Below are positions 1-64,000 of a stretch of DNA of 64,000 nucleotides, piece by piece. Within the stretch, counting starts at the first letter, position 1; every line of letters starts with the position of its first letter. The notes beneath the pieces are model-generated. The model was not told the DNA's origin. It saw nothing but the letters and a program-made list of their open reading frames with translations, and ran no database searches. The position numbers and the translations under genes were made by a program. The DNA is taken from NCBI RefSeq assembly GCF_009711265.1, contig NZ_WMII01000007.1, positions 62,001 through 126,000 on the forward strand. Reading direction: 5' to 3'. Source of the DNA: Paracoccus shanxieyensis. GTDB taxonomy: Bacteria; Pseudomonadota; Alphaproteobacteria; Rhodobacterales; Rhodobacteraceae.

Positions 1-311
1 CGGCCTATAAACGGCCCGAAGATCTGCCAAAGGATGTGGCCGTGCTGCATTTCGTGGTCAATATGAAGCCATGGCGCTGGCGCGTGGCCTTTGGCGAGGT
101 CTGGCAATTCCACGCTGACCGCATCGCCGACCTGATGCCCGCCCGCAAGCCCCCGACCGCGGCGCAATATCTGAACCGGATCGAGATCTTCCGCCGCTCG
201 GCCTTTGGACTGGCGATGGGGCGCAAGAAGCACTGGCTGCGCATCAAGGTGCGCCGCGCCATCCGAGACCAGATCGTGCAGCCCTATCTGGCCAGCAATC
301 CGCCGCGCTAG
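1..311 (+). CDS. C-terminal part of a possible family 8 glycosyltransferase (5' truncated by window edge)
   Basis: The frame is open from the first base and ends in TAG at 309-311, so only the last ~103 residues are present and the true start lies outside the window. The main clue is the motif VLHFVVNMKPWRW. It resembles the HFxGxxKPW signature near the C-terminus of family 8 (LgtC/GspA-type) glycosyltransferases, which add sugars to lipopolysaccharide or other acceptors. The tail is strongly basic (GRKKHWLRIKVRR), as in membrane-associated glycosyltransferases. The stop overlaps the stop of the convergent Crp/Fnr gene. A family 8 identity is a motif-level inference from a fragment. Confidence 0.45.
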   Translation, partial: AYKRPEDLPKDVAVLHFVVNMKPWRWRVAFGEVWQFHADRIADLMPARKPPTAAQYLNRIEIFRRSAFGLAMGRKKHWLRIKVRRAIRDQIVQPYLASNPPR

Positions 312-1039
312 GTCAGTTGCCACGTCTCCAGCCGGGTGTCGTCAAGAACGCGGATCACGCCACGGCCCAGTTCGATGATGCCCTGCGCGCGCAGATCGCT
401 GAGCGTGCGGTTGACGGTCTGGCGCGAACAGCCCGACAGGATCGCCAGTTGCGCCTGACTGATATAGGCGTGCTGGTCGTCATTGGTCAGGTTCAGCAGA
501 TGCAGGCAGACCCGCGCCTCGGCCGGATAGAATTGCGCGATGGATTGCAGGCGGTTGTCGCGCATCAGCCGACTGTGCAGGATGCCCGCGAAATTGCGCA
601 GCAGGATGTCGGCGGGGACGTATTTCTTCAGCAGCGCCTCGGAAAACACCAGCAGCGTGGTGTTGGGAATGGTGATGCAGGTTGCCGCGCAGGTCTTGCC
701 CGACAGCAACTCGACCTCGCCCACGACCTCGCCGGGACCGGCGACATGGGCGATGACCACATTGCCATCGCAATCGACATAGGTGATCTGCACCCGGCCC
801 GAGATGATCAGGAAACCGCAGGGGGCTTCTTCATCCTGCCGCAGGATTTCGGTTGCGGTGCGGCACAGCCGGGGCGTGCATTCCGCATAGAAGGCGTGGC
901 GTTGTTCTTCGCTGAGGCCGCGGAACAGATCGGGCAGGAATGTCTTGACGCCAATGGCACGGGCAGTGACCGGCGCAGCAGCTTGTCGCAGGTTCCGCCC
1001 GGCCGATGGGCCGGGGGTCAGATCCATCCCAGTCGACAT
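308..1039 (-). CDS. Crp/Fnr-family transcriptional regulator
   Basis: A 243-residue regulator with a cyclic-nucleotide-binding-like beta-roll at about residues 40-150 and a winged helix-turn-helix at about 170-235. The recognition region reads SQAQLAILSGCSRQTVNRTL, typical of Crp/Fnr proteins. The N-terminus lacks the cysteine cluster that holds the iron-sulfur centre in FNR/FnrL. Oxygen sensing through such a cluster is therefore unlikely. Cysteines at about 54, 59, 74, 90, 117, 121, 178 and 204 are scattered. A ~25-residue extension precedes the sensor domain, and Met5 is an alternative start. It is monocistronic, facing the preceding gene tail to tail. The ligand cannot be told from sequence. 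Confidence 0.85.
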   Translation of the reverse strand: MSTGMDLTPGPSAGRNLRQAAAPVTARAIGVKTFLPDLFRGLSEEQRHAFYAECTPRLCRTATEILRQDEEAPCGFLIISGRVQITYVDCDGNVVIAHVAGPGEVVGEVELLSGKTCAATCITIPNTTLLVFSEALLKKYVPADILLRNFAGILHSRLMRDNRLQSIAQFYPAEARVCLHLLNLTNDDQHAYISQAQLAILSGCSRQTVNRTLSDLRAQGIIELGRGVIRVLDDTRLETWQLT

Positions 1040-1229
1040 AGCAACGATTCCCTGAAAGCCTATGCCGGGGGCAATAGCACTTTTAACGCGAAAATCGCAA
1101 AGGAATTGACATACAAATTATGCCTATGGGTGAACCCATGCCGCCAGAGGTCCGATACTGATTAACACGATACCGGTTGACTGCGGATCTCCGGACGGGC
1201 GTGGTCTCTTTAGCCCCGAGGCGCGAAGC

Positions 1230-1251
1230 TTGTGTCAGAAACCCGACACAA
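1230..1251. promoter_or_regulatory. Inverted repeat, operator-like
   Basis: TTGTGTC (1230-1236) and GACACAA (1245-1251) form a perfect 7-bp inverted repeat with an 8-bp spacer. It lies in the ~290-bp gap between the Crp/Fnr gene (minus, starting at 1039) and the end of the DUF1150 gene. It is ~190 bp upstream of the Crp/Fnr start, which is far for autoregulation. The rest of the gap holds AT-rich stretches (1080-1125 and 1258-1290) but no recognisable gene. Confidence 0.3.
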
Positions 1252-1307
1252 CGGGCACAAAATTCTTAAAAAACCGATAAAAATTCGGATGTTCTGGTAT
1301 GGAAGTT

Positions 1308-1327
1308 GCCCGGCGCTGACGCCGGGC
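1308..1327 (-). terminator. GC-rich hairpin after hsp20-DUF1150
   Basis: GCCCGGCG (1308-1315) and CGCCGGGC (1320-1327) make a perfect 8-bp stem with a 4-nt loop, five bases beyond the DUF1150 stop in the direction of transcription. There is no clear T-run after it, so it may be an imperfect terminator or an mRNA-stabilising 3' end. Confidence 0.5.
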
Positions 1328-1332
1328 GGCGG

Positions 1333-1560
1333 TCAGTGGACGCTGACCGGCTCCAATTCGTTCTGACGGGCCAGCATGAAGGCCATGCTGCGGTCCTTGA
1401 CCAGTGCCAGACGTTCGCCATCGGGTCCGTGGACGGCGTAAAGCGCATCGGCATCGGGGGCTTGCGCGCGCACTTCGTCAGGCAGGCTCTCCATCGCGAC
1501 GCGGCGGATGTAGACGGTGTTGCCCGATGCTTCCGGGCTGAAATCGAATTTCGTATTCAT
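1333..1560 (-). CDS. DUF1150 family small protein
   Basis: This 75-residue soluble protein matches the DUF1150 family, which is largely confined to alphaproteobacteria. The recognisable pattern is an N-terminal 'VYIRRV' strand, then 'YAVHGPDGERLALVKDR' and a C-terminal helix ending near residue 70. It sits 13 bp downstream of the hsp20 gene on the same strand and is almost certainly cotranscribed with it. In this order DUF1150 genes commonly neighbour hsp20. No biochemical function is established; the context suggests a role in stress or proteostasis, which is inference. Confidence 0.8.
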   Translation of the reverse strand: MNTKFDFSPEASGNTVYIRRVAMESLPDEVRAQAPDADALYAVHGPDGERLALVKDRSMAFMLARQNELEPVSVH

Positions 1561-1573
1561 CTGCGATCCCCTT

Positions 1574-1984
1574 TCATTTGCGGCTGATCGGTATGGTCTG
1601 GACGATACTGTCGGGCACGGAACGGCGCAGGTCGATGTTCAGAAGCCCGTTTTCAAGGCCCGCCGACACCACCTCGACCCCATCTGCCAGCACGAAACTG
1701 CGCTGGAAGGCGCGGGCGGCGATGCCGCGATGCAGGAAGACGCGGTCCGCTTCGGCTTCGGCCTGACGGCCCCGGATCACCAGCTGGCGATCCTCAAGCG
1801 TGATGGACAGATCGTCGTCGGAAAAGCCCGCCACGGCCAGCGTGATGCGAAAGCCGTTCTGGCCCTGATGTTCTATGTTATAGGGCGGATAGCCCTCGGC
1901 CCCCTTGGCGGCCCTTTCGGCCAGACGCTCAAGCTGGTCAAAGCCCAGCAGGAACGGATGTGTGGCCAGACTTATCTTGGTCAT
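1574..1984 (-). CDS. Small heat shock protein, Hsp20/IbpA family
   Basis: A 136-residue protein with an alpha-crystallin domain at about residues 35-130: YNIEHQGQNGFRITLAVAGF, then the conserved 'L.ITLEDRQLVIRG' strands and a C-terminal 'AGLENGLLNIDL' segment. Small heat shock proteins are ATP-independent holdases that keep unfolding proteins soluble. The in-frame reading continues 42 codons upstream. I chose the ATG at 1982-1984 because the protein then begins as IbpA-type proteins do and has an AAGGG ten bases upstream. It heads a two-gene unit with DUF1150. I see no obvious RpoH promoter or ROSE-type thermometer in the short leader. Confidence 0.9.
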   Translation of the reverse strand: MTKISLATHPFLLGFDQLERLAERAAKGAEGYPPYNIEHQGQNGFRITLAVAGFSDDDLSITLEDRQLVIRGRQAEAEADRVFLHRGIAARAFQRSFVLADGVEVVSAGLENGLLNIDLRRSVPDSIVQTIPISRK

Positions 1985-2173
1985 TCCCAAGCCCTTTTCA
2001 AAGCGACTGTCGGCAGGATCCCGGTATGGCAACCCCGCCCCAGCAATATGTGTGCGGCGGCCCCGCGAAACAAGATGCGCGGCGGGCTGCCTTTCTGCGG
2101 GCCGGGGCATGCAAGCCCATTAACAGATTGTAATCGGCACGTTATAAGAAGCCATCCAGCCCGAGGCCCGACC

Positions 2174-2392
2174 ATGAATGCCCAGTATGAGATGAGTTCA
2201 GAAGATGTCTCCCGCGCGCGGCTTGCCGTGCTCAAGCGCGAGCATCGCGATCTGGACGAGGCGATTGCCGCGCTGTCGGAACAAAGCCTGACCCATTCGC
2301 TGAGCCTGTTGCGCCTGAAAAAGCAGAAGCTGCTGCTGAAGGACCGCATCGCCCGGCTGGAAGACGATCTGACCCCGGATATCATCGCCTGA
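2174..2392 (+). CDS. YdcH/DUF465 family small coiled-coil protein
   Basis: A 72-residue, highly charged protein that should be almost all helical. It carries the family features of a central '[11 protein letters not shown]' helix and a second helix around '[19 protein letters not shown]'. The ATG at 2174 removes a long upstream extension that reads antisense through hsp20. YdcH-like proteins form helical hairpins and have no assigned activity. The gene stands alone between divergent hsp20 and purE. Confidence 0.8.
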
Positions 2393-2456
2393 CCGTATCC
2401 CAGATTGCATCACCGGGTCCGGCACGCTAGGGCAGGGCCAAACAAGGGATTCGACC

Positions 2457-2942
2457 ATGGAAACACCCGTCGGAATCATCATGGGCAGCCAGTCCGACTG
2501 GCCGACCATGCGCGAGGCTGCGCTGATCCTTGACGCGCTTGGCATCGCCTATGAGACAAGGATCGTCAGCGCCCATCGCACGCCCGACCGGCTGTGGGAT
2601 TATGGCAAGACCGCCGTGTCGCGCGGGTTGAAGGTCATCATCGCGGGCGCGGGCGGCGCGGCGCATCTGCCGGGCATGATGGCCTCGAAGACGCGGGTGC
2701 CGGTGATCGGGGTTCCGGTGCAGACCAAGGCGCTGTCGGGCGTCGATTCGCTGTATTCGATCCTGCAGATGCCCAAGGGCTATCCCGTGGCGACCATGGC
2801 GATCGGCGCGGCCGGTGCGGCCAATGCCGGGCTGATGGCGGCGGGCATTCTTGCCGTCAGCGATCCCGCCTTGGCCGAACGTCTGGACGCATGGCGTCAG
2901 GCGCTGTCCGATTCCATCCCGCAGGAGCCGAAGGATGACTGA
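2457..2942 (+). CDS. purE: N5-carboxyaminoimidazole ribonucleotide mutase (class I PurE)
   Basis: Converts N5-CAIR to CAIR in de novo purine synthesis. The 161-residue length is typical of class I PurE. The substrate-binding signature GSQSDWPTM is at residues 10-18, and the catalytic-histidine loop SAHRTP at 38-43. The final codons overlap the purK start by 8 bp (ATGACTGA), so translation is coupled and the pair supplies both halves of the PurK/PurE carboxylation route. No purine riboswitch is visible upstream. Confidence 0.97.
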
Positions 2943-3978
2943 ACTGCACCCCGGCGCGACCATCGGCATTCTGGGCGGCGGGCAACTGGGGCGCATGCTT
3001 TCGGTCGCGGCCAGCCGCCTTGGCTATCGCACGCATGTCTATGAGCCGGGCGCGGCGCCTGCGGGCGATGTGGCCCATGCCGTCACCACCGCCCCCTATG
3101 AGGATCAGGCGGCGCTGCGGGCCTTTGCCGAGGCCGTCGATGTCATCACCTATGAATTTGAAAACGTGCCCACGGCGGCGCTGGATCTGCTGGAATCGAT
3201 CCGCCCCATCCGCCCCAATCGCCGCACGCTGGCGGTGTCGCAGGACCGGCTGACGGAAAAGAACTTCCTGACGGAAATCGGCCTGCGCTGTGCGCCCTAT
3301 CGCAATGTCGAAACTCAGGCCGATCTGCCGCAAGCCTTGGCCGATCTGGGCACGCCCGCCATCCTGAAGACCCGCCGCATGGGCTATGACGGCAAGGGTC
3401 AGATCCGGTTCAACGATGCGCAGGGCGGCGACTGGACCGGCGCGCCCTCGGTGCTTGAAGGTTTCGTGGATTTCTCGGCCGAGGTCAGCGTCATCGTGGC
3501 GCGCGGTGCCGATGGTCAGGTCGCGGCCTTCGATCCGGGCCTGAACGTGCATCGCGACGGCATCCTGCGCACGACGACCGTGCCCTGCGGGCTGTCGCAG
3601 GCGCTGTTGACGGATGCGGTGCTGATTGCCGCCAAGATCGTCAATGCGCTGGATTATGTCGGCGTCATGGGGGTCGAACTGTTCGTGACGCCCGGCGGGC
3701 TGATCGTGAACGAGATCGCGCCGCGCGTGCACAATTCGGGGCACTGGACGCAGGCGGGCTGCGCCGTCGATCAGTTCGAGCAGCATATCCGCGCCGTCGC
3801 GGGCCTGCCGCTGGGCGATGGACAGCGTTACGCCGATGTCGAGATGCAGAACCTGATCGGCGACGATATCGACCGCGTGCCGCAGCTTCTGACGCAGCCG
3901 CGCACGCAGGTGCATCTTTACGGCAAGGGCGCGGCGCGCCCCGGTCGCAAGATGGGCCATGTCAATCGCGTGCTGTAA
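2935..3978 (+). CDS. purK: 5-(carboxyamino)imidazole ribonucleotide synthase
   Basis: ATP-grasp ligase (347 residues) that carboxylates AIR with bicarbonate to form N5-CAIR, the substrate of PurE encoded just upstream. The N-terminal [11 protein letters not shown] (11-21) is the PurK Rossmann-like motif. '[12 protein letters not shown]' is the flexible ATP-grasp loop, and '[14 protein letters not shown]' holds the metal- and substrate-binding residues. The start chosen overlaps the purE stop and gives a normal-length protein. The 3' end overlaps the convergent cobC gene by 17 bp. Confidence 0.97.
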
Positions 3979-4927
3979 GCGCCGATTTCACGCGGTCGAA
4001 TTCGTCCCGCGATCCCGGAATGCCAAGGCGGATCCAATGCGGATGCCATGGGAAGATCCGGCTCCAGATTCCGGCATGGGCAAGCTTTGCCTGCGCGGTT
4101 TGCGCATCCGGCGTGTGATACAGCCGGAACAGATGCGTGCCGCCGACCAAGGGCCAATGCGGCGTGACGATCTGGTCCAGATGCAGCGCGGCCTCGGCCA
4201 GCCAGGTCACGCTGGCGTCGGACCATGCGTCATCGGCCAGCGCCTGCGTGCCGATCTGGATTGCCGGGCCGCTGACGGACCACGGGCCCGCACGTTCGGC
4301 CAGCCGCGCCGCCAGATCGGGCGCGGCAATGGCAAAGCCCAGCCGCAGCCCGGCCAGGCCCCAGAACTTGCCGAAGCTGCGCAGCACGGTGACATTGGCC
4401 GGGCGCTCGCCCGCCACCGACAGATCGGGGCGCGGATCGGCAAAGCTTTCATCCACGATCAGATGCCCGACGCGGTCCGCAATCTGCGAGATCTGCCGGG
4501 GCGTGAAACACCGCCCGTCCGGATTGTTGGGGTTCACGATCACCGCCAGATCCGCGCCCGACAGTTGCGCGGGCTGGCTTGGTTGCGCCACGTCCCAGCC
4601 CGCCGCGCGCAGGCTGGCCGCGTGTTCGTTATAGGTCGGCGACAGCACTGCCGCCCGTTTGCCGTCGATCAGATGCGGCATCAGCTGGATCGCCGCCGAG
4701 GCCCCCGCCAGCGCCACGATCTGAGCGGCGGGCGCGCCATAGCGGCGGGCGGCGGCGGCGATCAACGCCGCCTCATCCGCGCGGGTCGGCAGGGCGGTCA
4801 GGGCATGGTGCGATATCGGGGCGGGGTCATACGGCCTGCGGTTGATCCCCGTCGACAGATCGACCCAATCGCCAGCGCCATGGCCCGCCGCCGCCCTGTC
4901 GATATCGCCGCCATGATCGCGCATCAT
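3962..4927 (-). CDS. cobC: Threonine-phosphate decarboxylase, cobalamin biosynthesis
   Basis: PLP-dependent class I/II aminotransferase-fold enzyme (321 residues) that makes (R)-1-aminopropan-2-yl phosphate for the nucleotide-loop linker of cobalamin. It has the substrate-pocket motif VNPNNPDG (131-138) and the Schiff-base lysine in LRSFGKFWGLAGLRLGF (Lys187). It also begins with the family's 'HGGDI..A......WVDLSTGINR'. The start is one of two adjacent ATG codons (4927 or 4924) after GGAAAGG; the longer open frame upstream lacks homology. It stands apart from other cob genes here; cobS and cobT are ~11-16 kb away. I looked for a cobalamin riboswitch in the 200-bp leader and did not find a B12 box. 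Confidence 0.92.
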   Translation of the reverse strand: MMRDHGGDIDRAAAGHGAGDWVDLSTGINRRPYDPAPISHHALTALPTRADEAALIAAAARRYGAPAAQIVALAGASAAIQLMPHLIDGKRAAVLSPTYNEHAASLRAAGWDVAQPSQPAQLSGADLAVIVNPNNPDGRCFTPRQISQIADRVGHLIVDESFADPRPDLSVAGERPANVTVLRSFGKFWGLAGLRLGFAIAAPDLAARLAERAGPWSVSGPAIQIGTQALADDAWSDASVTWLAEAALHLDQIVTPHWPLVGGTHLFRLYHTPDAQTAQAKLAHAGIWSRIFPWHPHWIRLGIPGSRDEFDRVKSALTARD

Positions 4928-5083
4928 CGCACCTTTCCGAAAACCTTCTGCATTTGCTGGTTTACAACAATGCAGGTGCAGCAAAACTGTCTGAGGTAAC
5001 TTAATTTTCTCTTTACACCCTCGTAGAAGCAGAACACGATATGTTGTAGGCACATTCCGGAAACTACGCCGGGTGTAGTCGGG

Positions 5084-5102
5084 GCCCACAAGATTTGTGG
5101 GC
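5084..5102. promoter_or_regulatory. Perfect 8-bp inverted repeat upstream of the YbjN gene
   Basis: GCCCACAA and TTGTGGGC are separated by GAT. The repeat lies 28 bp before the YbjN-family start and ~160 bp upstream of the divergent cobC. It could be an operator or an RNA hairpin in the YbjN leader. Nothing in the sequence decides between these. Confidence 0.35.
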
Positions 5103-5130
5103 TGACCCTACTCTGGAAAGGCAGGGAAAC

Positions 5131-5631
5131 ATGGCGCAGCTTGATTTTATCCACAGTGACGAGATCCATCCCATCGACATCGTCGAAACGGTCGCGACCC
5201 ATCACGCTTGGGACTTCGACCGGCTCGCCGAGGATCAGATCGCCATGGCGGTCGAAGGCCAGTGGCGCAATTATTCGATCACGCTTGCATGGTCGGGGCG
5301 CGAGGAAGTGCTGCGCCTGATCTGCACCTTCGACATGGACCCGCCCTCGGACAAGCTGCCTGCGCTGTATGAAGTGCTGAATCTGGCCAATGATCAGGTC
5401 TGGGACGGCGGCTTTACCTTCTGGGCGCCGCAAAAGCTGATGGTCTGGCGCTATGGGCTGGTGCTGTCGGGCGAAGCGATTGCCAGCCCCGAACAGATCG
5501 ACCAGATGATCCGCAATGCCATTGAGAATGCCGAGCGGTTCTATCCCTGTTTCCAGCTGGCCTGCTGGGGCGATGCCTCGCCCGAGGCCGCAATGGACAT
5601 CGCCATGTCCGAGGCTTACGGTCGCGCCTGA
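5131..5631 (+). CDS. YbjN domain-containing protein
   Basis: A soluble 166-residue protein of the YbjN family (type III secretion chaperone-like fold). Family features include the early 'HHAWDFDRL..DQIAMAVEGQW', the hydrophobic 'ITLAWSGREEVLRLICTFDM', and the C-terminal 'IDQMIRNAIENAERFYPCFQ' helix. In enterobacteria YbjN affects motility and stress phenotypes, but its molecular role is unknown. The ATG at 5131 follows GGAAAGGCAGGG. proC starts 36 bp downstream on the same strand and is probably cotranscribed. Confidence 0.85.
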   Translation: MAQLDFIHSDEIHPIDIVETVATHHAWDFDRLAEDQIAMAVEGQWRNYSITLAWSGREEVLRLICTFDMDPPSDKLPALYEVLNLANDQVWDGGFTFWAPQKLMVWRYGLVLSGEAIASPEQIDQMIRNAIENAERFYPCFQLACWGDASPEAAMDIAMSEAYGRA

Positions 5632-5667
5632 TGGGTCGCCCCCTGCGGTGACCGGCAGGGGGATTGC

Positions 5668-6471
5668 ATGGACTTTTCAACGATAAACGCCCGCGGTCTG
5701 GTTTTGATCGGCTGCGGGCGCATGGGCGGCGCGCTGCTGGATGGCTGGCTGAAAAACGGGCTGTCGGCCAGCGCGGTGCATGTGATCGACCCCAATGCCA
5801 GGCCGGAACTGGCGGATCTGGGCGTGTCGGTCAACGGCGAACTGCCCGACGATCCGGCTGTGCTGGTCATTGCCGTCAAGCCGCAGATGATGGGCGATGT
5901 GCTGCCACGCCTGACGGTCGGCGCGGATACGCTGGTGCTGTCCGTGGCCGCAGGGGTGACGCTTGCCGCCTATCAGGCGGCGTTTCCGGCGGCGCCCATC
6001 GTGCGCTCGATGCCCAACACGCCCGCCGCGATCGGGCAGGGCATCACCGCGATCATCGGCAATGCCAATGCGTCCGAGCCGCAGATGGCGCTGGCCGAAG
6101 GGCTGCTGTCCGCCGTGGGTCGCGTGGTCCGCCTGCAGGCCGAAGACCAGATGGATGCGGTCACCGCGCTGTCGGGATCCGGCCCGGCCTATGTCTTTCA
6201 CATGATCGAGGCGATGGCTGCCGCAGGTCAGGCCGAAGGCTTGCCTCCCGAACTGGCGCTGGAACTGGCACGCGTCACCGTGGCGGGTGCGGGGGCGCTG
6301 GCGATCTCGGCGGATGAGGATCCGGCTGTGCTGCGCCAGAACGTGACCTCTCCGGGCGGGACGACGGCGGCGGGACTGGTGCAACTGATGGACGCAGAGA
6401 CCGGCCTGCCGCCCCTGATGCGCCGCACCATCGCGGCAGCGGCAGAACGTGGGCGCGAGCTGGGCAAATGA
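5668..6471 (+). CDS. proC: Pyrroline-5-carboxylate reductase
   Basis: Catalyses the last step of proline synthesis, NAD(P)H-dependent reduction of pyrroline-5-carboxylate. The 267-residue protein has an N-terminal dinucleotide-binding motif LIGCGRMGGALLDGW, the 'VLVIAVKPQMM' strand-loop, and RSMPNTPAAIGQG. The C-terminal dimerisation and active-site helices include 'ALSGSGPAYVFHMIEAM' and 'VTSPGGTTAAGL'. Its stop overlaps the ATG of the tRNA-binding-protein gene (ATGA), so the two are translationally coupled. Confidence 0.96.
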   Translation: MDFSTINARGLVLIGCGRMGGALLDGWLKNGLSASAVHVIDPNARPELADLGVSVNGELPDDPAVLVIAVKPQMMGDVLPRLTVGADTLVLSVAAGVTLAAYQAAFPAAPIVRSMPNTPAAIGQGITAIIGNANASEPQMALAEGLLSAVGRVVRLQAEDQMDAVTALSGSGPAYVFHMIEAMAAAGQAEGLPPELALELARVTVAGAGALAISADEDPAVLRQNVTSPGGTTAAGLVQLMDAETGLPPLMRRTIAAAAERGRELGK

Positions 6472-6800
6472 TCGGCTATTCCGATTTTGAAAAGGTCGAG
6501 ATCCGCGTCGGCCGCATCACCCGCGCCGAACCCTTCCCCGAGGCGCGCCGCCCCGCGATCAAGCTGTGGCTGGATTTCGGACCGCAGATCGGTGAACGGA
6601 AATCCTCGGCCCAGATCACCCGGCATTATACGCCCGATGAACTGGTGGGACGGCAGGTGCTGGCCGTGGTCAATTTCCCGCCGCGCCAGATCGGCCCGTT
6701 CATGTCCGAGGTTCTGGTGCTGGGCGTCCCCGATGCCGAAGGCGAGGTCGTGCTGATCGGGCCGGGGCAGGACGTGCCGCTGGGCGGCAAGCTTTATTGA
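6468..6800 (+). CDS. CsaA-like tRNA-binding domain protein
   Basis: A stand-alone 110-residue OB-fold tRNA-binding domain, as in CsaA and the C-terminus of MetRS. Recognisable segments are the opening 'FEKVEIRVGRITRAEPFPEA', 'AIKLWLDFG', 'SSAQITRHYTPDELVGRQVLAVVNF' and the closing 'LIGPGQDVPLGGKLY'. CsaA proteins bind tRNA and have been proposed as export-related chaperones. The gene starts within the proC stop codon. Confidence 0.9.
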   Translation: MIGYSDFEKVEIRVGRITRAEPFPEARRPAIKLWLDFGPQIGERKSSAQITRHYTPDELVGRQVLAVVNFPPRQIGPFMSEVLVLGVPDAEGEVVLIGPGQDVPLGGKLY

Positions 6801-6821
6801 TCACGGAAGGGGGGATCGGCG

Positions 6822-8039
6822 ATGGATCTGAACGCGCGCGCCATGGGGTTCATTCACGCAGGCATCGCCGCTGCCGATCCCGCAAGCGCGGTGCGCCGGG
6901 GCATGGTGCAGGTGCTGCAAGACCCGCCGCCACCCGGTGGCCGCTGGCAGATCATCGCGCTGGGCAAGGCCGCCCGCGCCATGGCCGGGGCGGCGCTTGA
7001 GACCTTGCCGGGCGCGGATACGCTGGTCGTGACCGGCGATGACGCCCCCTTGGCGGGGGCCACGGTCCTGCGCGCGGGCCATCCCGAACCCGATGAGGAC
7101 GGCGCCCGCGCCGCTACCCAGGTCGAGGCGCGCCTGCATGCCACCGGGCCCGATGACCGCGTGCTGGCGCTGATTTCGGGCGGCGGCTCGGCCATGCTGC
7201 CCGCGCCCGCGCCGGGAATGACGCTGGCCGACAAGCAGGCGGTGAACCGGCTGCTGCTGGCCTCGGGCGCGGATATTTCGCAGGTCAACCTGATCCGGCA
7301 GGGCCTGTCGCGGCTGAAGGGCGGCGGCTGGTTGCGGCTGTCGCAGGCCCCGGTCGCGGCGCTGATCCTGTCGGATGTACCGGGCGACGATTTGCGGGTC
7401 ATCGCCTCGGGGCCGACGGTCGCGCCGGTCGGCAGCCGGGTGCAGGCGGTCGATCTGGCGCGTGAACTGGGCATCTGGAACGACATGCCCAAAGCTGCGC
7501 AGGACGCCTTGCTGCGCCCCCAGGACCGCGCGGCGCTGCCGGTTGCGCGCAATGTGCTTGTCGGCTCGAACGGGATTTCGGTGGCGGCGATGCGGGCGCT
7601 TGGCGCGAAGGAAGGCCCTGAGCTGGCGGGCGATGTGCAGGATTGCGCCCGAAGGATCTGGGACCATGCCGCAGATCTGCGCCCCGGTCAGGCGCTGGTG
7701 ATGGGCGGCGAAACCACGGTGCGCCTGACCGGAACCGGCATGGGCGGGCGCAATCAGGAACTGGCGCTGCGCCTTGCCCTGCTGGCCGAGGCCGCGCCTG
7801 TGGCGTTCGACTGGCGCTTTGCCTCGGTCGGCAGCGACGGGCGCGACGGGCCGGGACAGGCGGCGGGCGGGCTGGTCGGGCCGGGCACGCTGCAGGCAAT
7901 GCGCGCCGCAGGGATCGACCCGCAGGCCCGGCTGGCCGATAACGATTCCACTCCGGCCCTGCAGGCGGCGGATGCGCTGGTGATGACCGGCCCGACCGGC
8001 ACCAATGTCGCCGATTTGGCCGTGCTGCTGCGCGCCTGA
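6822..8039 (+). CDS. ttuD: Glycerate 2-kinase / hydroxypyruvate reductase family (MOFRL)
   Basis: A 405-residue protein of the DUF4147-MOFRL family. These proteins were first annotated as hydroxypyruvate reductase (TtuD) and later shown in several bacteria to be glycerate 2-kinases. Motifs are 'ALGKAARAMAGAAL' (~residues 48-61), 'LISGGGSAMLP' (the nucleotide-binding loop) and the C-terminal MOFRL segment 'ASVGSDGRDGPGQAAGG' followed by 'TGPTGTNVADL'. It would feed glycerate from glyoxylate, serine or tartrate degradation into glycolysis. It lies 21 bp after the CsaA-like gene and ends 8 bp from the convergent PhnM-like gene. The symbol follows family usage; the exact reaction is not settled by sequence. 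Confidence 0.85.
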   Translation: MDLNARAMGFIHAGIAAADPASAVRRGMVQVLQDPPPPGGRWQIIALGKAARAMAGAALETLPGADTLVVTGDDAPLAGATVLRAGHPEPDEDGARAATQVEARLHATGPDDRVLALISGGGSAMLPAPAPGMTLADKQAVNRLLLASGADISQVNLIRQGLSRLKGGGWLRLSQAPVAALILSDVPGDDLRVIASGPTVAPVGSRVQAVDLARELGIWNDMPKAAQDALLRPQDRAALPVARNVLVGSNGISVAAMRALGAKEGPELAGDVQDCARRIWDHAADLRPGQALVMGGETTVRLTGTGMGGRNQELALRLALLAEAAPVAFDWRFASVGSDGRDGPGQAAGGLVGPGTLQAMRAAGIDPQARLADNDSTPALQAADALVMTGPTGTNVADLAVLLRA

Positions 8040-8047
8040 GGCAGGGG

Positions 8048-9187
8048 CTATTCCGCCGCGATGCGGGGCTCATCCCCGCCACCGCGCGTCGGCTGCAGCG
8101 AGGCCTGCAGGAACCGCTCGCGCGCCTCGCCGGTCAGATAGGTCAATTGCCCGCCGCTGATGGTCATTTCGACCTTGCCGGTCTTGCGCGACACGATCAC
8201 CAGATCGGCGCGGCAGCCATGATCCAGCCGGCCGCGATCGGCAAGCCGCATGATTTCAGCCGGGCGCGCCGACATCAGATCCCAGATGCGCGGCAGGTCC
8301 GCCAGATCGTCGCGCGCCAGCGACAGGGCCAGCGCCACCATCCCCTCGGGCGCGCCGTCCGAGATGATTGCATCCCCCAGCCCGCCGCGCAGAAAATCGC
8401 GCAGACGTTCTTCTTCGCGCAAGGACAGCAGCACGGGATCGCCCATGGCCGCCGCGGCTGCCGCGGCCGAATGGGCGGCAGGACGGGCGGCAAGGCCCGC
8501 GCCGATCATCGAATGCATCTCGCGCATGGCGCCGCCATCATCGCCGATGCTGCCATAGCGGGCGCGGATGTCGTCGAACCCTTCGGCCAGACGGCACAGG
8601 TGACGCGGCATTTCGCGCCCGCGCTCGGCCACGCCGTCCAGCGCGCGGGCAAGGATCCCCGGCGCGGTCCCCAGCCGCACTGCCGATGCCGCGAAGTCAT
8701 CGGGGCGGTGCTTCTGCTGATCCAGCAAGGCCGCGAATTCGCTTTCGAACCATGCCAGTTCGATGCGCAACGCCTGTGTCAGATCGACCAGCGCCTGCGT
8801 GCATTCCGTGCGCGCGCTTTCGATCCGCAGCCCCCGGCGCAGATCGGGCGCGCGTTCGGGGCGGATCGCGTGCAGCAGCGCCGCAGTTGCCTCGGGCGCG
8901 TCATGGCCATGGTCCCAGCCCCAGCGCGGCGTGACCCATGCCGTGGTGATGCCGCTGCGCGCCGCGATGGCCGAGGACTGGCGCAGGCGCAAGGCGGGCT
9001 CGGTTCCCGGCGGCGGCACGAACAGCAGATCGACGATGCCGGGCAGGATCAGATAGCCCTCCAGATCGACGCCCGGCAGCGGCCCCTTGCTGATCCGCCC
9101 GCGCGAGATCGCCACCGACCGCTGGCGAAGCTCGCCCTCGCGCAGGATGGTCGCGCCGGTCAGGCGCATGGGTGGCAGATAGGGCAT
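8048..9187 (-). CDS. PhnM-like amidohydrolase with missing metal ligands
   Basis: A 379-residue relative of PhnM, the alpha-D-ribose 1-methylphosphonate 5-triphosphate diphosphatase of the C-P lyase pathway. It keeps the overall layout: 'GYLILPGIVDL' early, 'SGITTAWVT', a long central helical part, and the C-terminal 'DRGRLDHGCRADLVIVSRK'. The catalytic signatures are eroded. Where PhnM has HTD after the 'PGLID' strand, this protein has LLFVPPPG. Where PhnM has SHDD, it has SIGDD. The late SSDYxP is ISDGAP. It is therefore probably not a normal metallo-amidohydrolase. No phnG-L genes are in the window. The start at 9187 is chosen over 9244 and 9169 without a strong ribosome-binding site to decide. 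Confidence 0.7.
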   Translation of the reverse strand: MPYLPPMRLTGATILREGELRQRSVAISRGRISKGPLPGVDLEGYLILPGIVDLLFVPPPGTEPALRLRQSSAIAARSGITTAWVTPRWGWDHGHDAPEATAALLHAIRPERAPDLRRGLRIESARTECTQALVDLTQALRIELAWFESEFAALLDQQKHRPDDFAASAVRLGTAPGILARALDGVAERGREMPRHLCRLAEGFDDIRARYGSIGDDGGAMREMHSMIGAGLAARPAAHSAAAAAAAMGDPVLLSLREEERLRDFLRGGLGDAIISDGAPEGMVALALSLARDDLADLPRIWDLMSARPAEIMRLADRGRLDHGCRADLVIVSRKTGKVEMTISGGQLTYLTGEARERFLQASLQPTRGGGDEPRIAAE

Positions 9188-9267
9188 CAGGGTTTTCTCG
9201 CACCGGTGGTTGTGCCGATCCTGCCCGCAGCGTGTGAAATGCAAATGACATTCCGGGCGGATAAGGC

Positions 9268-10296
9268 ATGAATGCTGGCGGGGTTGACCTGCGGCAACAG
9301 TCGGGGGCAGGGTCGCCCCAGCATCGCGCAGATGGGGAAGCCGGATTGCTATACGCCTATGTCACCAGCGGTCAGGGATTGCAGCCGCTGCCCAAGGATC
9401 AGGATCTAAGCGATGCGATCTGGATCGACCTCTACCGCGGGCTGGACACCCAAGTGCAGGCCGTCTCGGCGCTTGGCTATGAAGTGCCGACGCTGGCCGA
9501 TATGGAAGAGATCGAGATCTCGAACCGGCTTTATACCGAAGGCGGGCGGATCTACATGACCGGCGTTCTGCCGGGGACGCTGCCCGACGGCCAGAATGCC
9601 GCGATGCCGGTGACCTTCATCCTTGCGCCGGGTCAGCTGATCACCATCCGCCACCACGCGCCGCGCCCGTTCGAGACCTTCCCGACCCGCGCAGGCCGCT
9701 CCAGCAGCGGCTGCGCCACCCCCGAGCGGGTGTTTCTGGGTCTGGTCGAGGAAATCGTCGGCCGCCTTGCCGATATCTCGGAAGGCGTCAGCAAGGTGCT
9801 GGACGCCACATCGGCGCAGGTGCTGCGGCCCGCCACGACCAAATCGGGTTCGCTGGAAGAGGTGCTGGTGACCATCGGTCAGCAATCCGAACTGCTGGGC
9901 CGCGTGCGCATGGGCCTTTTGTCGATGGACCGCATTCTGGTCTATGAGGCGGGCAACCTGCGCTCGGAGGGGCAGGGGATCAAGGGGCTGCGCACCGCGC
10001 TGCAGCGCGACATTCAGGCGCTGGAGGTGCATGCGGATTTCCTGACCTCGCGCATTGGCATGACCATCGACGCGACCATGGGCATGATCGGGCTGCAACA
10101 GAACGAACGCGTGCGCATCCTGTCGGTGATGACGGCGCTGTTTCTGCCGCCCACGCTGATCTCCAGCATCTTTGGCATGAACTTTGAATGGATGCCGACG
10201 CTGAACTGGAATCTGGGCTTTCCCACGTCGCTTCTGATGATGATCGTGTCGATCTGTGTCGTGCTGGCGGTGCTGAAATGGAAAGACTGGCTTTAG
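9268..10296 (+). CDS. CorA-family divalent cation transporter
   Basis: A 342-residue membrane channel of the CorA family (Mg2+/Co2+, or Zn2+ for ZntB). It has a long soluble N-terminal domain ('EVPTLADMEEIEISNRLY', 'VTFILAPGQLITIRHH') and a stalk helix. Two C-terminal transmembrane helices are joined by the signature GMN in 'SIFGMNFEWMP'. It ends with the basic-aromatic 'LKWKDWL'. Ion preference cannot be read from the motif alone. Its 3' end overlaps the convergent DUF1045 gene by 4 bp. It starts 80 bp from the divergent PhnM-like gene. Confidence 0.92.
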   Translation: MNAGGVDLRQQSGAGSPQHRADGEAGLLYAYVTSGQGLQPLPKDQDLSDAIWIDLYRGLDTQVQAVSALGYEVPTLADMEEIEISNRLYTEGGRIYMTGVLPGTLPDGQNAAMPVTFILAPGQLITIRHHAPRPFETFPTRAGRSSSGCATPERVFLGLVEEIVGRLADISEGVSKVLDATSAQVLRPATTKSGSLEEVLVTIGQQSELLGRVRMGLLSMDRILVYEAGNLRSEGQGIKGLRTALQRDIQALEVHADFLTSRIGMTIDATMGMIGLQQNERVRILSVMTALFLPPTLISSIFGMNFEWMPTLNWNLGFPTSLLMMIVSICVVLAVLKWKDWL

Positions 10297-10985
10297 CCGC
10301 GCAGCGCGATATCGGCGATGTGGTGAAACAGCCCATCGGCATCCTCACCGACCACCGACACGGCCTCGACGCGCATGGGCTGCGCCAGCAGCGGCGCGAC
10401 GACGGGCTGCAAGGCCGCGACCAGCGCATCGGCCTGCGGCGCGGGCAGGCTGTTCGACAGCGTCAGGTGATAGTGAAACAGGTCCAGCACGAAGGGATAG
10501 CCCCAATGGTCCAGATGCGCACGGGCCTTGGGCGGCAGGGCATCGGGGCGGCGGCGGTCGCGCTCGTCGGGGGTCAGAGGACTGCGCAGATCGTCCAGCC
10601 GGGTGACCAGCGCCTGTTCCAGCGCCAGCAGCTCGGGCGGCTGGGCCGTCGGACGCAGCGCCACGAAGCCGTAATCCTGCCGCAATTCCAGCGCCAGATC
10701 GAAGGGCGTCAGATGATCGCAGATCAACGCCGCGCGGCGGATCAGATCGTTTGGGCCATGGCCATCGGCCAGCCGGAACGGCGCCTTGATCGTGGCGTGA
10801 AACCCATAGCGGCGCGGCGTCCGGGTCAGCGCCTCGGCGGGGGCGGGCAGGCCCGGCACATCGGGACGCAAGGCAGCCTCGGCGCCGGATACGGGCCGCG
10901 CCAGATCGCGCCCCAGCCACGCGCCCCCGAACTGGCCCAAAGGCCCGCCGGGCAGGTGATAGACCGCATAACGCCGGAAGTTCAT
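10293..10985 (-). CDS. DUF1045 putative 2H phosphoesterase (phosphonate-associated)
   Basis: A 230-residue protein of the DUF1045 family, usually found in C-P lyase gene clusters. Two HxT motifs are visible: HATIK at residues 63-67 and 'FHYHLTLS' around 170-177. They define the 2H phosphoesterase fold, suggesting cyclic phosphodiester hydrolysis. This may stand in for the PhnP step (5-phosphoribosyl 1,2-cyclic phosphate), which is inference. The ATG at 10985 follows GAAGGAG. The gene sits next to corA and near the PhnM-like gene, but no C-P lyase core genes are nearby. Confidence 0.85.
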   Translation of the reverse strand: MNFRRYAVYHLPGGPLGQFGGAWLGRDLARPVSGAEAALRPDVPGLPAPAEALTRTPRRYGFHATIKAPFRLADGHGPNDLIRRAALICDHLTPFDLALELRQDYGFVALRPTAQPPELLALEQALVTRLDDLRSPLTPDERDRRRPDALPPKARAHLDHWGYPFVLDLFHYHLTLSNSLPAPQADALVAALQPVVAPLLAQPMRVEAVSVVGEDADGLFHHIADIALRG

Positions 10986-11107
10986 GATCCGCTCCTTCAC
11001 GCCCCGTATGGCCGCATCCCGCCGAAAAGCTGCCGGGATGGCTTGCCGATGCTGTGCGGCGACCTTATGGCTGATGCAGCAGGTCCACAATCCGGGGACG
11101 CGAAGGA

Positions 11108-12175
11108 ATGAAATCCACCATCCGCTATATGACATGGCCTTTCATCGTGACGGTGATCGGGCTGATCCTTGCCGCCTGGATCGGCTGGCAATATTCCGGC
11201 ACGCGCTCGGGGATGATCTCGTTTTTCCTGATCGCCGCCGTGCTGGCGGTGCTGGAAATCTCGCTGTCCTTCGACAATGCCATCGTGAACGCGAACAAGC
11301 TCAAGCAGATGACGCCGGTCTGGCAGCGCCGCTTCCTGACCTGGGGCATCATCATCGCGGTCTTCGGGATGCGGGTGCTGTTCCCGCTGCTGATCGTGGT
11401 GATCGCCGCCAGCCTTGGCCCGATCGAGGCCGTGCGCCTTGCCGCCACCCAGCCGCAGGAATACGCCGCCATCATCCACGAAGCGCATCTGCCCATCGCG
11501 GCCTTCGGCGGCGCGTTCCTGATGCTGGTGGCGCTGAATTATTTCTTCGACCAGTCCAAGGACATCCACTGGATCGGCTGGATCGAAAAGGCCCTGCTTA
11601 AGATCGGTGAGATCCGCGGCATGGAGGTGGGCTTCGTCCTTGTCTGCATGATGGTCGTGCTGCATTTCCTGCCCCCCGGCAAGGAACACGCCTTCATCGT
11701 CGCGGCGGTCTGGGGCGTCATCACCTATCTTCTGGTCGACGCGCTGGGCCATGTGCTGGACCAATGGGGCGGCGGCGAGATCACCCCCGGCGACATGGCG
11801 CGCGGCGGCTTCGGCGCCTTCCTCTATCTCGAGGTGCTGGATGCCTCGTTCAGCTTCGACGGCGTGATCGGCGCGTTCGCCCTGACCCAGAACCTGTTCC
11901 TGATCGCCATCGGGCTTGGCATCGGCGCGATGTATGTGCGCTCGATGACGGTGATGCTGGTGGAAAAGGGCACGCTGGCGCAGTTCCGCTATCTTGAACA
12001 TGGTGCGTTCTGGTCGATCTTCGTACTGTCGATCATCATGTTCGTGCAGACGCTGCGGCCGATCCCGGAATATATCACCGGCCTCCTGGGCGCCTGCTTC
12101 ATCGGCGTGGCCTTCCTGAACTCGCTCGCCTATCGCCGCCGCCACCCCGAGGAGGCCGAGGCGCATACCGACTGA
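11108..12175 (+). CDS. DUF475 family polytopic membrane protein (TerC-like)
   Basis: A 355-residue inner-membrane protein with about nine hydrophobic segments, of the DUF475 family related to TerC. Acidic residues lie within or beside membrane helices, as in 'LEISLSFDNAIVNANKLKQM' and the repeat-like 'LEVLDASFSFDGVIGAFAL' in the second half. This two-fold arrangement of xFDN/xFDG motifs is typical of the TerC/DUF475 group, which is linked to metal-ion export. The ATG used has GAAGG only one base upstream; the ATG at 11129 (Met8) is an alternative. It is divergent from the DUF1045 gene. Confidence 0.85.
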   Translation: MKSTIRYMTWPFIVTVIGLILAAWIGWQYSGTRSGMISFFLIAAVLAVLEISLSFDNAIVNANKLKQMTPVWQRRFLTWGIIIAVFGMRVLFPLLIVVIAASLGPIEAVRLAATQPQEYAAIIHEAHLPIAAFGGAFLMLVALNYFFDQSKDIHWIGWIEKALLKIGEIRGMEVGFVLVCMMVVLHFLPPGKEHAFIVAAVWGVITYLLVDALGHVLDQWGGGEITPGDMARGGFGAFLYLEVLDASFSFDGVIGAFALTQNLFLIAIGLGIGAMYVRSMTVMLVEKGTLAQFRYLEHGAFWSIFVLSIIMFVQTLRPIPEYITGLLGACFIGVAFLNSLAYRRRHPEEAEAHTD

Positions 12176-12225
12176 TCTGGCACCGCTGATCTTGGCGCCC
12201 GCGATCCGGCGCGCGGCCTCAGGTC

Positions 12226-12271
12226 TTCTCTGTTCCCCAAATACTCATGCGGCGCTGCCCCCAGCGCCGCA
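12226..12271 (-). repeat. Dispersed GC-rich repeat with terminator-like hairpin (copy 1)
   Basis: Read on the minus strand this begins with a perfect 10-bp stem (TGCGGCGCTG at 12248-12257, CAGCGCCGCA at 12262-12271, 4-nt loop) followed by GAGTATTTGGGGAACAGAGA. The second part matches copies at 30.8 kb, 46.9 kb and 63.2 kb. The element fills the gap between the convergent DUF475 and aminopeptidase genes and can serve as a bidirectional terminator. Confidence 0.65.
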
Positions 12272-12297
12272 TCTGCATATTCAGCGCCGATCACCGC

Positions 12298-14103
12298 TCA
12301 GACGGGACGCGTCGCCAGTTCCAGCCAGTCGCGCGCCTCAGAAGACACCAAAGGCCCGATCTCATCGCGCACCCGCGCGTGATAGGCGTCCAGCCAGTCA
12401 CGCTCATCAGGCGACAGCAGGCCGGGCTCGATCAGGCGGCGGTCGATGGGGGCCAGCGTCAGGGTCTCGAAACCCAGCATCTCGCGCCCGTCGGGGCTGC
12501 CCAGTTCCCGCACCACGATCAGGTTCTCGATGCGGATGCCGAAGGCGCCCTCACGGTAATAGCCGGGCTCATTGGACAGGATCATGCCGGGACGCAGGGG
12601 GATGTCCGACACGCGCGACAGCCGCACCGGACCTTCATGCACCGACAGGCCCGCGCCGACGCCATGGCCGGTGCCATGATCGTAATCCATGCCTTCGGAC
12701 CACAGCGGCGCACGGGCCAGCGCGTCGATATGGCAGCCCGCGACGCCCTTGGGAAACTGCGCCCGCGACATGGCGATCATGCCCTGCAGCACGCGGGTAT
12801 AGGGGCGGCGCACGGCGGCATCGACCGGACCCATCGGCAGGGTGCGGGTGATGTCGGTGGTGCCGTCGTCATATTGCCCGCCGGAATCGACCAGCAGCAC
12901 ATCGCCGGACTGGATGCGGCGGTCGGTCGCCTCGGTCACGCGGTAATGCACGATGGCCCCGTTCGGACCCGAGCCAAGGATGGTGTCGAAACTGATGTCG
13001 ATGATGCCCTGCCGGGCGCGCAACTCCTCAAGCTTCTGCGCCACGCCGATCTCGGTCAGGGGCGCGCCGTCCAGATCGCGGGCGCGGGCATCCAGCCATG
13101 CCAGCAGCTCGACCATGGCCGCGCCGTCGCGCAGATGCGCGGCGCGCATTCCGGCAATTTCTGCGGCGTTCTTGACGGCTTTCGGCATGATGACCGGATC
13201 GGCCGCCTCGGCAATCGGCGTCTTCATGCTTTCGATCAGCTGAAACACCTGTTCTGGCGCGCTGGCGGGATCGACGCGGACCGGCCCGCCCAGATTGGTC
13301 AGCGCCACGGTCAGCGCGTCGAAGGGCAGCACCTGCACCTCATTGCCCAGAGCAGCGCGCAGTTCGGAGGAAAACTTCGCCGGATTGGTGAAGATGGCGA
13401 CATGGCCGTTTTCCTCGATGATGGCGAAAGCCTGCACCACCGGGTTCTTCGGCACATCCGCGCCGCGGATGTTCAACAGCCACGAGATCGAATCCGGCAG
13501 CGTCAGCACCGCCGCCTGCTGGCCCGCCTCGCGCAGAAGACCCGCGATGCGGGCGCGCTTTTCCGCCGCCGTCTCGCCCGCCAGCGCATCCGGCCACAGC
13601 CGCACCGCACCGACCGGAGGCGCGGGCTGGTCGTCCCAGATCGCATCGACCGGGTTCGAGGAAACCGGATGCAGCCCGATCCCGGTCCCGGCCAGCGATT
13701 TCTCCATCTCGCGGATCTCGCGCCGGGTGTGCAGCCACGGATCGAAGCCCACGCGCCCACCTTCGGGCAGCGCCTGGCGCAGCCAGTCCGCCGCCTTCAC
13801 CTCGGGCCATGGCACGGGGGTGAAATGCGCCAGATCCACCTCGGCCTTGACCTGCACGCGATAGCGCCCGTCGATAAAGACGCCCGCGCGCTCGGCCAGC
13901 ACGATGGCGAACCCGGCGCTGCCGCTGAATCCCGTCAGCCATGCCAGCCGGGCGTCATGGCCCGCGACATATTCGCCCTGATGCGCATCGGCGCGCGGCA
14001 CCAGAAACCCGTCCAGCCGCCGGGCAGACAGCGCCGCGCGCAGTGCCTGAAGGCGGGGGACATGGCGCGCGGGATCGGAATGGCTTTCATAGCTTTGAAA
14101 CAT
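12298..14103 (-). CDS. Xaa-Pro aminopeptidase (M24B, aminopeptidase P family)
   Basis: A 601-residue cytosolic metalloprotease that releases N-terminal residues preceding proline. It has the three-part layout of the long aminopeptidase P type: two creatinase-N domains (~1-320) and a C-terminal pita-bread catalytic domain. Metal ligands are visible in LLVDSGGQYDDGTTDITRT (two Asp), 'GTGHGVGAGLSVHEGP' (His), 'ILSNEPGYYREGAFGIRIEN' (Glu) and the final Glu of 'ENLIVV'. Length matches the family. It is 10 bp downstream of a glycosyltransferase gene on the same strand. Confidence 0.93.
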   Translation of the reverse strand: MFQSYESHSDPARHVPRLQALRAALSARRLDGFLVPRADAHQGEYVAGHDARLAWLTGFSGSAGFAIVLAERAGVFIDGRYRVQVKAEVDLAHFTPVPWPEVKAADWLRQALPEGGRVGFDPWLHTRREIREMEKSLAGTGIGLHPVSSNPVDAIWDDQPAPPVGAVRLWPDALAGETAAEKRARIAGLLREAGQQAAVLTLPDSISWLLNIRGADVPKNPVVQAFAIIEENGHVAIFTNPAKFSSELRAALGNEVQVLPFDALTVALTNLGGPVRVDPASAPEQVFQLIESMKTPIAEAADPVIMPKAVKNAAEIAGMRAAHLRDGAAMVELLAWLDARARDLDGAPLTEIGVAQKLEELRARQGIIDISFDTILGSGPNGAIVHYRVTEATDRRIQSGDVLLVDSGGQYDDGTTDITRTLPMGPVDAAVRRPYTRVLQGMIAMSRAQFPKGVAGCHIDALARAPLWSEGMDYDHGTGHGVGAGLSVHEGPVRLSRVSDIPLRPGMILSNEPGYYREGAFGIRIENLIVVRELGSPDGREMLGFETLTLAPIDRRLIEPGLLSPDERDWLDAYHARVRDEIGPLVSSEARDWLELATRPV

Positions 14104-14113
14104 CGGTCTTCTT

Positions 14114-15373
14114 TCAGGCAGTCAAACGCCGCGCGGCATCCGCGCCCGGCAGGGTTTCGCGCAGGCCTTCGGCCACGGCCTCGGCGCTGCGGCGGTGATG
14201 GAATTCCTCGGCGATGCGGGCGCGCGACGCCTGTGCCAGCCGGGTCGCGTAGGCGGGATCTGCCACCAGCGCGGCAATCGCCTGCGTCATCACCTCGGGC
14301 TGTTCGGGCGGCACCAGCACGGCATCGCGGCCGCTTTCGATCAATTCGTGATTGCCGCCGACATCGGTGACGACGACGGGCATTTCCATCGCCATCGCCT
14401 CCATGATCGCGACCGAGATGCCTTCGTTCAGACTGGCCAGCGCAAAGACATGCGCGCGCTCCAGCGCCTCGCGCACGGCGGTTTCGTTGATCGCGCCCAG
14501 CAGGGTCACGGCATCGGCCAGCCCTTTCTGGCGAATGATCCCCTCAAGATGCTGGCGATAGCCGCTGCCGCCCTGTTCGTCTTCGCCGGCGATTTCCAGA
14601 TGCGCGTCGATGCCCTGTTCGCGCAGCTGCCGCACCGTCTCGATCAGGTGGTCATGGCCCTTGACGGCGTTCAGCCGCCCGCAGGAAAAGATCCGCACCG
14701 GCCCGCCGGCGGCAGGGGGCTGCCACGGCGCGCTGCGCCTGATCTGCGACAGATCCACCCCCATGGGCGCCAGATTGACGAAGCCCGGCAGATCCGAGCC
14801 GATCTGCTGCTGCGCCACCCGCGTCAGCAGCCTCGAGATGATGGTCGCAAATTTCGCGTGCCGCCATTTCTGCCGCTGGTTCGGGCCATAGCCTTCCAGC
14901 GTCGGGCCGTGCAGCGTCAGGCTGTAGCTGGGGCCGCCCAGCCGTTCGGCCAGCATGGCGATGTTCAGACTGTCGGCGCAGCTATGCACATGCACATGGT
15001 CCCAGCCCTGTTCGCGGGCGATCCGCTTCAGCCGCGCGCCCATCAGCAGCAGCCCCAGCAACCGCGCGCGCCCTTTCGCGCCGCCCGCCGTTTCCGCCCG
15101 CATCGCCGCCCCCAGCCCGCGCATCGCCCCCGCGGGCGAGCGCAGCATCTCGGCCACGGCCTTGGCCGCATCGCCGCCCGACAGCGGCGTCAGATAGCGC
15201 GTGCGCCCCTGCGCCTCGGCCGCCCAGCTGTGCGAGGCGACGGCGCGCGGTGGCGGCCGGGTCGAGATCAGATCGGCATCCACGCCCAGTTCAGCCAGGG
15301 CCTGCCGTTCGCGCCACAGGAAAATATGGGTCTGGCCGGGAAATTCGGGAATGAAGAAACCAATGCGCAGCAA
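14114..15373 (-). CDS. Glycosyltransferase family 4 (colanic-acid/exopolysaccharide type)
   Basis: A 419-residue GT-B glycosyltransferase. The N-terminal domain begins 'LRIGFFIPEFPGQTHIFLWR', typical of the WcaL/colanic acid group. The C-terminal nucleotide-sugar domain has 'RIFSCGRLNAVKGHDHLIET', 'LASLNEGISVAIMEAMAMEM' (the ExFGxxxxE-like region) and 'VVVTDVGGNHELI'. It probably acts on a lipid-linked or surface polysaccharide. The start is an unusual TTG at 15373, supported by a strong GGAGG seven bases upstream and by the lack of another start codon near the conserved N-terminus. Confidence 0.88.
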   Translation of the reverse strand: MLRIGFFIPEFPGQTHIFLWRERQALAELGVDADLISTRPPPRAVASHSWAAEAQGRTRYLTPLSGGDAAKAVAEMLRSPAGAMRGLGAAMRAETAGGAKGRARLLGLLLMGARLKRIAREQGWDHVHVHSCADSLNIAMLAERLGGPSYSLTLHGPTLEGYGPNQRQKWRHAKFATIISRLLTRVAQQQIGSDLPGFVNLAPMGVDLSQIRRSAPWQPPAAGGPVRIFSCGRLNAVKGHDHLIETVRQLREQGIDAHLEIAGEDEQGGSGYRQHLEGIIRQKGLADAVTLLGAINETAVREALERAHVFALASLNEGISVAIMEAMAMEMPVVVTDVGGNHELIESGRDAVLVPPEQPEVMTQAIAALVADPAYATRLAQASRARIAEEFHHRRSAEAVAEGLRETLPGADAARRLTA

Positions 15374-15450
15374 CGGAAAGCCTCCGAAAAGGGGTCGCCT
15401 GAATTGGTCGCATAGCGCAGGCGACCATTCAAGCGATCCGGCAAGGATGG

Positions 15451-17319
15451 TTACCCGGCGCGGCGGGAGAAATTGCCCATCGCGCGCGCCCGTTTGCGCG
15501 GGTCGCTTTCAAACAGCGCCGCAAGCTGTTCGGTGATCGCGCCCGCCAGCTGTTCGGCATCGGTGATGGTGACGGCGCGCTGGTAATAGCGCGTCACGTC
15601 ATGGCCGATGCCGATGGCCAGCAGTTCGACCTGCTTGCGCTTTTCGATCATGGCGATCACGTCGCGCAGGTGCTTTTCCAGATAGTTCGCCGGGTTCACC
15701 GACAGCGTGCTGTCATCGACCGGCGCCCCGTCCGAGATCACCATCAGGATGCGGCGCTGCTCGGGGCGTTTCACCAGACGCTTATGCGCCCATTCCAGCG
15801 CCTCGCCGTCGATGTTTTCCTTCAGCAGCCCTTCCTTCATCATCAGCCCAAGGTTCGGGCGCACGCGCCGCCATGGCGCATCGGCGGCCTTGTAGATGAT
15901 GTGGCGCAGATCGTTCAGCCGCCCCGGATGGGCCTGCCGCCCTTCGGCCAGCCATTTCTCGCGGCTGCTGCCGCCTTTCCAGGCGCGGGTGGTGAAGCCA
16001 AGGATCTCGACCTTGACCTGCGAGCGTTCCAGCGTGCGCGCCAGCACATCGGCGCAGATCGCGGCAATGCTGATCGGACGCCCGCGCATCGAGCCGGAAT
16101 TGTCCAGAAGCAGCGTCACCACGGTGTCGCGGAACTCGGTATCCTTTTCGACCTTGAAGGACAGCGGCGTCGTCGGGTTGGCCACCACGCGCGCCAGCCG
16201 CCCGGCGTCCAGAACGCCCTCTTCCTTGTCGAATTCCCAGGACCGGTTCTGCTGCGCCTGCAGGCGGCGCTGCAATTTGTTGGCCAGCCGCGACACGGCG
16301 CCGCGCAGCGGTTCCAACTGCTTGTCCAGATAGGCACGCAGCCGTTCCAGTTCCGCGGGGTCGGCCAGATCCTCGGCGCGGATCTCTTCGTCGAATTCCT
16401 GCGTCCAGACCTTGTAATCGGCGCTGGCTTCGCTGACGGGCGGCGGAATGTCGGGGGGCGTGTCGGCCTCGGACATCTCGGCCTCATCGGCCATTTCCTC
16501 GTCGGCCATGTCATCCATGCTGACCTGAGCCTGACGTTCGTCCTGCGTCTGTTCCTGCGTGCGTTCCTGACTGGCCTCGGCGTCTTCGCCCTGATCCTGC
16601 TCGTTCGACTGGTTGTCGCCCGATTCCTCGTCCTGTTCGGCGTTGTCGTCGGCCTCGTCTTCCTGCGGCTCATCGGGGTCTTCGCCCAGCTGATCGCCAT
16701 ATCCCAGATCCGAGATCACCCGCCGCGACAGCCGCGCAAAGGCTGCCTGATCGTTCAGCACGCGCTTGATGTCGTCCAGACTGCCGCCGGCCTGTTCCTC
16801 GACGAAGGGCCGCCACAGATCCGCGACATGCTGCGCCGAAGGCGGCAGCGCGCGCCCCGTCGCCGCCTGCCGCACGATATAGCCCGCCGCGACCGACAGC
16901 GGCGCATCGGCGGGGGATTTGATCTGGCCATAGCCCTTGCGGTCGGCTTCCTGCCCGATCTTGGCGTCGATATTGGACAGCGCGCCCGGCATGTCGCGCG
17001 CGCCCAACGCCTCGCATCTTGCGGTCTCCAGCGCCTCGTACAGATCGCGGGCCATCGGGCCCGAGGGGGCGTATTTCAGATGCGTCGCCATATCGTGATG
17101 GCGACGTTTCATCGACAGCGCATCCGCCGTGCCGCGCGCCATCAGCACCTCGTCGCGGGTCATGCGGCGGCTGACCTGCGGCAGGCGCATGGTGTCGCCA
17201 CTGACGCCCGAGGGGTCGGCGCTGAAAGTCACGTTCAGCTCATGATCCTGCGACAGGGCGCGGGTGGCCTCGGTCAGAGCCTTCTTGAACGGATCGGCGG
17301 GGTTGTCGGACTTTTTCAT
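15451..17319 (-). CDS. cobT: Cobaltochelatase subunit CobT
   Basis: Together with CobS (encoded at 19.4-20.4 kb) and CobN, this 622-residue protein inserts cobalt into hydrogenobyrinic acid a,c-diamide in aerobic cobalamin synthesis. It starts '[20 protein letters not shown]', has the characteristic strongly acidic Glu/Asp/Gln-rich middle (about residues 205-290), and ends in a von Willebrand A-like domain with the MIDAS motif [13 protein letters not shown]. The ATG at 17319 has no good ribosome-binding site upstream. A decayed copy of the cobT 5' end lies at ~18.8 kb beside cobS. This suggests that the gene was separated from its original operon position. CobN is not in the window. Confidence 0.96.
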
Positions 17320-17370
17320 GGCGCAAGTTAGACACCGCCCGCGCCCGCACTGCAAGGGCTTCGCGCCCGC

Positions 17371-17730
17371 TCAGGCGGGTTGTGGCCCGGCGAACTGGTC
17401 ATAGGCCCGCAGCGCATCGGCGGCATACATCAGCGCGGGTCCGCCGCCCATATAGACGCACAGGCCCAGCACCTCGGCGACCTCAGAGCGGGTGGCGCCC
17501 AGTTCCACCAGCGCCTTGCCGTGAAAGCCGATGCAGCCGTCGCAGCGCTGGGTCACGCCGATCGCAAGTGCGATCAGTTCCTTGGTCTTGGCATCCACCG
17601 CGCCCCCGGCGGTGGCCGCGCGGGCCAGCGTCCCGAAGCCCTGCATCACCGGCGGCACCGCCCGGCGCAGCTCGGCGGTATATGCGCCGATCCCGGCGAT
17701 GATGGCGGCATAGTCCTTGTCGGCGGTCAT
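17371..17730 (-). CDS. Carboxymuconolactone decarboxylase / AhpD-like protein
   Basis: A 119-residue all-helical protein of the carboxymuconolactone decarboxylase family. It carries the redox CxxC and histidine motif 'RCDGCIGFHGKALVELGAT', so it is of the AhpD-like thiol-disulfide type and not the lactone decarboxylase proper. It starts with ATG just after GGAGAAG, is divergent from the ArsR regulator, and shares with it a region covered by a 13-bp inverted repeat. A thiol or peroxide/sulfide stress role fits this context, as inference. Confidence 0.88.
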   Translation of the reverse strand: MTADKDYAAIIAGIGAYTAELRRAVPPVMQGFGTLARAATAGGAVDAKTKELIALAIGVTQRCDGCIGFHGKALVELGATRSEVAEVLGLCVYMGGGPALMYAADALRAYDQFAGPQPA

Positions 17731-17742
17731 GGAACTTCTCCT

Positions 17743-17790
17743 CTTTACAATTCATTATTTGCTGATATAATAAAAACATGAATTGTAAAG
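17743..17790. promoter_or_regulatory. Divergent operator: perfect 13-bp inverted repeat
   Basis: CTTTACAATTCAT (17743-17755) and ATGAATTGTAAAG (17778-17790) are exact inverted copies separated by 22 bp of AT-rich sequence. They lie between the AhpD-like gene and the ArsR/rhodanese genes. The left arm covers the -35 of the rightward promoter and the right arm its start point, an arrangement suited to repression by the adjacent ArsR-family protein. Confidence 0.75.
17744..17771 (+). promoter_or_regulatory. Sigma-70 promoter for the ArsR-rhodanese unit
   Basis: TTTACA (17744-17749), a 16-bp spacer and a consensus TATAAT (17766-17771) point rightward, about 27 bp before the regulator's ATG. The consensus -10 is unusual for this GC-rich genome and suggests a strong promoter held off by a repressor. 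Confidence 0.65.
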
Positions 17791-17797
17791 GATCGAC

Positions 17798-18127
17798 ATG
17801 ACGCTGCCGCCGGACATTCTTTCGGACCTTGCCGTGATGGCGAACAGTGCCGGCCGGGCCTCGGGCTTTCTCAAGGGGCTGGCCAATCCGCAGCGGCTTC
17901 TGGTGCTGTGCTGTCTGGCCCGGGGTGAGCGTCATGTCGGCGCGCTGGTCGAGGCGACGGGCATCGGCCAGACCTCGATGTCGCAGCATCTTGCCCGCCT
18001 GAAGGCCGAGGGCATCGTCGCGGTCCGCCGTGACCACCGCACGCTTTACTATCGCATCGAGCACCCGGCGGTGGCCGAGATCATGCAGGTGCTGTACCGC
18101 CATTTTTGCGAAGGGAAATCCGAATGA
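17798..18127 (+). CDS. ArsR-family regulator of the BigR/SqrR persulfide-sensor type
   Basis: A 109-residue winged-helix regulator with an ArsR core 'LANPQRLLVLCCLARGE', recognition helix 'IGQTSMSQHLARLKAEGIV' and wing 'RRDHRTLYYRI'. Cysteines are at 38, 39 and 104. Cys38 and Cys104 are 66 residues apart, the same spacing as Cys41/Cys107 in Rhodobacter SqrR and Cys42/Cys108 in Xylella BigR. Those pairs form tetrasulfide or disulfide links on sulfane-sulfur exposure and release DNA. Metal-binding ArsR motifs (ELCVCDL) are absent. Its stop overlaps the start of the rhodanese gene (ATGA). It probably represses both divergent promoters. Confidence 0.85.
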   Translation: MTLPPDILSDLAVMANSAGRASGFLKGLANPQRLLVLCCLARGERHVGALVEATGIGQTSMSQHLARLKAEGIVAVRRDHRTLYYRIEHPAVAEIMQVLYRHFCEGKSE

Positions 18128-18651
18128 CCCGCGATCTTGTGTCCGCGCCTCAGGCCGCGCGCTGGCTGACCGAGGGAAGCGCCGTGCTGGTGGACGTGCG
18201 CTCGCCCGACGAATTCCGCGCCCAGCATATTGCGCTGGCGGTATCGGTGCCGCTGGACAGGCTGCGGGCCGCATTGCCGTCGCTGGCCGGACGGCGGGTG
18301 GTGTTTCAGTGCCAGCGCGGCACGCGCGGCGCATCGGCCTGCGCGATTGCCGAAGCGCGGCAGGGCGAGACCTATAACCTTGACGGTGGCATCGAAGCCT
18401 GGAAGGCGGCAGGGCTGCCGGTCGTCGTTGCAGCAGCCGATGGCCGCGAGCCCCTGCCGCTGATGCGGCAAGTGCAGATCGTCGTCGGCGCGCTGGTGCT
18501 GCTGCTGGTGATGGCCGGTTTCCTGATCGCCCCGGCCTTCTTCGCGCTGGCCGGCCTGATCGGCTTCATGCTGGCGCTGGCGGGCGTCACCGGCTGGTGC
18601 GGCATGGCGTTGTTGTTGCAACGGATGCCGTGGAACCGGGCGGCGGGGTAG
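18124..18651 (+). CDS. Membrane rhodanese: rhodanese domain fused to DUF2892
   Basis: A 175-residue protein with an N-terminal rhodanese domain (about 5-105) and a DUF2892 membrane tail (about 115-172, two hydrophobic helices, 'GVTGWCGMALLL'). The sulfurtransferase active loop is 'VVFQCQRGTRGASAC', with Cys in the persulfide-carrying position. The likely reaction is transfer of sulfane sulfur at the membrane during sulfide or persulfide detoxification. The start codon overlaps the regulator's stop, so the two are one translational unit. Upstream ATGs in this frame overlap the regulator and were rejected. Confidence 0.9.
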   Translation: MTRDLVSAPQAARWLTEGSAVLVDVRSPDEFRAQHIALAVSVPLDRLRAALPSLAGRRVVFQCQRGTRGASACAIAEARQGETYNLDGGIEAWKAAGLPVVVAAADGREPLPLMRQVQIVVGALVLLLVMAGFLIAPAFFALAGLIGFMLALAGVTGWCGMALLLQRMPWNRAAG

Positions 18652-18785
18652 GGGGGCTGTCGGTCGCCCTGCGGCAGAGCATTTCTGCAAGGTTCGCGGC
18701 AGCCCTGCGCGCTCCGATGCTTTATGCGGGTGGGCGAGACCTAAGGCTAGCACATGGTTTCGCAGGTGACACGGATCGGTGAAGG

Positions 18786-18877
18786 TCAAGGGGTCGGCTC
18801 GTGATCCTCGGCCATTGCGCGGGTGGCCTCGGTCAGAGCCTTCTTGAAAGGATCGGAGGGGTTGTCAGGTTTTTCAT
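18786..18877 (-). pseudogene. Decayed fragment of the cobT 5' end
   Basis: Read on the minus strand from ATG at 18875-18877, this stretch closely matches the first ~30 codons of the intact cobT at 17319. The central CTTTCAAGAAGGCTCTGACC region and the flanking GAGGCCACCCGCGC are nearly identical. One base is missing near codon 3, which breaks the frame. Further in, it reads 'ATRAMAEDHE' against '[10 protein letters not shown]' in the intact gene, so it has diverged and is not a fresh copy. Weak similarity may continue to about 18770. The ATG overlaps the stop of the upstream small gene, as expected of an original cobS-x-cobT operon. The rest of 18652-18785 holds nothing I recognise. Confidence 0.8.
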
Positions 18878-19392
18878 GGGTTGACGGCTTTTTCCCGTAG
18901 CTCCCAGACCAGTTGGTTGCAGTCAGATTGCCGAAGAAGCTCCGCATACATCGGACGCATCATGTCTTCCTGCTGTTCTACCGACAGAGAGGCCTGCTCC
19001 TGCTCGTCCATATCGTCGATCCTGCGCATGGCGGCCGCTTGTTCCCTTCGGCGCTGTTCGACCTGCACGCTTTCATCGTCGCGCAGTCGTTGCAGGGCTT
19101 CGGCTTTGCTGGGGCCACCGACGACAAGCGCCTTTGCCATCAGAACCGCCTCAGCTTCCATCGAAGATTTGTTACCATCAGCCAGTTTGGTCGCGTAAAG
19201 GTAGTATCCAGCACAGCGTGCGTAGCCTTCCGCCGAGCGATCCAACCGAGGTCGGGACGGCGATGGAGATGGTATCGGCTTGACGACGAATTGCGGCATT
19301 GGAACGCGCTCGGGCGCGTCCTCTGCGAAAGAAGCCGCGCCAAGTAACAAAACCAGCGCCGCCGCAGAAAAGAACGCAGCGGATCTGCCCAT
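18874..19392 (-). CDS. Small secreted protein of unknown function, coupled to cobS
   Basis: A 172-residue protein with a clear signal peptide ('FFSAAALVLLLGAASFA', cleavage near residue 22), a proline/serine-rich linker and a helical, charged C-terminal half. The mature part has two cysteines (in 'YARCAGYYLY' and 'RQSDCNQLVW') and could carry a disulfide. I do not recognise a family. ATG at 19392 overlaps the cobS stop as TGATG; GTG at 19395 is an alternative. Its own stop overlaps the ATG of the cobT relic. Position suggests cotranscription with cobS, but a cobalamin role is not indicated by sequence. Confidence 0.7.
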   Translation of the reverse strand: MGRSAAFFSAAALVLLLGAASFAEDAPERVPMPQFVVKPIPSPSPSRPRLDRSAEGYARCAGYYLYATKLADGNKSSMEAEAVLMAKALVVGGPSKAEALQRLRDDESVQVEQRRREQAAAMRRIDDMDEQEQASLSVEQQEDMMRPMYAELLRQSDCNQLVWELREKAVNP

Positions 19393-20366
19393 CACCCCGC
19401 CTTGACCGCAGCACTCTCCGGCAGTTCCTCATCAAACAAACGCTGGTAGAATTCGGCGACGGTCTGGCGTTCCAGTTCGTCGCATTTGTTCAGGAAGGTC
19501 AGGCGGAAGGCGTAGCCCACATTGTCGGCGAAGATGCGGGCGTTCTGGGCCCATGCGATCACGGTGCGGGGGCTCATCACGGTCGACAGATCGCCCTGCA
19601 TGAAGGCGGTGCGGGTCAGGTCGGCCAGCGTCACCATCTGGTTGATGATCTTGCGGCCCTTTTCGGTGTTATAGGTCGGGTTCTTGGCCAGCACGATGGC
19701 GGCCTCGGCGTCATGCGACAGATAGTTCAGCGTCGAGACCAGCGACCAGCGGTCCATCTGGCCCTGGTTGATCTGCTGCGTGCCGTGATAGAGGCCCGTC
19801 GTATCGCCCAGACCCACGGTATTGGCGGTCGCGAACAGCCGGAAAGAGGGGTTCGGCGTGATGACCTCATTCTGGTCCAAGAGCGTCAGCTTGCCGTCGG
19901 CCTCCAGCACGCGCTGGATGACGAACATCACATCGGCGCGGCCGGCGTCGTATTCGTCAAAGACGATGGCGGTCGGATTGCGCAAGGCCCAGGGCAGGAT
20001 GCCTTCGTGGAAGGTGGTGACCTGCTTGCCATCGACCAGCTTGATCGCGTCCTTGCCGATCAGGTCGATCCGCGACACATGGCTGTCAAGGTTGACGCGC
20101 ACGCAGGGCCAGTTCAGGCGGGCGGCGACCTGTTCGATATGCGTCGATTTGCCGGTGCCGTGATAGCCCTGGATCATCACCCGGCGGTTATAGGCAAAGC
20201 CCGCCAGAATCGCCATGGTGGTGTCGGGATCGAATTTATAGGTCGGGTCGATCTCGGGGACGCGGCTGGTGCGTTCGGCAAAGCCCTTCACCTTCATGTC
20301 GCTGTCAAGGCCGAACACCTCGCGCAGGTCGATCTCTTCGGTGGGTTTGGCGTTCACGTCCAGCAT
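19392..20366 (-). CDS. cobS: Cobaltochelatase subunit CobS
   Basis: MoxR-class AAA+ ATPase subunit (324 residues) of the aerobic cobaltochelatase; it forms a ring complex with CobT. Motifs are '[20 protein letters not shown]' (Walker A), '[10 protein letters not shown]' (Walker B) and sensor '[20 protein letters not shown]'. The N-terminus has the short CobS-specific '[20 protein letters not shown]' segment. The ATG at 20366 gives the usual length, whereas the upstream in-frame extension lies in the divergent promoter region. A small secreted protein gene follows with overlap. Confidence 0.96.
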
Positions 20367-20400
20367 TCTCGGGCCCTTTCCTCGCAACGAGAGACTTGTT

Positions 20401-20516
20401 CGCGCATTTGCGGGTGACACGCAAGCACTAGCGGCAGGCGCAATCCCGTCCTGCACTGGCGCAGGCAAATGCGCGGAATCCCGCCCACGGGCTGCGTTGA
20501 CCCCCGCATTTGCGCG
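20401..20516. repeat. Three near-palindromic GCATTTGCG motifs in a divergent promoter region
   Basis: CGCGCATTTGCG occurs at 20401-20412, its reverse complement form GCAAATGCGCG at 20465-20475, and GCATTTGCGCG at 20506-20516. Each is close to a CGCGCA-TTT-TGCGCG palindrome. They lie between divergent cobS and the sigma/anti-sigma fusion gene; the third is inside the spacer of the predicted fusion-gene promoter. This spacing suggests repeated binding sites for one regulator. Confidence 0.5.
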
Positions 20517-20526
20517 TGTCTAGATG
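20497..20526 (+). promoter_or_regulatory. Promoter placing the transcript start at the fusion-gene ATG
   Basis: TTGACC (20497-20502), an 18-bp spacer and TAGATG (20521-20526) precede the ATG at 20532. A start point six to eight bases after the -10 would coincide with the start codon, so the mRNA may be leaderless. The only Shine-Dalgarno-like sequence is a poor GGGCGG. Confidence 0.45.
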
Positions 20527-20531
20527 GGCGG

Positions 20532-21389
20532 ATGCTATCGCAAAAGGATAATCCCGCCTTGTCGGAAGCGCGCCTTCTTGAACTGCACCAACTGATTGCG
20601 CGCGGATCAAGCGGCGACCGCGCCGCGTTCGATGCGCTTTATGAGGTGACCTCGGCCCGGCTTTACGCCATCTGCCTGTCGCTTTTGCCCGATCGCCCGC
20701 TGGCCGAACAGGCGCTGCAACGCGTCTATGCCGATATCTGGCGCGGCACGCGGCGCCCCAATGACAGCGGCACGCCCGCCTTGGCGTGGCTGGACGATCA
20801 GGCCCGCGCCAGTGCGGCGGCGCTGTTGCCACCCGATGCGGCCCTGCCTGCCATGCCCGCGGATCCGACGCCCGTGATGCCGCCCGCCCGCGCCCGCAAC
20901 CGCCTGCGCGAAGAGCTGGGCATGGCGCAGGCCCCGTTTTCCGAGGTGCTGGACAGCCGCATCCGCTGGTGGCAGCGCCCGCAGGCCCTGCTGGGTGCGG
21001 TCGTGGCGGTGCTGGTGGTGGCGGCGGTGCTGCTGGTGCCGGTCATCGCGCCCTCGGGGCAGGCGGGTTGGCAGACGCAGGTCGTCTCGCAGCCGGCGGG
21101 GCTGCGGGTCGATGTCTCGGTCCATCAGCGCGATCTGCAGATCGCGCTGCAAAGCGGCGCTGCACCTGTGGGCCGGGACTGGGAACTGTGGTGGATGGCC
21201 CCCGATGGCGCGGCCCCGGTATCTTTGGGGCTGGTCCCGCATGAGGAAGGCAGCGTGACCCGTCCGCTGCCGCAGGGGCTGGACGCGGCAGACGGCGTGC
21301 AGATCGCGCTGTCCGACGAACCCGAAGGCGGCGCGCCCGCAGGTGTCGCCACAGGCCCGATCATCGCCATTTCAACGCTGTCGCCCTGA
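20532..21389 (+). CDS. Fusion of ECF sigma region 2 with an RskA-like anti-sigma domain
   Basis: A single uninterrupted 285-residue frame joins two parts normally encoded separately. Residues ~20-75 look like sigma-70 region 2 of an ECF factor ('GDRAAFDALYEVTSARLYAI', 'EQALQRVYADIWRGT'). There is no region 4. A Pro/Ala linker follows, then one transmembrane helix (about 152-172). The last ~110 residues match the C-terminal domain of RskA-type anti-sigma factors: 'WELWWMAPDGAAPVSLGLV' and the closing 'SDEPEGGAPAGVATGP'. The sigma-like part would be cytoplasmic and the RskA-like part periplasmic. It may be a remodelled anti-sigma or membrane regulator and not an active sigma factor. It stands alone. 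Confidence 0.75.
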   Translation: MLSQKDNPALSEARLLELHQLIARGSSGDRAAFDALYEVTSARLYAICLSLLPDRPLAEQALQRVYADIWRGTRRPNDSGTPALAWLDDQARASAAALLPPDAALPAMPADPTPVMPPARARNRLREELGMAQAPFSEVLDSRIRWWQRPQALLGAVVAVLVVAAVLLVPVIAPSGQAGWQTQVVSQPAGLRVDVSVHQRDLQIALQSGAAPVGRDWELWWMAPDGAAPVSLGLVPHEEGSVTRPLPQGLDAADGVQIALSDEPEGGAPAGVATGPIIAISTLSP

Positions 21390-21434
21390 ACCTTCGTGAA
21401 CCGACTTGCCCTTGTCGCGTTGCTTTGCGCAGAT

Positions 21435-21450
21435 ACGTTCAAGCGAACGT
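21435..21450. promoter_or_regulatory. Short inverted repeat upstream of the DUF808 gene
   Basis: ACGTTC and GAACGT flank AAGC, 29 bp before the DUF808 start. It could be an operator; the symmetry is short and may be chance. Confidence 0.25.
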
Positions 21451-21479
21451 GAACGACAGACGGGACGGATGGTGCGGAT

Positions 21480-22445
21480 ATGAGCGGATTGCTGGCGCTT
21501 CTGGATGATGTGGCGGGGATCGCCAAGATTGCGGCGGCCTCGGTCGATGACGTGGCGGGACAGGCCGCGAAGGCCGGGGCGAAGGCAGCGGGGGCGGTGA
21601 TCGACGACGCGGCCGTGACGCCCAAATATGTGCAGGGCTTCAAGGCCAGCCGTGAATTGCCCATCGTGCTGAAGATCGCGCGCGGGTCGCTGTTCAACAA
21701 GCTGGTGATCCTGCTGCCCATCGCGCTGATCCTGTCGGCCTTTGCGCCGTGGCTGATCTCGCCCTTGCTGATGCTGGGGGGCGCCTATCTGTGCTTCGAG
21801 GGCGCCGAAAAGGTCGCCCATGTCTTCAGCCAGCACGAGGTCAACGCCCCCAAGCTGCAAACCACCGAGGATGGCGGCGCGGGGCTTGAGGAAAAGCGCG
21901 TCAAGGGCGCGATCAAGACGGATTTCATCCTGTCGGCGGAAATCATGACTATCGCGCTGGCCACCATCCCCACCAGCGACACGATCTGGCAAAAGGCGCT
22001 GATCCTTGCCGTGGTCGCCGTGGGCATCACAGTGGCAGTCTATGGCTTTGTGGCGCTGATCGTGAAGGCGGATGATTTTGGCCTGCATCTGGCGGAACGC
22101 GGCGGCCCGCTGGCCGGGCTGGGGCGCGGGATCGTGCGGGTAATGCCGGGCTTCATGAAACTGCTGACGATCGTTGGCACTGCAGCCATGATCTGGGTCG
22201 GCGGCCAGATCGTCGTGCATGGCATGCACGAGCTGGGCCAGCATCAGCCCTATGAATGGGTCAGCCACATGGCGCAATCCGCCGCAGCCGCCCTGCCTGC
22301 CGCGCCGGGCCTTGCCAGCTGGGCCACGACGGCGTTTTTCGACGGCATCTTCGGCCTGCTGCTGGGGCTGATCCTGATCCCGGTGGCGCATTACGTCATC
22401 ACGCCGGTCTTTGGCGCGGTGTCGGGGCTGTTTGGCAAGGCGTGA
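21480..22445 (+). CDS. DUF808 (YedI-like) inner membrane protein
   Basis: A 321-residue polytopic membrane protein of the DUF808 family. It starts with the family's 'SGLLALLDDVAGIAKIAAAS' and 'AVIDDAAVTPKYVQGF' segment, followed by 'LFNKLVILLPIALILSAF', the motif 'MLGGAYLCFEGAEKVAH' and about seven more hydrophobic segments. The cellular role of DUF808 proteins is unknown. ATG at 21480 matches the family N-terminus. Monocistronic or cotranscribed with the lactate dehydrogenase gene 57 bp downstream. Confidence 0.9.
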   Translation: MSGLLALLDDVAGIAKIAAASVDDVAGQAAKAGAKAAGAVIDDAAVTPKYVQGFKASRELPIVLKIARGSLFNKLVILLPIALILSAFAPWLISPLLMLGGAYLCFEGAEKVAHVFSQHEVNAPKLQTTEDGGAGLEEKRVKGAIKTDFILSAEIMTIALATIPTSDTIWQKALILAVVAVGITVAVYGFVALIVKADDFGLHLAERGGPLAGLGRGIVRVMPGFMKLLTIVGTAAMIWVGGQIVVHGMHELGQHQPYEWVSHMAQSAAAALPAAPGLASWATTAFFDGIFGLLLGLILIPVAHYVITPVFGAVSGLFGKA

Positions 22446-22502
22446 CGCTTGCCCTTGGCGGCGTAGCGGGATTTAACTGCCATACCGCCAAGGAGGAGAG
22501 CG

Positions 22503-23876
22503 ATGCCCATTCCCGCCGCCGCCATCGACGCCCTGCAGGCATTGCTGGGCGACCGTTTTTCGCAGGCGCAGGCCGAACGCGACCTGCATGGCCAGTCCGA
22601 GACGTTTCACCGCGCGCGCCCGCCCGATGCCGTGGCCTTTCCTGTGTCGACGGCTGATGTGTCGGGCATCATGGCGATCTGTCATGCGCAGGGCGTGCCG
22701 GTGATCGGCTGGGGCACCGGCACCTCGCTTGAGGGGCACGCGCTGGCGCCGCATGGCGGGCTGGTCGTGGATCTGATGCGGATGGACCGGGTGCTGGACA
22801 TCCGCGCCGAAGACCTGCAGGCCAGCGTCCAGCCCGGCGTCACCCGCGAGGCGCTGAATACCGAGCTGCGCGCCACGGGGCTGTTCTTTCCGGTCGATCC
22901 CGGCGCGAATGCCAGCCTTGGCGGCATGGCCGCGACCCGCGCCAGCGGCACGACCGCCGTGCGTTACGGCACGATGCGCGACAACGTGCTGGCGCTGGAG
23001 GTGGTGCTGGCCGATGGCCGCGTCATCCGCACCGGGACGCGGGCGGCGAAATCCAGCGCGGGTTACGACCTGACCGGGCTGTTCGTCGGCTCGGAAGGGA
23101 CGCTGGGCATCATCACCGAACTGACGCTGCGCCTGCATGGCCAGCCCGAAGAGACCGCCGCCGCCGTCTGCGCCTTTGCGACGCTGGAGGCGGCGGTGGA
23201 ATGCGTCACCGCCACCATCCAGTCGGGCATCCCGATGGCGCGGATCGAATTCATCGACGCCGATGTGGTGCGCGCCTTCAACGCCGCCACCGGCACCCAG
23301 ATGCATATCGGCCCGCATCTGATGGTGGAATTCCACGGCAGCCCGGCCTCGGTCGCGGCGGATGCGCAGGCCTTCGGCGCGCTGGCGCAGGATTTCGGCG
23401 GCACCGGCTTTGACTGGGCCACCACGCCCGAGGCCCGCGCCGCGCTGTGGAAGATGCGCCACAACGCCTATCGCTCATGCCTGGCGCTGCGGCCCGGCGC
23501 GACGGCGGTCGTCACCGATGTCTGCGTGCCGATGTCGCATCTGCCCGAGGCCGTGGCCGAGGCCGCCCGCGACATCCGCGCCGAGGGGCTGCTTGGTCCG
23601 ATGGTCGGCCATGTCGGAGACGGCAATTTCCATTCTCAGATTCTGGTGATGCCCGGCAATGACGCCGAAATGGCCGCAGCCAAGCGCGTCGCCATTCGCA
23701 TGGCCGAACGCGCGCTGTCGGTGGGCGGCACGATCACCGGCGAACATGGCGTGGGCATCGGCAAGCGCGGCCTGATGCGCGCCCAGCATGGCGACGCTGT
23801 GGACGTGATGGCCGCGATCAAGGCGGCGCTGGATCCGCAGGGCATCATGAACCCCGGCAAAATGCTGCCCGGCTGA
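22503..23876 (+). CDS. FAD-linked D-lactate dehydrogenase (Dld/GlcD family)
   Basis: A 457-residue flavoprotein oxidising a D-2-hydroxy acid, most likely D-lactate, to the keto acid with electrons passed to the respiratory chain. It has a PCMH-type FAD domain: 'PVIGWGTGTSLEGHALAPHG', 'VDPGANASLGGMAATRASGT', 'GLFVGSEGTLGIITELTLRL'. The GlcD/Dld C-terminal domain has 'GHVGDGNFHSQILV', 'GEHGVGIGKR' and 'ALDPQGIMNPGKML'. Glycolate oxidase GlcD is the nearest alternative, but no glcE/glcF follow. A GGAGGAG ribosome site precedes the ATG. Confidence 0.9.
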   Translation: MPIPAAAIDALQALLGDRFSQAQAERDLHGQSETFHRARPPDAVAFPVSTADVSGIMAICHAQGVPVIGWGTGTSLEGHALAPHGGLVVDLMRMDRVLDIRAEDLQASVQPGVTREALNTELRATGLFFPVDPGANASLGGMAATRASGTTAVRYGTMRDNVLALEVVLADGRVIRTGTRAAKSSAGYDLTGLFVGSEGTLGIITELTLRLHGQPEETAAAVCAFATLEAAVECVTATIQSGIPMARIEFIDADVVRAFNAATGTQMHIGPHLMVEFHGSPASVAADAQAFGALAQDFGGTGFDWATTPEARAALWKMRHNAYRSCLALRPGATAVVTDVCVPMSHLPEAVAEAARDIRAEGLLGPMVGHVGDGNFHSQILVMPGNDAEMAAAKRVAIRMAERALSVGGTITGEHGVGIGKRGLMRAQHGDAVDVMAAIKAALDPQGIMNPGKMLPG

Positions 23877-24644
23877 TTACCGCGTCCGGTCACGCCGCAA
23901 TTCGCTCAGCACCTGCCGCAAGGGCGCGTCCGAGATCTGCATCGGCCCTGAAAACGGCCGGTTCATGTCCATCACCAGATACAGCGACCCGGAAATCAGC
24001 GCGGCGGCAATCGTCACGCAGGCCGTGACCACGCCGTTTTTCGGCGCGCGATAGCCGAAGCTGGCAAAGATCAGCGCCAGCCACGCCGCCAGCATCGCGA
24101 TCAGCGGCACGGGCACGCTGCGCTGCGCGGCCTCGATGATGTCCCAGCGTTCCTCGACCAGCTGTTGATATTGCTGGCGGATATCGTCCAGCAGGGATTG
24201 CGCGGCGGCATCTGCGGGCACCAGCACCGCCAGCGCGTCGCCCACCGCCGTCAGCCCGTGTTCGGAACTGTAATCGCGCAATGTCTCGTCCCGGCGCAGG
24301 CGGGCGGGATTGGCGATCGCCAGCTCGACATAGCGGGCCAGCAGCACCCGCGTCGGATCGGCATCCGGGCCATAGGCCGACAGCGAACGGTCCAGCAGAA
24401 TCAGATGCGTCGAATAGCTGTGGACCTGATTGTCCAGCGACTCGAACCCCGCGCGTGAGGAATTGATCAGCAGGCCGAACACCAGCGAGGTCATGACAAC
24501 GAACAGGTTCGCCACCAGGCGGATGACATTGTTCGTCTCGTCACTGACATGCTGGCTGGCCAGACGCGGCGTCAGGTGCCGCGCGGTCAGCGCCGCCGCG
24601 GTCAGGGTCAGAAACATCAGCAGGGCAAAGACGATCTCGAACAT
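23877..24644 (-). CDS. DUF4239 (bestrophin-like) membrane protein
   Basis: A 255-residue protein with two N-terminal hydrophobic segments (about 1-20 and 43-65), a soluble central helical part and two C-terminal membrane helices ('LIAMLAAWLALIFASFG' and 'VVTACVTIAAALISGSLYLV'). It ends in 'DMNRPFSGPMQIS', the conserved tail of the DUF4239 family. No activity is established; the bestrophin-like name reflects remote similarity. The upstream in-frame extension to 24950 runs antisense through the lysozyme gene and was trimmed to ATG 24644. It is divergent from the GH25 gene. Confidence 0.8.
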   Translation of the reverse strand: MFEIVFALLMFLTLTAAALTARHLTPRLASQHVSDETNNVIRLVANLFVVMTSLVFGLLINSSRAGFESLDNQVHSYSTHLILLDRSLSAYGPDADPTRVLLARYVELAIANPARLRRDETLRDYSSEHGLTAVGDALAVLVPADAAAQSLLDDIRQQYQQLVEERWDIIEAAQRSVPVPLIAMLAAWLALIFASFGYRAPKNGVVTACVTIAAALISGSLYLVMDMNRPFSGPMQISDAPLRQVLSELRRDRTR

Positions 24645-24750
24645 CCGTTTCCCATCCGGCGCGCGGCCTGTTCCAGTGTGGTTTTCCGCGTGGCGATCCC
24701 GCCCGCGGTGGCATTGGACCGCCATAAAAGACAGCCTGACACATTCGTGA

Positions 24751-24770
24751 CTGTCACGCCATCGTGACAG
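24751..24770. promoter_or_regulatory. Perfect 8-bp inverted repeat between divergent genes
   Basis: CTGTCACG and CGTGACAG flank CCAT. A further TGACACATTCGTGAC half-site pattern lies immediately to the left (24737-24751). It is 65 bp upstream of the GH25 lysozyme start and ~105 bp upstream of the DUF4239 start, so it may be an operator for either. Confidence 0.4.
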
Positions 24771-24834
24771 AAACCTGCGCCTTTGCGATAAAGGCCCAAA
24801 GTGCCGAGACAGGCGCAAAGGGCAGAGGGCAGTC

Positions 24835-25623
24835 ATGAAGTTTCTTGCAAGGATAATGTCGGTGGTGCTGCTGGTCGCTTTGGCGGCCTGTGGCGGCGGC
24901 CAACCGACCCAGCAGCGGGCCGTGATGGTGGGGCAGGGGCTTGGCCCCAAATTCGGCGACAGCCAGCCCCATGCATGGGTCGGCGGCCACCCCTATGATC
25001 ACCCGGTCCACGGCATCGACGTGTCACGCTGGCAGGGCGATATCGACTGGCAGCGCGTGCGTGGCACGGGCGTCAGCTTCGCCTTCATCAAGGCGACCGA
25101 GGGCGGCGATCACGCGGACCCGAACTTCCGCCGCTACTGGTACGAATCCGGGCAGGCGGGCATTCCGCGCGGGGCCTATCATTACTTCTATTTCTGCCGC
25201 TCGGGCGCGCAGCAGGCGGCGTGGTTCATCGCCAATGTGCCGCGCGAACGCGGTGCGATGCCGCCGGTGCTGGATCTGGAATGGACCGCCTCGAAGACCT
25301 GCCCGCGCCGTCCGCCGGGCGATGAGGTCCTGCGCGAGGCCAAGATCTTCAAGGACATCCTGCACCAGTATTACGGCCAGCGTCCGATCATCTATACCAC
25401 CGTCGATTTCTATCGCGACAACAACCTGGCCTCATGGCCCGAGGAGTTCTGGCTGCGCTCGGTCGCAGGCCATCCGCGCATCGTCTATCCGGGCCAGCGT
25501 TACACGTTCTGGCAATATACCGGCACGGGGATCGTGCCGGGCATCCGGGGCAATGTGGACCTGAACGTCTTTGCCGGGGATCCGGCCCAGTGGCGCCAAT
25601 GGCTGAACCGACGGCTGCAATAG
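24835..25623 (+). CDS. GH25 lysozyme-like lipoprotein
   Basis: A 262-residue glycoside hydrolase family 25 protein with a lipoprotein signal ending in 'VALAACGGG' (lipid-bearing Cys19). The GH25 barrel starts 'HGIDVSRWQGDIDWQ', continues 'FAFIKATEGGDHADPNFRRY' and has the catalytic acidic pair in 'VLDLEWTA' (D-x-E). The end 'FWQYTGTGIVPGIRGNVDLN' is typical. It would cleave peptidoglycan beta-1,4 linkages from the periplasmic face of a membrane. Its 3' end overlaps the CPBP protease gene by 25 bp. Confidence 0.93.
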   Translation: MKFLARIMSVVLLVALAACGGGQPTQQRAVMVGQGLGPKFGDSQPHAWVGGHPYDHPVHGIDVSRWQGDIDWQRVRGTGVSFAFIKATEGGDHADPNFRRYWYESGQAGIPRGAYHYFYFCRSGAQQAAWFIANVPRERGAMPPVLDLEWTASKTCPRRPPGDEVLREAKIFKDILHQYYGQRPIIYTTVDFYRDNNLASWPEEFWLRSVAGHPRIVYPGQRYTFWQYTGTGIVPGIRGNVDLNVFAGDPAQWRQWLNRRLQ

Positions 25624-26255
25624 CCCGATCGCTTCTGTGGTTTGAATTCGGGGTGCTCTATATCGGGGCACCCCTTGGCATCGCCCTGTTCATGCCCGGC
25701 CATCTGCTGTTCGAGGCGCTGGCCGTCTTCAGCTTTGCCGGGCTGGTGCTGTTGTGGTTCACCGGCGGCTTTCACTGGCGCAGCCTTGTGCGGGGCTGGA
25801 GCCGTGTGCCGTGGCGCGATGTGGTGCTGATCGCGCTGGCCACCCTGCTGGCGGGCGTGGTGATCCTGTCGCTGTCGCGCCCCGATGCGCTGTTTCAGAT
25901 GCTGCGGAACCGGCCGGAATTCATCCCGGTGATCTGGACCTTCTATCCCCTGCTGTCCGCCCTGCCGCAGGAGCTGATCTTCCGCCCGCTGTTCTTTCAC
26001 CGCTACAAGGTGCTGCTGCCCGACGGCCGGGGGGCCATCGCGCTGAACGCGGCGATCTTTTCCTTTGCCCATCTGATGTATTGGTCATGGGTGGTGGCGC
26101 TTCTGACCTTCGTGGGCGGCTGGGTCTTTGCCCGCGCCTATCTGGACCGGGGCTTTCCCGCGGCGTGGATCCTGCATGCCGTGGCGGGAAATGTGCTGTT
26201 TGCCGTGGGAATGGGGGCCTACTTCTACAGCGGCAACGTGGTGCGGCCGTTCTGA
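25599..26255 (+). CDS. CPBP family intramembrane metalloprotease
   Basis: A 218-residue, six-helix membrane protein of the CPBP (Abi/CAAX protease-like) family. Motif 1 is 'LPQELIFRPLFFHRY': the usual EExxxR reads QExxxR, so the first glutamate is replaced. Motif 2 'IFSFAHLMYW' supplies FxxxH, and motif 3 'WILHAVAGNVLF' the last histidine. Family members include CAAX processing proteases and bacteriocin-immunity proteins. The start at 25599 lies inside the lysozyme frame, implying coupled translation. Confidence 0.85.
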   Translation: MAEPTAAIARSLLWFEFGVLYIGAPLGIALFMPGHLLFEALAVFSFAGLVLLWFTGGFHWRSLVRGWSRVPWRDVVLIALATLLAGVVILSLSRPDALFQMLRNRPEFIPVIWTFYPLLSALPQELIFRPLFFHRYKVLLPDGRGAIALNAAIFSFAHLMYWSWVVALLTFVGGWVFARAYLDRGFPAAWILHAVAGNVLFAVGMGAYFYSGNVVRPF

Positions 26256-26316
26256 AAGCTTGACTTCCCCCCGGCGACACGGTTCATGCGTTGCCTGATA
26301 CGCAAGGGGAAAAACG

Positions 26317-28092
26317 ATGAGCGCCTATCGCAGCCATACCTGCGGCCAGCTGACTGCCGAAGCTGCCGGAACCGAAACCCGCCTGTCCGGCTGGGTCCAC
26401 CGGGTCCGAGATCACGGCGGTGTGCTGTTCATCGACCTGCGCGACCATTACGGCATCACGCAGGTCATCGCCGACAGCGACAGCCCGGCCTTCGGCACGC
26501 TGGAAAAGCTGCGCGCCGAAACCGTGATCCGCATCGACGGCCGCGTGAAGCTGCGCGATGCCGCGCTGGTCAATGCCAAGCTGCCCACCGGCGAGATCGA
26601 GGTCTATGCGACCGATGTGGACATCCTTGGCGCCTCGGACGATCTGCCCCTGCCGGTCTTTGGCGATCAGGATTATCCCGAAGAAACCCGGCTGACCTAT
26701 CGCTTTCTGGACCTGCGCCGGGAAACGCTGCACAACAACATCATGCTGCGCTCGCAGGTCGTGCGTTCCATCCGCAACCGCATGTGGGATCAGGGTTTCA
26801 CCGAGTTCCAGACGCCGATCATCACCGCCTCCTCGCCCGAGGGTGCGCGCGATTTTCTTGTCCCCTCGCGTCTGCATCCGGGCAAGTTCTATGCGCTGCC
26901 GCAGGCCCCGCAGCAGTTCAAGCAGCTGATCATGGTGGCGGGGTTCGACAAGTATTTCCAGATCGCGCCCTGTTTCCGCGACGAAGACCCGCGCGCCGAC
27001 CGGTCGCCGACGGATTTCTATCAGCTGGACATCGAGATGTCCTTTGTCGAGCAAAAGGACGTGTTTGCCGCCGTCCAGCCCGTCATTCAGGGCCTGTTCG
27101 AGGAATTCGGCAAAGGCCGCCGCGTGGATGCCGACTGGCCGCTGATCCCATACAAAGAGTCGATGCTGAAATATGGCAGCGACAAGCCGGACCTGCGCAA
27201 CCCCATCGAAATGCAGATCGTCAGCGAGCATTTCGCGGGCTCGGGCTTTGCGATCTTCGCCAAGCTTCTGGAACAGGACGGCACCGAGGTGCGCGCCATT
27301 CCCGCGCCGAAAGGCGGCTCGCGCAAGTTCTGCGACCGGATGAACAAATTCGCGCAGGAACAGGGTCTGCCCGGCATGGGCTATATCTTCTGGCGCAAGG
27401 GCGATGATGGCCAGATGGAGGCCGCAGGCCCGCTGGCCAAGAATATCGGCCCCGAACGGACCGAGGCGATCCGGCTGCAACTGGCTCTGGGCGAGGGCGA
27501 TGCCGCCTTCTTCCTTGGCGGCAAGCCCGAAACCTTCGAGGCCGTCGCAGGCCGCGCCCGCAATGTCATCGGCAGCGAACTGGGCCTGTCGGAAACCGAC
27601 AGCTTCCGCTTTGCGTGGATCGTCGATTTCCCGATGTATGAAAAGGGCGACGAGGGCCGTATCGACTTCAGCCACAACCCGTTCTCGATGCCGCAGGGCG
27701 GGCTTGAGGCGCTGAATGGCGATCCGCTGAAGGTCCATGCCTATCAGTATGATCTGGCCTGCAACGGCTATGAGTTGATCTCGGGCGGGATCCGCAACCA
27801 CAAGCCGGAAATCATGTTCAAGGCGTTCGAGCTGGCCGGTTACGGCAAGGATGAGGTCGAAAAGCGCTTTGGCGGCATGGTCAAGGCGTTCCGCTATGGC
27901 GCGCCGCCGCACGGCGGTTGTGCTGCGGGGATCGACCGGATCGTGATGCTGCTGGCGGATGAGCAGAACATCCGCGAGGTCATCATGTTCCCGATGAACC
28001 AGCGCGCCGAAGACCTGATGATGGGCGCACCGTCCGAACCCACCAACGACCAGATGCGCGAATTGCGGCTGCGGGCGCTGCCGAAGGAGTGA
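26317..28092 (+). CDS. aspS: Aspartyl-tRNA synthetase
   Basis: Class IIb aminoacyl-tRNA synthetase of 591 residues, the bacterial AspRS length. It has an N-terminal OB fold ('[20 protein letters not shown]'), class II motif 2 '[16 protein letters not shown]' and the adjacent '[12 protein letters not shown]'. The bacterial GAD insertion (~290-420) is present. Motif 3 is '[15 protein letters not shown]'. Alphaproteobacterial AspRS is often non-discriminating and also charges tRNA-Asn when GatCAB is present; this cannot be decided here. Confidence 0.97.
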
Positions 28093-28102
28093 TCCTTCGG
28101 CA
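28079..28102 (+). terminator. Hairpin spanning the aspS stop codon
   Basis: TGCCGAAGGA (28079-28088) and TCCTTCGGCA (28093-28102) form a perfect 10-bp stem with the stop codon in the 4-nt loop. Only a weak CTTTG follows, so it may act as an intrinsic terminator or protect the 3' end. Confidence 0.55.
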
Positions 28103-28204
28103 AGGCTTTGCTGCACCGCCGCATTTGCCAAAACCGTGATCTGACTTCCGGCGGCGATCTGCGCTAATCTGCGGATGAAACAAGCGCCCCGGAAAGGTCA
28201 CCGC

Positions 28205-29575
28205 ATGTCTTTCGGCTTTCCCGAACTGGCCGCGATCCGGCTGGGTTACGGGCTGTCCCCGCTGATGCCGCCGCCGCGCGATGTCGAGGCGGTTCTGTCC
28301 GGCCCGGCCAATGCCGGGCCCGACGCCCAAGCCATGACGACCGATGAGGCGCGCAAGATCAGTCTTGAACTGATGCGTCTGAGCCGCGCCCGCAAGGATG
28401 GCGGCGATGCCGATGAAAAGGCGTTCATGGAATACAACCGCGATCTGGGGCGGTTGCTGGTGCGCGACCTGCGCCGCCGTTTGGTGCGCGCTATCGACGA
28501 TCCGGTGGGGTTCGGCGAACGGCTGGTGCAGTTCTGGGCCGACCACTTCACCGTCAGCCCCGGCAGCGCCGGCAATCAGGCGCTGACCATGGCGTTTGTC
28601 GATGAGGCGATCCGCCCGCATGTGAATGGCCGCTTTGAAGACATGTTCTTTGCCGCCGACACCCATCCGATGATGCTGGTCTATCTGAACCAGAACAGCA
28701 GCCGTGGCCCGAACTCGCCCTTTGCCAAGCGCCGCGCGAACCGCGCATTGGGCCTGAACGAGAACCTTGCGCGCGAGGCGATGGAGCTGCATTCGCTGGG
28801 CGTCGGCGCCTCCTATGACCAGAATGACGTGCGCCAGCTTGCCGAATTGCTGACCGGCCTGACCTATAGCCCGCAGGACGGCTTTGCCTTCCGGCCGAAT
28901 ATCGCCGAGCCGGGGGCCGAGACCGTGCTGGGCAAAAGCTATGGCGGCGGGCGCCATCCCAGCATCGACGACATCCGCGCCGTGTTCCGCGATCTGGCCC
29001 GGCGTCCGGACACCGCGCAATTCGTGTCGCGCAAGCTGGCGGTGCATTTCATTTCGGACAATCCATCGGACGATCTGGTCGATGCCATGGCCGCGACATG
29101 GCGCGAGACCGGGGGCGATCTGCCGCAGGTCTATCGCGTGATGGTGACGCATCCCGAACTGGAATCGGCCATGCGACAGAAGGTGCGCCAGCCCTTCGAT
29201 CTGCTGGCCGCCGGATACCGGGCGCTGGGAATTACCGGCAAGGATCTGATGGCGCTAGATTTTCCGCAACTGCCCGCAATGACCTTCGATCAGATGAACC
29301 GCATGGGGCAGCCATGGTCGCGCCAGACCGGCCCCGATGGCTGGCCCGAGGAGGCGCAGGCTTGGATCGCGCCGCAGATGCTGGCTGCGCGCATCACATG
29401 GTCGTTGCAGATGCCCAGCAAGATGCTGAACACCCTGCCGGACCCGCGCGCGTTTCTGGAAACCGCGCTTGGCAGCACCCGGTCCGAGGAACTGGCATGG
29501 GCCGTGCCCAAGGCCGAAAGCCAGATCGAGGGCGTGGCGCTTGTGCTGGCCTCGACCGATTTCAACCGGCGATAG
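28205..29575 (+). CDS. DUF1800 family protein
   Basis: A 456-residue, largely helical protein of the DUF1800 family. Recognisable blocks are 'ERLVQFWADHFTVSP', 'NRALGLNENLAREAMELHSL' (the family's NENxARExMELHxLG motif), 'DVRQLAELLTGLTY' and 'LARRPDTAQFVSRKLAVHFI'. Unlike many members it shows no evident signal peptide at the chosen ATG. The biochemical role is unknown. It is always-neighbour type: a DUF1501 gene follows after 6 bp, and this pairing is conserved across many phyla. Confidence 0.92.
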   Translation: MSFGFPELAAIRLGYGLSPLMPPPRDVEAVLSGPANAGPDAQAMTTDEARKISLELMRLSRARKDGGDADEKAFMEYNRDLGRLLVRDLRRRLVRAIDDPVGFGERLVQFWADHFTVSPGSAGNQALTMAFVDEAIRPHVNGRFEDMFFAADTHPMMLVYLNQNSSRGPNSPFAKRRANRALGLNENLAREAMELHSLGVGASYDQNDVRQLAELLTGLTYSPQDGFAFRPNIAEPGAETVLGKSYGGGRHPSIDDIRAVFRDLARRPDTAQFVSRKLAVHFISDNPSDDLVDAMAATWRETGGDLPQVYRVMVTHPELESAMRQKVRQPFDLLAAGYRALGITGKDLMALDFPQLPAMTFDQMNRMGQPWSRQTGPDGWPEEAQAWIAPQMLAARITWSLQMPSKMLNTLPDPRAFLETALGSTRSEELAWAVPKAESQIEGVALVLASTDFNRR

Positions 29576-29581
29576 GAGGCG

Positions 29582-30766
29582 ATGATGATCGAACTGGACC
29601 GGCGCCTGTTTCTGAAAAGCGCGGCCTTGATCGGTTGCTCGGCTGCGGCGCATCCGCTGATGTCGTCGATGACCTTTGCCTCGGTCCCGTCGGACAACCG
29701 GCTGGTGGTCATCATCCTGCGCGGCGCGATGGACGGGCTGGATGTCTTGCAGCCTTACGGCGATCCGATGCTGGCCAAGCTGCGGCGCGACATCTCGGCC
29801 GGGCCCGAGCGGGGGGCGCTGGATCTGGACGGGTTCTATGCGCTGCATCCCCGGCTGCAGCCGCTGCTGCCGCTGTGGCAGAAGGGCGAGCTGGGCTTTG
29901 CGCATGCGGTCTCGACCCCCTACCGCGACAAACGCAGCCATTTCGACGGGCAGGATCTGCTGGAGGCCGGGACCGGCAATGACCTGCCGGTCGACCGTCG
30001 CATCGGGGGCTGGCTGAACCGGCTGTTGCAGACCATGCCGGGGGCGACCGCGGAAACCGCCTATGCGGTCGGGGTCGAGCAGATGCGCATTCTGTCGGGC
30101 GATGCCGCCCATCTGGCATGGGCCCCGCGCGCCAGCCTGACGCTGTCGCCGCAAGCCCAGACCCTGCTGGAGCATGTCTATCATGAAGACCCGCTGTTTC
30201 GCGAAGCGGCGCGCGATGCGATCCGCATCGGGTCCGAGACCGAGCAGGGCGAGCGTGGCAAGGGGCCGACCGCCGATGCGCAGGCGCTGGGGGCTTTTGC
30301 GGCGAACCGGCTGAATGGCCAATCGCGGATTGCGGCGTTTTCCATCGCCGGCTGGGACACGCATGCCAATCAGGAACAGGCGCTGGGGCGGGCGCTGGAC
30401 CGGCTGGCCGCGGCAATTCTGGCGCTGCGGGACGGGCTGGGACCGAACTGGTCGCGCACCACCGTTCTGGCCATGACCGAATTCGGGCGCACGGTGCGCG
30501 AGAACGGATCCGGCGGCACGGATCACGGCACCGGCGGCGCGATGCTGATGGCCGGGGGCGCCATCCGGGGCGGGCGCGCCTATGGCGACTGGCCGGGGCT
30601 GGGCGAGGGGCAGCTTTACGCCGATCGCGACCTGATGCCCACGCGCGACATCCGCGCCTATGCCGCATGGGCCATGCGCGGGCTGTTCGGCGCCGATCGC
30701 GACATGCTGGAGCGCAGCATCTTTCCGGGGCTGGATCTGGGCGGCGATCCGAAGATGCTGGCCTGA
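29582..30766 (+). CDS. DUF1501 family protein with Tat signal
   Basis: A 394-residue protein beginning with a twin-arginine signal (RRLFLKSAALIGCSAAA), so it is probably exported folded. The DUF1501 domain, related to the alkaline phosphatase/sulfatase superfamily, shows 'LVVIILRGAMDGLDVLQPYG', 'RDKRSHFDGQDLLEAG', 'AFSIAGWDTHANQEQALG' and 'AMTEFGRTVRENGSGGTDHG'. The Asp/His clusters could bind metal. Substrate is unknown. It is cotranscribed with the DUF1800 gene upstream. A second ATG three bases later is equally possible as start. Confidence 0.92.
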   Translation: MMIELDRRLFLKSAALIGCSAAAHPLMSSMTFASVPSDNRLVVIILRGAMDGLDVLQPYGDPMLAKLRRDISAGPERGALDLDGFYALHPRLQPLLPLWQKGELGFAHAVSTPYRDKRSHFDGQDLLEAGTGNDLPVDRRIGGWLNRLLQTMPGATAETAYAVGVEQMRILSGDAAHLAWAPRASLTLSPQAQTLLEHVYHEDPLFREAARDAIRIGSETEQGERGKGPTADAQALGAFAANRLNGQSRIAAFSIAGWDTHANQEQALGRALDRLAAAILALRDGLGPNWSRTTVLAMTEFGRTVRENGSGGTDHGTGGAMLMAGGAIRGGRAYGDWPGLGEGQLYADRDLMPTRDIRAYAAWAMRGLFGADRDMLERSIFPGLDLGGDPKMLA

Positions 30767-30774
30767 GCGGGGAA

Positions 30775-30833
30775 GGGGGGGCGCTGCCCCCGTCCCTGCG
30801 GGACTCCCCCGGAGTATTTTCGGAACGAAGAAA
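30775..30833 (+). repeat. Dispersed GC-rich repeat (copy 2)
   Basis: GGGGGCGCTGCCCCC is followed by a small GTCCC-TGC-GGGAC hairpin, then CCCCCGGAGTATTTTCGGAA and CGAAGAAA. The order matches the copies at 12.2, 46.9 and 63.2 kb. It lies between two co-directional genes, DUF1501 and GNAT. The rest of 30834-30913 shows no gene. Confidence 0.65.
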
Positions 30834-30913
30834 CCTGTGGCGCTGCGCTGCGGGCTTGACCTGCCCGGCTGCGGGCGCATTCTGGCCGGGTTGCAGTTAC
30901 AGGCCGAAAAATC

Positions 30914-31618
30914 ATGAGTGAACGCCCCCTTGGCCCGCAGGTTGCGGGTTTCGTGCCGCCCCCGCCCCCCGGTCCGGAGGTGATCGGCGGCGTGCATGTC
31001 ACGCTGGAGCGGCTGGATGCGGCGCGGCATGCCGATCCGCTTTTTGCCGACAATCTGGGGCAGGACTGGTTGTGGGATTACATGCCCTATGGTCCGTTCG
31101 CGAGCTTGCAGGAGTATCGCGACTGGCAGGCAGAGATGGCCACGAAGGCCGATCCGTTCTTTTACGCGCTGCGCGACACGATTTCGGGCCGGGTCGGCGG
31201 GTTGGCGTCCTATCTGCGGATCGATCCGTCGAATGGCGTGATCGAGATCGGGCATATCCAGATTTCGCCCGCGATGCAGCGCAGCCCGGCGGCCACCGAG
31301 GCGATTTCGCTGATGATCCGGTGGGCCTTCGAGGCGGGGTATCGCCGCGTCGAATGGAAATGCAATGCGCTGAACGCGCCTTCGATGCTGGCCGCAAGGC
31401 GCTATGGCTTTCGCCATGAGGGGACGTTTCGCCAGCACATGCTGGTCGAGGGGCGCAACCGCGATTCCGCGTGGTTTGCCATTCTGGATGACGAATGGGC
31501 GCGGCTGGGGCCTGCCCATGCGGCATGGCTGGATCCGGCGAATTTCGACGGGGCGGGGCGGCAGCGTCAGGCCTTGTCGCAGCTGACGGCGCAGGCGATG
31601 GGCTGGGATCAGCCTTGA
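30914..31618 (+). CDS. GNAT family N-acetyltransferase (RimJ/RimL-like)
   Basis: A 234-residue acetyltransferase. The core has 'VTLERLDAARHADPLF', 'IEIGHIQISPAMQRSPAATE' (strand 4 and acetyl-CoA loop region), 'VEWKCNALNAPSMLAARRYG' and 'FRHEGTFRQHMLVEGRNRDS', the last being typical of the RimJ/RimL subgroup that modifies protein N-termini or small amines. The long proline-rich N-terminus is unusual. Substrate unknown. Confidence 0.88.
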   Translation: MSERPLGPQVAGFVPPPPPGPEVIGGVHVTLERLDAARHADPLFADNLGQDWLWDYMPYGPFASLQEYRDWQAEMATKADPFFYALRDTISGRVGGLASYLRIDPSNGVIEIGHIQISPAMQRSPAATEAISLMIRWAFEAGYRRVEWKCNALNAPSMLAARRYGFRHEGTFRQHMLVEGRNRDSAWFAILDDEWARLGPAHAAWLDPANFDGAGRQRQALSQLTAQAMGWDQP

Positions 31619-31628
31619 GGCGTTGGGG

Positions 31629-32360
31629 TCAGGAGCCCTGAACCGCCGACAGCCGGTCCTGCACCATGCCGCTGATTCGTGCCAGTTCCATCGCCAGTGC
31701 CGGGCCGTTCGCCTGATCGCGCGTCAGCGCTGTCGCGGCATCCTCCAGCGGCCGGTCATGCGACGAGCGTGCGACACCGGCCAGGAAACGGGCAATGTAT
31801 TCGATGGCGGCGATGTCATCGGCACCCGACAGAACCTCGGCCACATGGGCAAGGTCGTCGCGCAGCGCGTCCTGATCCGGCGTGATCACATCGTCGGGCA
31901 GCAGGCGCAGGCCTTGCGGGCGATCCTGTGGCGGCAGGGCGGCCAGAATGGCCTGCTGGAATGTCGCGAGGCTTTCGATAGGCTTGGTCAGGAACCCGTC
32001 CGCCCCCGCAGCCATCGCCGCATCGCGGTTGTCGGGATCGCCCGAGATGCCCAGCACCACCGGAACGCGGGGCGTGGCGCGCAGGATGGTGCGGATCATG
32101 TCGGCCCCGTTGCCGTCGGGCAGGCCCATGTCGACGATGACGGCGCCGGGGCGATAGGTTTGCAGATGGCGCAGCGCCGCGCGGATGGTATCGGCACGGC
32201 GGATCCGCGCGCCGGACCGCAGGCACAAAAGCCGCACCGCCTCGGAGGCGAAGCGCGAATCCTCGACCACCAGCACGGTCAGCCCGGCCAGTGGCCGGTT
32301 GGGCAAGCCGGAGATCAGAGTGGGAATTTCATCGAGGTCCGTGGTCAGATCGTCGCTCAT
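31629..32360 (-). CDS. Response regulator with receiver domain and helical C-terminus
   Basis: A 243-residue protein. The receiver domain (about 27-145) has the acidic pair Glu33-Asp34, phospho-acceptor Asp77 in 'AVIVDMGLPDG' and conserved Lys126 in 'FLTKPIES'. The C-terminal ~90 residues are helical and contain no DNA-binding or enzymatic output motif that I recognise. It may work by protein contact, for example in a phosphorelay. No histidine kinase is adjacent. The gene ends 11 bp from the convergent GNAT gene. Confidence 0.85.
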   Translation of the reverse strand: MSDDLTTDLDEIPTLISGLPNRPLAGLTVLVVEDSRFASEAVRLLCLRSGARIRRADTIRAALRHLQTYRPGAVIVDMGLPDGNGADMIRTILRATPRVPVVLGISGDPDNRDAAMAAGADGFLTKPIESLATFQQAILAALPPQDRPQGLRLLPDDVITPDQDALRDDLAHVAEVLSGADDIAAIEYIARFLAGVARSSHDRPLEDAATALTRDQANGPALAMELARISGMVQDRLSAVQGS

Positions 32361-32513
32361 GGTCCGATTCCTTGAATGGGGGTCGCTTCCTCATGCGTTA
32401 AAAATCGCGCGATTCGCCTAAGAAGTGGTTAACGGGCGGGAAAGCAGTCGGGCGGTTTTTGCTTTCACCATGGCATTGCCCGCCCTAGAACGGGGATGCA
32501 GGGGGGACATCGC

Positions 32514-32918
32514 ATGATCGGACGCTTGAACCATATCGCCATCGCCGTGCCGGATCTTGAGGCGGCGGCGGCGCAATACCGCGATACGCTGGGGGCCGCC
32601 ATCGGCCAGCCGCAGGACGAACCCGATCACGGTGTCACCGTCATCTTCATCGACCTGCCCAACACCAAGCTGGAACTGCTTTACCCCTTGGGTGATGACA
32701 GCCCGATCAGGGGGTTTCTGGAAAAGAACCCCTCGGGCGGCATCCATCACATGTGCTTCGAGGTCGAGGATATCCTGTCCGCCCGCGACCGTCTGAAGGC
32801 CGAGGGTGCGCGCGTTCTGGGAAGCGGTGAGCCGAAGATCGGCGCACATGGCAAGCCGGTGCTGTTCCTGCATCCCAAGGATTTCAACGGCTGCCTGATC
32901 GAACTGGAGCAGGTCTGA
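32514..32918 (+). CDS. mce: Methylmalonyl-CoA epimerase
   Basis: A 134-residue vicinal-oxygen-chelate protein that epimerises (2R)/(2S)-methylmalonyl-CoA in propionyl-CoA assimilation, a route active in this order through the ethylmalonyl-CoA pathway. Family features: 'GRLNHIAIAVPDLEAAAAQY' (metal-ligand His), 'LPNTKLELLYPLGDDSPI', 'GGIHHMCFEVEDI' and 'FLHPKDFNGCLIELEQ' with the final Glu ligand. The ATG at 32514 follows GGGGGGA. Stop overlaps the DUF1467 start (TGATG). Confidence 0.95.
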   Translation: MIGRLNHIAIAVPDLEAAAAQYRDTLGAAIGQPQDEPDHGVTVIFIDLPNTKLELLYPLGDDSPIRGFLEKNPSGGIHHMCFEVEDILSARDRLKAEGARVLGSGEPKIGAHGKPVLFLHPKDFNGCLIELEQV

Positions 32919-33178
32919 TGAGCCTGACCGGGGGGATCGTGCTGTATTCCGTCCTGTGGTTTCTGGTCATGTTCCTGCTGCTGCCCATCGGCCATCGCAG
33001 TCAGGAGGAAATGGGCGAGGTGACGCCCGGCACACCGCCCGGCGCGCCCTATCGACCGATGCTGCGCAAGAAGATGCTGTGGGCCACGCTGATCACCGCG
33101 GTGCTTTGGGCGGTGATCGCATGGATCATTCTGGCCGATATCATCACCCGCGCCGATCTGCAGTCCTGGACGAGCTGA
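32918..33178 (+). CDS. DUF1467 small membrane protein
   Basis: An 86-residue protein with two transmembrane helices (about 4-25 and 52-75) joined by a loop 'HRSQEEMGEVTPGTPPGAP'. This matches DUF1467, an alphaproteobacterial family of unknown role that is regularly found right after mce. Start overlaps the mce stop. Its 3' end overlaps the convergent EI24-like gene by 35 bp. Confidence 0.9.
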   Translation: MSLTGGIVLYSVLWFLVMFLLLPIGHRSQEEMGEVTPGTPPGAPYRPMLRKKMLWATLITAVLWAVIAWIILADIITRADLQSWTS

Positions 33179-33848
33179 GATGATACAGGTGGGTAAAGCC
33201 CACCGCCGCCAGCACCGGCACGAAGACGTTCAGGATGGGCACCGTTGCCAGCAGCGCAATGACGATGCCAAGCGCGGTTGCCTGCGCAAACAGCCGCTTG
33301 CGCAGCGCCCGCGTCGCCTCGGCGCTGAGATGGCGGCGGGCGGCCATCTGCAGAAACTCGCGCCCCAGCAGCCAGCCGTTCAGCCCATAGAACAGCAGCG
33401 ATGCCAGCGGCCCCAGAAACAGCGAGGCGATCAGCGAGACCAGCGTGACAAGCATCACCGCGCCCATCACCGCCAAGGATTCCAGCAGCCCCTCGCGGAA
33501 GCGGACGGATTTTCCCTGCACGCCGGGGTAATGGATATCCTCGACGGCCTTGGCCAGATGCTCGGCGAAAAGCCCTGCAAAGCCCGCGGTGACCGGGGCC
33601 ATCAGGAAGATCGACATGATCGGAAACAGCAGCAACGAGCCCCATGACAGCGCGCCGTTGATATGGATCTCTCCGATCAGGGGCAGGGTCAGGATGTCGG
33701 GGCCGAAGCTGCGCACTGCCCAGATCACCAGGGCCTGCAAGGCAGCGAACAGCAGCAGCGACAGCAGCACCCCCAGCGCCACCACGCCGAAGATGCGCGG
33801 GCGGCGCAGGTCGCCAAGCGCGCGGATCAGGGCTGCCGGAACGATCAC
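33144..33848 (-). CDS. EI24/CysZ-like membrane protein
   Basis: A 234-residue protein with about four to five hydrophobic segments, matching the EI24 domain (formerly DUF540) shared with the sulfate permease CysZ. Features include the start 'IRALGDLRRPRIFGVVALGV', 'GFAGLFAEHLAKAVEDIHYP', 'LVSLIASLFLGPLASLLFYG' and 'NGWLLGREFLQMAARRHLS'. The most likely start is GTG at 33848, overlapping the nitroreductase stop as GTGA; upstream ATGs lie within the nitroreductase gene in another frame. Sulfate transport is possible but unproven for this subgroup. Confidence 0.82.
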   Translation of the reverse strand: MIVPAALIRALGDLRRPRIFGVVALGVLLSLLLFAALQALVIWAVRSFGPDILTLPLIGEIHINGALSWGSLLLFPIMSIFLMAPVTAGFAGLFAEHLAKAVEDIHYPGVQGKSVRFREGLLESLAVMGAVMLVTLVSLIASLFLGPLASLLFYGLNGWLLGREFLQMAARRHLSAEATRALRKRLFAQATALGIVIALLATVPILNVFVPVLAAVGFTHLYHLSSSRTADRRG

Positions 33849-34453
33849 AGAAAGACCGTCTTGGCGGCGATATCGGGGCGCGGGCGGTCGGGGGGCGTGG
33901 TGCCGCGCTGGCCGATATGGATCAGCCCGACGACCCGTTCCTGCGGGGTCGTGCCCAGATGCGCCTGTGCAAATTCCGGCTGGGTGGCCGGGCCGGACAG
34001 CCATGCTGCGCCATAGCCTGCCGCCAGCGCCGCATTGACCAGCCCCAGACAGACCGCGCCCGCGGACAGGAACTGTTCCCATTCCGGGATCTTCGGGCTG
34101 TCGACCGGGGCAGAGATCACCGCCACCACGACGGGCGAGCCGAAGGCCGAGCGGGCCTTTTCCACCGCAGCCTCATCGCCGCCCATTGCCGCGACATGCT
34201 GGCCCAACAGCGGCGCCAACCGGTCCAGCGCCGCACGGCCCAGAACGGCAAAGCGCCACGGCTCCAGCTTGCCGTGATCGGGCGCGCGGGCGGCCAGTTC
34301 CAGCAGATCCAGAAGTTCGGCATCCGAGGGTGGCGGGCCGGTCAGCAGCTTCGGCGGGTGCGAGCGGCGGTTGCGCAGGAAGGCAAGGGCGGCGGGGTCG
34401 GTATGCTGCAATCGGGTCACCTTGGGGCAGGGGCAATGGGCCGCGTCTTGCAT
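33845..34453 (-). CDS. Nitroreductase family protein (YdjA-like)
   Basis: A ~202-residue FMN-dependent reductase. Typical segments are 'LAFLRNRRSHPPKLLTGPPP' (FMN phosphate-binding Arg/Ser), 'AARAPDHGKLEPWRFAVLG', 'NAALAAGYGAAWLSG' and the closing 'VGLIHIGQRG'. The substrate is not evident. The start is uncertain: ATG 34453 or GTG 34420; family members usually begin close to the 'FLRNRRS' motif. Cotranscribed with the EI24-like gene through a GTGA overlap. Confidence 0.88.
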   Translation of the reverse strand: MQDAAHCPCPKVTRLQHTDPAALAFLRNRRSHPPKLLTGPPPSDAELLDLLELAARAPDHGKLEPWRFAVLGRAALDRLAPLLGQHVAAMGGDEAAVEKARSAFGSPVVVAVISAPVDSPKIPEWEQFLSAGAVCLGLVNAALAAGYGAAWLSGPATQPEFAQAHLGTTPQERVVGLIHIGQRGTTPPDRPRPDIAAKTVFL

Positions 34454-34483
34454 CGGCGCGGCGCTTTCGTCATGCCGGGGACC

Positions 34484-34732
34484 ATGACCGATCTCAGCCA
34501 TCTTGCGCAACCCGGCACCGAGATTGCGGTGCGCGTGACGCCTCGGGCCAGCCGCAACGCCGTGCTGGCGGATGCGGGCGGGTTGCGCGTGACCGTCACC
34601 GCCGTTCCCGAAGATGGCAAGGCCAACAAGGCGGTGCAGAAGCTGCTGGCCAAGTCGCTGGGCATCGCGCCGTCGCGGCTGGTGCTGATCCGGGGCGCGA
34701 CTGCGCGCGACAAGGTGTTTCGCGTGGATTAG
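34484..34732 (+). CDS. DUF167 (YggU) family protein
   Basis: An 82-residue protein with the DUF167 pattern: 'EIAVRVTPRASRNAV', 'GLRVTVTAVPEDGKANKAVQ', 'LLAKSLGIAPSRLVLIRGAT' and 'ARDKVFRV'. The function of this widespread small family is unknown. ATG at 34484 was chosen over a long non-homologous extension. It overlaps the convergent 84-residue gene by 4 bp. Confidence 0.9.
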   Translation: MTDLSHLAQPGTEIAVRVTPRASRNAVLADAGGLRVTVTAVPEDGKANKAVQKLLAKSLGIAPSRLVLIRGATARDKVFRVD

Positions 34733-34983
34733 CGGCGTTCCAGCCGGTAATTCCCCTCGGGCAGGTTCAGGGCCGCACGCAATTCCTCAAGCTGTTCCAT
34801 GGTCATGACGATCTGGGCCAGCTCGCCGGTATCGGGGTCGAATTGCTCGACCACCACACGGTCGTCGAAGGTCTGGATGATGACATCTTCGTTCAGCGGA
34901 CGCTCGCTGGCATTCGGGCCGCGGGGCAGCTCATCGACAAGGGTGATGACGGTGGCGTCGAAGTCATGTTCGATGGTGAACAT
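34729..34983 (-). CDS. Conserved small acidic protein of unknown function
   Basis: An 84-residue acidic soluble protein with no cysteine, signal peptide or membrane segment. It reads as beta-strands followed by one helix ('MTMEQLEELRAALNL'). I do not recognise a named family, but codon use and a clean start support it as a real gene. It overlaps DUF167 tail to tail. Confidence 0.65.
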   Translation of the reverse strand: MFTIEHDFDATVITLVDELPRGPNASERPLNEDVIIQTFDDRVVVEQFDPDTGELAQIVMTMEQLEELRAALNLPEGNYRLERR

Positions 34984-35129
34984 CGCAAAGCCTTTCTGCG
35001 GCAGGATTTAACCAACTTTCGCGTGAACCGGGAGCGGGGGCAAGAGCGGGGGTTGGCGTCAGGGCCGCCACACGGATATGTTGATCTGACGACCGGCCAC
35101 GACGCGCCGGACCTACAAAGGGGGCGCGG

Positions 35130-35885
35130 ATGTTCAGAATGTGGCAGATGGCAGCGATTTCGGCGCTGGTCCTTGCTGGCTGCGTCGCGCAGCCGATGAC
35201 GCAACCGCCGGGCGGCGCGCTGCCCCCGTTGCCGCTGCCCTCGGGCAGCCCCGCGCCCGATACGCCGACCGGGCCGCGCGCTTCGGCCCGCGCCTTCATT
35301 CAGGTCATCGACCGGATGGAGCCTGCCGTCGAACGCGAATGCCGCGAACGTCGCCAGCAGCCGATCAATTGCGATTTCCAGTTCGTCGTCGACGACCGCG
35401 AGGGGCTGGAGCCGAACGCCTTTCAGACCGTCGATGACAGCGGTCGCCCGATCATCGGCTTTACGCTGTCGCTGATCGGCGCTGCCCGCAATCAGGACGA
35501 GCTGGCCTTTGTCGTCGGCCATGAGGCCAGCCACCACATCCTTGGACATATCACCCGCAAAAGCAGCGCCGCGACAATGGGCGCGGTGATTCTTGGCGGT
35601 CTGGCCAGCGCCTATGGCGGCAATAGCGAGGCGATCGAAAGTGCCCAGCAAATGGGCGCACAATTCGGCGCGCGCTACTATTCCAAGGAATGGGAGCTTG
35701 AGGCGGATTATCTGGGCGCGATTATCACAATGAATGCAGGCTATGACCCGCAGCACGGTGCGCAATTCTTCGCTCGCATCCCCGATCCGGGTGATAAGAT
35801 TTTGGGCACACACCCGTCGCGCGAGGCGCGGATCGCCCAGGTCAGCCGCGCGGTTGCCGATTACAGATCCGGTCGCGCGCGATAA
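35130..35885 (+). CDS. M48 family metalloprotease lipoprotein
   Basis: A 251-residue zinc protease with a lipoprotein signal ('ISALVLAGCVAQP', Cys at about 15) and a proline-rich linker. The active site is 'FVVGHEASHHILGHI', containing HExxH, and the third ligand is in 'EWELEADYLGAIIT' (ExxxD). The end 'GTHPSREARIAQV' is the conserved M48 substrate-binding segment. It should act in the periplasm, like LoiP/BepA-type quality-control proteases. It stands alone behind a ~145-bp upstream region. Confidence 0.92.
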   Translation: MFRMWQMAAISALVLAGCVAQPMTQPPGGALPPLPLPSGSPAPDTPTGPRASARAFIQVIDRMEPAVERECRERRQQPINCDFQFVVDDREGLEPNAFQTVDDSGRPIIGFTLSLIGAARNQDELAFVVGHEASHHILGHITRKSSAATMGAVILGGLASAYGGNSEAIESAQQMGAQFGARYYSKEWELEADYLGAIITMNAGYDPQHGAQFFARIPDPGDKILGTHPSREARIAQVSRAVADYRSGRAR

Positions 35886-36059
35886 AACCTTGCCCCTGTG
35901 GCAGAGTTGCCGCAAGCCGCCGATTGGCCGTTAAGCCAAGGAATCTGCGTGATTTTTCATGAACGGAACGGTCTGGAATTTTTCGGTCAGCAACAAAACG
36001 AACATATATGACGTGTGGTTTCATGGCTTGTGGGCGCCGGGTTCCCAAAAATTGCTTTC

Positions 36060-36079
36060 ATAGGCGAGACTTCGCCTAT
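36060..36079. promoter_or_regulatory. Perfect 8-bp inverted repeat in a promoter region
   Basis: ATAGGCGA and TCGCCTAT flank GACT. The right arm overlaps TATAGT (36077-36082), a good -10, with TTGCTT (36052-36057) upstream at a slightly long 19-bp spacing. It lies in the 278-bp gap before the 114-residue gene; that gap has no other gene. An operator or a 5' hairpin are both possible. Confidence 0.5.
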
Positions 36080-36163
36080 AGTTTCCCGGTGTGATTGAAG
36101 ATCAGGAAGACAGATTGAAACGGCGGCCCGCCGCATAAGGGCAAAATTTTTGGGGGCTATTTT

Positions 36164-36508
36164 ATGATCGGCATCATTTTGTGGAGCAGTCTTGCCAAGG
36201 AAAAGGCTGTCATCTGGTGCGAAGACCATGGCGCCTTGGCTTATCTGCAAGGACAGGAAAACCTGCAATCCGCTGATCGCTGGCCCGAATCGGGTGATCT
36301 GGTGGAGCTTGAGTTCGAGACCATCAACGAGCTGCGCCATGCGCGGTCTGTGTCGCTGGTCTCGAATGGAAACCGCTCGGAACTGCCGGGGCTGTTGCGG
36401 GGCATGGGCGATGTTTCGCCGGCAGAGCCGCCCGTGCTGCGGGTGATTTCCAACACCTCGTTTGCCGGGCCGCAACTGCCGCCGCGCAAGGTGGCGGCGG
36501 CAGGCTGA
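36164..36508 (+). CDS. Hypothetical protein, 114 residues
   Basis: A soluble protein with a hydrophobic first strand (MIGIILWSSLAKEKAVIWCE) and an N-terminal half that reads as alternating strands and acidic loops. No catalytic motif is seen, and I cannot name a family. The well-formed upstream promoter, palindrome and normal codon use support expression. It ends 4 bp from the convergent ilvH gene. Confidence 0.65.
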   Translation: MIGIILWSSLAKEKAVIWCEDHGALAYLQGQENLQSADRWPESGDLVELEFETINELRHARSVSLVSNGNRSELPGLLRGMGDVSPAEPPVLRVISNTSFAGPQLPPRKVAAAG

Positions 36509-36512
36509 TCGG

Positions 36513-37073
36513 TCAGACGCCGCGCGCCAGCGCGGCGACGCCGGTGCGCGCCATGTCCGACAGGCCCAGCGGGCGCATCAGATCGGCGAAGGCGTCCAGC
36601 TTTTCGGGCGTGCCGGTGATTTCAAAGACAAAGCTTTCCAGCGTCGAATCGACCACATTGGCGCGGAAGATCTCGGCGATGCGCAGCGCCTCGACGCGCT
36701 TGTCGCCTTTCCCGCCCACCTTGAACAGCCCCAGCTCGCGGCCGACATTCGGCCCTTCGACAGTCAGGTCATGCACCTCATGGACCGGAACGATCCGGCC
36801 AAGCTGCGCCTTGATCTGTTCGATCACGGCAGGCGTGCCGCGCGTCACGATGGTGATGCGCGAGCGGTGGCCCAGATGATCGACCTCGGCCACGGTCAGG
36901 CTGTCGATATTGTAGCCGCGCCCGGAAAACAGCCCGATGACGCGGGCCAGAACGCCCGGCTCGTTTTCGACCAGGATCGCCAACGTGTGGCTTTCGATCA
37001 CCTGCGAATTGGGGTCGCGCAGGTCATAGGCCGAATGGCTGGACGCGCCCTTCTGAATGTTCAGTGCCGCCAT
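36513..37073 (-). CDS. ilvH: Acetolactate synthase small (regulatory) subunit
   Basis: A 186-residue regulatory subunit of acetohydroxyacid synthase. The N-terminal ACT domain reads 'HTLAILVENEPGVLARVIGL' and 'FSGRGYNIDSLTVAEVDHLG', the site of valine feedback binding in homologues. The C-terminal ALS_ss_C domain includes 'LGLFKVGGKGDKRVEALRIA'. It lies 11 bp downstream of ilvB on the same strand. Confidence 0.96.
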   Translation of the reverse strand: MAALNIQKGASSHSAYDLRDPNSQVIESHTLAILVENEPGVLARVIGLFSGRGYNIDSLTVAEVDHLGHRSRITIVTRGTPAVIEQIKAQLGRIVPVHEVHDLTVEGPNVGRELGLFKVGGKGDKRVEALRIAEIFRANVVDSTLESFVFEITGTPEKLDAFADLMRPLGLSDMARTGVAALARGV

Positions 37074-37084
37074 GTTCGCTCTCC

Positions 37085-38848
37085 TCAGACCAGTGCCGCG
37101 CCGGTGCCGGTGATGGCACCTTCGGTCGAGGCTTCGCCCAGCAGCATTTCGTTATGCGGCTTGCCCGAGGGGATCATCGGGAAGCAGTTCTCGTGTTTTT
37201 CGACCATGACATCCAGAATGAACGGGCCGTCATAATCCAGCATTTCCTGAATGGCGGCATCCAGATCGGCCGGATCGCTGACCAGCCGCCCCTTGCAGCC
37301 AAAGGCCTCGGCCAGCTTGACGAAATCGGGCAGGCTGTCGGACCACGACTGGCTGTAGCGCTCGCCATGCAGCAATTGCTGCCATTGCCGCACCATGCCT
37401 AGCCGTTCGTTGTTCAGGATGAACTGCTTGACCGGCGCGCGGAACTGAACCGCCGTGCCCATTTCCTGCATGTTCATCAGCCAGCTGGCCTCGCCCGCGA
37501 CGTTGACGACCAGCGCATCGGGATGCGCGACCTGCACGCCGATCGAGGCCGGCAGGCCATAGCCCATGGTCCCCAACCCGCCCGAGGTCATCCAGCGGTT
37601 CGGATCCTCGAAATGCAGATATTGCGCGGCCCACATCTGGTGCTGGCCGACCTCGGTGGTGATGTAGCGGTCCTTGCGATGCGCGGTCAGCGCCTGCAGC
37701 CGCTCAAGCGCGTGCTGCGGCTTGATGACCGTGCCAGAGCCGCGATATTTCAGGCAATCGACCGATTTCCACGCTTCGATCTGCGCCCACCATTGCGTCA
37801 GGCCCGCGCGGTTCACCTTGGAGCCGCGCGATTTCCAGATCTCCAGCAGATCCTTCAGCACCAGCCCGACATCGCCCAGAACCGGCAGGTCGATATGGAT
37901 GACCTTGTTGATGGACGAGGGGTCGATGTCGATCTGCGCCTTGACCGAGCCGGGGCTGAAATCCGCCACGCGCCCGGTGATACGGTCGTCGAACCGCGCG
38001 CCGACGGCAATCATCAGGTCGCAGTCATGCATGGCCATGTTGGCTTCATAAAGCCCATGCATGCCCAACATGCCGATCCAGTTCTTGCCCGAGGCCGGAT
38101 AGGCCCCCAGACCCATCAGGGTCGAGGTCAGCGGAAAGCCCGTGGCATCGGCCAACTCGCGCAGGCTGTCGCTGGCCTCTGGCCCGGAATTGATGACGCC
38201 GCCGCCAGTGTAAAGGATCGGGCGTTCGGCCTTTTCCATCAACTCGACCAGACGGGTGATCGCAGCGATGTCGCCCTTGCGCGCGGGCTGATAGCTGGGG
38301 GTCGCGATCTCGGACGGGCCGACATAGCTGCCGGTCGCGAATTGCACATCCTTGGGAATATCGACCAGCACCGGCCCCGGACGGCCCGAGGTGGCGACGT
38401 GGAACGCCTTGTGGATGGTCGCAGCCAGATCGTCCGTCTCTTTGACCAGCCAGTTATGCTTGGTGCAGGGGCGGGTGATGCCGACGGTATCGGCCTCTTG
38501 AAAGCCGTCCGTGCCGATCAGGAAGGTCGGCACCTGACCCGACAGCACGACCAGCGGGATCGAATCCAGCAGCGCATCGGTCAGGCCGGTGACGGCATTC
38601 GTCGCCCCCGGTCCCGAGGTGACCAGCACGACCCCCGGCTTGCCGGTCGATCGCGCATAGCCTTCGGCCATATGCACCGCGCCCTGTTCGTGGCGGACCA
38701 GAATGTGCTTGATGTCGTTTTGCTGAAAAATCTCGTCATAGATGGGTAGAACGGCGCCGCCCGGATAGCCGAATACCGTATCGACGCCCTGATCGCGCAG
38801 AGCTTCGATAACCATCCTTGCACCCGTCATGCTTCGGGACATGCCCAT
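37085..38848 (-). CDS. ilvB: Acetolactate synthase large subunit
   Basis: TPP- and FAD-dependent enzyme (587 residues) making acetolactate or acetohydroxybutyrate for valine, leucine and isoleucine. Motifs are 'DTVFGYPGGAVLPIYDEIF', 'LVRHEQGAVHMAEGYARSTG' (catalytic Glu) and 'VLVTSGPGATNAVTGLTDAL'. The C-terminal TPP domain reads 'VNVAGEASWLMNMQEM' and 'FILNNERLGMVRQWQ'; the usual GDG is AGE here. ATG at 38842 is an alternative start. Operon with ilvH. Confidence 0.96.
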   Translation of the reverse strand: MGMSRSMTGARMVIEALRDQGVDTVFGYPGGAVLPIYDEIFQQNDIKHILVRHEQGAVHMAEGYARSTGKPGVVLVTSGPGATNAVTGLTDALLDSIPLVVLSGQVPTFLIGTDGFQEADTVGITRPCTKHNWLVKETDDLAATIHKAFHVATSGRPGPVLVDIPKDVQFATGSYVGPSEIATPSYQPARKGDIAAITRLVELMEKAERPILYTGGGVINSGPEASDSLRELADATGFPLTSTLMGLGAYPASGKNWIGMLGMHGLYEANMAMHDCDLMIAVGARFDDRITGRVADFSPGSVKAQIDIDPSSINKVIHIDLPVLGDVGLVLKDLLEIWKSRGSKVNRAGLTQWWAQIEAWKSVDCLKYRGSGTVIKPQHALERLQALTAHRKDRYITTEVGQHQMWAAQYLHFEDPNRWMTSGGLGTMGYGLPASIGVQVAHPDALVVNVAGEASWLMNMQEMGTAVQFRAPVKQFILNNERLGMVRQWQQLLHGERYSQSWSDSLPDFVKLAEAFGCKGRLVSDPADLDAAIQEMLDYDGPFILDVMVEKHENCFPMIPSGKPHNEMLLGEASTEGAITGTGAALV

Positions 38849-38903
38849 TCTCCATAGTTAAGCCTGAATGCAACGCCGTCCTCCTGGTCGTCGCGTCGGG
38901 GGA

Positions 38904-38931
38904 AACTATGGGGCTTGCCGGGTAGGGTCAA
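38904..38931 (-). promoter_or_regulatory. Promoter upstream of ilvB-ilvH
   Basis: On the minus strand TTGACC (38931-38926), a 16-bp spacer and ATAGTT (38909-38904) precede the ilvB ATG by about 55 bp. An AT-rich stretch (38935-38998) lies just upstream and could bind Lrp-type regulators. No leader peptide rich in Ile, Val or Leu codons is seen. Confidence 0.5.
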
Positions 38932-39007
38932 TGGCGATTTTCACAGAAAATAACCTGAAAATCGGATTTATTGAAATTTTATTACCGAAATTTGCCGTTT
39001 TGCGTCA

Positions 39008-39841
39008 TCAACGCTGCTTCTGCGGCAGGGTGATGCGGGCGACCTGTTCGACGATCGGGTCGACCGACAGCGGATGGATGTCCGAGGAATGCTGCGCGGG
39101 ATCGCCGATGGGCTGCCAGACGCCGCCCTTATAGATCTCGAGCGCGCTGAACTTCGCCTTGTAATCCATCTTCCGGCTGCCCGGCACCCAATAGCCCAGA
39201 TAGACAAAGGGCAGGCCCGCGCTGCGCGCCAGTTCGATATGGTCCAGAATGACATAGGTGCCAAGGCTCGACGCCTCCAGCGCCGGGTCATAGAAGCTGT
39301 AGACAAGGCTCAGCCCGTCATCCAGCACATCGGTCAGGCAGACGGCGGCCAGCCGGTCATCCTCGCTGGAGGGGCTGCCGGGTTCGGTATGGCGATATTC
39401 GATGACGCGGGTGCGCACCGGCGTTTCTTCGATCATCGCGGCGAATTCAAAGATGTCCATGTCGGCCATGCCGCCATCGGCATGGCGCGCGTCCAGATAG
39501 CGGCGGAACAGTTCATACTGCTCCTCGGTTGCCCATGCGCTGGTCGGCAGGCGGCGCAGCGCGCCATTCTTGCGATGCACCCGGCGCTGCGTGCGCGAGG
39601 GCTGGAATTCCGACACGCGGATCCGCGCCGACATGCAGGCCACGCAGCTTTCGCAGCTTGGCCGATACAGCACGTTCTGAGACCGGCGAAAGCCCTGGCG
39701 CGACAAGGCGTTGTTCAGCTCATTGGCGCTGTCCCCGGCCAGCGCGGTGAACAGCTTGCGTTCGGCCCGGCCATGCAGATAGGGGCAGGGCTGGGGCGCG
39801 GTGACATAGAATTGCGGCGCGTGCGGCAGGCTGTGGCGCAT
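39008..39841 (-). CDS. bpt: Aspartate/glutamate leucyltransferase (Bpt type arginyl/leucyl-protein transferase)
   Basis: A 277-residue ATE-like transferase that adds leucine from leucyl-tRNA to N-terminal Asp or Glu, marking proteins for ClpAP by the N-end rule. Features: '[16 protein letters not shown]', the cysteine-rich '[17 protein letters not shown]', and '[20 protein letters not shown]' plus '[20 protein letters not shown]' of the GNAT-like domain. A longer start at 39946 is possible; 39841 gives the canonical N-terminus. Confidence 0.92.
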
Positions 39842-40058
39842 CAGACAGGCCCCGCCTGCATGGGGCAGCGGGGGCAGCGAAGCATGGGCTCCAGCGGTCT
39901 GATCCTGATTGCGCGCATCTTTGGCGGGCGGCTCATCTGGTTTCATCGGCTATCCGGGTGGACCGAAGCGTAGCAACAGTTCCCCCCCGCGCCAAGCCGG
40001 GAAACCATGGCTTGGTAAAGACGGTGCATCTGCCCGATGTCACGGCATTTTCGGCGCA

Positions 40059-40086
40059 TTGACCTTGCCGGGCCGCCCGCTAGGCT
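40059..40086 (+). promoter_or_regulatory. glnE promoter close to the start codon
   Basis: TTGACC (40059-40064), a 16-bp spacer and TAGGCT (40081-40086) end six bases before the glnE ATG. Transcription would begin at or within a few bases of the start codon, giving a leaderless mRNA. No Shine-Dalgarno sequence is present. Confidence 0.5.
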
Positions 40087-40092
40087 TCGGGC

Positions 40093-42927
40093 ATGAGCTT
40101 TGCATCGCGTATCACACGACTGCCGATTCCCATGGATCCCGACCGGGGCGCCTCGGCGCTGGCGGTCACGGGCATCACCGATGCCGCGCTTGGCGATCTG
40201 ATCCGCGGCGCGGCGGGCTCTAGCCCCTATCTGGCCGGGCTGATCGGGCTTGAGGCCGAGTGGCTGGCCGGGATGCTGGCAGATCCCGACGCCCCGGTGC
40301 GGGATGTGGTGCGGCACGAGACGCAAGGCTATGACGCGCTGGGGGGCGATGCGCTGGGGCCGGCGCTGCGCCGCACCAAGCGGCGGGTGGCGCTGTGGAC
40401 GGCGCTGGCCGATCTGGGCGGGGTGTGGCGGCTGGAGCAGGTGACCGGCGCGCTGACCGATCTGGCCGACCGCGCCACCGATCTGGCGCTGCGCGCGCAT
40501 GTCGCGCATGAAATCGCCCGCCGCAAGCTGCCCGATACCGATGCCGATGCAGGCGGCATCACCGCGCTGGCCATGGGCAAGATGGGCGCGGGGGAACTGA
40601 ACTATTCCTCGGATATCGACCTGATCGTCTTTTACGATGACAGCGCATATGCGCCCGATGACCAGCACGAGGCGCGGGCGGCGCTGATCCGGGCCACGCG
40701 CAAGGCGGCGGCCACGCTGTCGGACAATACCGATCAGGGCTATGTGTTTCGCACCGATCTGCGGCTGCGGCCCGATGCGGCGGTGACGCCGGTCTGCATC
40801 TCGATCTCGGCCGCGCTTGGCTATTACGAATCCGAAGGCCGGACATGGGAACGCGGGGCCTATGTCAAGGCGCGCGCCTGTGCCGGAAACATCGCGGCGG
40901 GCCAGCGGTTCCTGCGGGATCTGACGCCCTTTGTCTGGCGCAGGCATCTGGATTTCGCGACGATCCAGGACACCGACGACATGCGCCGCCGCATCCGCGA
41001 CCACAAGGGGCTGCATGGCCGGATCGAGGTTCCGGGCCATAACATGAAGCTGGGGCAGGGCGGGATCCGCGAGATCGAGTTCTTCACCCAGACCCGCCAG
41101 TTGATTGCCGGGGGCCGCGATCCCGATCTGCGCGTGCGCGGCACGGTCGAGGGGCTGGCGCGGCTGGCCGAAAAGGGCTGGGTGCCCCCCGAGGTCGCCG
41201 AAGAACTGACCCGGCATTACCGCGAGCATCGCGACATCGAACATCGCATCCAGATGGTGAACGATGCGCAGACCCATCAGGTCCCGACCTCGCCCGAGGG
41301 GGTGGCCACCATCGCGCATCTGATGGGGCAGGCCGATACCGCCGAATGGTCGGCGCGTCTGGCCGACCGTCTGGCGCGGGTCGAGGCGCTGACCGCCGAT
41401 TTCTTCTCGCCGACCGATCAGGGGCCGCGTCCGCAGCTGTCCTCGACGGCAAAGACGCTGGTCGATGGCTGGCGCGCCTATCCCGCGCTGCGCTCGGACC
41501 GGGCGCGGCAGGTCTTTGCCCGGATCGAAACGCCGCTGCTGGCGCGGTTGACCGGCGGCGCACATGCCGATGACGCGCTGGCCAGTTTCGACGCCTTTCT
41601 GGCCGGGTTGCCTGCCGGGGTGCAGCTTTTCTCGCTGTTCGAGGCGAATCCACAACTGATTGATCTGATTGCCGATATCTGCGGGATCTCGCCCGCGCTG
41701 TCGGCCTATCTGGCGCGCCATCCCGAGGTGCTGGACGGTGTGCTGGGCGGCAGCTTCTTTCTGGAATGGCCGGGCGCGTCCGGGCTGCGGGCCGAGCTGT
41801 CGCGCCATCTGGCGCGCATTCTGGCCGCGCCGGATGGCGGCTATGAACGCGCATTGGACGCGGCGCGCCGCTGGGCGCATGAATGGCAGTTCCGCACCGG
41901 CGTTCACCACCTGCGCGCCCTGATCGGCGCCGAGGAGGCGGGCGGGCAATATGCCGATATCGCCGATGCCGCCATCGCCGCGCTGTTTCCCGTCGTGGCC
42001 GATGAATTCGCGCGCCGCCACGGCCCGCCCCCCGGTCGCGGCGCGGTCGTGCTGGGCATGGGGTCGCTGGGCGCGCGGCAACTGAATGCCGGATCGGATC
42101 TGGACCTGATCGTGATCTATGACGCGGATGGCAGCGACGGCTCGGACGGGCCACGGCCCTTGGCGACGCGGCCCTATTACGCGCGGCTGACGCAGGCGAT
42201 GATCACCGCCGTATCCGCGCCCACATCGGCGGGGCGGCTTTATGAGGTCGATATGCGGTTGCGCCCCTCGGGACGGCAGGGGCCGGTCGCGACCTCGGTG
42301 CAAAGCTTCCGCGACTATCAGCTGACCGAGGCCTGGACATGGGAACATCTGGCCCTGACCCGCGCCCGCGTCGTCGGGTCCTGCGGAGCAGGGGCCGAAG
42401 CACTGGCCGCCGAAGTCGAGGCGCTGCGCGTCGAGGTGCTGGCCGCCACCGGAACCGGGCCGCAGGTCATGGCCGATCTGGCCGATATGCGTGCCCGGAT
42501 CTTTGCCGCCAAGGCCGCCGACAGCGTGTGGCAGGCCAAGATCGGTCCGGGCCATCTGCAGGATATCGACCTGCTGGCGCAATCCTTTGCCCTGCGCGCG
42601 GCCAGCCCGGCACGCGGCACGGCGGCACAGTTGCGCGTCGGCCCCCGCGCGGGGCTGATTTCGCGCGAGGATGCGGAGACGCTGGCCTCGGCGCGGCGGT
42701 TTTTGTGGAGCCTGCAATCCGCGACCCGCCTGCTGACCGAGCGTCCGCTGGACATGGACCATGTCGGACGCGGTGGACAGGCCTTCCTGCTGCGCGAGAC
42801 GGGAAGCGAGACGCTGGACGCCCTTGCCGAACAGCTGCGCACGGCCACCACGGCCGCCGGGGCGATCATCGACAACGCCTTGGCTGGGACCGAACGCCCG
42901 AAACCCGCCGATCAGACCAAGGCCTGA
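40093..42927 (+). CDS. glnE: Bifunctional glutamine synthetase adenylyltransferase/deadenylase
   Basis: A 944-residue enzyme that adds and removes AMP on glutamine synthetase in response to PII/PII-UMP. Two nucleotidyltransferase domains are visible. The N-terminal one has 'MGAGELNYSSDIDLIVFYD' (deadenylating half), and the C-terminal one 'MGSLGARQLNAGSDLDLIVI' (adenylylating half). PII-uridylyltransferase-type helical domains follow each. Length agrees with GlnE. It is divergent from bpt. No glnA or glnB/D is in the window. Confidence 0.97.
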   Translation: MSFASRITRLPIPMDPDRGASALAVTGITDAALGDLIRGAAGSSPYLAGLIGLEAEWLAGMLADPDAPVRDVVRHETQGYDALGGDALGPALRRTKRRVALWTALADLGGVWRLEQVTGALTDLADRATDLALRAHVAHEIARRKLPDTDADAGGITALAMGKMGAGELNYSSDIDLIVFYDDSAYAPDDQHEARAALIRATRKAAATLSDNTDQGYVFRTDLRLRPDAAVTPVCISISAALGYYESEGRTWERGAYVKARACAGNIAAGQRFLRDLTPFVWRRHLDFATIQDTDDMRRRIRDHKGLHGRIEVPGHNMKLGQGGIREIEFFTQTRQLIAGGRDPDLRVRGTVEGLARLAEKGWVPPEVAEELTRHYREHRDIEHRIQMVNDAQTHQVPTSPEGVATIAHLMGQADTAEWSARLADRLARVEALTADFFSPTDQGPRPQLSSTAKTLVDGWRAYPALRSDRARQVFARIETPLLARLTGGAHADDALASFDAFLAGLPAGVQLFSLFEANPQLIDLIADICGISPALSAYLARHPEVLDGVLGGSFFLEWPGASGLRAELSRHLARILAAPDGGYERALDAARRWAHEWQFRTGVHHLRALIGAEEAGGQYADIADAAIAALFPVVADEFARRHGPPPGRGAVVLGMGSLGARQLNAGSDLDLIVIYDADGSDGSDGPRPLATRPYYARLTQAMITAVSAPTSAGRLYEVDMRLRPSGRQGPVATSVQSFRDYQLTEAWTWEHLALTRARVVGSCGAGAEALAAEVEALRVEVLAATGTGPQVMADLADMRARIFAAKAADSVWQAKIGPGHLQDIDLLAQSFALRAASPARGTAAQLRVGPRAGLISREDAETLASARRFLWSLQSATRLLTERPLDMDHVGRGGQAFLLRETGSETLDALAEQLRTATTAAGAIIDNALAGTERPKPADQTKA

Positions 42928-42974
42928 CCGATGGGCGGGGCGGTGACGTGCCGGGGGCGGCAGGCGCGCGGGGC

Positions 42975-45038
42975 TTAGCCGATCTTGCCCAGCACCGGCA
43001 TTCCCACCGCAGCCGTTTGCGGCGCGGCTGCGGGCTTTGCCGCGCCGTGCAGCGGGATCAGGGTCGCCTCTGCCGTGACCGGCGCGGCGGGCATATCGGT
43101 GGCCGCGTCGAAAAGGCCGTGCTGGGTCTTGTCCCAATAGAACGGCTTTCTGACCACCTCATAGATCGCTTTCCACGCAGCAAGGCAGCCCAGCGGGAAA
43201 TACAGATGCAGCATCGGCACCCACGGCATCAGATGGCGATGTTCGCGGCCCCGCACCGCCCAGAATGCCACGGCCCAGTTCAGCAGCTCGGAGGCCAGAA
43301 ACACCGTGAACAGCAGCGGGATCGCGTTGCCGCCAAGCTGGCCTGCCAGCGATTCCCGGATCGGATGCGGCAGGCCGAGGCTGAGCAGCCAGAAGCTCCA
43401 CAGGACCGGGGCCAGCAGATATTGCGACACCGAGGCCGCAAGCTGCACCTGCAGCCCGATAAAACGCCGCGCGCCCAGATCGCGCCACAGGGCCGCCGGG
43501 TCGCGCATATGCACGGCCCATGTCATCATGAAACCCTTGAGCCAGCGCGACCGCTGCTTGACCCATGGGATCATGCGGCAGTTGGCTTCCTCATGCGTAA
43601 CGGTGTCCAGCATTTCCGTGCGATAGCCGCGCCGGGTCAGACGCACGCCCAGATCGGCATCCTCGGTGACGTTCCATGCGTCCCAGGCACCGACTTTCTC
43701 AAGCAGGTCGCGGCGAAAGAACAGCGTCGTGCCGCCCAGCGGCACCACCAGATCCAGCGCCGCAGCCCCGGCCAGTGTGCCGCGGAACCACGCGGCATAT
43801 TCGATGGTGAACATCCGGGCCAGCCAGTTGGTGCGCGGATTGTAATAGTCCAGCACGCCCTGCAGGCAGGCCACATCGGGCGCGGCGAAATGAAAGCCGC
43901 GCGCCACCTTGTGCAACTGGTCAGGCTCGGGCCGGTCCTCGGCGTCCCAGACCCCGATGATCGAGCCACGGCAGAAATTCAGCGCATAGTTCAGCGCGCG
44001 CGGTTTGGTGCGGACCGGCCCGTCGGGCACCTTGACCACGCGCATCCAGCGCGGCAGCGTCGCCCCCTCCAGCGCCTCGCAGGTGATGCGGTCGGTCTCT
44101 TCGACCACGATCAGCACGTCCATCAGCTCGCGCGGATAGTCCAGCCGGGACAGCCGCCCGATCAGCCGGTCGGCGATATCCGCCTCGGCAAACATCGGCA
44201 CCATGACCGAGATGACCGGCAAGGCCCCCGACATCTCGGGCCGGGCAAGTTGGCCTGCGGCCACCGCGCGGGCAAGCGTCCGGTCCTGCGCCTGTTTGCG
44301 CAGGATCGCCTGAAAGGACAGAACCTTGAGCCCCATCGAGGCGACAAGCGAGAGCACCGCCCAGAAGGTCAGAACCCCGATCACCGCGACCGGCGCCAGC
44401 AACAGCCCCAAAAGCGTCGCGACGATCAGCGCGACGGCGATGCGGCCGGTCAGCCGTTCGTTGCGCGTGCGGCAGCTTTCGGCGGCAGGCACACGCATTT
44501 CGGCTTGGCGGATCATCTTGGTCTTGCGCGTGCGCAGAATCGCCTCGCGCGCCGAGGCTTCGGAACACAGCAACATGCGCACCGTGCCGAAATGTGCCGG
44601 CAATTGTGGCAGCAGCGCCTGAAACAGATCGGGGCGGGCGGTTGCCACGAAGGTGATGCCGCCGATGCGCCGCCACGGCACGACCCCTTCGGAAAGGCAC
44701 AGCCCCGCACCCATCGCATCGACAAGCCGCGGATCCGGCGGCATGGCGGCCAGATCAATGACCGAGGCGCGCCATTGCCGCGCCAGCGCGCGGGTCAGCG
44801 CCTCTTCCTCGACCCAGCCATGGGCCAGAAGGATTTCCCCCAGCCGCAGGGACTGGCGCTGGCGCATGACCAGAGCGCGCAGCAGGTGGCGGGGATCGAC
44901 GGCGCCATCCTCGATCAGGATCTGCCCAAGCGGGCGCAGGTCGCGGCCGGAAATGACCTGAGCCGGCGCAGGCGCGGACGGCGAAGGAGCCGCCTGCGGC
45001 ATCGTCGCGCGAAGCTTGGTGACTGCGTTGCTGGCCAT
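42975..45038 (-). CDS. Family 2 glycosyltransferase with N-terminal MshEN domain
   Basis: A 687-residue membrane GT2. Residues 36-59 and 65-88 are two 24-residue motifs separated by five residues ('PLGQILIEDGAVDPRHLL' and 'RLGEILLAHGWVEEEALTRA'), the layout of the c-di-GMP-binding MshEN domain. Two hydrophobic segments come next (~205-250). The GT2 domain has 'VISVMVPMFAEADIADRLIG', 'GVWDAEDRPEPDQ' (DxD-like), 'WNVTEDADLGVRLTRRGY' (ED) and 'VKQRSRWLKGFM' (QxxRW). C-terminal membrane helices complete a processive-synthase-like layout. NfrB of E. coli also combines GT2 with MshEN. The product is unknown. Confidence 0.88.
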   Translation of the reverse strand: MASNAVTKLRATMPQAAPSPSAPAPAQVISGRDLRPLGQILIEDGAVDPRHLLRALVMRQRQSLRLGEILLAHGWVEEEALTRALARQWRASVIDLAAMPPDPRLVDAMGAGLCLSEGVVPWRRIGGITFVATARPDLFQALLPQLPAHFGTVRMLLCSEASAREAILRTRKTKMIRQAEMRVPAAESCRTRNERLTGRIAVALIVATLLGLLLAPVAVIGVLTFWAVLSLVASMGLKVLSFQAILRKQAQDRTLARAVAAGQLARPEMSGALPVISVMVPMFAEADIADRLIGRLSRLDYPRELMDVLIVVEETDRITCEALEGATLPRWMRVVKVPDGPVRTKPRALNYALNFCRGSIIGVWDAEDRPEPDQLHKVARGFHFAAPDVACLQGVLDYYNPRTNWLARMFTIEYAAWFRGTLAGAAALDLVVPLGGTTLFFRRDLLEKVGAWDAWNVTEDADLGVRLTRRGYRTEMLDTVTHEEANCRMIPWVKQRSRWLKGFMMTWAVHMRDPAALWRDLGARRFIGLQVQLAASVSQYLLAPVLWSFWLLSLGLPHPIRESLAGQLGGNAIPLLFTVFLASELLNWAVAFWAVRGREHRHLMPWVPMLHLYFPLGCLAAWKAIYEVVRKPFYWDKTQHGLFDAATDMPAAPVTAEATLIPLHGAAKPAAAPQTAAVGMPVLGKIG

Positions 45039-45112
45039 GTCTGTCCCCTGTCTTGCTGCGCCACTAGAAGCACAGGACAGGTTAAGAACGGGTTAACCGC
45101 GCAGCCGCCGCT

Positions 45113-46258
45113 TCAGCGCCGCGCGCGCATCGCCTCGGCGAAGCGGTCGAACAGATAGGCGCTGTCCTGCGGGCCGGGGCTGGCCTCGGGGTGGTATTGC
45201 ACCGAGAAAACCGGCCGATCCGCCATGCGCAGCCCGCAATTGCTGCCGTCGAACAGGCTGACATGGGTTTCGATCACGCCCTCGGGCAGGGTCTGGGCAT
45301 CGACGGCGAAGCCGTGATTCATCGAGGTGATCTCGACCTTGCCGGTTTCCACGTCGCGGACCGGGTGATTCGCGCCGTGATGGCCGTGGCCCATCTTCAC
45401 GGTCTTGGCCCCCAGCGCCAAAGCCAGCATCTGATGGCCAAGGCAGATGCCGAAAATCGGCAGATCGCGGTTCAGCAATTCGCGGATCATCGGCACGGCA
45501 TAGGCGCCGGTCGCCGCCGGATCGCCGGGGCCGTTCGACAGGAATACGCCTTCGGGATCATGGGCCATCACCTCATCGGCGGTGGCGCTGGCGGGCAGCA
45601 CGATGACCTCGGCCCCGCTGCCCGCAAGCGAGCGCAGGATGTTGCGTTTCGCGCCGTAATCCAGCGCCACGACCTTGAACGGCTTCTGTTCTGCGGGCGC
45701 GCCGAACTGGCCGGGCCATTCCCACAGCCCTTCATCCCAGCGATAGCTTTGCCGGGTGGTCACGTCCTTGGCCAGATCCAGACCGACCAGACCCTGCCAG
45801 TCGCGCGCCTTGGCGACCATGGCGGCAATGTCGAAATTCCCTTGCGGATCATAGGCCAGGACGACATGCGGCGAGCCCTGCTGACGGATCGCGCGGGTCA
45901 GGCGGCGGGTGTCGATGCCGCCGATGCCGATGCGGCCGCGCCGGGCCATCCATTGCACCAGATCGTCGGTGGCGCGCCAGTTCGAGGGTTCGGTCGGATC
46001 CCATTTCACCACGATGCCCGAGGCGACCGGATCGCCCGCCTCGTCATCCTGTTCGGTCACGCCGGTATTGCCGACATGCGGGAAGGTGAAGGTGACGATC
46101 TGGCTGGCATAAGAGGGATCGGTCATGATCTCTTGATAGCCGGTCATCGCGGTGTTGAAGACCAGCTCGGCCACCACCTCGCCCGTGGCACCAAAGCCCT
46201 GGCCGTGGAAAACGGTGCCGTCGGCAAGCGCTAGACATGCGGTCGGTTTCTGGGCCAT
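45113..46258 (-). CDS. carA: Carbamoyl-phosphate synthase small subunit
   Basis: The glutaminase subunit (381 residues) of carbamoyl-phosphate synthase, supplying ammonia to CarB for arginine and pyrimidine synthesis. The N-terminal small-subunit domain begins 'CLALADGTVFHGQGFGA' and has 'NTAMTGYQEIMTDPSYASQI'. The class I amidotransferase domain has the nucleophile Cys in 'IFGICLGHQMLALALGAK', and the His-Glu pair in 'QYHPEASPGPQDS'. carB is not in the window. Confidence 0.97.
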   Translation of the reverse strand: MAQKPTACLALADGTVFHGQGFGATGEVVAELVFNTAMTGYQEIMTDPSYASQIVTFTFPHVGNTGVTEQDDEAGDPVASGIVVKWDPTEPSNWRATDDLVQWMARRGRIGIGGIDTRRLTRAIRQQGSPHVVLAYDPQGNFDIAAMVAKARDWQGLVGLDLAKDVTTRQSYRWDEGLWEWPGQFGAPAEQKPFKVVALDYGAKRNILRSLAGSGAEVIVLPASATADEVMAHDPEGVFLSNGPGDPAATGAYAVPMIRELLNRDLPIFGICLGHQMLALALGAKTVKMGHGHHGANHPVRDVETGKVEITSMNHGFAVDAQTLPEGVIETHVSLFDGSNCGLRMADRPVFSVQYHPEASPGPQDSAYLFDRFAEAMRARR

Positions 46259-46411
46259 CGTCGTGTCTCCGGGAATAAATCGGCGGGAAACTAGAAGCAG
46301 CGCAGGCAGGCGTCAAGGCCGCATGGCGGGAACTTTGCCGCAGGGGGCCGGGTTGACGCCGGGCGCGAAGCCTTAGACAAGCGCCGCCGGACCACAGCCC
46401 AAGGGGATGAC

Positions 46412-46876
46412 ATGGGATTGCGTGAACGCATCACCGCCGACACCAAGGACGCTATGAAGGCCAAGGACAGCGCGCGGCTGTCTACGCTGCGCCTGATTTC
46501 GGCCGCGATCAAGGATCGCGAGATCGCCGCGCGCGGCGAAGGCGGCGACGAGGCGGGGCTGAGCGATGCCGATCTGACGGCGATCCTGTCGAAGATGGTC
46601 AAGCAGCGTCAGGAATCTGCGAAAGCCTATGAAGAGGGTGGGCGGCTTGAACTGGCCGAACGCGAGCAGGCCGAGATCACCGTGATCCAAGGCTATCTGC
46701 CGCGTCAGCTGGACGCGGAAGAAACGCAGGCGGCCATTGATGCGGTGGTGTCGGATCTGGGCGCAAGCACGATCCGCGACATGGGACGCGTCATGGCGGA
46801 ACTGCGTGAGCGTCACGCGGGGCAGATGGATTTCGGCGCGGTCGGCCCGATGGTCAAGGACCGCCTGATGGCCTGA
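46412..46876 (+). CDS. GatB/YqeY domain-containing protein
   Basis: A 154-residue helical protein of the YqeY family, related to the tail domain of GatB. It starts 'LRERITADTKDAMKAKDSAR', has 'RLSTLRLISAAIKDREI' and 'ILSKMVKQRQESAKAYEEGG', and ends with 'DFGAVGPMVKDRLM'. Such stand-alone domains may bind tRNA, but the role is not established. It is divergent from carA, and a dispersed repeat lies beyond its 3' end. Confidence 0.93.
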   Translation: MGLRERITADTKDAMKAKDSARLSTLRLISAAIKDREIAARGEGGDEAGLSDADLTAILSKMVKQRQESAKAYEEGGRLELAEREQAEITVIQGYLPRQLDAEETQAAIDAVVSDLGASTIRDMGRVMAELRERHAGQMDFGAVGPMVKDRLMA

Positions 46877-46884
46877 CCTGCGGC

Positions 46885-46945
46885 AAGGGGGCGCTGCCCC
46901 CTTGGCCGCTGCGCGGCCCACCCCCGGGGTATTTTGAAAACAAGG
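46885..46945 (+). repeat. Dispersed GC-rich repeat (copy 3), convergent-gene terminator
   Basis: AAGGGGG-CGCTG-CCCCCTT is a 7-bp hairpin, followed by GGCCGC-TGC-GCGGCC and then CCCCCGGGGTATTTTGAAAA and CAAGGA. It fills the gap between yqeY and the sirtuin gene, which converge here, and matches the copies at 12.2, 30.8 and 63.2 kb. Confidence 0.7.
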
Positions 46946-46948
46946 ATC

Positions 46949-47638
46949 TTAGCCGTGTTCGGCGACGAGCTTGTCCACCCAATCGGGCACGGTTCGAGTG
47001 GCGGGGCCGACGAGGTGCTGGGTGAAGTCGCGGCTGGCCGTGGTCTGGGTCAGGTTCAGTTCGACCGTCTGCGCACCGCTGCGATGGGCGTGCTGGGCAA
47101 GGCCCGCCGCCGGATAGACCTGTCCCGACGTGCCGATGGCCGCAAAGATTTCCGCATCTTCGACCGCCTGCCAGATGTCTTCCATGTGATAGGGGATTTC
47201 GCCGAACCAGACGATATCCGGCCGTGTCGCGGGCTGGCCGCAGCCGGGGCAGGGGTCGGCTGCGCGCATGACCAGCGTGGCAGGCCAGCGATGGCCGCAG
47301 GCGGCGCAAAGCGCGCCCAGCAGGCGGCCATGCATATGGATGACATGGGGCGAGCCACCGCGTTCGTGCAGGTCGTCGACATTCTGGGTGATCAGCGTGA
47401 CCTGATGGTGGCGGGCCAGCCGCGCCAGCGCGCGATGCGCGGCATTGGGCTGGGCGCGGGCGGCATCGGCCCGGCGCTGATTATAGAAGCGGTGCACCAA
47501 TGCGGGATCGCGGCGGAAGCCCTGCGGGGTTGCCACATCCTCGATGCGGTGTTCCTCCCACAGGCCATCGGTCGCGCGGAAGGTCCGGATGCCGCTTTCC
47601 GCCGAGATCCCGGCACCGGTCAGGATGGCGATCCGCAT
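46949..47638 (-). CDS. Sirtuin NAD-dependent protein deacylase (CobB, class III type)
   Basis: A 229-residue sirtuin. It has 'AILTGAGISAESGIRTFR', 'TLITQNVDDLHERGG', the catalytic histidine in 'VIHMHGRLLGALCAACG', the zinc pairs CAAC and CPGC, and 'WFGEIPYHM'. 'HRFYNQRRADAARAQPNAAH' carries the Tyr-x-x-Arg pair that in SIRT5/CobB class III enzymes favours succinyl- or malonyl-lysine. Deacylation of acidic acyl groups is thus predicted. ATG 47638 trims a non-homologous extension. Confidence 0.92.
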   Translation of the reverse strand: MRIAILTGAGISAESGIRTFRATDGLWEEHRIEDVATPQGFRRDPALVHRFYNQRRADAARAQPNAAHRALARLARHHQVTLITQNVDDLHERGGSPHVIHMHGRLLGALCAACGHRWPATLVMRAADPCPGCGQPATRPDIVWFGEIPYHMEDIWQAVEDAEIFAAIGTSGQVYPAAGLAQHAHRSGAQTVELNLTQTTASRDFTQHLVGPATRTVPDWVDKLVAEHG

Positions 47639-47642
47639 CGTG

Positions 47643-47948
47643 TTACTTTGCGCAATAGGCCTCGGCGGTGTCGGCGAAGTTCTTGTAGCGGCCCCAGAAC
47701 GCGTTATCGGCATTCGATTTCGACATGCGCACATCCTGCGCCGAATCCGCATCCTTGAAGAACGCGGCCGCCCGGCGCTGGTCGGCGCGCGACAGCGTCA
47801 TGTCGGCGACCTGCTGAATGCAGTTGCAGAGCTGGCGGCTGGAGGCCGTGCGCTCGGACCGGTTGCAGGCGGAATCTATGGGGCCGGCAACGGCAAGCGG
47901 TGCGGTCAGCACCACCGCGGCCGCGGCGATCATCAGGCGGTTGAACAT
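47643..47948 (-). CDS. Small secreted protein of unknown function
   Basis: A 101-residue protein with a signal peptide (MFNRLMIAAAAVVLTAPLA, cleavage after 'AVAG'). The mature part has four cysteines ('DSACNRSERTASSRQLCNCI' and the C-terminal 'AYCAK'), which may form disulfides in the periplasm. I do not recognise a named family. It ends 4 bp before the sirtuin start on the same strand and may be cotranscribed. Confidence 0.75.
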   Translation of the reverse strand: MFNRLMIAAAAVVLTAPLAVAGPIDSACNRSERTASSRQLCNCIQQVADMTLSRADQRRAAAFFKDADSAQDVRMSKSNADNAFWGRYKNFADTAEAYCAK

Positions 47949-48110
47949 GGCTGTCTCCTCGGATTTTTCTTGCCCGTCGCGGCGGAGCTGATCGCCCTCG
48001 CATGGCCGCGTGTTGTTTCATGCGATGCTAGCAGAAAGCGGGCTTGCGCTCAATCGCGAGACCGTGACCAGAAATGGCGCGATGCGCCGGATCAGGCGCA
48101 ACATATGCGC

Positions 48111-48296
48111 TCAGGCCGGGCGGGGGGTGTATCCGGCGTCGCGAATCACCTGCGCTGCCCGTTCGTCGTCCAGCCCCTCGACCTGCACCGTATGGGTCGC
48201 CAGATCGGAGCTGGCCCGGCCGCCGGCTGTCGCGATGGCGTTTTCGATGGTTGCCGCGCAATGGCTGCAGCTCATGTCTTCGACCAGAAATCTCAT
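48111..48296 (-). CDS. Heavy-metal-associated (HMA) domain copper chaperone
   Basis: A 61-residue single HMA domain with the metal motif MSCSHC and the usual ferredoxin-like beta-alpha-beta pattern ('ATIENAIATAGG', 'THTVQVEG', 'AAQVIRDAGYTP'). It probably carries Cu(I). ATG 48296 has AAGG at a good distance; GTG 48299 is an alternative. A copper ATPase is not in the window. Confidence 0.9.
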   Translation of the reverse strand: MRFLVEDMSCSHCAATIENAIATAGGRASSDLATHTVQVEGLDDERAAQVIRDAGYTPRPA

Positions 48297-48394
48297 CACT
48301 TCGCCTTTTTCTTCCGCAGTAACCTGCCTATGATTGCGGCAAGCCGTGCAGGCCGCATGGTCTTCTTTCCATAATTGCCAGATCAGGATGCCCC

Positions 48395-49294
48395 ATGGGT
48401 AGCGAGAATTTTCGTGCCGCGTTGCTGATGATCGCCTCGATGGTGTTTTTCGCCTTCGAGGACATGTTCATCAAGCTGCTGACGGCACAGATGCCCTATG
48501 CGCAGGTTTTGGGGCTGATCGGGGTGATCGGCGGGCTGAGTTTCTGGGCGGTGCTGCGGCTGCGGGGCGGGCGGCTGTTCACTCGCGATCTGTGCAATCC
48601 GGCGCTGGTGCTGCGCAATCTGGGCGAGGCCCTGGGCTCGGTGCTGTTTGTCAGCGCGCTGGCCTTGGGGGAACTGGCCCCGACCGCAGCCATCATGCAG
48701 GCGCTGCCTTTGGTCATCGTCATGGGCGCTGCGCTGTTTCTGGGCGAGCCTGTGGGCTGGCGGCGCTGGTCCGCGATCGGGGCCGGGTTTTTCGGGGTTT
48801 TGCTGGTGATCCGGCCCGGAATCGACGGCTTTTCGGCGACATCGCTGCTGGCCCTGCTGGCGGTCCTGTGCTTTGCCGCGCGCGATATCGTCACGCGCCG
48901 GGTGCCGGCACATGTGCATTCGCTGCAGCTTTCCGCCTCGGCCTTTCTGGGGCTGGCGCTGGTTTCGATCCCGATGGCGCTGGTTCTGGGGCAGCGGCCG
49001 GTGCTGCCGGATGCGTGGCAATGGCTGCAGGTCGCGGGCTGCCTGACCGTGGGAGTGCTGGGTTATGGGCTGCTGGTTTCGGCCACCCGGCTGGGCGAGG
49101 CCTCGGCCTTGGCGCCTTATCGCTATGTCCGGCTGGTCTTTGCCCTGGTGCTGGCGCTGATCGTGTTTCACGAACGCCCCGATACGCTGACGCTTTTGGG
49201 TGCGGCGGTGATCGTTGCCTCGGGGGCCTATGCGATGTGGCGCGAAGCGCTGTTGCGTCGGCGCATCCGGCGTGCGGCGGGATTGATCGCCTGA
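48395..49294 (+). CDS. DMT superfamily transporter (EamA type)
   Basis: A 299-residue inner-membrane protein with ten predicted helices in two EamA repeats. The first repeat has 'AALLMIASMVFFAFEDMFIK' and 'ELAPTAAIMQALPLVIVMGA', the second 'HSLQLSASAFLGLALVSIPM' and 'ASALAPYRYVRLVFALVLAL'. Such proteins export amino acids or related metabolites. The substrate cannot be inferred. lepA starts 60 bp downstream on the same strand. Confidence 0.9.
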   Translation: MGSENFRAALLMIASMVFFAFEDMFIKLLTAQMPYAQVLGLIGVIGGLSFWAVLRLRGGRLFTRDLCNPALVLRNLGEALGSVLFVSALALGELAPTAAIMQALPLVIVMGAALFLGEPVGWRRWSAIGAGFFGVLLVIRPGIDGFSATSLLALLAVLCFAARDIVTRRVPAHVHSLQLSASAFLGLALVSIPMALVLGQRPVLPDAWQWLQVAGCLTVGVLGYGLLVSATRLGEASALAPYRYVRLVFALVLALIVFHERPDTLTLLGAAVIVASGAYAMWREALLRRRIRRAAGLIA

Positions 49295-49354
49295 GCGGCG
49301 GATTGCGCGAAATCTCTGGCGAGCGCGCGAAACCCCCTGTATAGCCCGGCCATC

Positions 49355-51154
49355 ATGACCGAGCTTGACCTGATCCGCAATTTCTCCATCGTGGCGCATA
49401 TCGACCACGGCAAATCCACGTTGGCCGACCGGCTGATCCAGATGACGGGCACGGTCGCCGAACGCGACATGAAGGCCCAGCTGCTGGACAGCATGGATAT
49501 CGAGCGCGAGCGGGGCATCACCATCAAGGCCAACACCGTGCGGATCGACTATCCGGCGAAGGACGGCAAGCGCTATGTCCTGAACCTGATCGACACGCCC
49601 GGCCATGTCGACTTCGCCTATGAGGTCAGCCGCTCGATGCGCGCGGTCGAAGGCTCGCTTCTGGTCGTCGATGCCTCGCAGGGCGTCGAGGCGCAGACGC
49701 TGGCCAATGTCTATCAGGCGATCGACGCAGGCCACGAGATCGTGCCGGTGCTGAACAAGATCGATCTGCCCGCCGCCGAACCCGAGCGCGTCAAGGCCAA
49801 TATCGAGGAAGTCATCGGCATCGATGCACAGGATGCGATCCCGATCTCGGCCAAGACCGGGCTTGGCATTCCCGATGTGCTGGAAGCCATCGTCACCCGC
49901 CTGCCTGCGCCCAAGGGTGACCGCAATGCGCCGCTGAAGGCGATGCTGGTCGATTCATGGTATGACGCCTATCTGGGCGTGGTCGTCATGATCCGCGTCA
50001 TGGATGGCGTGGTGAAAAAGGGCGAGCGCATCAAGATGATGCAGACCGGCGCGGTCTATGGCATCGACAAGCTGGCCGTGCTGCGTCCGCAGATGCAGGA
50101 CATTGCCGAGCTTGGCCCGGGTGAGATCGGCGTGTTCACCGCCTCGATCAAGCAGGTGCGCGACACCCGCGTCGGCGACACCATCACGCATGAGAAAAAA
50201 GGCACCGATACGCCGCTGCCGGGCTTCAAGCCGGCTCAGCCGGTGGTGTTCTGTGGTCTGTTCCCGGTCGATGCCAATGATTTCGAGGCTCTGCGTGACG
50301 CCATCGAGAAGTTGGCGCTGAACGATGCAAGCTTCAGCTATGAGATGGAGACCTCGGCCGCGCTTGGCTTCGGTTTCCGCTGCGGCTTCCTTGGGCTTTT
50401 GCACCTTGAGGTGATCCGCGACCGGCTGGAACGCGAATACGATCTGGACCTGATCACCACCGCGCCCAGCGTGGTCTTCAAGCTGCACATGAAGGATGGC
50501 GAGGTGCGCGACCTGCACAACCCCGCCGACATGCCCGACCTGACCTATGTCGACCATATCGAAGAACCGCGCATCAAGGCCACGATCATGGTGCCGGACG
50601 AATATCTGGGCGATGTGCTGAAGCTGTGTCAGGACCGCCGCGGCATCCAGATGGACCTGACCTATGCGGGCAACCGGGCCATGGTGGTCTATGACCTGCC
50701 GCTGGCCGAGGTGGTCTTCGATTTCTATGACCGGCTGAAATCCGTCACCAAGGGCTATGCCAGCTTCGACTATCAGATCAGCGAATACCGCGAGGATTTT
50801 CTGGTCAAGATGTCGATCCTTGTGAACGACGAACCCGTGGACGCGCTGTCGATCATGGTGCATCGCGACCGCGCGGAATCGCGTGGCCGGGTCATGGTCG
50901 AAAAGCTGAAAGAGCTGATCCCGCGCCACATGTTCAAGATCCCGATTCAGGCGGCCATCGGCGCGCGGGTGATTGCGCGCGAAACGCTGTCGGCGATGCG
51001 CAAGGACGTGACCGCGAAATGCTATGGCGGCGATGCCACCCGCAAAAAGAAGCTGCTGGAAAAGCAGAAGGCCGGGAAAAAGAAGATGCGGCAGTTCGGC
51101 AAGGTCGAAATCCCGCAGACAGCCTTCATTCAGGCGCTGAAAATGGACAACTGA
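49355..51154 (+). CDS. lepA: Elongation factor 4 (LepA)
   Basis: Ribosome-associated GTPase of 599 residues, the usual LepA length. G motifs are '[19 protein letters not shown]' (P-loop), '[15 protein letters not shown]' (switch I), '[15 protein letters not shown]' (G3) and '[11 protein letters not shown]' (G4). The LepA-specific C-terminal domain ends '[20 protein letters not shown]'. TATAGC at 49340-49345 ends nine bases before the ATG, so the transcript leader is very short. An intrinsic terminator follows. Confidence 0.97.
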
Positions 51155-51157
51155 AAC

Positions 51158-51179
51158 GGGGCGCTGCGGCGCCCTTTTT
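51158..51179 (+). terminator. Intrinsic terminator after lepA
   Basis: GGGCGC (51159-51164) and GCGCCC (51169-51174) form a stem with a TGCG loop, followed by TTTTT at 51175-51179. Confidence 0.8.
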
Positions 51180-51220
51180 CATGGCCGCGCGGCTGTCCCG
51201 CCCGTCATGGCTTTACGGCC

Positions 51221-51249
51221 AAAAGCCCCGCAACATCGGTTGCAGGGCT
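51221..51249 (-). terminator. Intrinsic terminator after the first entericidin-like gene
   Basis: On the minus strand AGCCCTGCAAC and GTTGCGGGGCT pair over 11 bp (one G-U) around a CGAT loop, followed by a run of T. It ends transcription of the 51.3-51.5 kb gene. Confidence 0.75.
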
Positions 51250-51283
51250 GCCCGTCAGATCACGTCAGATCAAGGCGTTCGGT

Positions 51284-51523
51284 TCAGAAGCCGCCGGGGC
51301 CGGGGCTGTAAGGCGCGGCCGTCCCGGTCGCGCCATAGGCGGCACCGCCCGGCGCGACATAGGGCTGGCCGGGGGTCTGGCCCATCTGGGTCTGGGTATT
51401 GGCCGACTGTTCCGTCAGAAGCGCACCTGCCGACTGCATGTCACGGCCCGCGCCCTGCATGGTTTCACAGGCAGACACGGCCATCAGCCCGATCAGCGGT
51501 GCGAATTGAAGCATCCGTCCCAT
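51284..51523 (-). CDS. Entericidin-like lipoprotein with a long C-terminal tail
   Basis: A 79-residue lipoprotein. The first ~33 residues match entericidin A/B proteins: signal ending 'LMAVSACETMQGAGRDMQSA', with the lipid-bearing Cys19. The tail is rich in Gly, Pro, Gln, Ala and Tyr ('QPYVAPGGAAYGATGTAAP') and is not part of standard entericidins. Entericidins are small envelope lipoproteins linked to stress and lysis control. A second, shorter family member lies 250 bp upstream on the same strand. Confidence 0.8.
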   Translation of the reverse strand: MGRMLQFAPLIGLMAVSACETMQGAGRDMQSAGALLTEQSANTQTQMGQTPGQPYVAPGGAAYGATGTAAPYSPGPGGF

Positions 51524-51723
51524 TTTTTGTCCTTTCTTGACTGCTCTTTTGCGGCGAATCTAATTCAGGCTGGATTTGTCTGCTGCTCACGGAAGCGCGA
51601 GAATCAGAAGACACGCGATTATCGGCGGAAATCCACCGATATTTCTCTATGCCGATCGGGCGGCGGATGGAATATTTCCCGTGATCCCACGACATTAAAA
51701 TGCCGTGTATTCAACAGCGGGTA

Positions 51724-51752
51724 TGAAAAAAGGCGACCCGAAGGCCGCCTTG
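51724..51752 (-). terminator. Intrinsic terminator after the second entericidin-like gene
   Basis: On the minus strand AAGGCG pairs with CGCCTT around a ten-base loop GCCTTCGGGT, followed by TTTTTT. It lies about 20 bp beyond the 48-residue entericidin stop. Confidence 0.7.
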
Positions 51753-51771
51753 TGGTCATGCAGGGGGTGGA

Positions 51772-51918
51772 TTACATCCCTTGCTGGACCTCTTGGCTTT
51801 CGCGCGAAACGGCGGTGCCAGCGGCCTGCATGTCACGGCCTGCACCCTGAACGGTTTCGCACGCGGCCAGCGCCATCAGGGCAAGAATAGGGGTCAGCTT
51901 CATAACGCGACGCATCAT
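51772..51918 (-). CDS. Entericidin A/B family lipoprotein, 48 residues
   Basis: A very short lipoprotein gene. The translation begins MMRRVMKLTPILALMALAAC, with lipid-bearing Cys20, then 'ETVQGAGRDMQAAG', the entericidin core, and a short polar tail ending 'QEVQQGM'. A GGAG lies seven bases before the first ATG, and an intrinsic terminator follows, so it forms a complete monocistronic unit. The core is almost the same as in the 79-residue neighbour, pointing to tandem duplication. Stretch 51524-51771 otherwise holds only promoter-like AT-rich DNA. Confidence 0.88.
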   Translation of the reverse strand: MMRRVMKLTPILALMALAACETVQGAGRDMQAAGTAVSRESQEVQQGM

Positions 51919-52021
51919 TGGAACTCCTGCGGTTTGTGTCTGCGAGGTAACGTCATGAAACCGCCGACAGTTCCAGCGCGAATTAGCTTTTGGTTAATGA
52001 AATCCTGCCACTGTGTCCGGC

Positions 52022-52327
52022 ATGACCAGATCGCTTTTGCTTCTTGCCATGCTGATCCTTGCCGGATGCGCCTCGCCCGCGCCCGGCTTCATCGGCGCGC
52101 CGCGTCACGACATCACGCTGGATGGCGTGGATTTCGCGGTTTTCGTAAAACCGAATGAGGCCGAGGTGATCCGCCTTGGCTATCTGCGCCGCAAGGACCG
52201 CGACCGGATCCCCGGATTGATGATGCAGGCCGCAGCCAAGGCCAGCGGCTGCGATGCCATCCCGCACAGCATGGTGACCCGCATTCCCGGCGACACCGGA
52301 GAGGCGCGCATCACCCTGCGCTGCTGA
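52022..52327 (+). CDS. Small lipoprotein of unknown function
   Basis: A 101-residue protein with a lipoprotein signal ('LLAMLILAGCASPAPGF', Cys at about 14). The mature part reads as alternating beta-strands ('HDITLDGVDFAVFVKPNEAE') and has one internal Cys in 'ASGCDAIP' and a C-terminal Cys. I know no family. GTG at 52013 is an alternative start. It ends 3 bp from the convergent hydrolase gene. Confidence 0.75.
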   Translation: MTRSLLLLAMLILAGCASPAPGFIGAPRHDITLDGVDFAVFVKPNEAEVIRLGYLRRKDRDRIPGLMMQAAAKASGCDAIPHSMVTRIPGDTGEARITLRC

Positions 52328-52330
52328 GGC

Positions 52331-53101
52331 TTAGCCCATGAATTCGGCGGCGGCATCGGCCACCTCGGTCGGGCGGTCGGCATGCAGCCAATGCCCGGCG
52401 CCCGCCAGAAACTTGATCTTGGCCTGTGGGAAGTATTCGCGGATCGCCTGAACCTGCGGCTCGCGGCAATAATCGGACTGACCTCCGGCCAGAAACAGCA
52501 CCGGGCCCTGGAAGCTGGCCTTGGGGGCGTCGGGCCAGCCGACCAGATTGGACATCTGGTCGCGCAGCGCCGTCAGGTTGGCGCGCCAGCGCGGCGGATC
52601 GGATTTCAGATCCAGCGATTGCAGCAGGAATGCGCGCACACCCGGCTCGGGGATGTTTTCCGCCATCTGCGCATCGGCTTGCGAGCGCAGTTTCAGCCCG
52701 TCCAGCCGGACCGCTTCCATCGCGTCGATGTAGCCGGATTGCGTGTGGCTGTAGGCATAGGGCGCGATGTCCAGCACCATAAGCCTGCGCACCAGATCGG
52801 GATGCGTCAGCGCCAGCATCATCGCAGCCTTGCCGCCCATGGAATGTCCCAGCACATCCGCCGGGCTGCCCTTGGCTTCGATCACGCTTGCCAGATCATC
52901 CGCCAAGGCGGCATAGCTGTGGTCGGGATCGTGAAAGCTGTCGCCGTGGTTGCGCATGTCCACCAGCACCACCCGCCGCCCGCTTTCCGCCAGACGCCGC
53001 GCGATGCCGCCCAGATTCTTGCCCGACCCCAGCAGGCCATGCGCCACAATCACCGGCGGGCCGGCATTCTCGCTTCCGATTTCGGTCATGTTCAGCATCA
53101 T
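52331..53101 (-). CDS. Alpha/beta hydrolase (YbfF-like esterase)
   Basis: A 256-residue alpha/beta-hydrolase. The oxyanion strand is 'VIVAHGLLGSGKNLGGIARR', the nucleophile elbow 'DVLGHSMGGKAAMMLA' (Ser), and the catalytic histidine 'FLAGAGHWLHADRP'. The sequence style matches the YbfF acyl-ester hydrolase group. The -10-like TAGGGT on the minus strand ends six bases before the ATG, so the mRNA is likely leaderless; a symmetrical element drives the divergent neighbour. Confidence 0.9.
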   Translation of the reverse strand: MMLNMTEIGSENAGPPVIVAHGLLGSGKNLGGIARRLAESGRRVVLVDMRNHGDSFHDPDHSYAALADDLASVIEAKGSPADVLGHSMGGKAAMMLALTHPDLVRRLMVLDIAPYAYSHTQSGYIDAMEAVRLDGLKLRSQADAQMAENIPEPGVRAFLLQSLDLKSDPPRWRANLTALRDQMSNLVGWPDAPKASFQGPVLFLAGGQSDYCREPQVQAIREYFPQAKIKFLAGAGHWLHADRPTEVADAAAEFMG

Positions 53102-53110
53102 GACGCGACC

Positions 53111-53146
53111 CTAGCGCCACTGGCGGCGGTGCGCCAGAGGCGCTAG
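53111..53146. promoter_or_regulatory. Symmetrical divergent promoter element
   Basis: CTAGCGCCACTGGCG (53111-53125) and CGCCAGAGGCGCTAG (53132-53146) are inverted copies with a single central mismatch, separated by GCGGTG. Each outer end supplies the start of a -10-like TAGGGT or TAGCCT reading away from the centre, serving the hydrolase gene on the left and the 127-residue gene on the right. Confidence 0.55.
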
Positions 53147-53170
53147 CCTGCCCCAAAACAGGAGAGATCC

Positions 53171-53554
53171 ATGGGCATCCAGAATATTCGCCCGATGGCG
53201 GATGAGGTGGCGGGACTGATGGCGGCACGCTTTGGCGGCGCGAAACGCGGCCAGCAGCCCGATCTTGAGGGCGTCATGCGCAAGCGCGGCGGCGCGCTGC
53301 CCCGGAAATTGCGGCGCGAGGCGATGTTTCTGGTGCAGGCTGACCGCATGGCGGGCCAGCCCAAGCTGGCACGGCAGGTCGATCAGGACCGGCTGTTGCG
53401 GGCCCATAAGGCGCTGACGGCCTATCTGCGTCCGCTGGGGCAGGGGGCGCGACTGCAAGGCGGTTTCATTCGCTGGGCATCGGGCGTGGTGCTGGGGCTG
53501 ATGGTGCTGGCGGCGCTAGTCGTGTGGATCATGCTGCAGCGTGGGCTGATCTAG
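53171..53554 (+). CDS. Conserved hypothetical protein with one C-terminal membrane helix
   Basis: A 127-residue basic protein. The N-terminal ~95 residues are charged and helical ('RKRGGALPRKLRREAMFLVQ' is strongly basic), then one transmembrane helix at about 100-122. It would be a tail-anchored inner-membrane protein with a cytoplasmic basic domain. No family is recognised. It has a good AGGAGAG ribosome site and shares a symmetrical promoter with the divergent hydrolase. Confidence 0.7.
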   Translation: MGIQNIRPMADEVAGLMAARFGGAKRGQQPDLEGVMRKRGGALPRKLRREAMFLVQADRMAGQPKLARQVDQDRLLRAHKALTAYLRPLGQGARLQGGFIRWASGVVLGLMVLAALVVWIMLQRGLI

Positions 53555-53561
53555 GCAGACG

Positions 53562-53593
53562 AAAAAGCCGCGCATGAGGTTGTCATGCGCGGC
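53562..53593 (-). terminator. Terminator between convergent genes (glyA side with T-run)
   Basis: GCCGCGCATGA (53567-53577) and TCATGCGCGGC (53583-53593) form a perfect 11-bp stem with a 5-nt loop. On the minus strand TTTTT follows, so it is an intrinsic terminator for glyA; it can also stop the rightward transcript. Confidence 0.88.
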
Positions 53594-53619
53594 TTCATCT
53601 GACGGATCAGGTCTGGCGA

Positions 53620-54903
53620 TTACATGCCGCTGTAAAGCGGGAATTTCGCGCACAGGGCTTCGACCTCGGCTTTGACCTTGGCCTCGACCTCGGCATTGCC
53701 TTCTTCGCCATTGGCGGCCAGCCCGTCGACGACTTCGACGATCCAGCGGGCGATCTGGCGGAACTCCTGTTCGCCGAAGCCGCGGGTGGTGCCTGCGGGC
53801 GCGCCCAGACGGATGCCCGAGGTGACGAAGGGCTTTTCGGGATCGAACGGCACGCCGTTCTTGTTGCAGGTGATGTGCGCACGACCCAAGGCCGCCTCGG
53901 TCGCCTTGCCGGTCACGCCTTTCGGGCGCAGGTCGGCCAGACACAGGTGGTTGTCGGTGCCGCCCGAAACGATGTCGACGCCGCCCTTCATCAGCTCATC
54001 AGCCATGGCTTGGGCGTTTTTCACCACCTGCGCGGCATAATCCTTGAAATCGGGGCGCAGCGCCTCGCCAAAGGCCACGGCCTTGGCGGCGATCACATGC
54101 ATCAGCGGACCGCCCTGCAGGCCGGGGAACACCGCCGAGTTGATCTTTTTCGCGATATCGGCGTCATTCGTCAGCACCATGCCACCGCGCGGGCCGCGCA
54201 GCGATTTATGCGTGGTGGTGGTCACAACATGGGCGTGCGGCAGCGGCGAGGGGTGCTGGCCACCGGCGACCAGACCGGCGATATGGGCCATGTCCACCAT
54301 CAGATAGGCGCCAACCTCGTCCGCGATGGCGCGGAAGGCGGCCCAGTCCCAGACGCGGCTATAGGCGGTGCCGCCCGCGACGATCAGCTTGGGCTTGTTG
54401 GCCAAGGCCTTGGCGCGCACGTCTTCCATGTCCAGCAACTGGTCCTGCTGACGCACGCCGTAGCTGACGACGTTGAACCATTTGCCCGACATGTTCACCG
54501 GCGAGCCGTGGGTCAGGTGGCCGCCCGAATTCAGGTCCAGACCCATGAAAGTGTCGCCCGGTTGCAAGAGCGCCAGAAACACCGCCTGGTTCATCTGCGA
54601 ACCCGAGTTCGGCTGGACGTTGGCGAATTCGCAGCCGAACAGCTGTTTCGCGCGCTCGATCGCCAGATCCTCGACGATGTCGACATATTGGCAGCCGCCG
54701 TAATAGCGCTTGCCCGGATAGCCCTCGGCATATTTGTTGGTCAGGACCGAGCCCTGCGCCTCGAGCACCGCCTTTGAGACGATGTTTTCCGAGGCGATCA
54801 GTTCGATTTCGTCCCGCTGGCGGCCCAGTTCCTTGCGGATGGCGCCGAACACGTCGGGGTCGCGGCTGTCCAGCGTTTCGGTGAAGAATCCGGTATTGCT
54901 CAT
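53620..54903 (-). CDS. glyA: Serine hydroxymethyltransferase
   Basis: PLP enzyme (427 residues) converting serine and tetrahydrofolate to glycine and methylene-tetrahydrofolate; in this order it may also feed a serine-type C1 cycle. It has '[19 protein letters not shown]', '[20 protein letters not shown]' and the Schiff-base lysine in '[18 protein letters not shown]'. The ATG at 54903 is preferred over 54915 because GAGGG precedes it at a normal distance. A clear terminator follows. Confidence 0.97.
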
Positions 54904-55047
54904 GTCGTCCCTCATGCAAAAACGGCTTGGCCGCGTTCTAGACGGTTTTGCAATTCCCCGCTAGGACGGATGCGACGCGCGGGCGGTAGATATTCCATGA
55001 CACCGCAGGGGCTTGCGTCTGCGCCCCGCGCGGGGAAGATGTCGGGC

Positions 55048-55797
55048 ATGAAAATGCATTTCATCGCCAGCAGCACCGAACCCGCCGCAGATGCCGCCGA
55101 CCGGCTTTCGGCGCGCTATGGTCAGCACGCGATCCGCGATGCCGAGGTGATCGTGGCGCTTGGCGGCGATGGGCTGATGCTGTCGGTCATGCATCAGAAT
55201 CGCGGGCTGCCGGTCTATGGCATGAATCGCGGCACGGTCGGGTTCCTGATGAACCATTATTCCGAAGACCGCCTGATCGAACGCATCACCGCAGCCGAGG
55301 AAACCGTGGTCAATCCGCTGGCCATGACCGCCTGCACCACCGATGGGCACGAACATTGCGCGCTGGCCATCAATGAGGTCAGCCTGCTGCGCGCCGGACC
55401 GCAGGCCGCCCGCCTGCGCATCAGCGTGAATGGCCGGGTGCGGCTGCCGGAACTGGTCTGTGACGGGGTGTTGCTGTGCACCGCCGCGGGTTCGACGGCC
55501 TATAACTATTCGGCGAATGGCCCGATCCTGCCGCTGGATTCCGATGTGCTGGCGCTGACCCCGATTGCCGCCTTCCGCCCCAGACGCTGGCGCGGCGCGA
55601 TCCTGCCCAGCAATGCCGTAGTGCGCTTCGATGTGCTGGATCTGGAAAAGCGCCCGGTCATGGCCGATGCCGACAGCCGCGGCGTCGACTCGGTCGAATG
55701 GGTCGAGATCCGGACCGAAACCAGCATCCGCCACCGTCTGCTGTTCGATCCCGGCCACGGGCTGGATGAACGGCTGATGCGCGAACAATTCGTTTGA
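55048..55797 (+). CDS. nadK: NAD kinase
   Basis: ATP-NAD kinase (249 residues) producing NADP. The glycine-rich signature is 'VIVALGGDGLMLSVMHQN', the conserved 'NRGTVGFLMN' follows, 'AINEVSLLR' holds the NE motif, and 'CTAAGSTAYNYSANGPIL' binds NAD. It is the short alphaproteobacterial form. ATG 55039 and 55048 are both plausible starts. prfC starts 31 bp downstream and may be cotranscribed. Confidence 0.93.
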   Translation: MKMHFIASSTEPAADAADRLSARYGQHAIRDAEVIVALGGDGLMLSVMHQNRGLPVYGMNRGTVGFLMNHYSEDRLIERITAAEETVVNPLAMTACTTDGHEHCALAINEVSLLRAGPQAARLRISVNGRVRLPELVCDGVLLCTAAGSTAYNYSANGPILPLDSDVLALTPIAAFRPRRWRGAILPSNAVVRFDVLDLEKRPVMADADSRGVDSVEWVEIRTETSIRHRLLFDPGHGLDERLMREQFV

Positions 55798-55828
55798 GGC
55801 GGCAGCCGGGGCAGGGTAAAGCGCGGGC

Positions 55829-57424
55829 ATGACAAACATGCCCGTCCTTCCGCCCGAAATCGCCCGCCGCCGGACCTTCGCGATCATCTCGCATCCCGAC
55901 GCCGGCAAGACCACCCTGACCGAGAAGTTCCTGCTTTTCGGCGGCGCCATCCAGATGGCCGGTCAGGTCCGCGCCAAGGGCGAGGCGCGGCGCACGCGCT
56001 CGGACTTCATGAAGATGGAGCAGGACCGGGGGATCTCAGTCTCGGCCTCGGCCATGTCGTTTGAATTCGACAAATATCTGTTCAATCTGGTCGACACGCC
56101 CGGCCACAGCGACTTTTCCGAAGACACCTATCGCACGCTGACGGCCGTGGATGCGGCGATCATGGTGATCGACGGCGCCAAGGGCGTGGAAAGCCAGACC
56201 CGCAAGCTGTTCGAGGTCTGCCGTCTGCGCGACCTGCCGATCCTGACCTTCTGCAACAAGATGGACCGCGAATCCCGCGATACCTTTGAAATCATCGACG
56301 AGATTCAGGAAAATCTGGCCATCGACGTGTCCCCCGCCTCATGGCCGATCGGCATGGGCCGCGATTTTATCGGGGCTTATGATCTGCTGAACGACCGGCT
56401 GGAGATCATGGACCGCGCCGACCGCAACAAGGTGGCGGAATCGGTCAAGATCAGCGGTCTGGATGATCCGAAGCTGGCCGATCACGTTCCCGCCGATCTG
56501 CTGGAAAAGCTGCGCGAAGAACTGGAGATGGCGCGCGAATTGCTGCCCGCCTTCGACCGTCAGGCGTTTCTGGAAGGCCATCTGACGCCCATCTGGTTCG
56601 GCAGCGCGATCAACAGCTTCGGTGTGCGCGAACTGATGGCGGGCATCGGTGAATACGGCCCGCAGCCGCAACCGCAGAACGCCTCGGAACGCCAGATCAG
56701 CCCCGACGAAAAGCCGGTCACGGGCTTTGTCTTCAAGGTGCAGGCCAATATGGATCCCAAGCACCGCGACCGGGTGGCCTTCGTGCGTCTTGCCTCGGGG
56801 CATTTTGAACGCGGCATGAAGCTGCTGCATGTGCGCTCGAAAAAGCCGATGGCCGTGTCGAACCCGGTGCTGTTTCTGGCCGCCGACCGCGAACTGGCCG
56901 AAGAGGCATGGGCGGGCGACATCATCGGCATCCCGAACCACGGCCAGCTGCGCATCGGCGACGCGCTGACCGAGGGCGAGGTGCTGCGCTTTACCGGCAT
57001 CCCCAGTTTCGCGCCGGAACTGCTGCAAACGGTGCGCGCGGGCGATCCGATGAAGGCCAAGCATCTGGAAAAGGCGCTGATGCAATTCGCCGAAGAGGGC
57101 GCGGCCAAGGTCTTCAAGCCGATGATCGGCTCGGGCTTCATCGTCGGCGTGGTGGGGGCCTTGCAATTCGAGGTTCTGGCCAGCCGGATCGAGATCGAAT
57201 ACGGCCTGCCGGTCCGGTTTGAACCCTCGCAATTCACCAGCGCCCGCTGGGTCGCCGGGCCCAAGGACAAGGTCGAGGCCTTTGCCAATGTCAACAAGGG
57301 CCATATGGCGCAGGATCACGACGGCGATCTGGTCTATCTGACGCGGCTGCAATGGGACATCGACCGCGTGCAGCGCGACCATCCGGACCTGAAGCTGACC
57401 GCGACCAAGGAAATGATGGTGTGA
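55829..57424 (+). CDS. prfC: Peptide chain release factor 3
   Basis: GTPase (531 residues) that recycles RF1/RF2 after termination. G motifs are 'AIISHPDAGKTTLTEKFLLF', 'EQDRGISVSASAMSF', 'DTPGHSDFSEDTYRTL' and 'FCNKMDRESRD'. The RF3-specific C-terminal part has 'FEPSQFTSARWVAG'. Its stop overlaps a GTG start of an unknown gene (GTGA). Confidence 0.96.
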   Translation: MTNMPVLPPEIARRRTFAIISHPDAGKTTLTEKFLLFGGAIQMAGQVRAKGEARRTRSDFMKMEQDRGISVSASAMSFEFDKYLFNLVDTPGHSDFSEDTYRTLTAVDAAIMVIDGAKGVESQTRKLFEVCRLRDLPILTFCNKMDRESRDTFEIIDEIQENLAIDVSPASWPIGMGRDFIGAYDLLNDRLEIMDRADRNKVAESVKISGLDDPKLADHVPADLLEKLREELEMARELLPAFDRQAFLEGHLTPIWFGSAINSFGVRELMAGIGEYGPQPQPQNASERQISPDEKPVTGFVFKVQANMDPKHRDRVAFVRLASGHFERGMKLLHVRSKKPMAVSNPVLFLAADRELAEEAWAGDIIGIPNHGQLRIGDALTEGEVLRFTGIPSFAPELLQTVRAGDPMKAKHLEKALMQFAEEGAAKVFKPMIGSGFIVGVVGALQFEVLASRIEIEYGLPVRFEPSQFTSARWVAGPKDKVEAFANVNKGHMAQDHDGDLVYLTRLQWDIDRVQRDHPDLKLTATKEMMV

Positions 57425-58140
57425 CCGCGCCGCTCATCAAGGCATCCGATGCCTTGATGATGCGCCGTGCGGCTGTCCGCATTGCGGGGGAGGTCGCGCC
57501 GCGACACGGGATCGGCAAGACCACAGCGCCAAGTGAGCTTTGGACCCTTGCGCATGCCTTGATGGGCAATCCGCACATCTTCGGGCCGGATTTTCCGCAG
57601 ACGATCTGGCATCGCGACAGCCCGGATTTTCACATCGAAACACCGGGCGGCACGATTGGCCTGGAAGTGGTCGAGGCTATTTCCCCCCAGCGCGCCCACG
57701 CCAGCAGCGAAATCAACAGGCTCTATGCGTCAAACGGCGACGACGCATCAGGCGACGACCACGATCTGCCGAAATGCTATGATCTCAGCTTTTACAGGTC
57801 GGACAGCCAGATGTCGAAACGCCATGAGATCAGACGACGTGTCATTGACCGAAAGCTTGACCGCTGCGGTTGGCATCGGGATGAGCCACAGCGCGAATGG
57901 GCGCATTGCATGGCGCACGCGATCAACAGCAAATCTGACCGTGCCGCCAAGGGCAATTACGCGTCGTTCCAGCGTAATGAGCTGTTGGTATACGAAAACT
58001 CGGGGGCGCCGGATGTGGTCACCGACGACGCCCTGAAAATATTGGCGGCGGACACTGATACCATCCGCCGCCTGTGGCAGCACTTCACCGCGCTGCATGT
58101 TTTGACCCGCGGTCGGGTGCTGACCTTCAGCGCCACTTAA
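57421..58140 (+). CDS. Unknown protein coupled to prfC, possible PD-(D/E)xK-like fold
   Basis: A 239-residue soluble protein that starts with GTG inside the prfC stop codon. I recognise no named family. 'SPDFHIETPGGTIGLEVVEA' has the order Asp-strand-Glu-x-V seen in PD-(D/E)xK nuclease-like cores, but the usual Lys of ExK is Val. The second half is rich in Arg, Lys, His and Cys ('RRRVIDRKLDRCGWHRDEPQ'). AT content and codon use differ visibly from neighbouring genes, suggesting acquisition by transfer. Confidence 0.65.
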   Translation: MTAPLIKASDALMMRRAAVRIAGEVAPRHGIGKTTAPSELWTLAHALMGNPHIFGPDFPQTIWHRDSPDFHIETPGGTIGLEVVEAISPQRAHASSEINRLYASNGDDASGDDHDLPKCYDLSFYRSDSQMSKRHEIRRRVIDRKLDRCGWHRDEPQREWAHCMAHAINSKSDRAAKGNYASFQRNELLVYENSGAPDVVTDDALKILAADTDTIRRLWQHFTALHVLTRGRVLTFSAT

Positions 58141-58175
58141 GCGATCGGGTCAGCCCTTGCGGGCCTGAGGCCCAG

Positions 58176-58598
58176 TCACACCACCGTCAGGTCCAGCGTG
58201 ATGTCGGCGTTCAGCACTTTGCTGATGGGGCAGTTCTGTTCGGCAGCTTTCGCGGCTTCCTCGATCACGGCCTTGTCGCCGGTGCCGCTGACTTTTGCGG
58301 TCAGCGCGGCGGATTTGATCGCGAAGCCGTCGCCATCCTTGTCCAGACCGATTTTCGAGGTGGTCTCGATCTTCACATCGGTGATGCCCTTGCCTTCAAG
58401 GATCATCGACAGGGCCATGCTGAAACAGGCGGCATGCGCGGCGCCGATCAGCTCTTCGGGATTGGTGCCGGGCTGATCCTCGAACCTTTGCTTGAAGCCG
58501 TAAGGCACATCGCTGAGCGCGCCGGATTTGGTCGAGACCAGACCCTTGCCATCCTTGAGGCCGCCTTCCCATTTCGCCGAACCATGATTGACGATCAT
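58176..58598 (-). CDS. OsmC/Ohr family peroxiredoxin-like protein
   Basis: A 140-residue OsmC-type protein that reduces organic hydroperoxides with two cysteines. The first Cys is in 'AAHAACFSMALSMILEG' and the second in 'AAEQNCPISKVLNADI'. 'YGFKQRFEDQPGTNPEELIG' is typical of OsmC. The ATG at 58598 was chosen over a long extension toward 58715 that lies in the divergent promoter. Confidence 0.93.
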   Translation of the reverse strand: MIVNHGSAKWEGGLKDGKGLVSTKSGALSDVPYGFKQRFEDQPGTNPEELIGAAHAACFSMALSMILEGKGITDVKIETTSKIGLDKDGDGFAIKSAALTAKVSGTGDKAVIEEAAKAAEQNCPISKVLNADITLDLTVV

Positions 58599-58713
58599 TG
58601 TCGAACTCCTGTTCTGAATGCATTGCGCCTTCCCAACGCGGCCCGGCTTGAGGCGGTTCAATTCTGCGCCTATCCATGGCGCGAAGTGTGGGGGCGCAAA
58701 GGGCGGGCACGAC

Positions 58714-59607
58714 ATGCCGTATCATGAACTGGCCGCCTTTGGCGCGGCAATGTGCTGGTCGGTGACCGGGCTGATCGCCGCACATTCTGTGTCGGTGCTT
58801 GGGCCCTTTGCCTTCAACAGGATCCGCTGGATTTCGGTGTTTCTGATCCTGCTGGCGATTGTCGTGATCAGCGGGCGGTGGGACGGCGTGACCGCGCCGG
58901 GCCATTGGCGCATCGCGGTGTCGGGGCTGCTGGGCGTGTTTCTGGGCGACATGATGCTGTTCATGGCCATGGTGCGGCTGGGTCCGCGCCGGACCGGGGC
59001 GCTGTTTGCGCTGAACGCCCCCATCGCCGCGCTGCTGGGCTGGCTGTTTCTGGGCGAGGAACTGTCGCTGATGGCCTCGTCCGGGATCGGCATTGCCACG
59101 CTGGGCATCGCCATGGCGGTTCTGGGTCGCCCCGGCCGGTCGGGCCAGCACCGCTTCGAGGAGGTGCGCGGCCCGGTCTGGATCGCGGTCGGCATGGGCG
59201 TTCTGGCCGCGACCGGACAGGCCACGGGATCGCTGATCGCGCGCCCGGCCATGGCGCAGGGGTTCGACCCTTATGTCGCCTCGATGATCCGCATCGGCGC
59301 GGCCTCGGTGGCGCAGGTGGCGATCATGACGCTGCCGCTGGCCATGTTCCGGCCAAAGGGCGCCGTCACGCCGCGCATTCTGGTGATGACGGTGCTGTCG
59401 GGCATCGTCGCCATGGTCATCGGCATGACGCTGATGCTGTTTGCCCTGCAGGGCGGCAAGGTCGGCATCGTCTCGACCCTGTCGGCGCTGTCGCCGGTGC
59501 TGATTCTGCCGGTGCTGTGGGCGCTGACCGGCGCGCGCCCCTCGGCCACGTCATGGGCGGGGGCGGCGCTGGCGGTGATCGGCATGTCGCTGATCTTCCT
59601 GCGCTGA
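58714..59607 (+). CDS. DMT superfamily transporter (EamA type)
   Basis: A 297-residue protein with about ten hydrophobic segments in two EamA halves ('ALFALNAPIAALLGWLFLGE' and 'STLSALSPVLILPVLWALTG' are the repeat signatures). It is a probable metabolite exporter of unknown substrate. It is distinct from the other EamA protein at 48.4 kb; the two share family motifs only. It is divergent from the OsmC gene. Confidence 0.9.
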   Translation: MPYHELAAFGAAMCWSVTGLIAAHSVSVLGPFAFNRIRWISVFLILLAIVVISGRWDGVTAPGHWRIAVSGLLGVFLGDMMLFMAMVRLGPRRTGALFALNAPIAALLGWLFLGEELSLMASSGIGIATLGIAMAVLGRPGRSGQHRFEEVRGPVWIAVGMGVLAATGQATGSLIARPAMAQGFDPYVASMIRIGAASVAQVAIMTLPLAMFRPKGAVTPRILVMTVLSGIVAMVIGMTLMLFALQGGKVGIVSTLSALSPVLILPVLWALTGARPSATSWAGAALAVIGMSLIFLR

Positions 59608-59675
59608 CGGGCTTGTCACTTGCCAAAGCCCGCCATTGCGCCAAGCTTGCCGGGTAACCTGACGGAGAGACCAAG

Positions 59676-60047
59676 ATGATCCGAGCTGCCGCCCTTGCCC
59701 TGACCCTGATCCCCGCCCTTGCCCTGACCCTGATCCCCGGCCTTGCCTTTGCGCAGGATCACAGCGGCCATGGCACTGCTGAAACCGCCGACAGCCCCTC
59801 GACCGCAGCCTATCAGGCGGCGATGGAAAAGATGCATGCAGACATGATGGTGGGCTATACCGGCAATGCCGATGTCGATTTCATGCGCGGCATGATCCCG
59901 CACCACCAGGGTGCCATCGACATGGCAAAGATCGCGCTGGAATATGGCAAGGATCCCGAAGTTCGCAAACTGGCCCAAGAGGTCATCGACGCACAAGAGG
60001 CCGAGATCAAGTTCATGCAGGACTGGCTGGCCAAGCACGACCACTAG
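59676..60047 (+). CDS. DUF305 secreted protein (CopM-like)
   Basis: A 123-residue periplasmic protein. After a signal peptide come His/Met-rich segments: 'QDHSGHG', '[20 protein letters not shown]', '[19 protein letters not shown]' and the final 'AKHDH'. The family is linked to copper binding (CopM). The signal peptide contains an exact tandem duplication of eight residues (ALALTLIP), which makes its hydrophobic core longer than usual. Confidence 0.9.
59691..59738. repeat. Perfect 24-bp tandem duplication in a signal-peptide coding region
   Basis: The unit at 59691-59714 is repeated exactly at 59715-59738. It is in frame and adds eight residues to the DUF305 protein's signal sequence. Confidence 0.9.
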
Positions 60048-60052
60048 GATGG

Positions 60053-60076
60053 TGGGGCGGCTGGAACGCCGCCCCA
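60053..60076. terminator. Bidirectional hairpin between DUF305 gene and ribH
   Basis: GGGGCGGC (60054-60061) and GCCGCCCC (60068-60075) pair, extended by a T-A pair, with a 6-nt loop. There is little T-run on either side. It sits in the 34-bp gap between two convergent genes. Confidence 0.6.
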
Positions 60077-60081
60077 TTGGC

Positions 60082-60516
60082 TTAGCCGATGGCCTCGCGG
60101 GCTTTGGCGATGGCCAGCGCCGCATGGGCGGCCTCGCGGCCCTTCTGGACGAAATGGTCGCGGAAGATGGCCGTGTGATGATCGGTTTCCTGATAGTGAT
60201 GCGGCGTCAGCGACACCGACAGCACCGGCACGCCGGTTTCCAGACCGGCCTGCATCAGCCCCTGAACCACGGCAGCCGCCACGAAATCATGGCGATAGAT
60301 GCCGCCATCCACGACCAGCGCCGCGCAGGCGACCGAGGCATAGCGCCCGGTCCGCGCCAGATCGCGCGCCATCAGCGGCATCTCGAACGCGCCGGGAACG
60401 TCGAAGACATCGACCTGATCGCGCGGGATGATCTGGCAGAACCCGTCCAGCGCCTGATCGACGATATCGGTATGCCAATTGGCCTTTACGAAGGCATAGC
60501 GGGTGTGTGTCATCAT
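60082..60516 (-). CDS. ribH: 6,7-dimethyl-8-ribityllumazine synthase, type II (RibH2-like)
   Basis: A 144-residue lumazine synthase, penultimate enzyme of riboflavin synthesis. Substrate-binding segments are 'FVKANWHTDIVDQALDGF', 'VFDVPGAFEMPLMARDL' and 'GGIYRHDFVAAAVVQGLMQA', with 'HHYQETDHH' in the catalytic loop. The sequence resembles the decameric type II enzymes (Brucella RibH2) more than the icosahedral RibH1. It is the only rib gene here and has its own FMN riboswitch. The start is one of two adjacent ATGs (60516/60513) after AAAGGG. Confidence 0.93.
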   Translation of the reverse strand: MMTHTRYAFVKANWHTDIVDQALDGFCQIIPRDQVDVFDVPGAFEMPLMARDLARTGRYASVACAALVVDGGIYRHDFVAAAVVQGLMQAGLETGVPVLSVSLTPHHYQETDHHTAIFRDHFVQKGREAAHAALAIAKAREAIG

Positions 60517-60558
60517 GATCCCTTTCCAAAGTGACACGTCACCCAAGGCGATCACGCT

Positions 60559-60581
60559 GCGATCCCGCAAAACGGGGTCGC
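60559..60581 (-). promoter_or_regulatory. Hairpin of the riboswitch expression platform
   Basis: GCGACCCCG and CGGGATCGC (one mismatch) can pair around a TTTTG loop between the FMN aptamer and ribH. The absence of a following T-run argues for control of translation or an anti-terminator role rather than simple termination. Confidence 0.5.
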
Positions 60582-60583
60582 AC

Positions 60584-60703
60584 GCTCTCTTTCATCCGGA
60601 CTGTGACCGTCGGCCCAGGAGTTTCACCTGATCTGCTGACCCTTTCGCTGCGAAAGGCGCTCGCGGGCTGTAACCGCCGGTGGGGAATTCCGCCCCGCCC
60701 TGA
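60584..60703 (-). ncRNA. FMN riboswitch (RFN element) upstream of ribH
   Basis: On the minus strand the aptamer's conserved blocks appear in order: AGGGCGGGGCGGAATTCCCC, ACCGGCGGTTACAGCCCGCG, then AGGTGAAACTCCTGGGCCGA and GTCCGGATGAAAGAGAG. These are the RFN signature helices and FMN-binding junctions. FMN binding should lower expression of the downstream lumazine synthase. The element occupies most of the gap between dgt and ribH. Confidence 0.95.
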
Positions 60704-60743
60704 GAACAGCCGTGTGATGCCAAGCCCGCCCGGCAGATGCAAG

Positions 60744-61895
60744 TCACCCCAGCTGCTTTTCCGCCTCGGCAATGGCATAGCGGTCGGTCATGCCCGCGAC
60801 GTAATCCAGCACGATGCGCGCGCGCTGCGTGTCGTCCTTTGCGGCATCGGCCGCGGCGCACCAGTGATCCGGCATTTTCGAGGGATCGTTCAGATAAAGC
60901 GGGAAAAGCCCGTTCAGCATCTGGGTTGCGCTGGTGCGTTCCACCACGACCGAGGGCGCGCGATACATGCGCTGGAACAGGAAGGATTTGATGGCCTTCA
61001 GGTTCTGATACAGCGGCTTTGAAAAGCGGATGATCGGCCCGTCCATGTCGCGGATCTCATGCACGCTTGTCGGACGCAGGCTGGCCAGACGGCCCTGCGC
61101 CACGGCGATCACATCCTCGACCATGACGCCAAAGACGCGGCGCAGCGCCTCGTGACGGCGTCGCATGGGGTCCAGACCGGGATGCAGGCGGTCGACCTCG
61201 GCAAAGGCCTCGCCGACGACGGGCAGTTGCGACAGGTCGTCCTCGGTGAACAGCCGCGCGCGCAGCCCGTCATGCAGATCGTGGTGGTTATAGGCCACGT
61301 CATCGGCCACGGCTGCAACCTGCGCCTCGGCGCTGGCATTGGTGTGCAGCTCCAGATCCCATTCGGCATTCACCTCGGCCAGGGCATAGGGCAACGCGCC
61401 CGTCACCGGGCCATTGTGCTTGGCGATGCCCTCAAGGCTTTCCCATGTCAGGTTCAGCCCGTCGAAATCGGCATAGTGACGCTCCAGCCGGGTGACGATG
61501 CGCAGGGCCTGCGCGTTGTGGTCAAAGCCGCCATAGGGGGCCATCAACTCGGCCAGCGCATCCTCTCCGGTATGGCCAAAGGGCGGGTGGCCCAGATCAT
61601 GCGCCAAGGCCACGGTCTCGGCCAGATCGGGGTTCAGATCCAGCGCGCCCGCGATGGTGCGGGCGACCTGCGCCACCTCGATCGTATGAGTCAGCCGGGT
61701 GCGGAAGTAATCGCCGCGATAGGCCTGCCCGTCATGTTCGACAAACACCTGCGTCTTGTGCTTCAACCTGCGGAAGGCGCTGGAATGGATGATGCGGTCG
61801 CGGTCCCGCTGCCATGGGCTGCGAAAGGTCGACATGCGCTCGGGCCAGTGGCGGCCGCGGCTGTCTTCGGGCTGGCAGGCATAAGGGGCGGTCAT
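60744..61895 (-). CDS. dgt: dNTP triphosphohydrolase (Dgt family)
   Basis: HD-domain enzyme of 383 residues that hydrolyses dGTP or other dNTPs to nucleoside and triphosphate. The N-terminal '[20 protein letters not shown]' and '[19 protein letters not shown]' regions supply the first His, and '[19 protein letters not shown]' the HD pair. The family has the Dgt type 2 length. Divergent from the IscA-type gene. Confidence 0.93.
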
Positions 61896-61969
61896 CGGTG
61901 CGGCATTCCTTGCGGGTGGTTGTCCCGAACCCTATATTCCACACCAGAAGACGGAAACGGGAACGCCCC

Positions 61970-62305
61970 ATGAACGTAGAGTTGAACCTGCCCCCCAAGG
62001 TCACGGAACGCGCATTCGCGCGACTGGCCCAGATCAATGCCGACGGGCCCATGCGCGCCTTGCGGGTGGCGGTGCTGGGCGGGGGCTGCTCGGGCTTTCA
62101 ATATGACATCAAGCTGGACGACCCGGCCGACGATGACCTGATCCTGAAGGGGGAAGGGCAAAGCGTCGTGGTCGATCCGGTGTCGTTGCCGTTCCTGACC
62201 GGCGCGGTGATCGAATTCACCGATGAACTGATCGGCGCGCGTTTCGTCATCGAAAACCCGAACGCCACCTCATCCTGCGGCTGCGGCACGTCCTTCGCCA
62301 TCTGA
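61970..62305 (+). CDS. A-type iron-sulfur carrier (HesB/IscA/ErpA family)
   Basis: A 111-residue A-type carrier with cluster ligands Cys40 (in '[20 protein letters not shown]'), Cys103 and Cys105 (in 'SSCGCGTSF'). It delivers Fe-S clusters to apoproteins. ErpA is the closest role by its isolated position, but sequence alone does not separate ErpA from IscA or SufA. The ATG at 61970 was chosen because a long upstream extension runs antisense through dgt. Confidence 0.92.
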
Positions 62306-62373
62306 CCGGGCGTGACCTGATCGGGCGCGATCTGATCTGGCCACCGCCGATCCGCGCCGCTAGTCTCTGCGCC

Positions 62374-63159
62374 ATGAAGATCGCGACATTCAATATCAAC
62401 GGCGTCCGCGCCCGGATCGAGACCCTGACCGGCTGGCTTGCCGAGGCCCAGCCGGACGTTGTGGTGCTGCAGGAAATCAAGACGCAGGACGAAGGCTTCC
62501 CCGCGGATCCCATCGCCGATCTGGGCTACAATATCGAAACGCACGGCCAGAAGGGCTTCAACGGCGTGGCGATCCTGTCGCGCCTGCCGCTGGAAGACGT
62601 GATGCGCGGCCTGCCCGGCGACGACAGCGACGAACAGTCCCGCTATATCGAGGCGACGGTGGTCGGACATGCCGCCATCCGCATCGCGGGCCTGTATCTG
62701 CCGAACGGCAACCCGTTTCCGGGGCCGAAATTCGACTACAAGCTGGCATGGATGGAACGGCTGCGCAGCCGCGCCGACGCATTGCGCAGCAGCGAGATCC
62801 CGACGATCATGCTGGGCGATTTCAACGTGATCCCCGAACCGCGCGATGCCGCCCATCCCGAACGCTGGCTGGATGACGCGCTGTTCCAGCCCGAAAGCCG
62901 TGCCAGCCTGCGCCGCATCCTGCATGACGGCTGGACCGAGGCCGTGCGCCTGCGCGATCCCGATGCCACCCGTGGTCCCTTCACCTTCTGGGACTATCAG
63001 GCAGGCGCGTGGCAGAAAGACAATGGCATCCGCATCGACCATATCCTGCTGTCGCCGCAGGCCGCCGATCTGCTGGTCGACCTTGGCATCGACCGCGACG
63101 AACGCGCCAAGGACAAGCCCAGCGACCACGTGCCGGTCTGGGTGACGCTGGACGCCTGA
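62374..63159 (+). CDS. xth: Exodeoxyribonuclease III
   Basis: AP endonuclease/3'-5' exonuclease (261 residues) of base-excision repair. Motifs are 'FNINGVRARIETLTGWL', 'VVLQEIKTQDEGFP' (metal Glu), 'AGLYLPNGNPF', 'LGDFNVIPEPRD' (Asp/Asn) and 'IRIDHILLSP' plus 'SDHVPVWV' (final Asp-His). TAGTCT at 62361-62366 ends seven bases before the ATG, suggesting a leaderless mRNA. Confidence 0.96.
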   Translation: MKIATFNINGVRARIETLTGWLAEAQPDVVVLQEIKTQDEGFPADPIADLGYNIETHGQKGFNGVAILSRLPLEDVMRGLPGDDSDEQSRYIEATVVGHAAIRIAGLYLPNGNPFPGPKFDYKLAWMERLRSRADALRSSEIPTIMLGDFNVIPEPRDAAHPERWLDDALFQPESRASLRRILHDGWTEAVRLRDPDATRGPFTFWDYQAGAWQKDNGIRIDHILLSPQAADLLVDLGIDRDERAKDKPSDHVPVWVTLDA

Positions 63160-63194
63160 TCCAGACGCGCTGAACTCGCCAGGCCGACCTGCCA

Positions 63195-63273
63195 TCCTTG
63201 TTTTGAAAATACCCCGGGGGACGCCTTTGCCGCCCCCATCAAGGGGGTGGCAAAGGCGGGGGGCAGAGCCCCC
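63195..63273 (-). repeat. Dispersed GC-rich repeat (copy 4) with a long hairpin
   Basis: On the minus strand it begins GGGGGCTCTGCCCCCC and ends CCCCCGGGGTATTTTCAAAA followed by CAAGGA, as in copy 3. Between them, CGCCTTTGCCGCCCCC (63222-63237) and GGGGGTGGCAAAGGCG (63243-63258) pair over 16 bp with one G-U. It lies between the convergent xth and CsbD-like genes and should act as a terminator. Confidence 0.7.
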
Positions 63274-63294
63274 GCAGCGCCTCGGAAAACGCCG

Positions 63295-63630
63295 TCAGTC
63301 GCGGTCTTCGGCGTCGTCGTCATCGCCGAAGCGCGCATCGTCGTCATATTCATCCTCGCCCTCGCCGACATATTTTGCCGACAGCGCGATGGAATGACCG
63401 TCATGCGTGGGATCCATCACGACATCGGACGGGATTTCACCCGCCAGCCATTCGCGGATCTCATCGCGGGTCTCCTCGATTTCCTGCCCGGTTACTTCCG
63501 AGATATAGCGGATGAAGGCGCGCTGGTCGCCGTCGATCTCATCCAGCTCGGCCTCGTCAGCCTCGGGCCATTTCTCGGTGATCGCCTCGAAAAAGGCTGG
63601 CCAGTTCTCACTGACATGCGTCCATTTCAT
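63295..63630 (-). CDS. CsbD-like acidic stress protein
   Basis: A 111-residue, highly acidic protein. The first ~65 residues match the CsbD layout 'MKWTHVSENWPAFFEAITEK', then 'ELDEIDGDQRAFIRYISEVT' and 'ETRDEIREWLAGE'. The rest is an Asp/Glu-rich tail. CsbD proteins are induced in general stress in many bacteria, role unknown. Its ATG overlaps the stop of the 42-residue entericidin-like gene (TGATG). Confidence 0.75.
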   Translation of the reverse strand: MKWTHVSENWPAFFEAITEKWPEADEAELDEIDGDQRAFIRYISEVTGQEIEETRDEIREWLAGEIPSDVVMDPTHDGHSIALSAKYVGEGEDEYDDDARFGDDDDAEDRD

Positions 63631-63758
63631 CAGTATCCGCCTCCGCCGACGCCTCCTTGGACCATGCGCGATGCGCCGGTGATGTCTTCACCGACACCTG
63701 CCACGGTGTTACATCCGGCCAACGCCAGAAGGGCGATAAGAGTTGCGGTTCTGATCAC
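63630..63758 (-). CDS. Entericidin-like lipoprotein, 42 residues
   Basis: A very short lipoprotein gene. Starting at GTG 63758 it reads MIRTATLIALLALAGCNTVA, with lipid-bearing Cys16, then 'GVGEDITGASRMV', a variant of the entericidin core, and a glycine-rich end 'QGGVGGGGY'. An AAGGA precedes the GTG at a normal distance; GTG 63764 is an alternative. The stop overlaps the CsbD-like start. It begins three bases after the stop of the upstream solute-binding protein gene. Confidence 0.8.
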   Translation of the reverse strand: MIRTATLIALLALAGCNTVAGVGEDITGASRMVQGGVGGGGY

Positions 63759-63760
63759 GT

Positions 63761-64000
63761 TCACTTCCTTTCTTCCTGCCACCAGGTTTCCGGCATGAAG
63801 CCGGGCCAATCTCCGTAAAGTGGCGTCTTTTCAGGATAATGCAGGTCGGCGCGATGCGCCAAGCGCGAAATCCGGGGTGAGCTGACCGGGATCACGTAAC
63901 GTCCCGCCGTCAGCACCCGGTCCAGCGCCCTGACCGCAGCCTGAAAATCCGCCTCGGATGTCGCCCGGCCCATCTCGGCGATCATCGCCTCGGCTGCGGG
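63761..64000 (-). CDS. C-terminus of an extracellular solute-binding protein (family 5, YejA-like)
   Basis: The last ~79 residues of a protein whose start lies beyond the window. 'ALDRVLTAGRYVIPVSSPRI' and the closing 'YGDWPGFMPETWWQEERK' match the end of oligopeptide/microcin C-type ABC transporter binding proteins (YejA group), which typically finish in PLYG...TWW. It should be a periplasmic peptide-binding component; permease and ATPase genes would lie outside. Confidence 0.82.
   Translation of the reverse strand, partial: PAAEAMIAEMGRATSEADFQAAVRALDRVLTAGRYVIPVSSPRISRLAHRADLHYPEKTPLYGDWPGFMPETWWQEERK

Follow-up and report, generated by a model that had tools for sequence, protein, structure and literature searches.

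An ECF sigma region 2 fused to an RskA-type anti-sigma C-terminus, without region 4, at a variable locus of Paracoccus

What is the function of a protein that unites, in a single chain, region 2 of an ECF sigma factor (sigma2) and the membrane-bound C-terminus of an anti-sigma factor? The question is raised by an open frame at 20532-21389 of the window (the whole stretch of Paracoccus shanxieyensis DNA analysed here, 64,000 nucleotides), which encodes 285 amino acids when counted from the ATG at 20532. A search of genome contigs with the single protein found no relative; an alignment-based search returned eight named records, all from Paracoccus, including P. laeviglucosivorans DSM 100094 (G334), which has a fused gene, and P. 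aestuariivivens NBRC 111993 (G300), in which sigma and anti-sigma factors are encoded by two genes. The features of the window are as follows.

20497-20525, plus strand: predicted promoter-like site, TTGACC-N17-CTAGAT; by eye, TTGAC lies about 17 bases ahead of a TA-containing hexamer in 10/10 upstream stretches examined
20542-20548, plus strand: ribosome-binding-like AAAAGGA ahead of TTG 20559 (sequence)
20559-20819, plus strand: sigma2-derived part, residues 10-96 from ATG 20532 (profile matches, structure prediction)
20820-20873, plus strand: stretch between the sigma2-derived part and the helix-4-like motif (alignments with G334 and two-gene relatives)
20874-20924, plus strand: helix-4-like anti-sigma motif (predicted helix 119-128), identified from its position and not through homology with a solved anti-sigma factor
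20925-20978, plus strand: juxtamembrane segment (sequence and alignment)
20979-21047, plus strand: single membrane helix (sequence and structure prediction)
20997-21362, plus strand: RskA_C match, periplasmic domain, overlapping the membrane helix (Pfam)
19392-20366, minus strand: cobS (annotated by match), the fixed neighbour used to locate the locus in relatives
21480-22445, plus strand: DUF808 gene, the downstream neighbour; the FAS1 gene of two-gene relatives is missing in between

The translation start is probably TTG 20559 rather than ATG 20532, since the former aligns with the starts of relatives and has AAAAGGA ahead of it, whereas the ATG lies 6 nt past the -10 element of the promoter-like site. 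Profile comparisons confirmed that the single frame encodes sigma2, an anti-sigma membrane helix and RskA_C, without sigma region 4, as the sequence-only reading had claimed. Residues 17-95 match the NCBIfam ECF sigma model PRK12514 (E=2.4e-17) and the SigK model (7e-12), both below the whole-protein cut-offs of those models, as expected for a partial protein, and phmmer aligned residues 16-94 with Mycobacterium tuberculosis SigK (PDB 4NQW, chain A) at 2.2e-8. That the N-terminus should have no region 2 similarity is thus contradicted by these matches, as it is by structural alignment with the same SigK chain (VIA-align Z 10.3). The Pfam Sigma70_r2 match is sub-threshold (17.1 bits against a cut-off of 24), so that region 2 would be missed with Pfam by itself. 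No Pfam region 4 model matched the fused protein at E<=1, whereas the sigma factor of G300 matches Sigma70_r4_2 at 3.5e-12; region 4 is absent also from alignments of the fused protein with its relatives. At the other end, RskA_C matches residues 156-277 above its cut-off (E=1e-11), and the membrane helix spans approximately residues 150-172. The anti-sigma part is shortened: the NCBIfam anti-sigma model matches from position 37 of 217, below cut-off, and matches to a profile of two-gene anti-sigma factors (236 positions) start at position 54 for the window protein and position 10 for G334, with the helix-4-like motif retained in both. Judged as an ECF sigma factor, the protein therefore has the sequence and fold of region 2 but neither region 4 nor, by the residue comparison given below, the core-binding and promoter-recognition residues; as an RskA-type anti-sigma factor it has the membrane helix and RskA_C but an incomplete cytoplasmic anti-sigma domain. 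Chance or artefact is unlikely as a source of this architecture, because the same kind of fusion is present in an independent genome, that of G334; the second loss, of helices 1-3, was observed in just one genome.

An AlphaFold2 model of the window protein (79-row alignment; mean pLDDT 90.5, pTM 0.51) comprises four sigma2 helices, a helix at residues 119-128, the membrane helix and a beta-sandwich. Residues 101-130 have pLDDT values of 93-95, and the model suggests that this high-confidence extended linker packs on sigma2; with the pTM at 0.51, docking of helix 4 on sigma2 is no more than suggested. Foldseek gave no match to the model at E<=0.001, the first being 4NQW_A at 2.5e-3, on which VIA-align placed 85 residues with an rmsd of 2.0. 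A profile of 25 anti-sigma relatives matched no PDB chain at E<=10, and helix 4 was consequently not placed by homology on a solved anti-sigma factor or on 4NQW. The periplasmic part resembles Cu,Zn superoxide dismutase (4BD4_A, VIA-align Z 10.8), a likeness that was read as a shared beta-sandwich only.

Fusions of sigma and anti-sigma factors are already known, those described including IutY (ECF243), ECF48, ECF52, ECF53 and some ECF36 proteins (PMC8999054, PMC5411451, PMC5826349); the eroded form without region 4 is new, and the open-access literature matches listed, by title and abstract opening, mention neither a fusion lacking that region nor recurrent fusion in Paracoccus. IutY of Pseudomonas putida, like the window protein, is described as combining a sigma part, one membrane helix and a periplasmic anti-sigma part in one polypeptide, but its sigma domain works and is released by Prc and RseP (PMC5411451, PMC8999054), whereas in the window protein both parts are joined with region 4 and key region 2 residues gone and with RskA_C as the C-terminus. 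ECF48, ECF52 and ECF53 proteins of Actinobacteria, such as SCO4117, similarly join a sigma domain to an anti-sigma-like part and membrane helix, but differ in the zinc finger and other C-terminal domains reported for them, and SCO4117 is an active regulator (PMC8999054, PMC5826349). SigK/RskA, in which RskA is reported both to inhibit and to activate SigK (PMC7509140), offers the closest solved sigma factor and shares the RskA_C domain; unlike in the window protein, its sigma and anti-sigma factors are separate polypeptides whose domains are complete.

Matches were found in 139 of 295 genomes of the family and in 77 of 125 of the genus; among the family matches listed, they are to the sigma half or to the anti-sigma half, often at neighbouring places. 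CobS is present in 122 of the 125 Paracoccus genomes (no CobS match in G378, G389 and G396), and approximately 3.5 kb upstream of cobS was compared in 120 species plus the window, G348 being left out since its cobS lies at a contig end. By profiles built from two-gene relatives, the 121 loci comprise 36 with separate sigma and complete anti-sigma genes, 10 with a short split pair (the two genes separate, the anti-sigma factor lacking RskA_C), 18 with a fused frame and 57 with neither, these last including three cut by contig ends (G399, 1877 bases; G394, 1697; G392, 3485). The pair is thus split in 46 of the 64 species having the locus, and the frame is open in all 18 fused loci. The short split loci are L098, L103, L107, L139, L141, L144, L160, L163, L173 and L177, and their sigma factors have lost many promoter-region residues.

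A FAS1 gene adjoins the two-gene pairs, and SigK controls fasciclin-domain antigens. FAS1 was matched in 35 of the 36 two-gene loci (partially in G358; none in G403), whereas all 28 reduced loci lack a match (Fisher 2.6e-17, uncorrected for phylogeny). Two of the two-gene loci, L179 and L172 (G395 and G315), have a tandem pair of FAS1 matches after the sigma and anti-sigma genes. Away from the locus, FAS1 was searched for in the window's genome only, whose one Fasciclin match adjoins separate sigma (9e-13) and anti-sigma (1e-7) genes on another contig; this cassette of intact sigma factor, RskA-like anti-sigma factor and FAS1 lies at C70:145771-147685 (L002, L003, L085).

The fused proteins fall into four classes: F1, the window and G334, with RskA_C; F2, 11 loci; F3, three species; and F4, two species. 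F2 proteins (for example that of G336, L126:2629-3375, minus strand) end at a C-terminal membrane helix, without a periplasmic domain. They share with the window protein the place of fusion, the absence of FAS1 and the erosion of promoter-region residues, but they retain a region-4-like part and a larger portion of the anti-sigma domain, lack RskA_C and form a separate clade of the gene tree. The region-4-like part is assigned from alignment, from weak profile matches in 3 of the 11 F2 proteins and from a structure model, Pfam region 4 giving no match to the G336 protein at E<=0.01. That model (AlphaFold2, 49 rows; pLDDT 91.6, pTM 0.82) matches 4NQW_A at 1.2e-3 by Foldseek and aligns with it over 133 residues by VIA-align (Z 14.1, rmsd 3.9), which is consistent with sigma2 and the region-4-like part being held as in the SigK/RskA complex. 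The compared stretch of the 11 F2 loci contains no DUF808 match; in the five inspected (G326, G336, G324, G313 and G361) a YchF-like GTPase gene, named by reading, comes next on the opposite strand.

Fusion had more than one origin. A DNA tree of CobS covering 41 of the 121 species (all 18 fused, all 10 short split and 13 of the 36 two-gene) requires six changes between fused and split states and rejects the grouping of the 18 fused species in one clade (AU p 0.0015). Single clades of F1 (p 0.41) or F2 (p 0.33) are not rejected, although the best CobS tree separates the two F1 species and has the two-gene species G405 among F2. In a tree of the genes themselves (64 loci), made by a quick method and containing some long branches, F1, F2, F3 and F4 each form one clade with SH-aLRT values of 99-100, mutually apart, and G334 is sister to the window (SH-aLRT 99). 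Four separate fusion origins are likely. The short split forms, too, arise in several places. Paralog redundancy was rejected as a general cause, an RskA-type protein being present at another locus in just 5 of the 18 fused species.

Which residues have survived was assessed by reference to published complexes of this anti-sigma class, described in PMC7406223, in which helices 1-3 engage sigma4 while helix 4 binds regions 2.1-2.2 of sigma2, a surface used by RNA polymerase as well. Ten common contacts between sigma2 and helix 4 are given in that paper (PMC7406223); their positions were mapped through alignment with RpoE and, along with other positions, scored against the two-gene consensus. 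The window protein keeps the consensus at 9 of 10 contacts, at 23 of 44 other positions of regions 2.1-2.2 and at 7 of 25 in regions 2.3-2.4, contacts and regions 2.3-2.4 differing with Fisher p 0.0017. Corresponding figures for G334 are 8/10, 23/44 and 14/25. On average, and in the same order, the 36 two-gene relatives keep fractions of 0.94, 0.86 and 0.95, the 18 fused proteins 0.81, 0.57 and 0.47, and the 10 short split ones 0.78, 0.62 and 0.55. Since promoter-region loss is similar in the short split pairs, it is not due to fusion alone. Retention is uneven among the contacts themselves, 6 of the 18 fused proteins keeping position 51 and 4 keeping position 27. Four of the ten are also used by RNA polymerase.

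Core-binding positions are named here as equivalents of D403, Q406 and E407 in sigma70 numbering. In 36 of 36 two-gene relatives the Q406 equivalent is Q and the E407 equivalent is E or D. The window protein has Q, Q and R at the three positions, and G334 has A and Q at the last two. Among F2 proteins the E407 equivalent is E in 11/11 and the Q406 equivalent Q in 10/11; the residues at Q406 and E407 are Q and A in F3 (3/3), and Q and D in F4 (2/2). With the Q406 equivalent kept in the window, F3 and F4, and F4 having D at E407 as well, core binding has been unequally eroded.

The fused gene is under constraint, although weaker than that on its two-gene relatives or on cobS. Codon models fitted separately to segments of the window and G334 genes, a single strongly diverged pair, gave these omega values: sigma2, 0.32 (LRT against 1: 11.0); helix 4 with the juxtamembrane segment, 0.17 (9.3); membrane helix, 0.05 (14.2); periplasmic part, 0.08 (67.1). 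A joint fit over all segments (t=150, omega 0.001) was not used. Simple counting, with slightly different limits, gave 0.56, 0.32, 0.37 and 0.21 for these segments and 0.34 overall. Five other fused pairs have omega values of 0.09-0.23 (LRT 42-121). For comparison, two pairs of two-gene sigma factors yield 0.11 and 0.04, and cobS 0.02. Part of the purifying signal would predate fusion if sigma4 was lost separately in the window and G334 lineages.

One alternative is that the fused frame is a slowly decaying relic without function, a step towards the empty locus of other species. Such decay would accord with the 57 of 121 loci that hold neither gene, with the wide differences among the reduced forms and their long branches, and with an omega for sigma2 well above those of the two-gene sigma factors and cobS. 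We nevertheless consider it unlikely, since omega is below 1 in every segment fitted separately and in the five other pairs, the frames are open in all fused loci, and the promoter-like site and ribosome-binding-like motif remain.

Given the observed fusion, losses, recurrence in the genus, residue pattern and purifying selection, the explanation that we favour, and hold to be probable, is that the gene is a reduced, in-frame fusion of a SigK/RskA-like operon, whose product is a self-bound, membrane-anchored sigma2 module that is not a sigma factor and is still selected. In the order of losses that we infer, sigma region 4 would have been lost as sigma2 was joined to the anti-sigma factor, a state still seen in P. 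laeviglucosivorans, whose fusion without sigma4 illustrates the intermediate. Sigma2 and helix 4 would bind each other within one chain, so that a single-pass membrane protein would be capped on its cytoplasmic side by a folded module. Activity as a sigma factor would be gone because the core-binding and promoter-recognition residues are eroded, binding to both RNA polymerase and DNA having presumably been lost, and the protein may be kept for some role, probably at the envelope. The changes at contact positions 51 and 27 in most fused relatives speak against this reading, as does the presence of both core-binding residues in F4. PhyR provides a parallel, its sigma-like domain being a case of sigma factor mimicry that acts on NepR: as proposed for the window protein, a sigma fold serves anti-sigma binding and not transcription. 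PhyR differs, however, in being a soluble response regulator that acts on NepR in trans.

Action in trans could also be envisaged for the window protein: by binding helix 4 of the paralogous anti-sigma factor encoded on C70, its sigma2 would free the paralogous sigma factor, in the manner of PhyR with NepR. The kept helix-contact face and lost transcription residues would suit such a mimic, as would the intact pair and FAS1 gene in the same genome. We regard it as improbable: at E<=1e-10 an RskA-type protein is encoded elsewhere in only the five fused species mentioned, the window's among them, a helix 4 is already available in cis, and the paralogous anti-sigma factor is distant. Still less probable is a membrane-held decoy for RNA polymerase, one of the roles put forward in the sequence-only reading. 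The fold of sigma2 is kept, judging from the 85 residues aligned with SigK, as is the Q406 equivalent in the window; against this, R and Q replace the E407 and D403 equivalents and G334 retains neither Q406 nor E407, so that comparison with the E or D invariably found in two-gene relatives disfavours the decoy. A one-protein sigma factor freed by regulated proteolysis, suggested by the shared order of sigma part, membrane helix and periplasmic part and by the precedent of IutY (PMC5411451), is very unlikely, and the least credible of these possibilities, given the absence of region 4 and the 7 of 25 promoter-region residues kept. The earlier reading stands in respect of the fusion itself, the absence of region 4 and the RskA-type C-terminus, whereas its decoy is disfavoured and its release by proteolysis, for a sigma factor, very unlikely.

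More tentatively, and with doubt outweighing confidence, the favoured reading might be extended to the genus, in which the sigma/anti-sigma pair would repeatedly have left transcription: FAS1 gone, and outside the form of the window and G334 the periplasmic domain too; mutual binding of the halves kept and promoter recognition lost; the two welded into one chain several times; and the product now a membrane-anchored structural or signalling protein. At one fixed place, species of the genus grade from two separate genes, by way of short split pairs and several fusions, to loci that hold neither gene. The series opens two questions to direct testing: how a transcription switch can be deprived of its output while its parts go on binding each other, and whether a sigma fold can be maintained by protein interaction alone. 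It is also a caution that a gene annotated as a sigma factor need not take part in transcription.

Some other genes near the locus may be recorded. At 17371-18651 a carboxymuconolactone decarboxylase-family gene is divergent from an ArsR-family regulator gene, the end of which overlaps a rhodanese/YgaP-like membrane gene. A 173-residue frame (18874-19395, minus strand) with no Pfam match at 1e-5 lies between the latter and cobS. Further downstream, the product of 24835-25623 (plus strand) belongs to glycosyl hydrolase family 25; its N-terminus resembles that of a lipoprotein, the signal having been recognised by eye.
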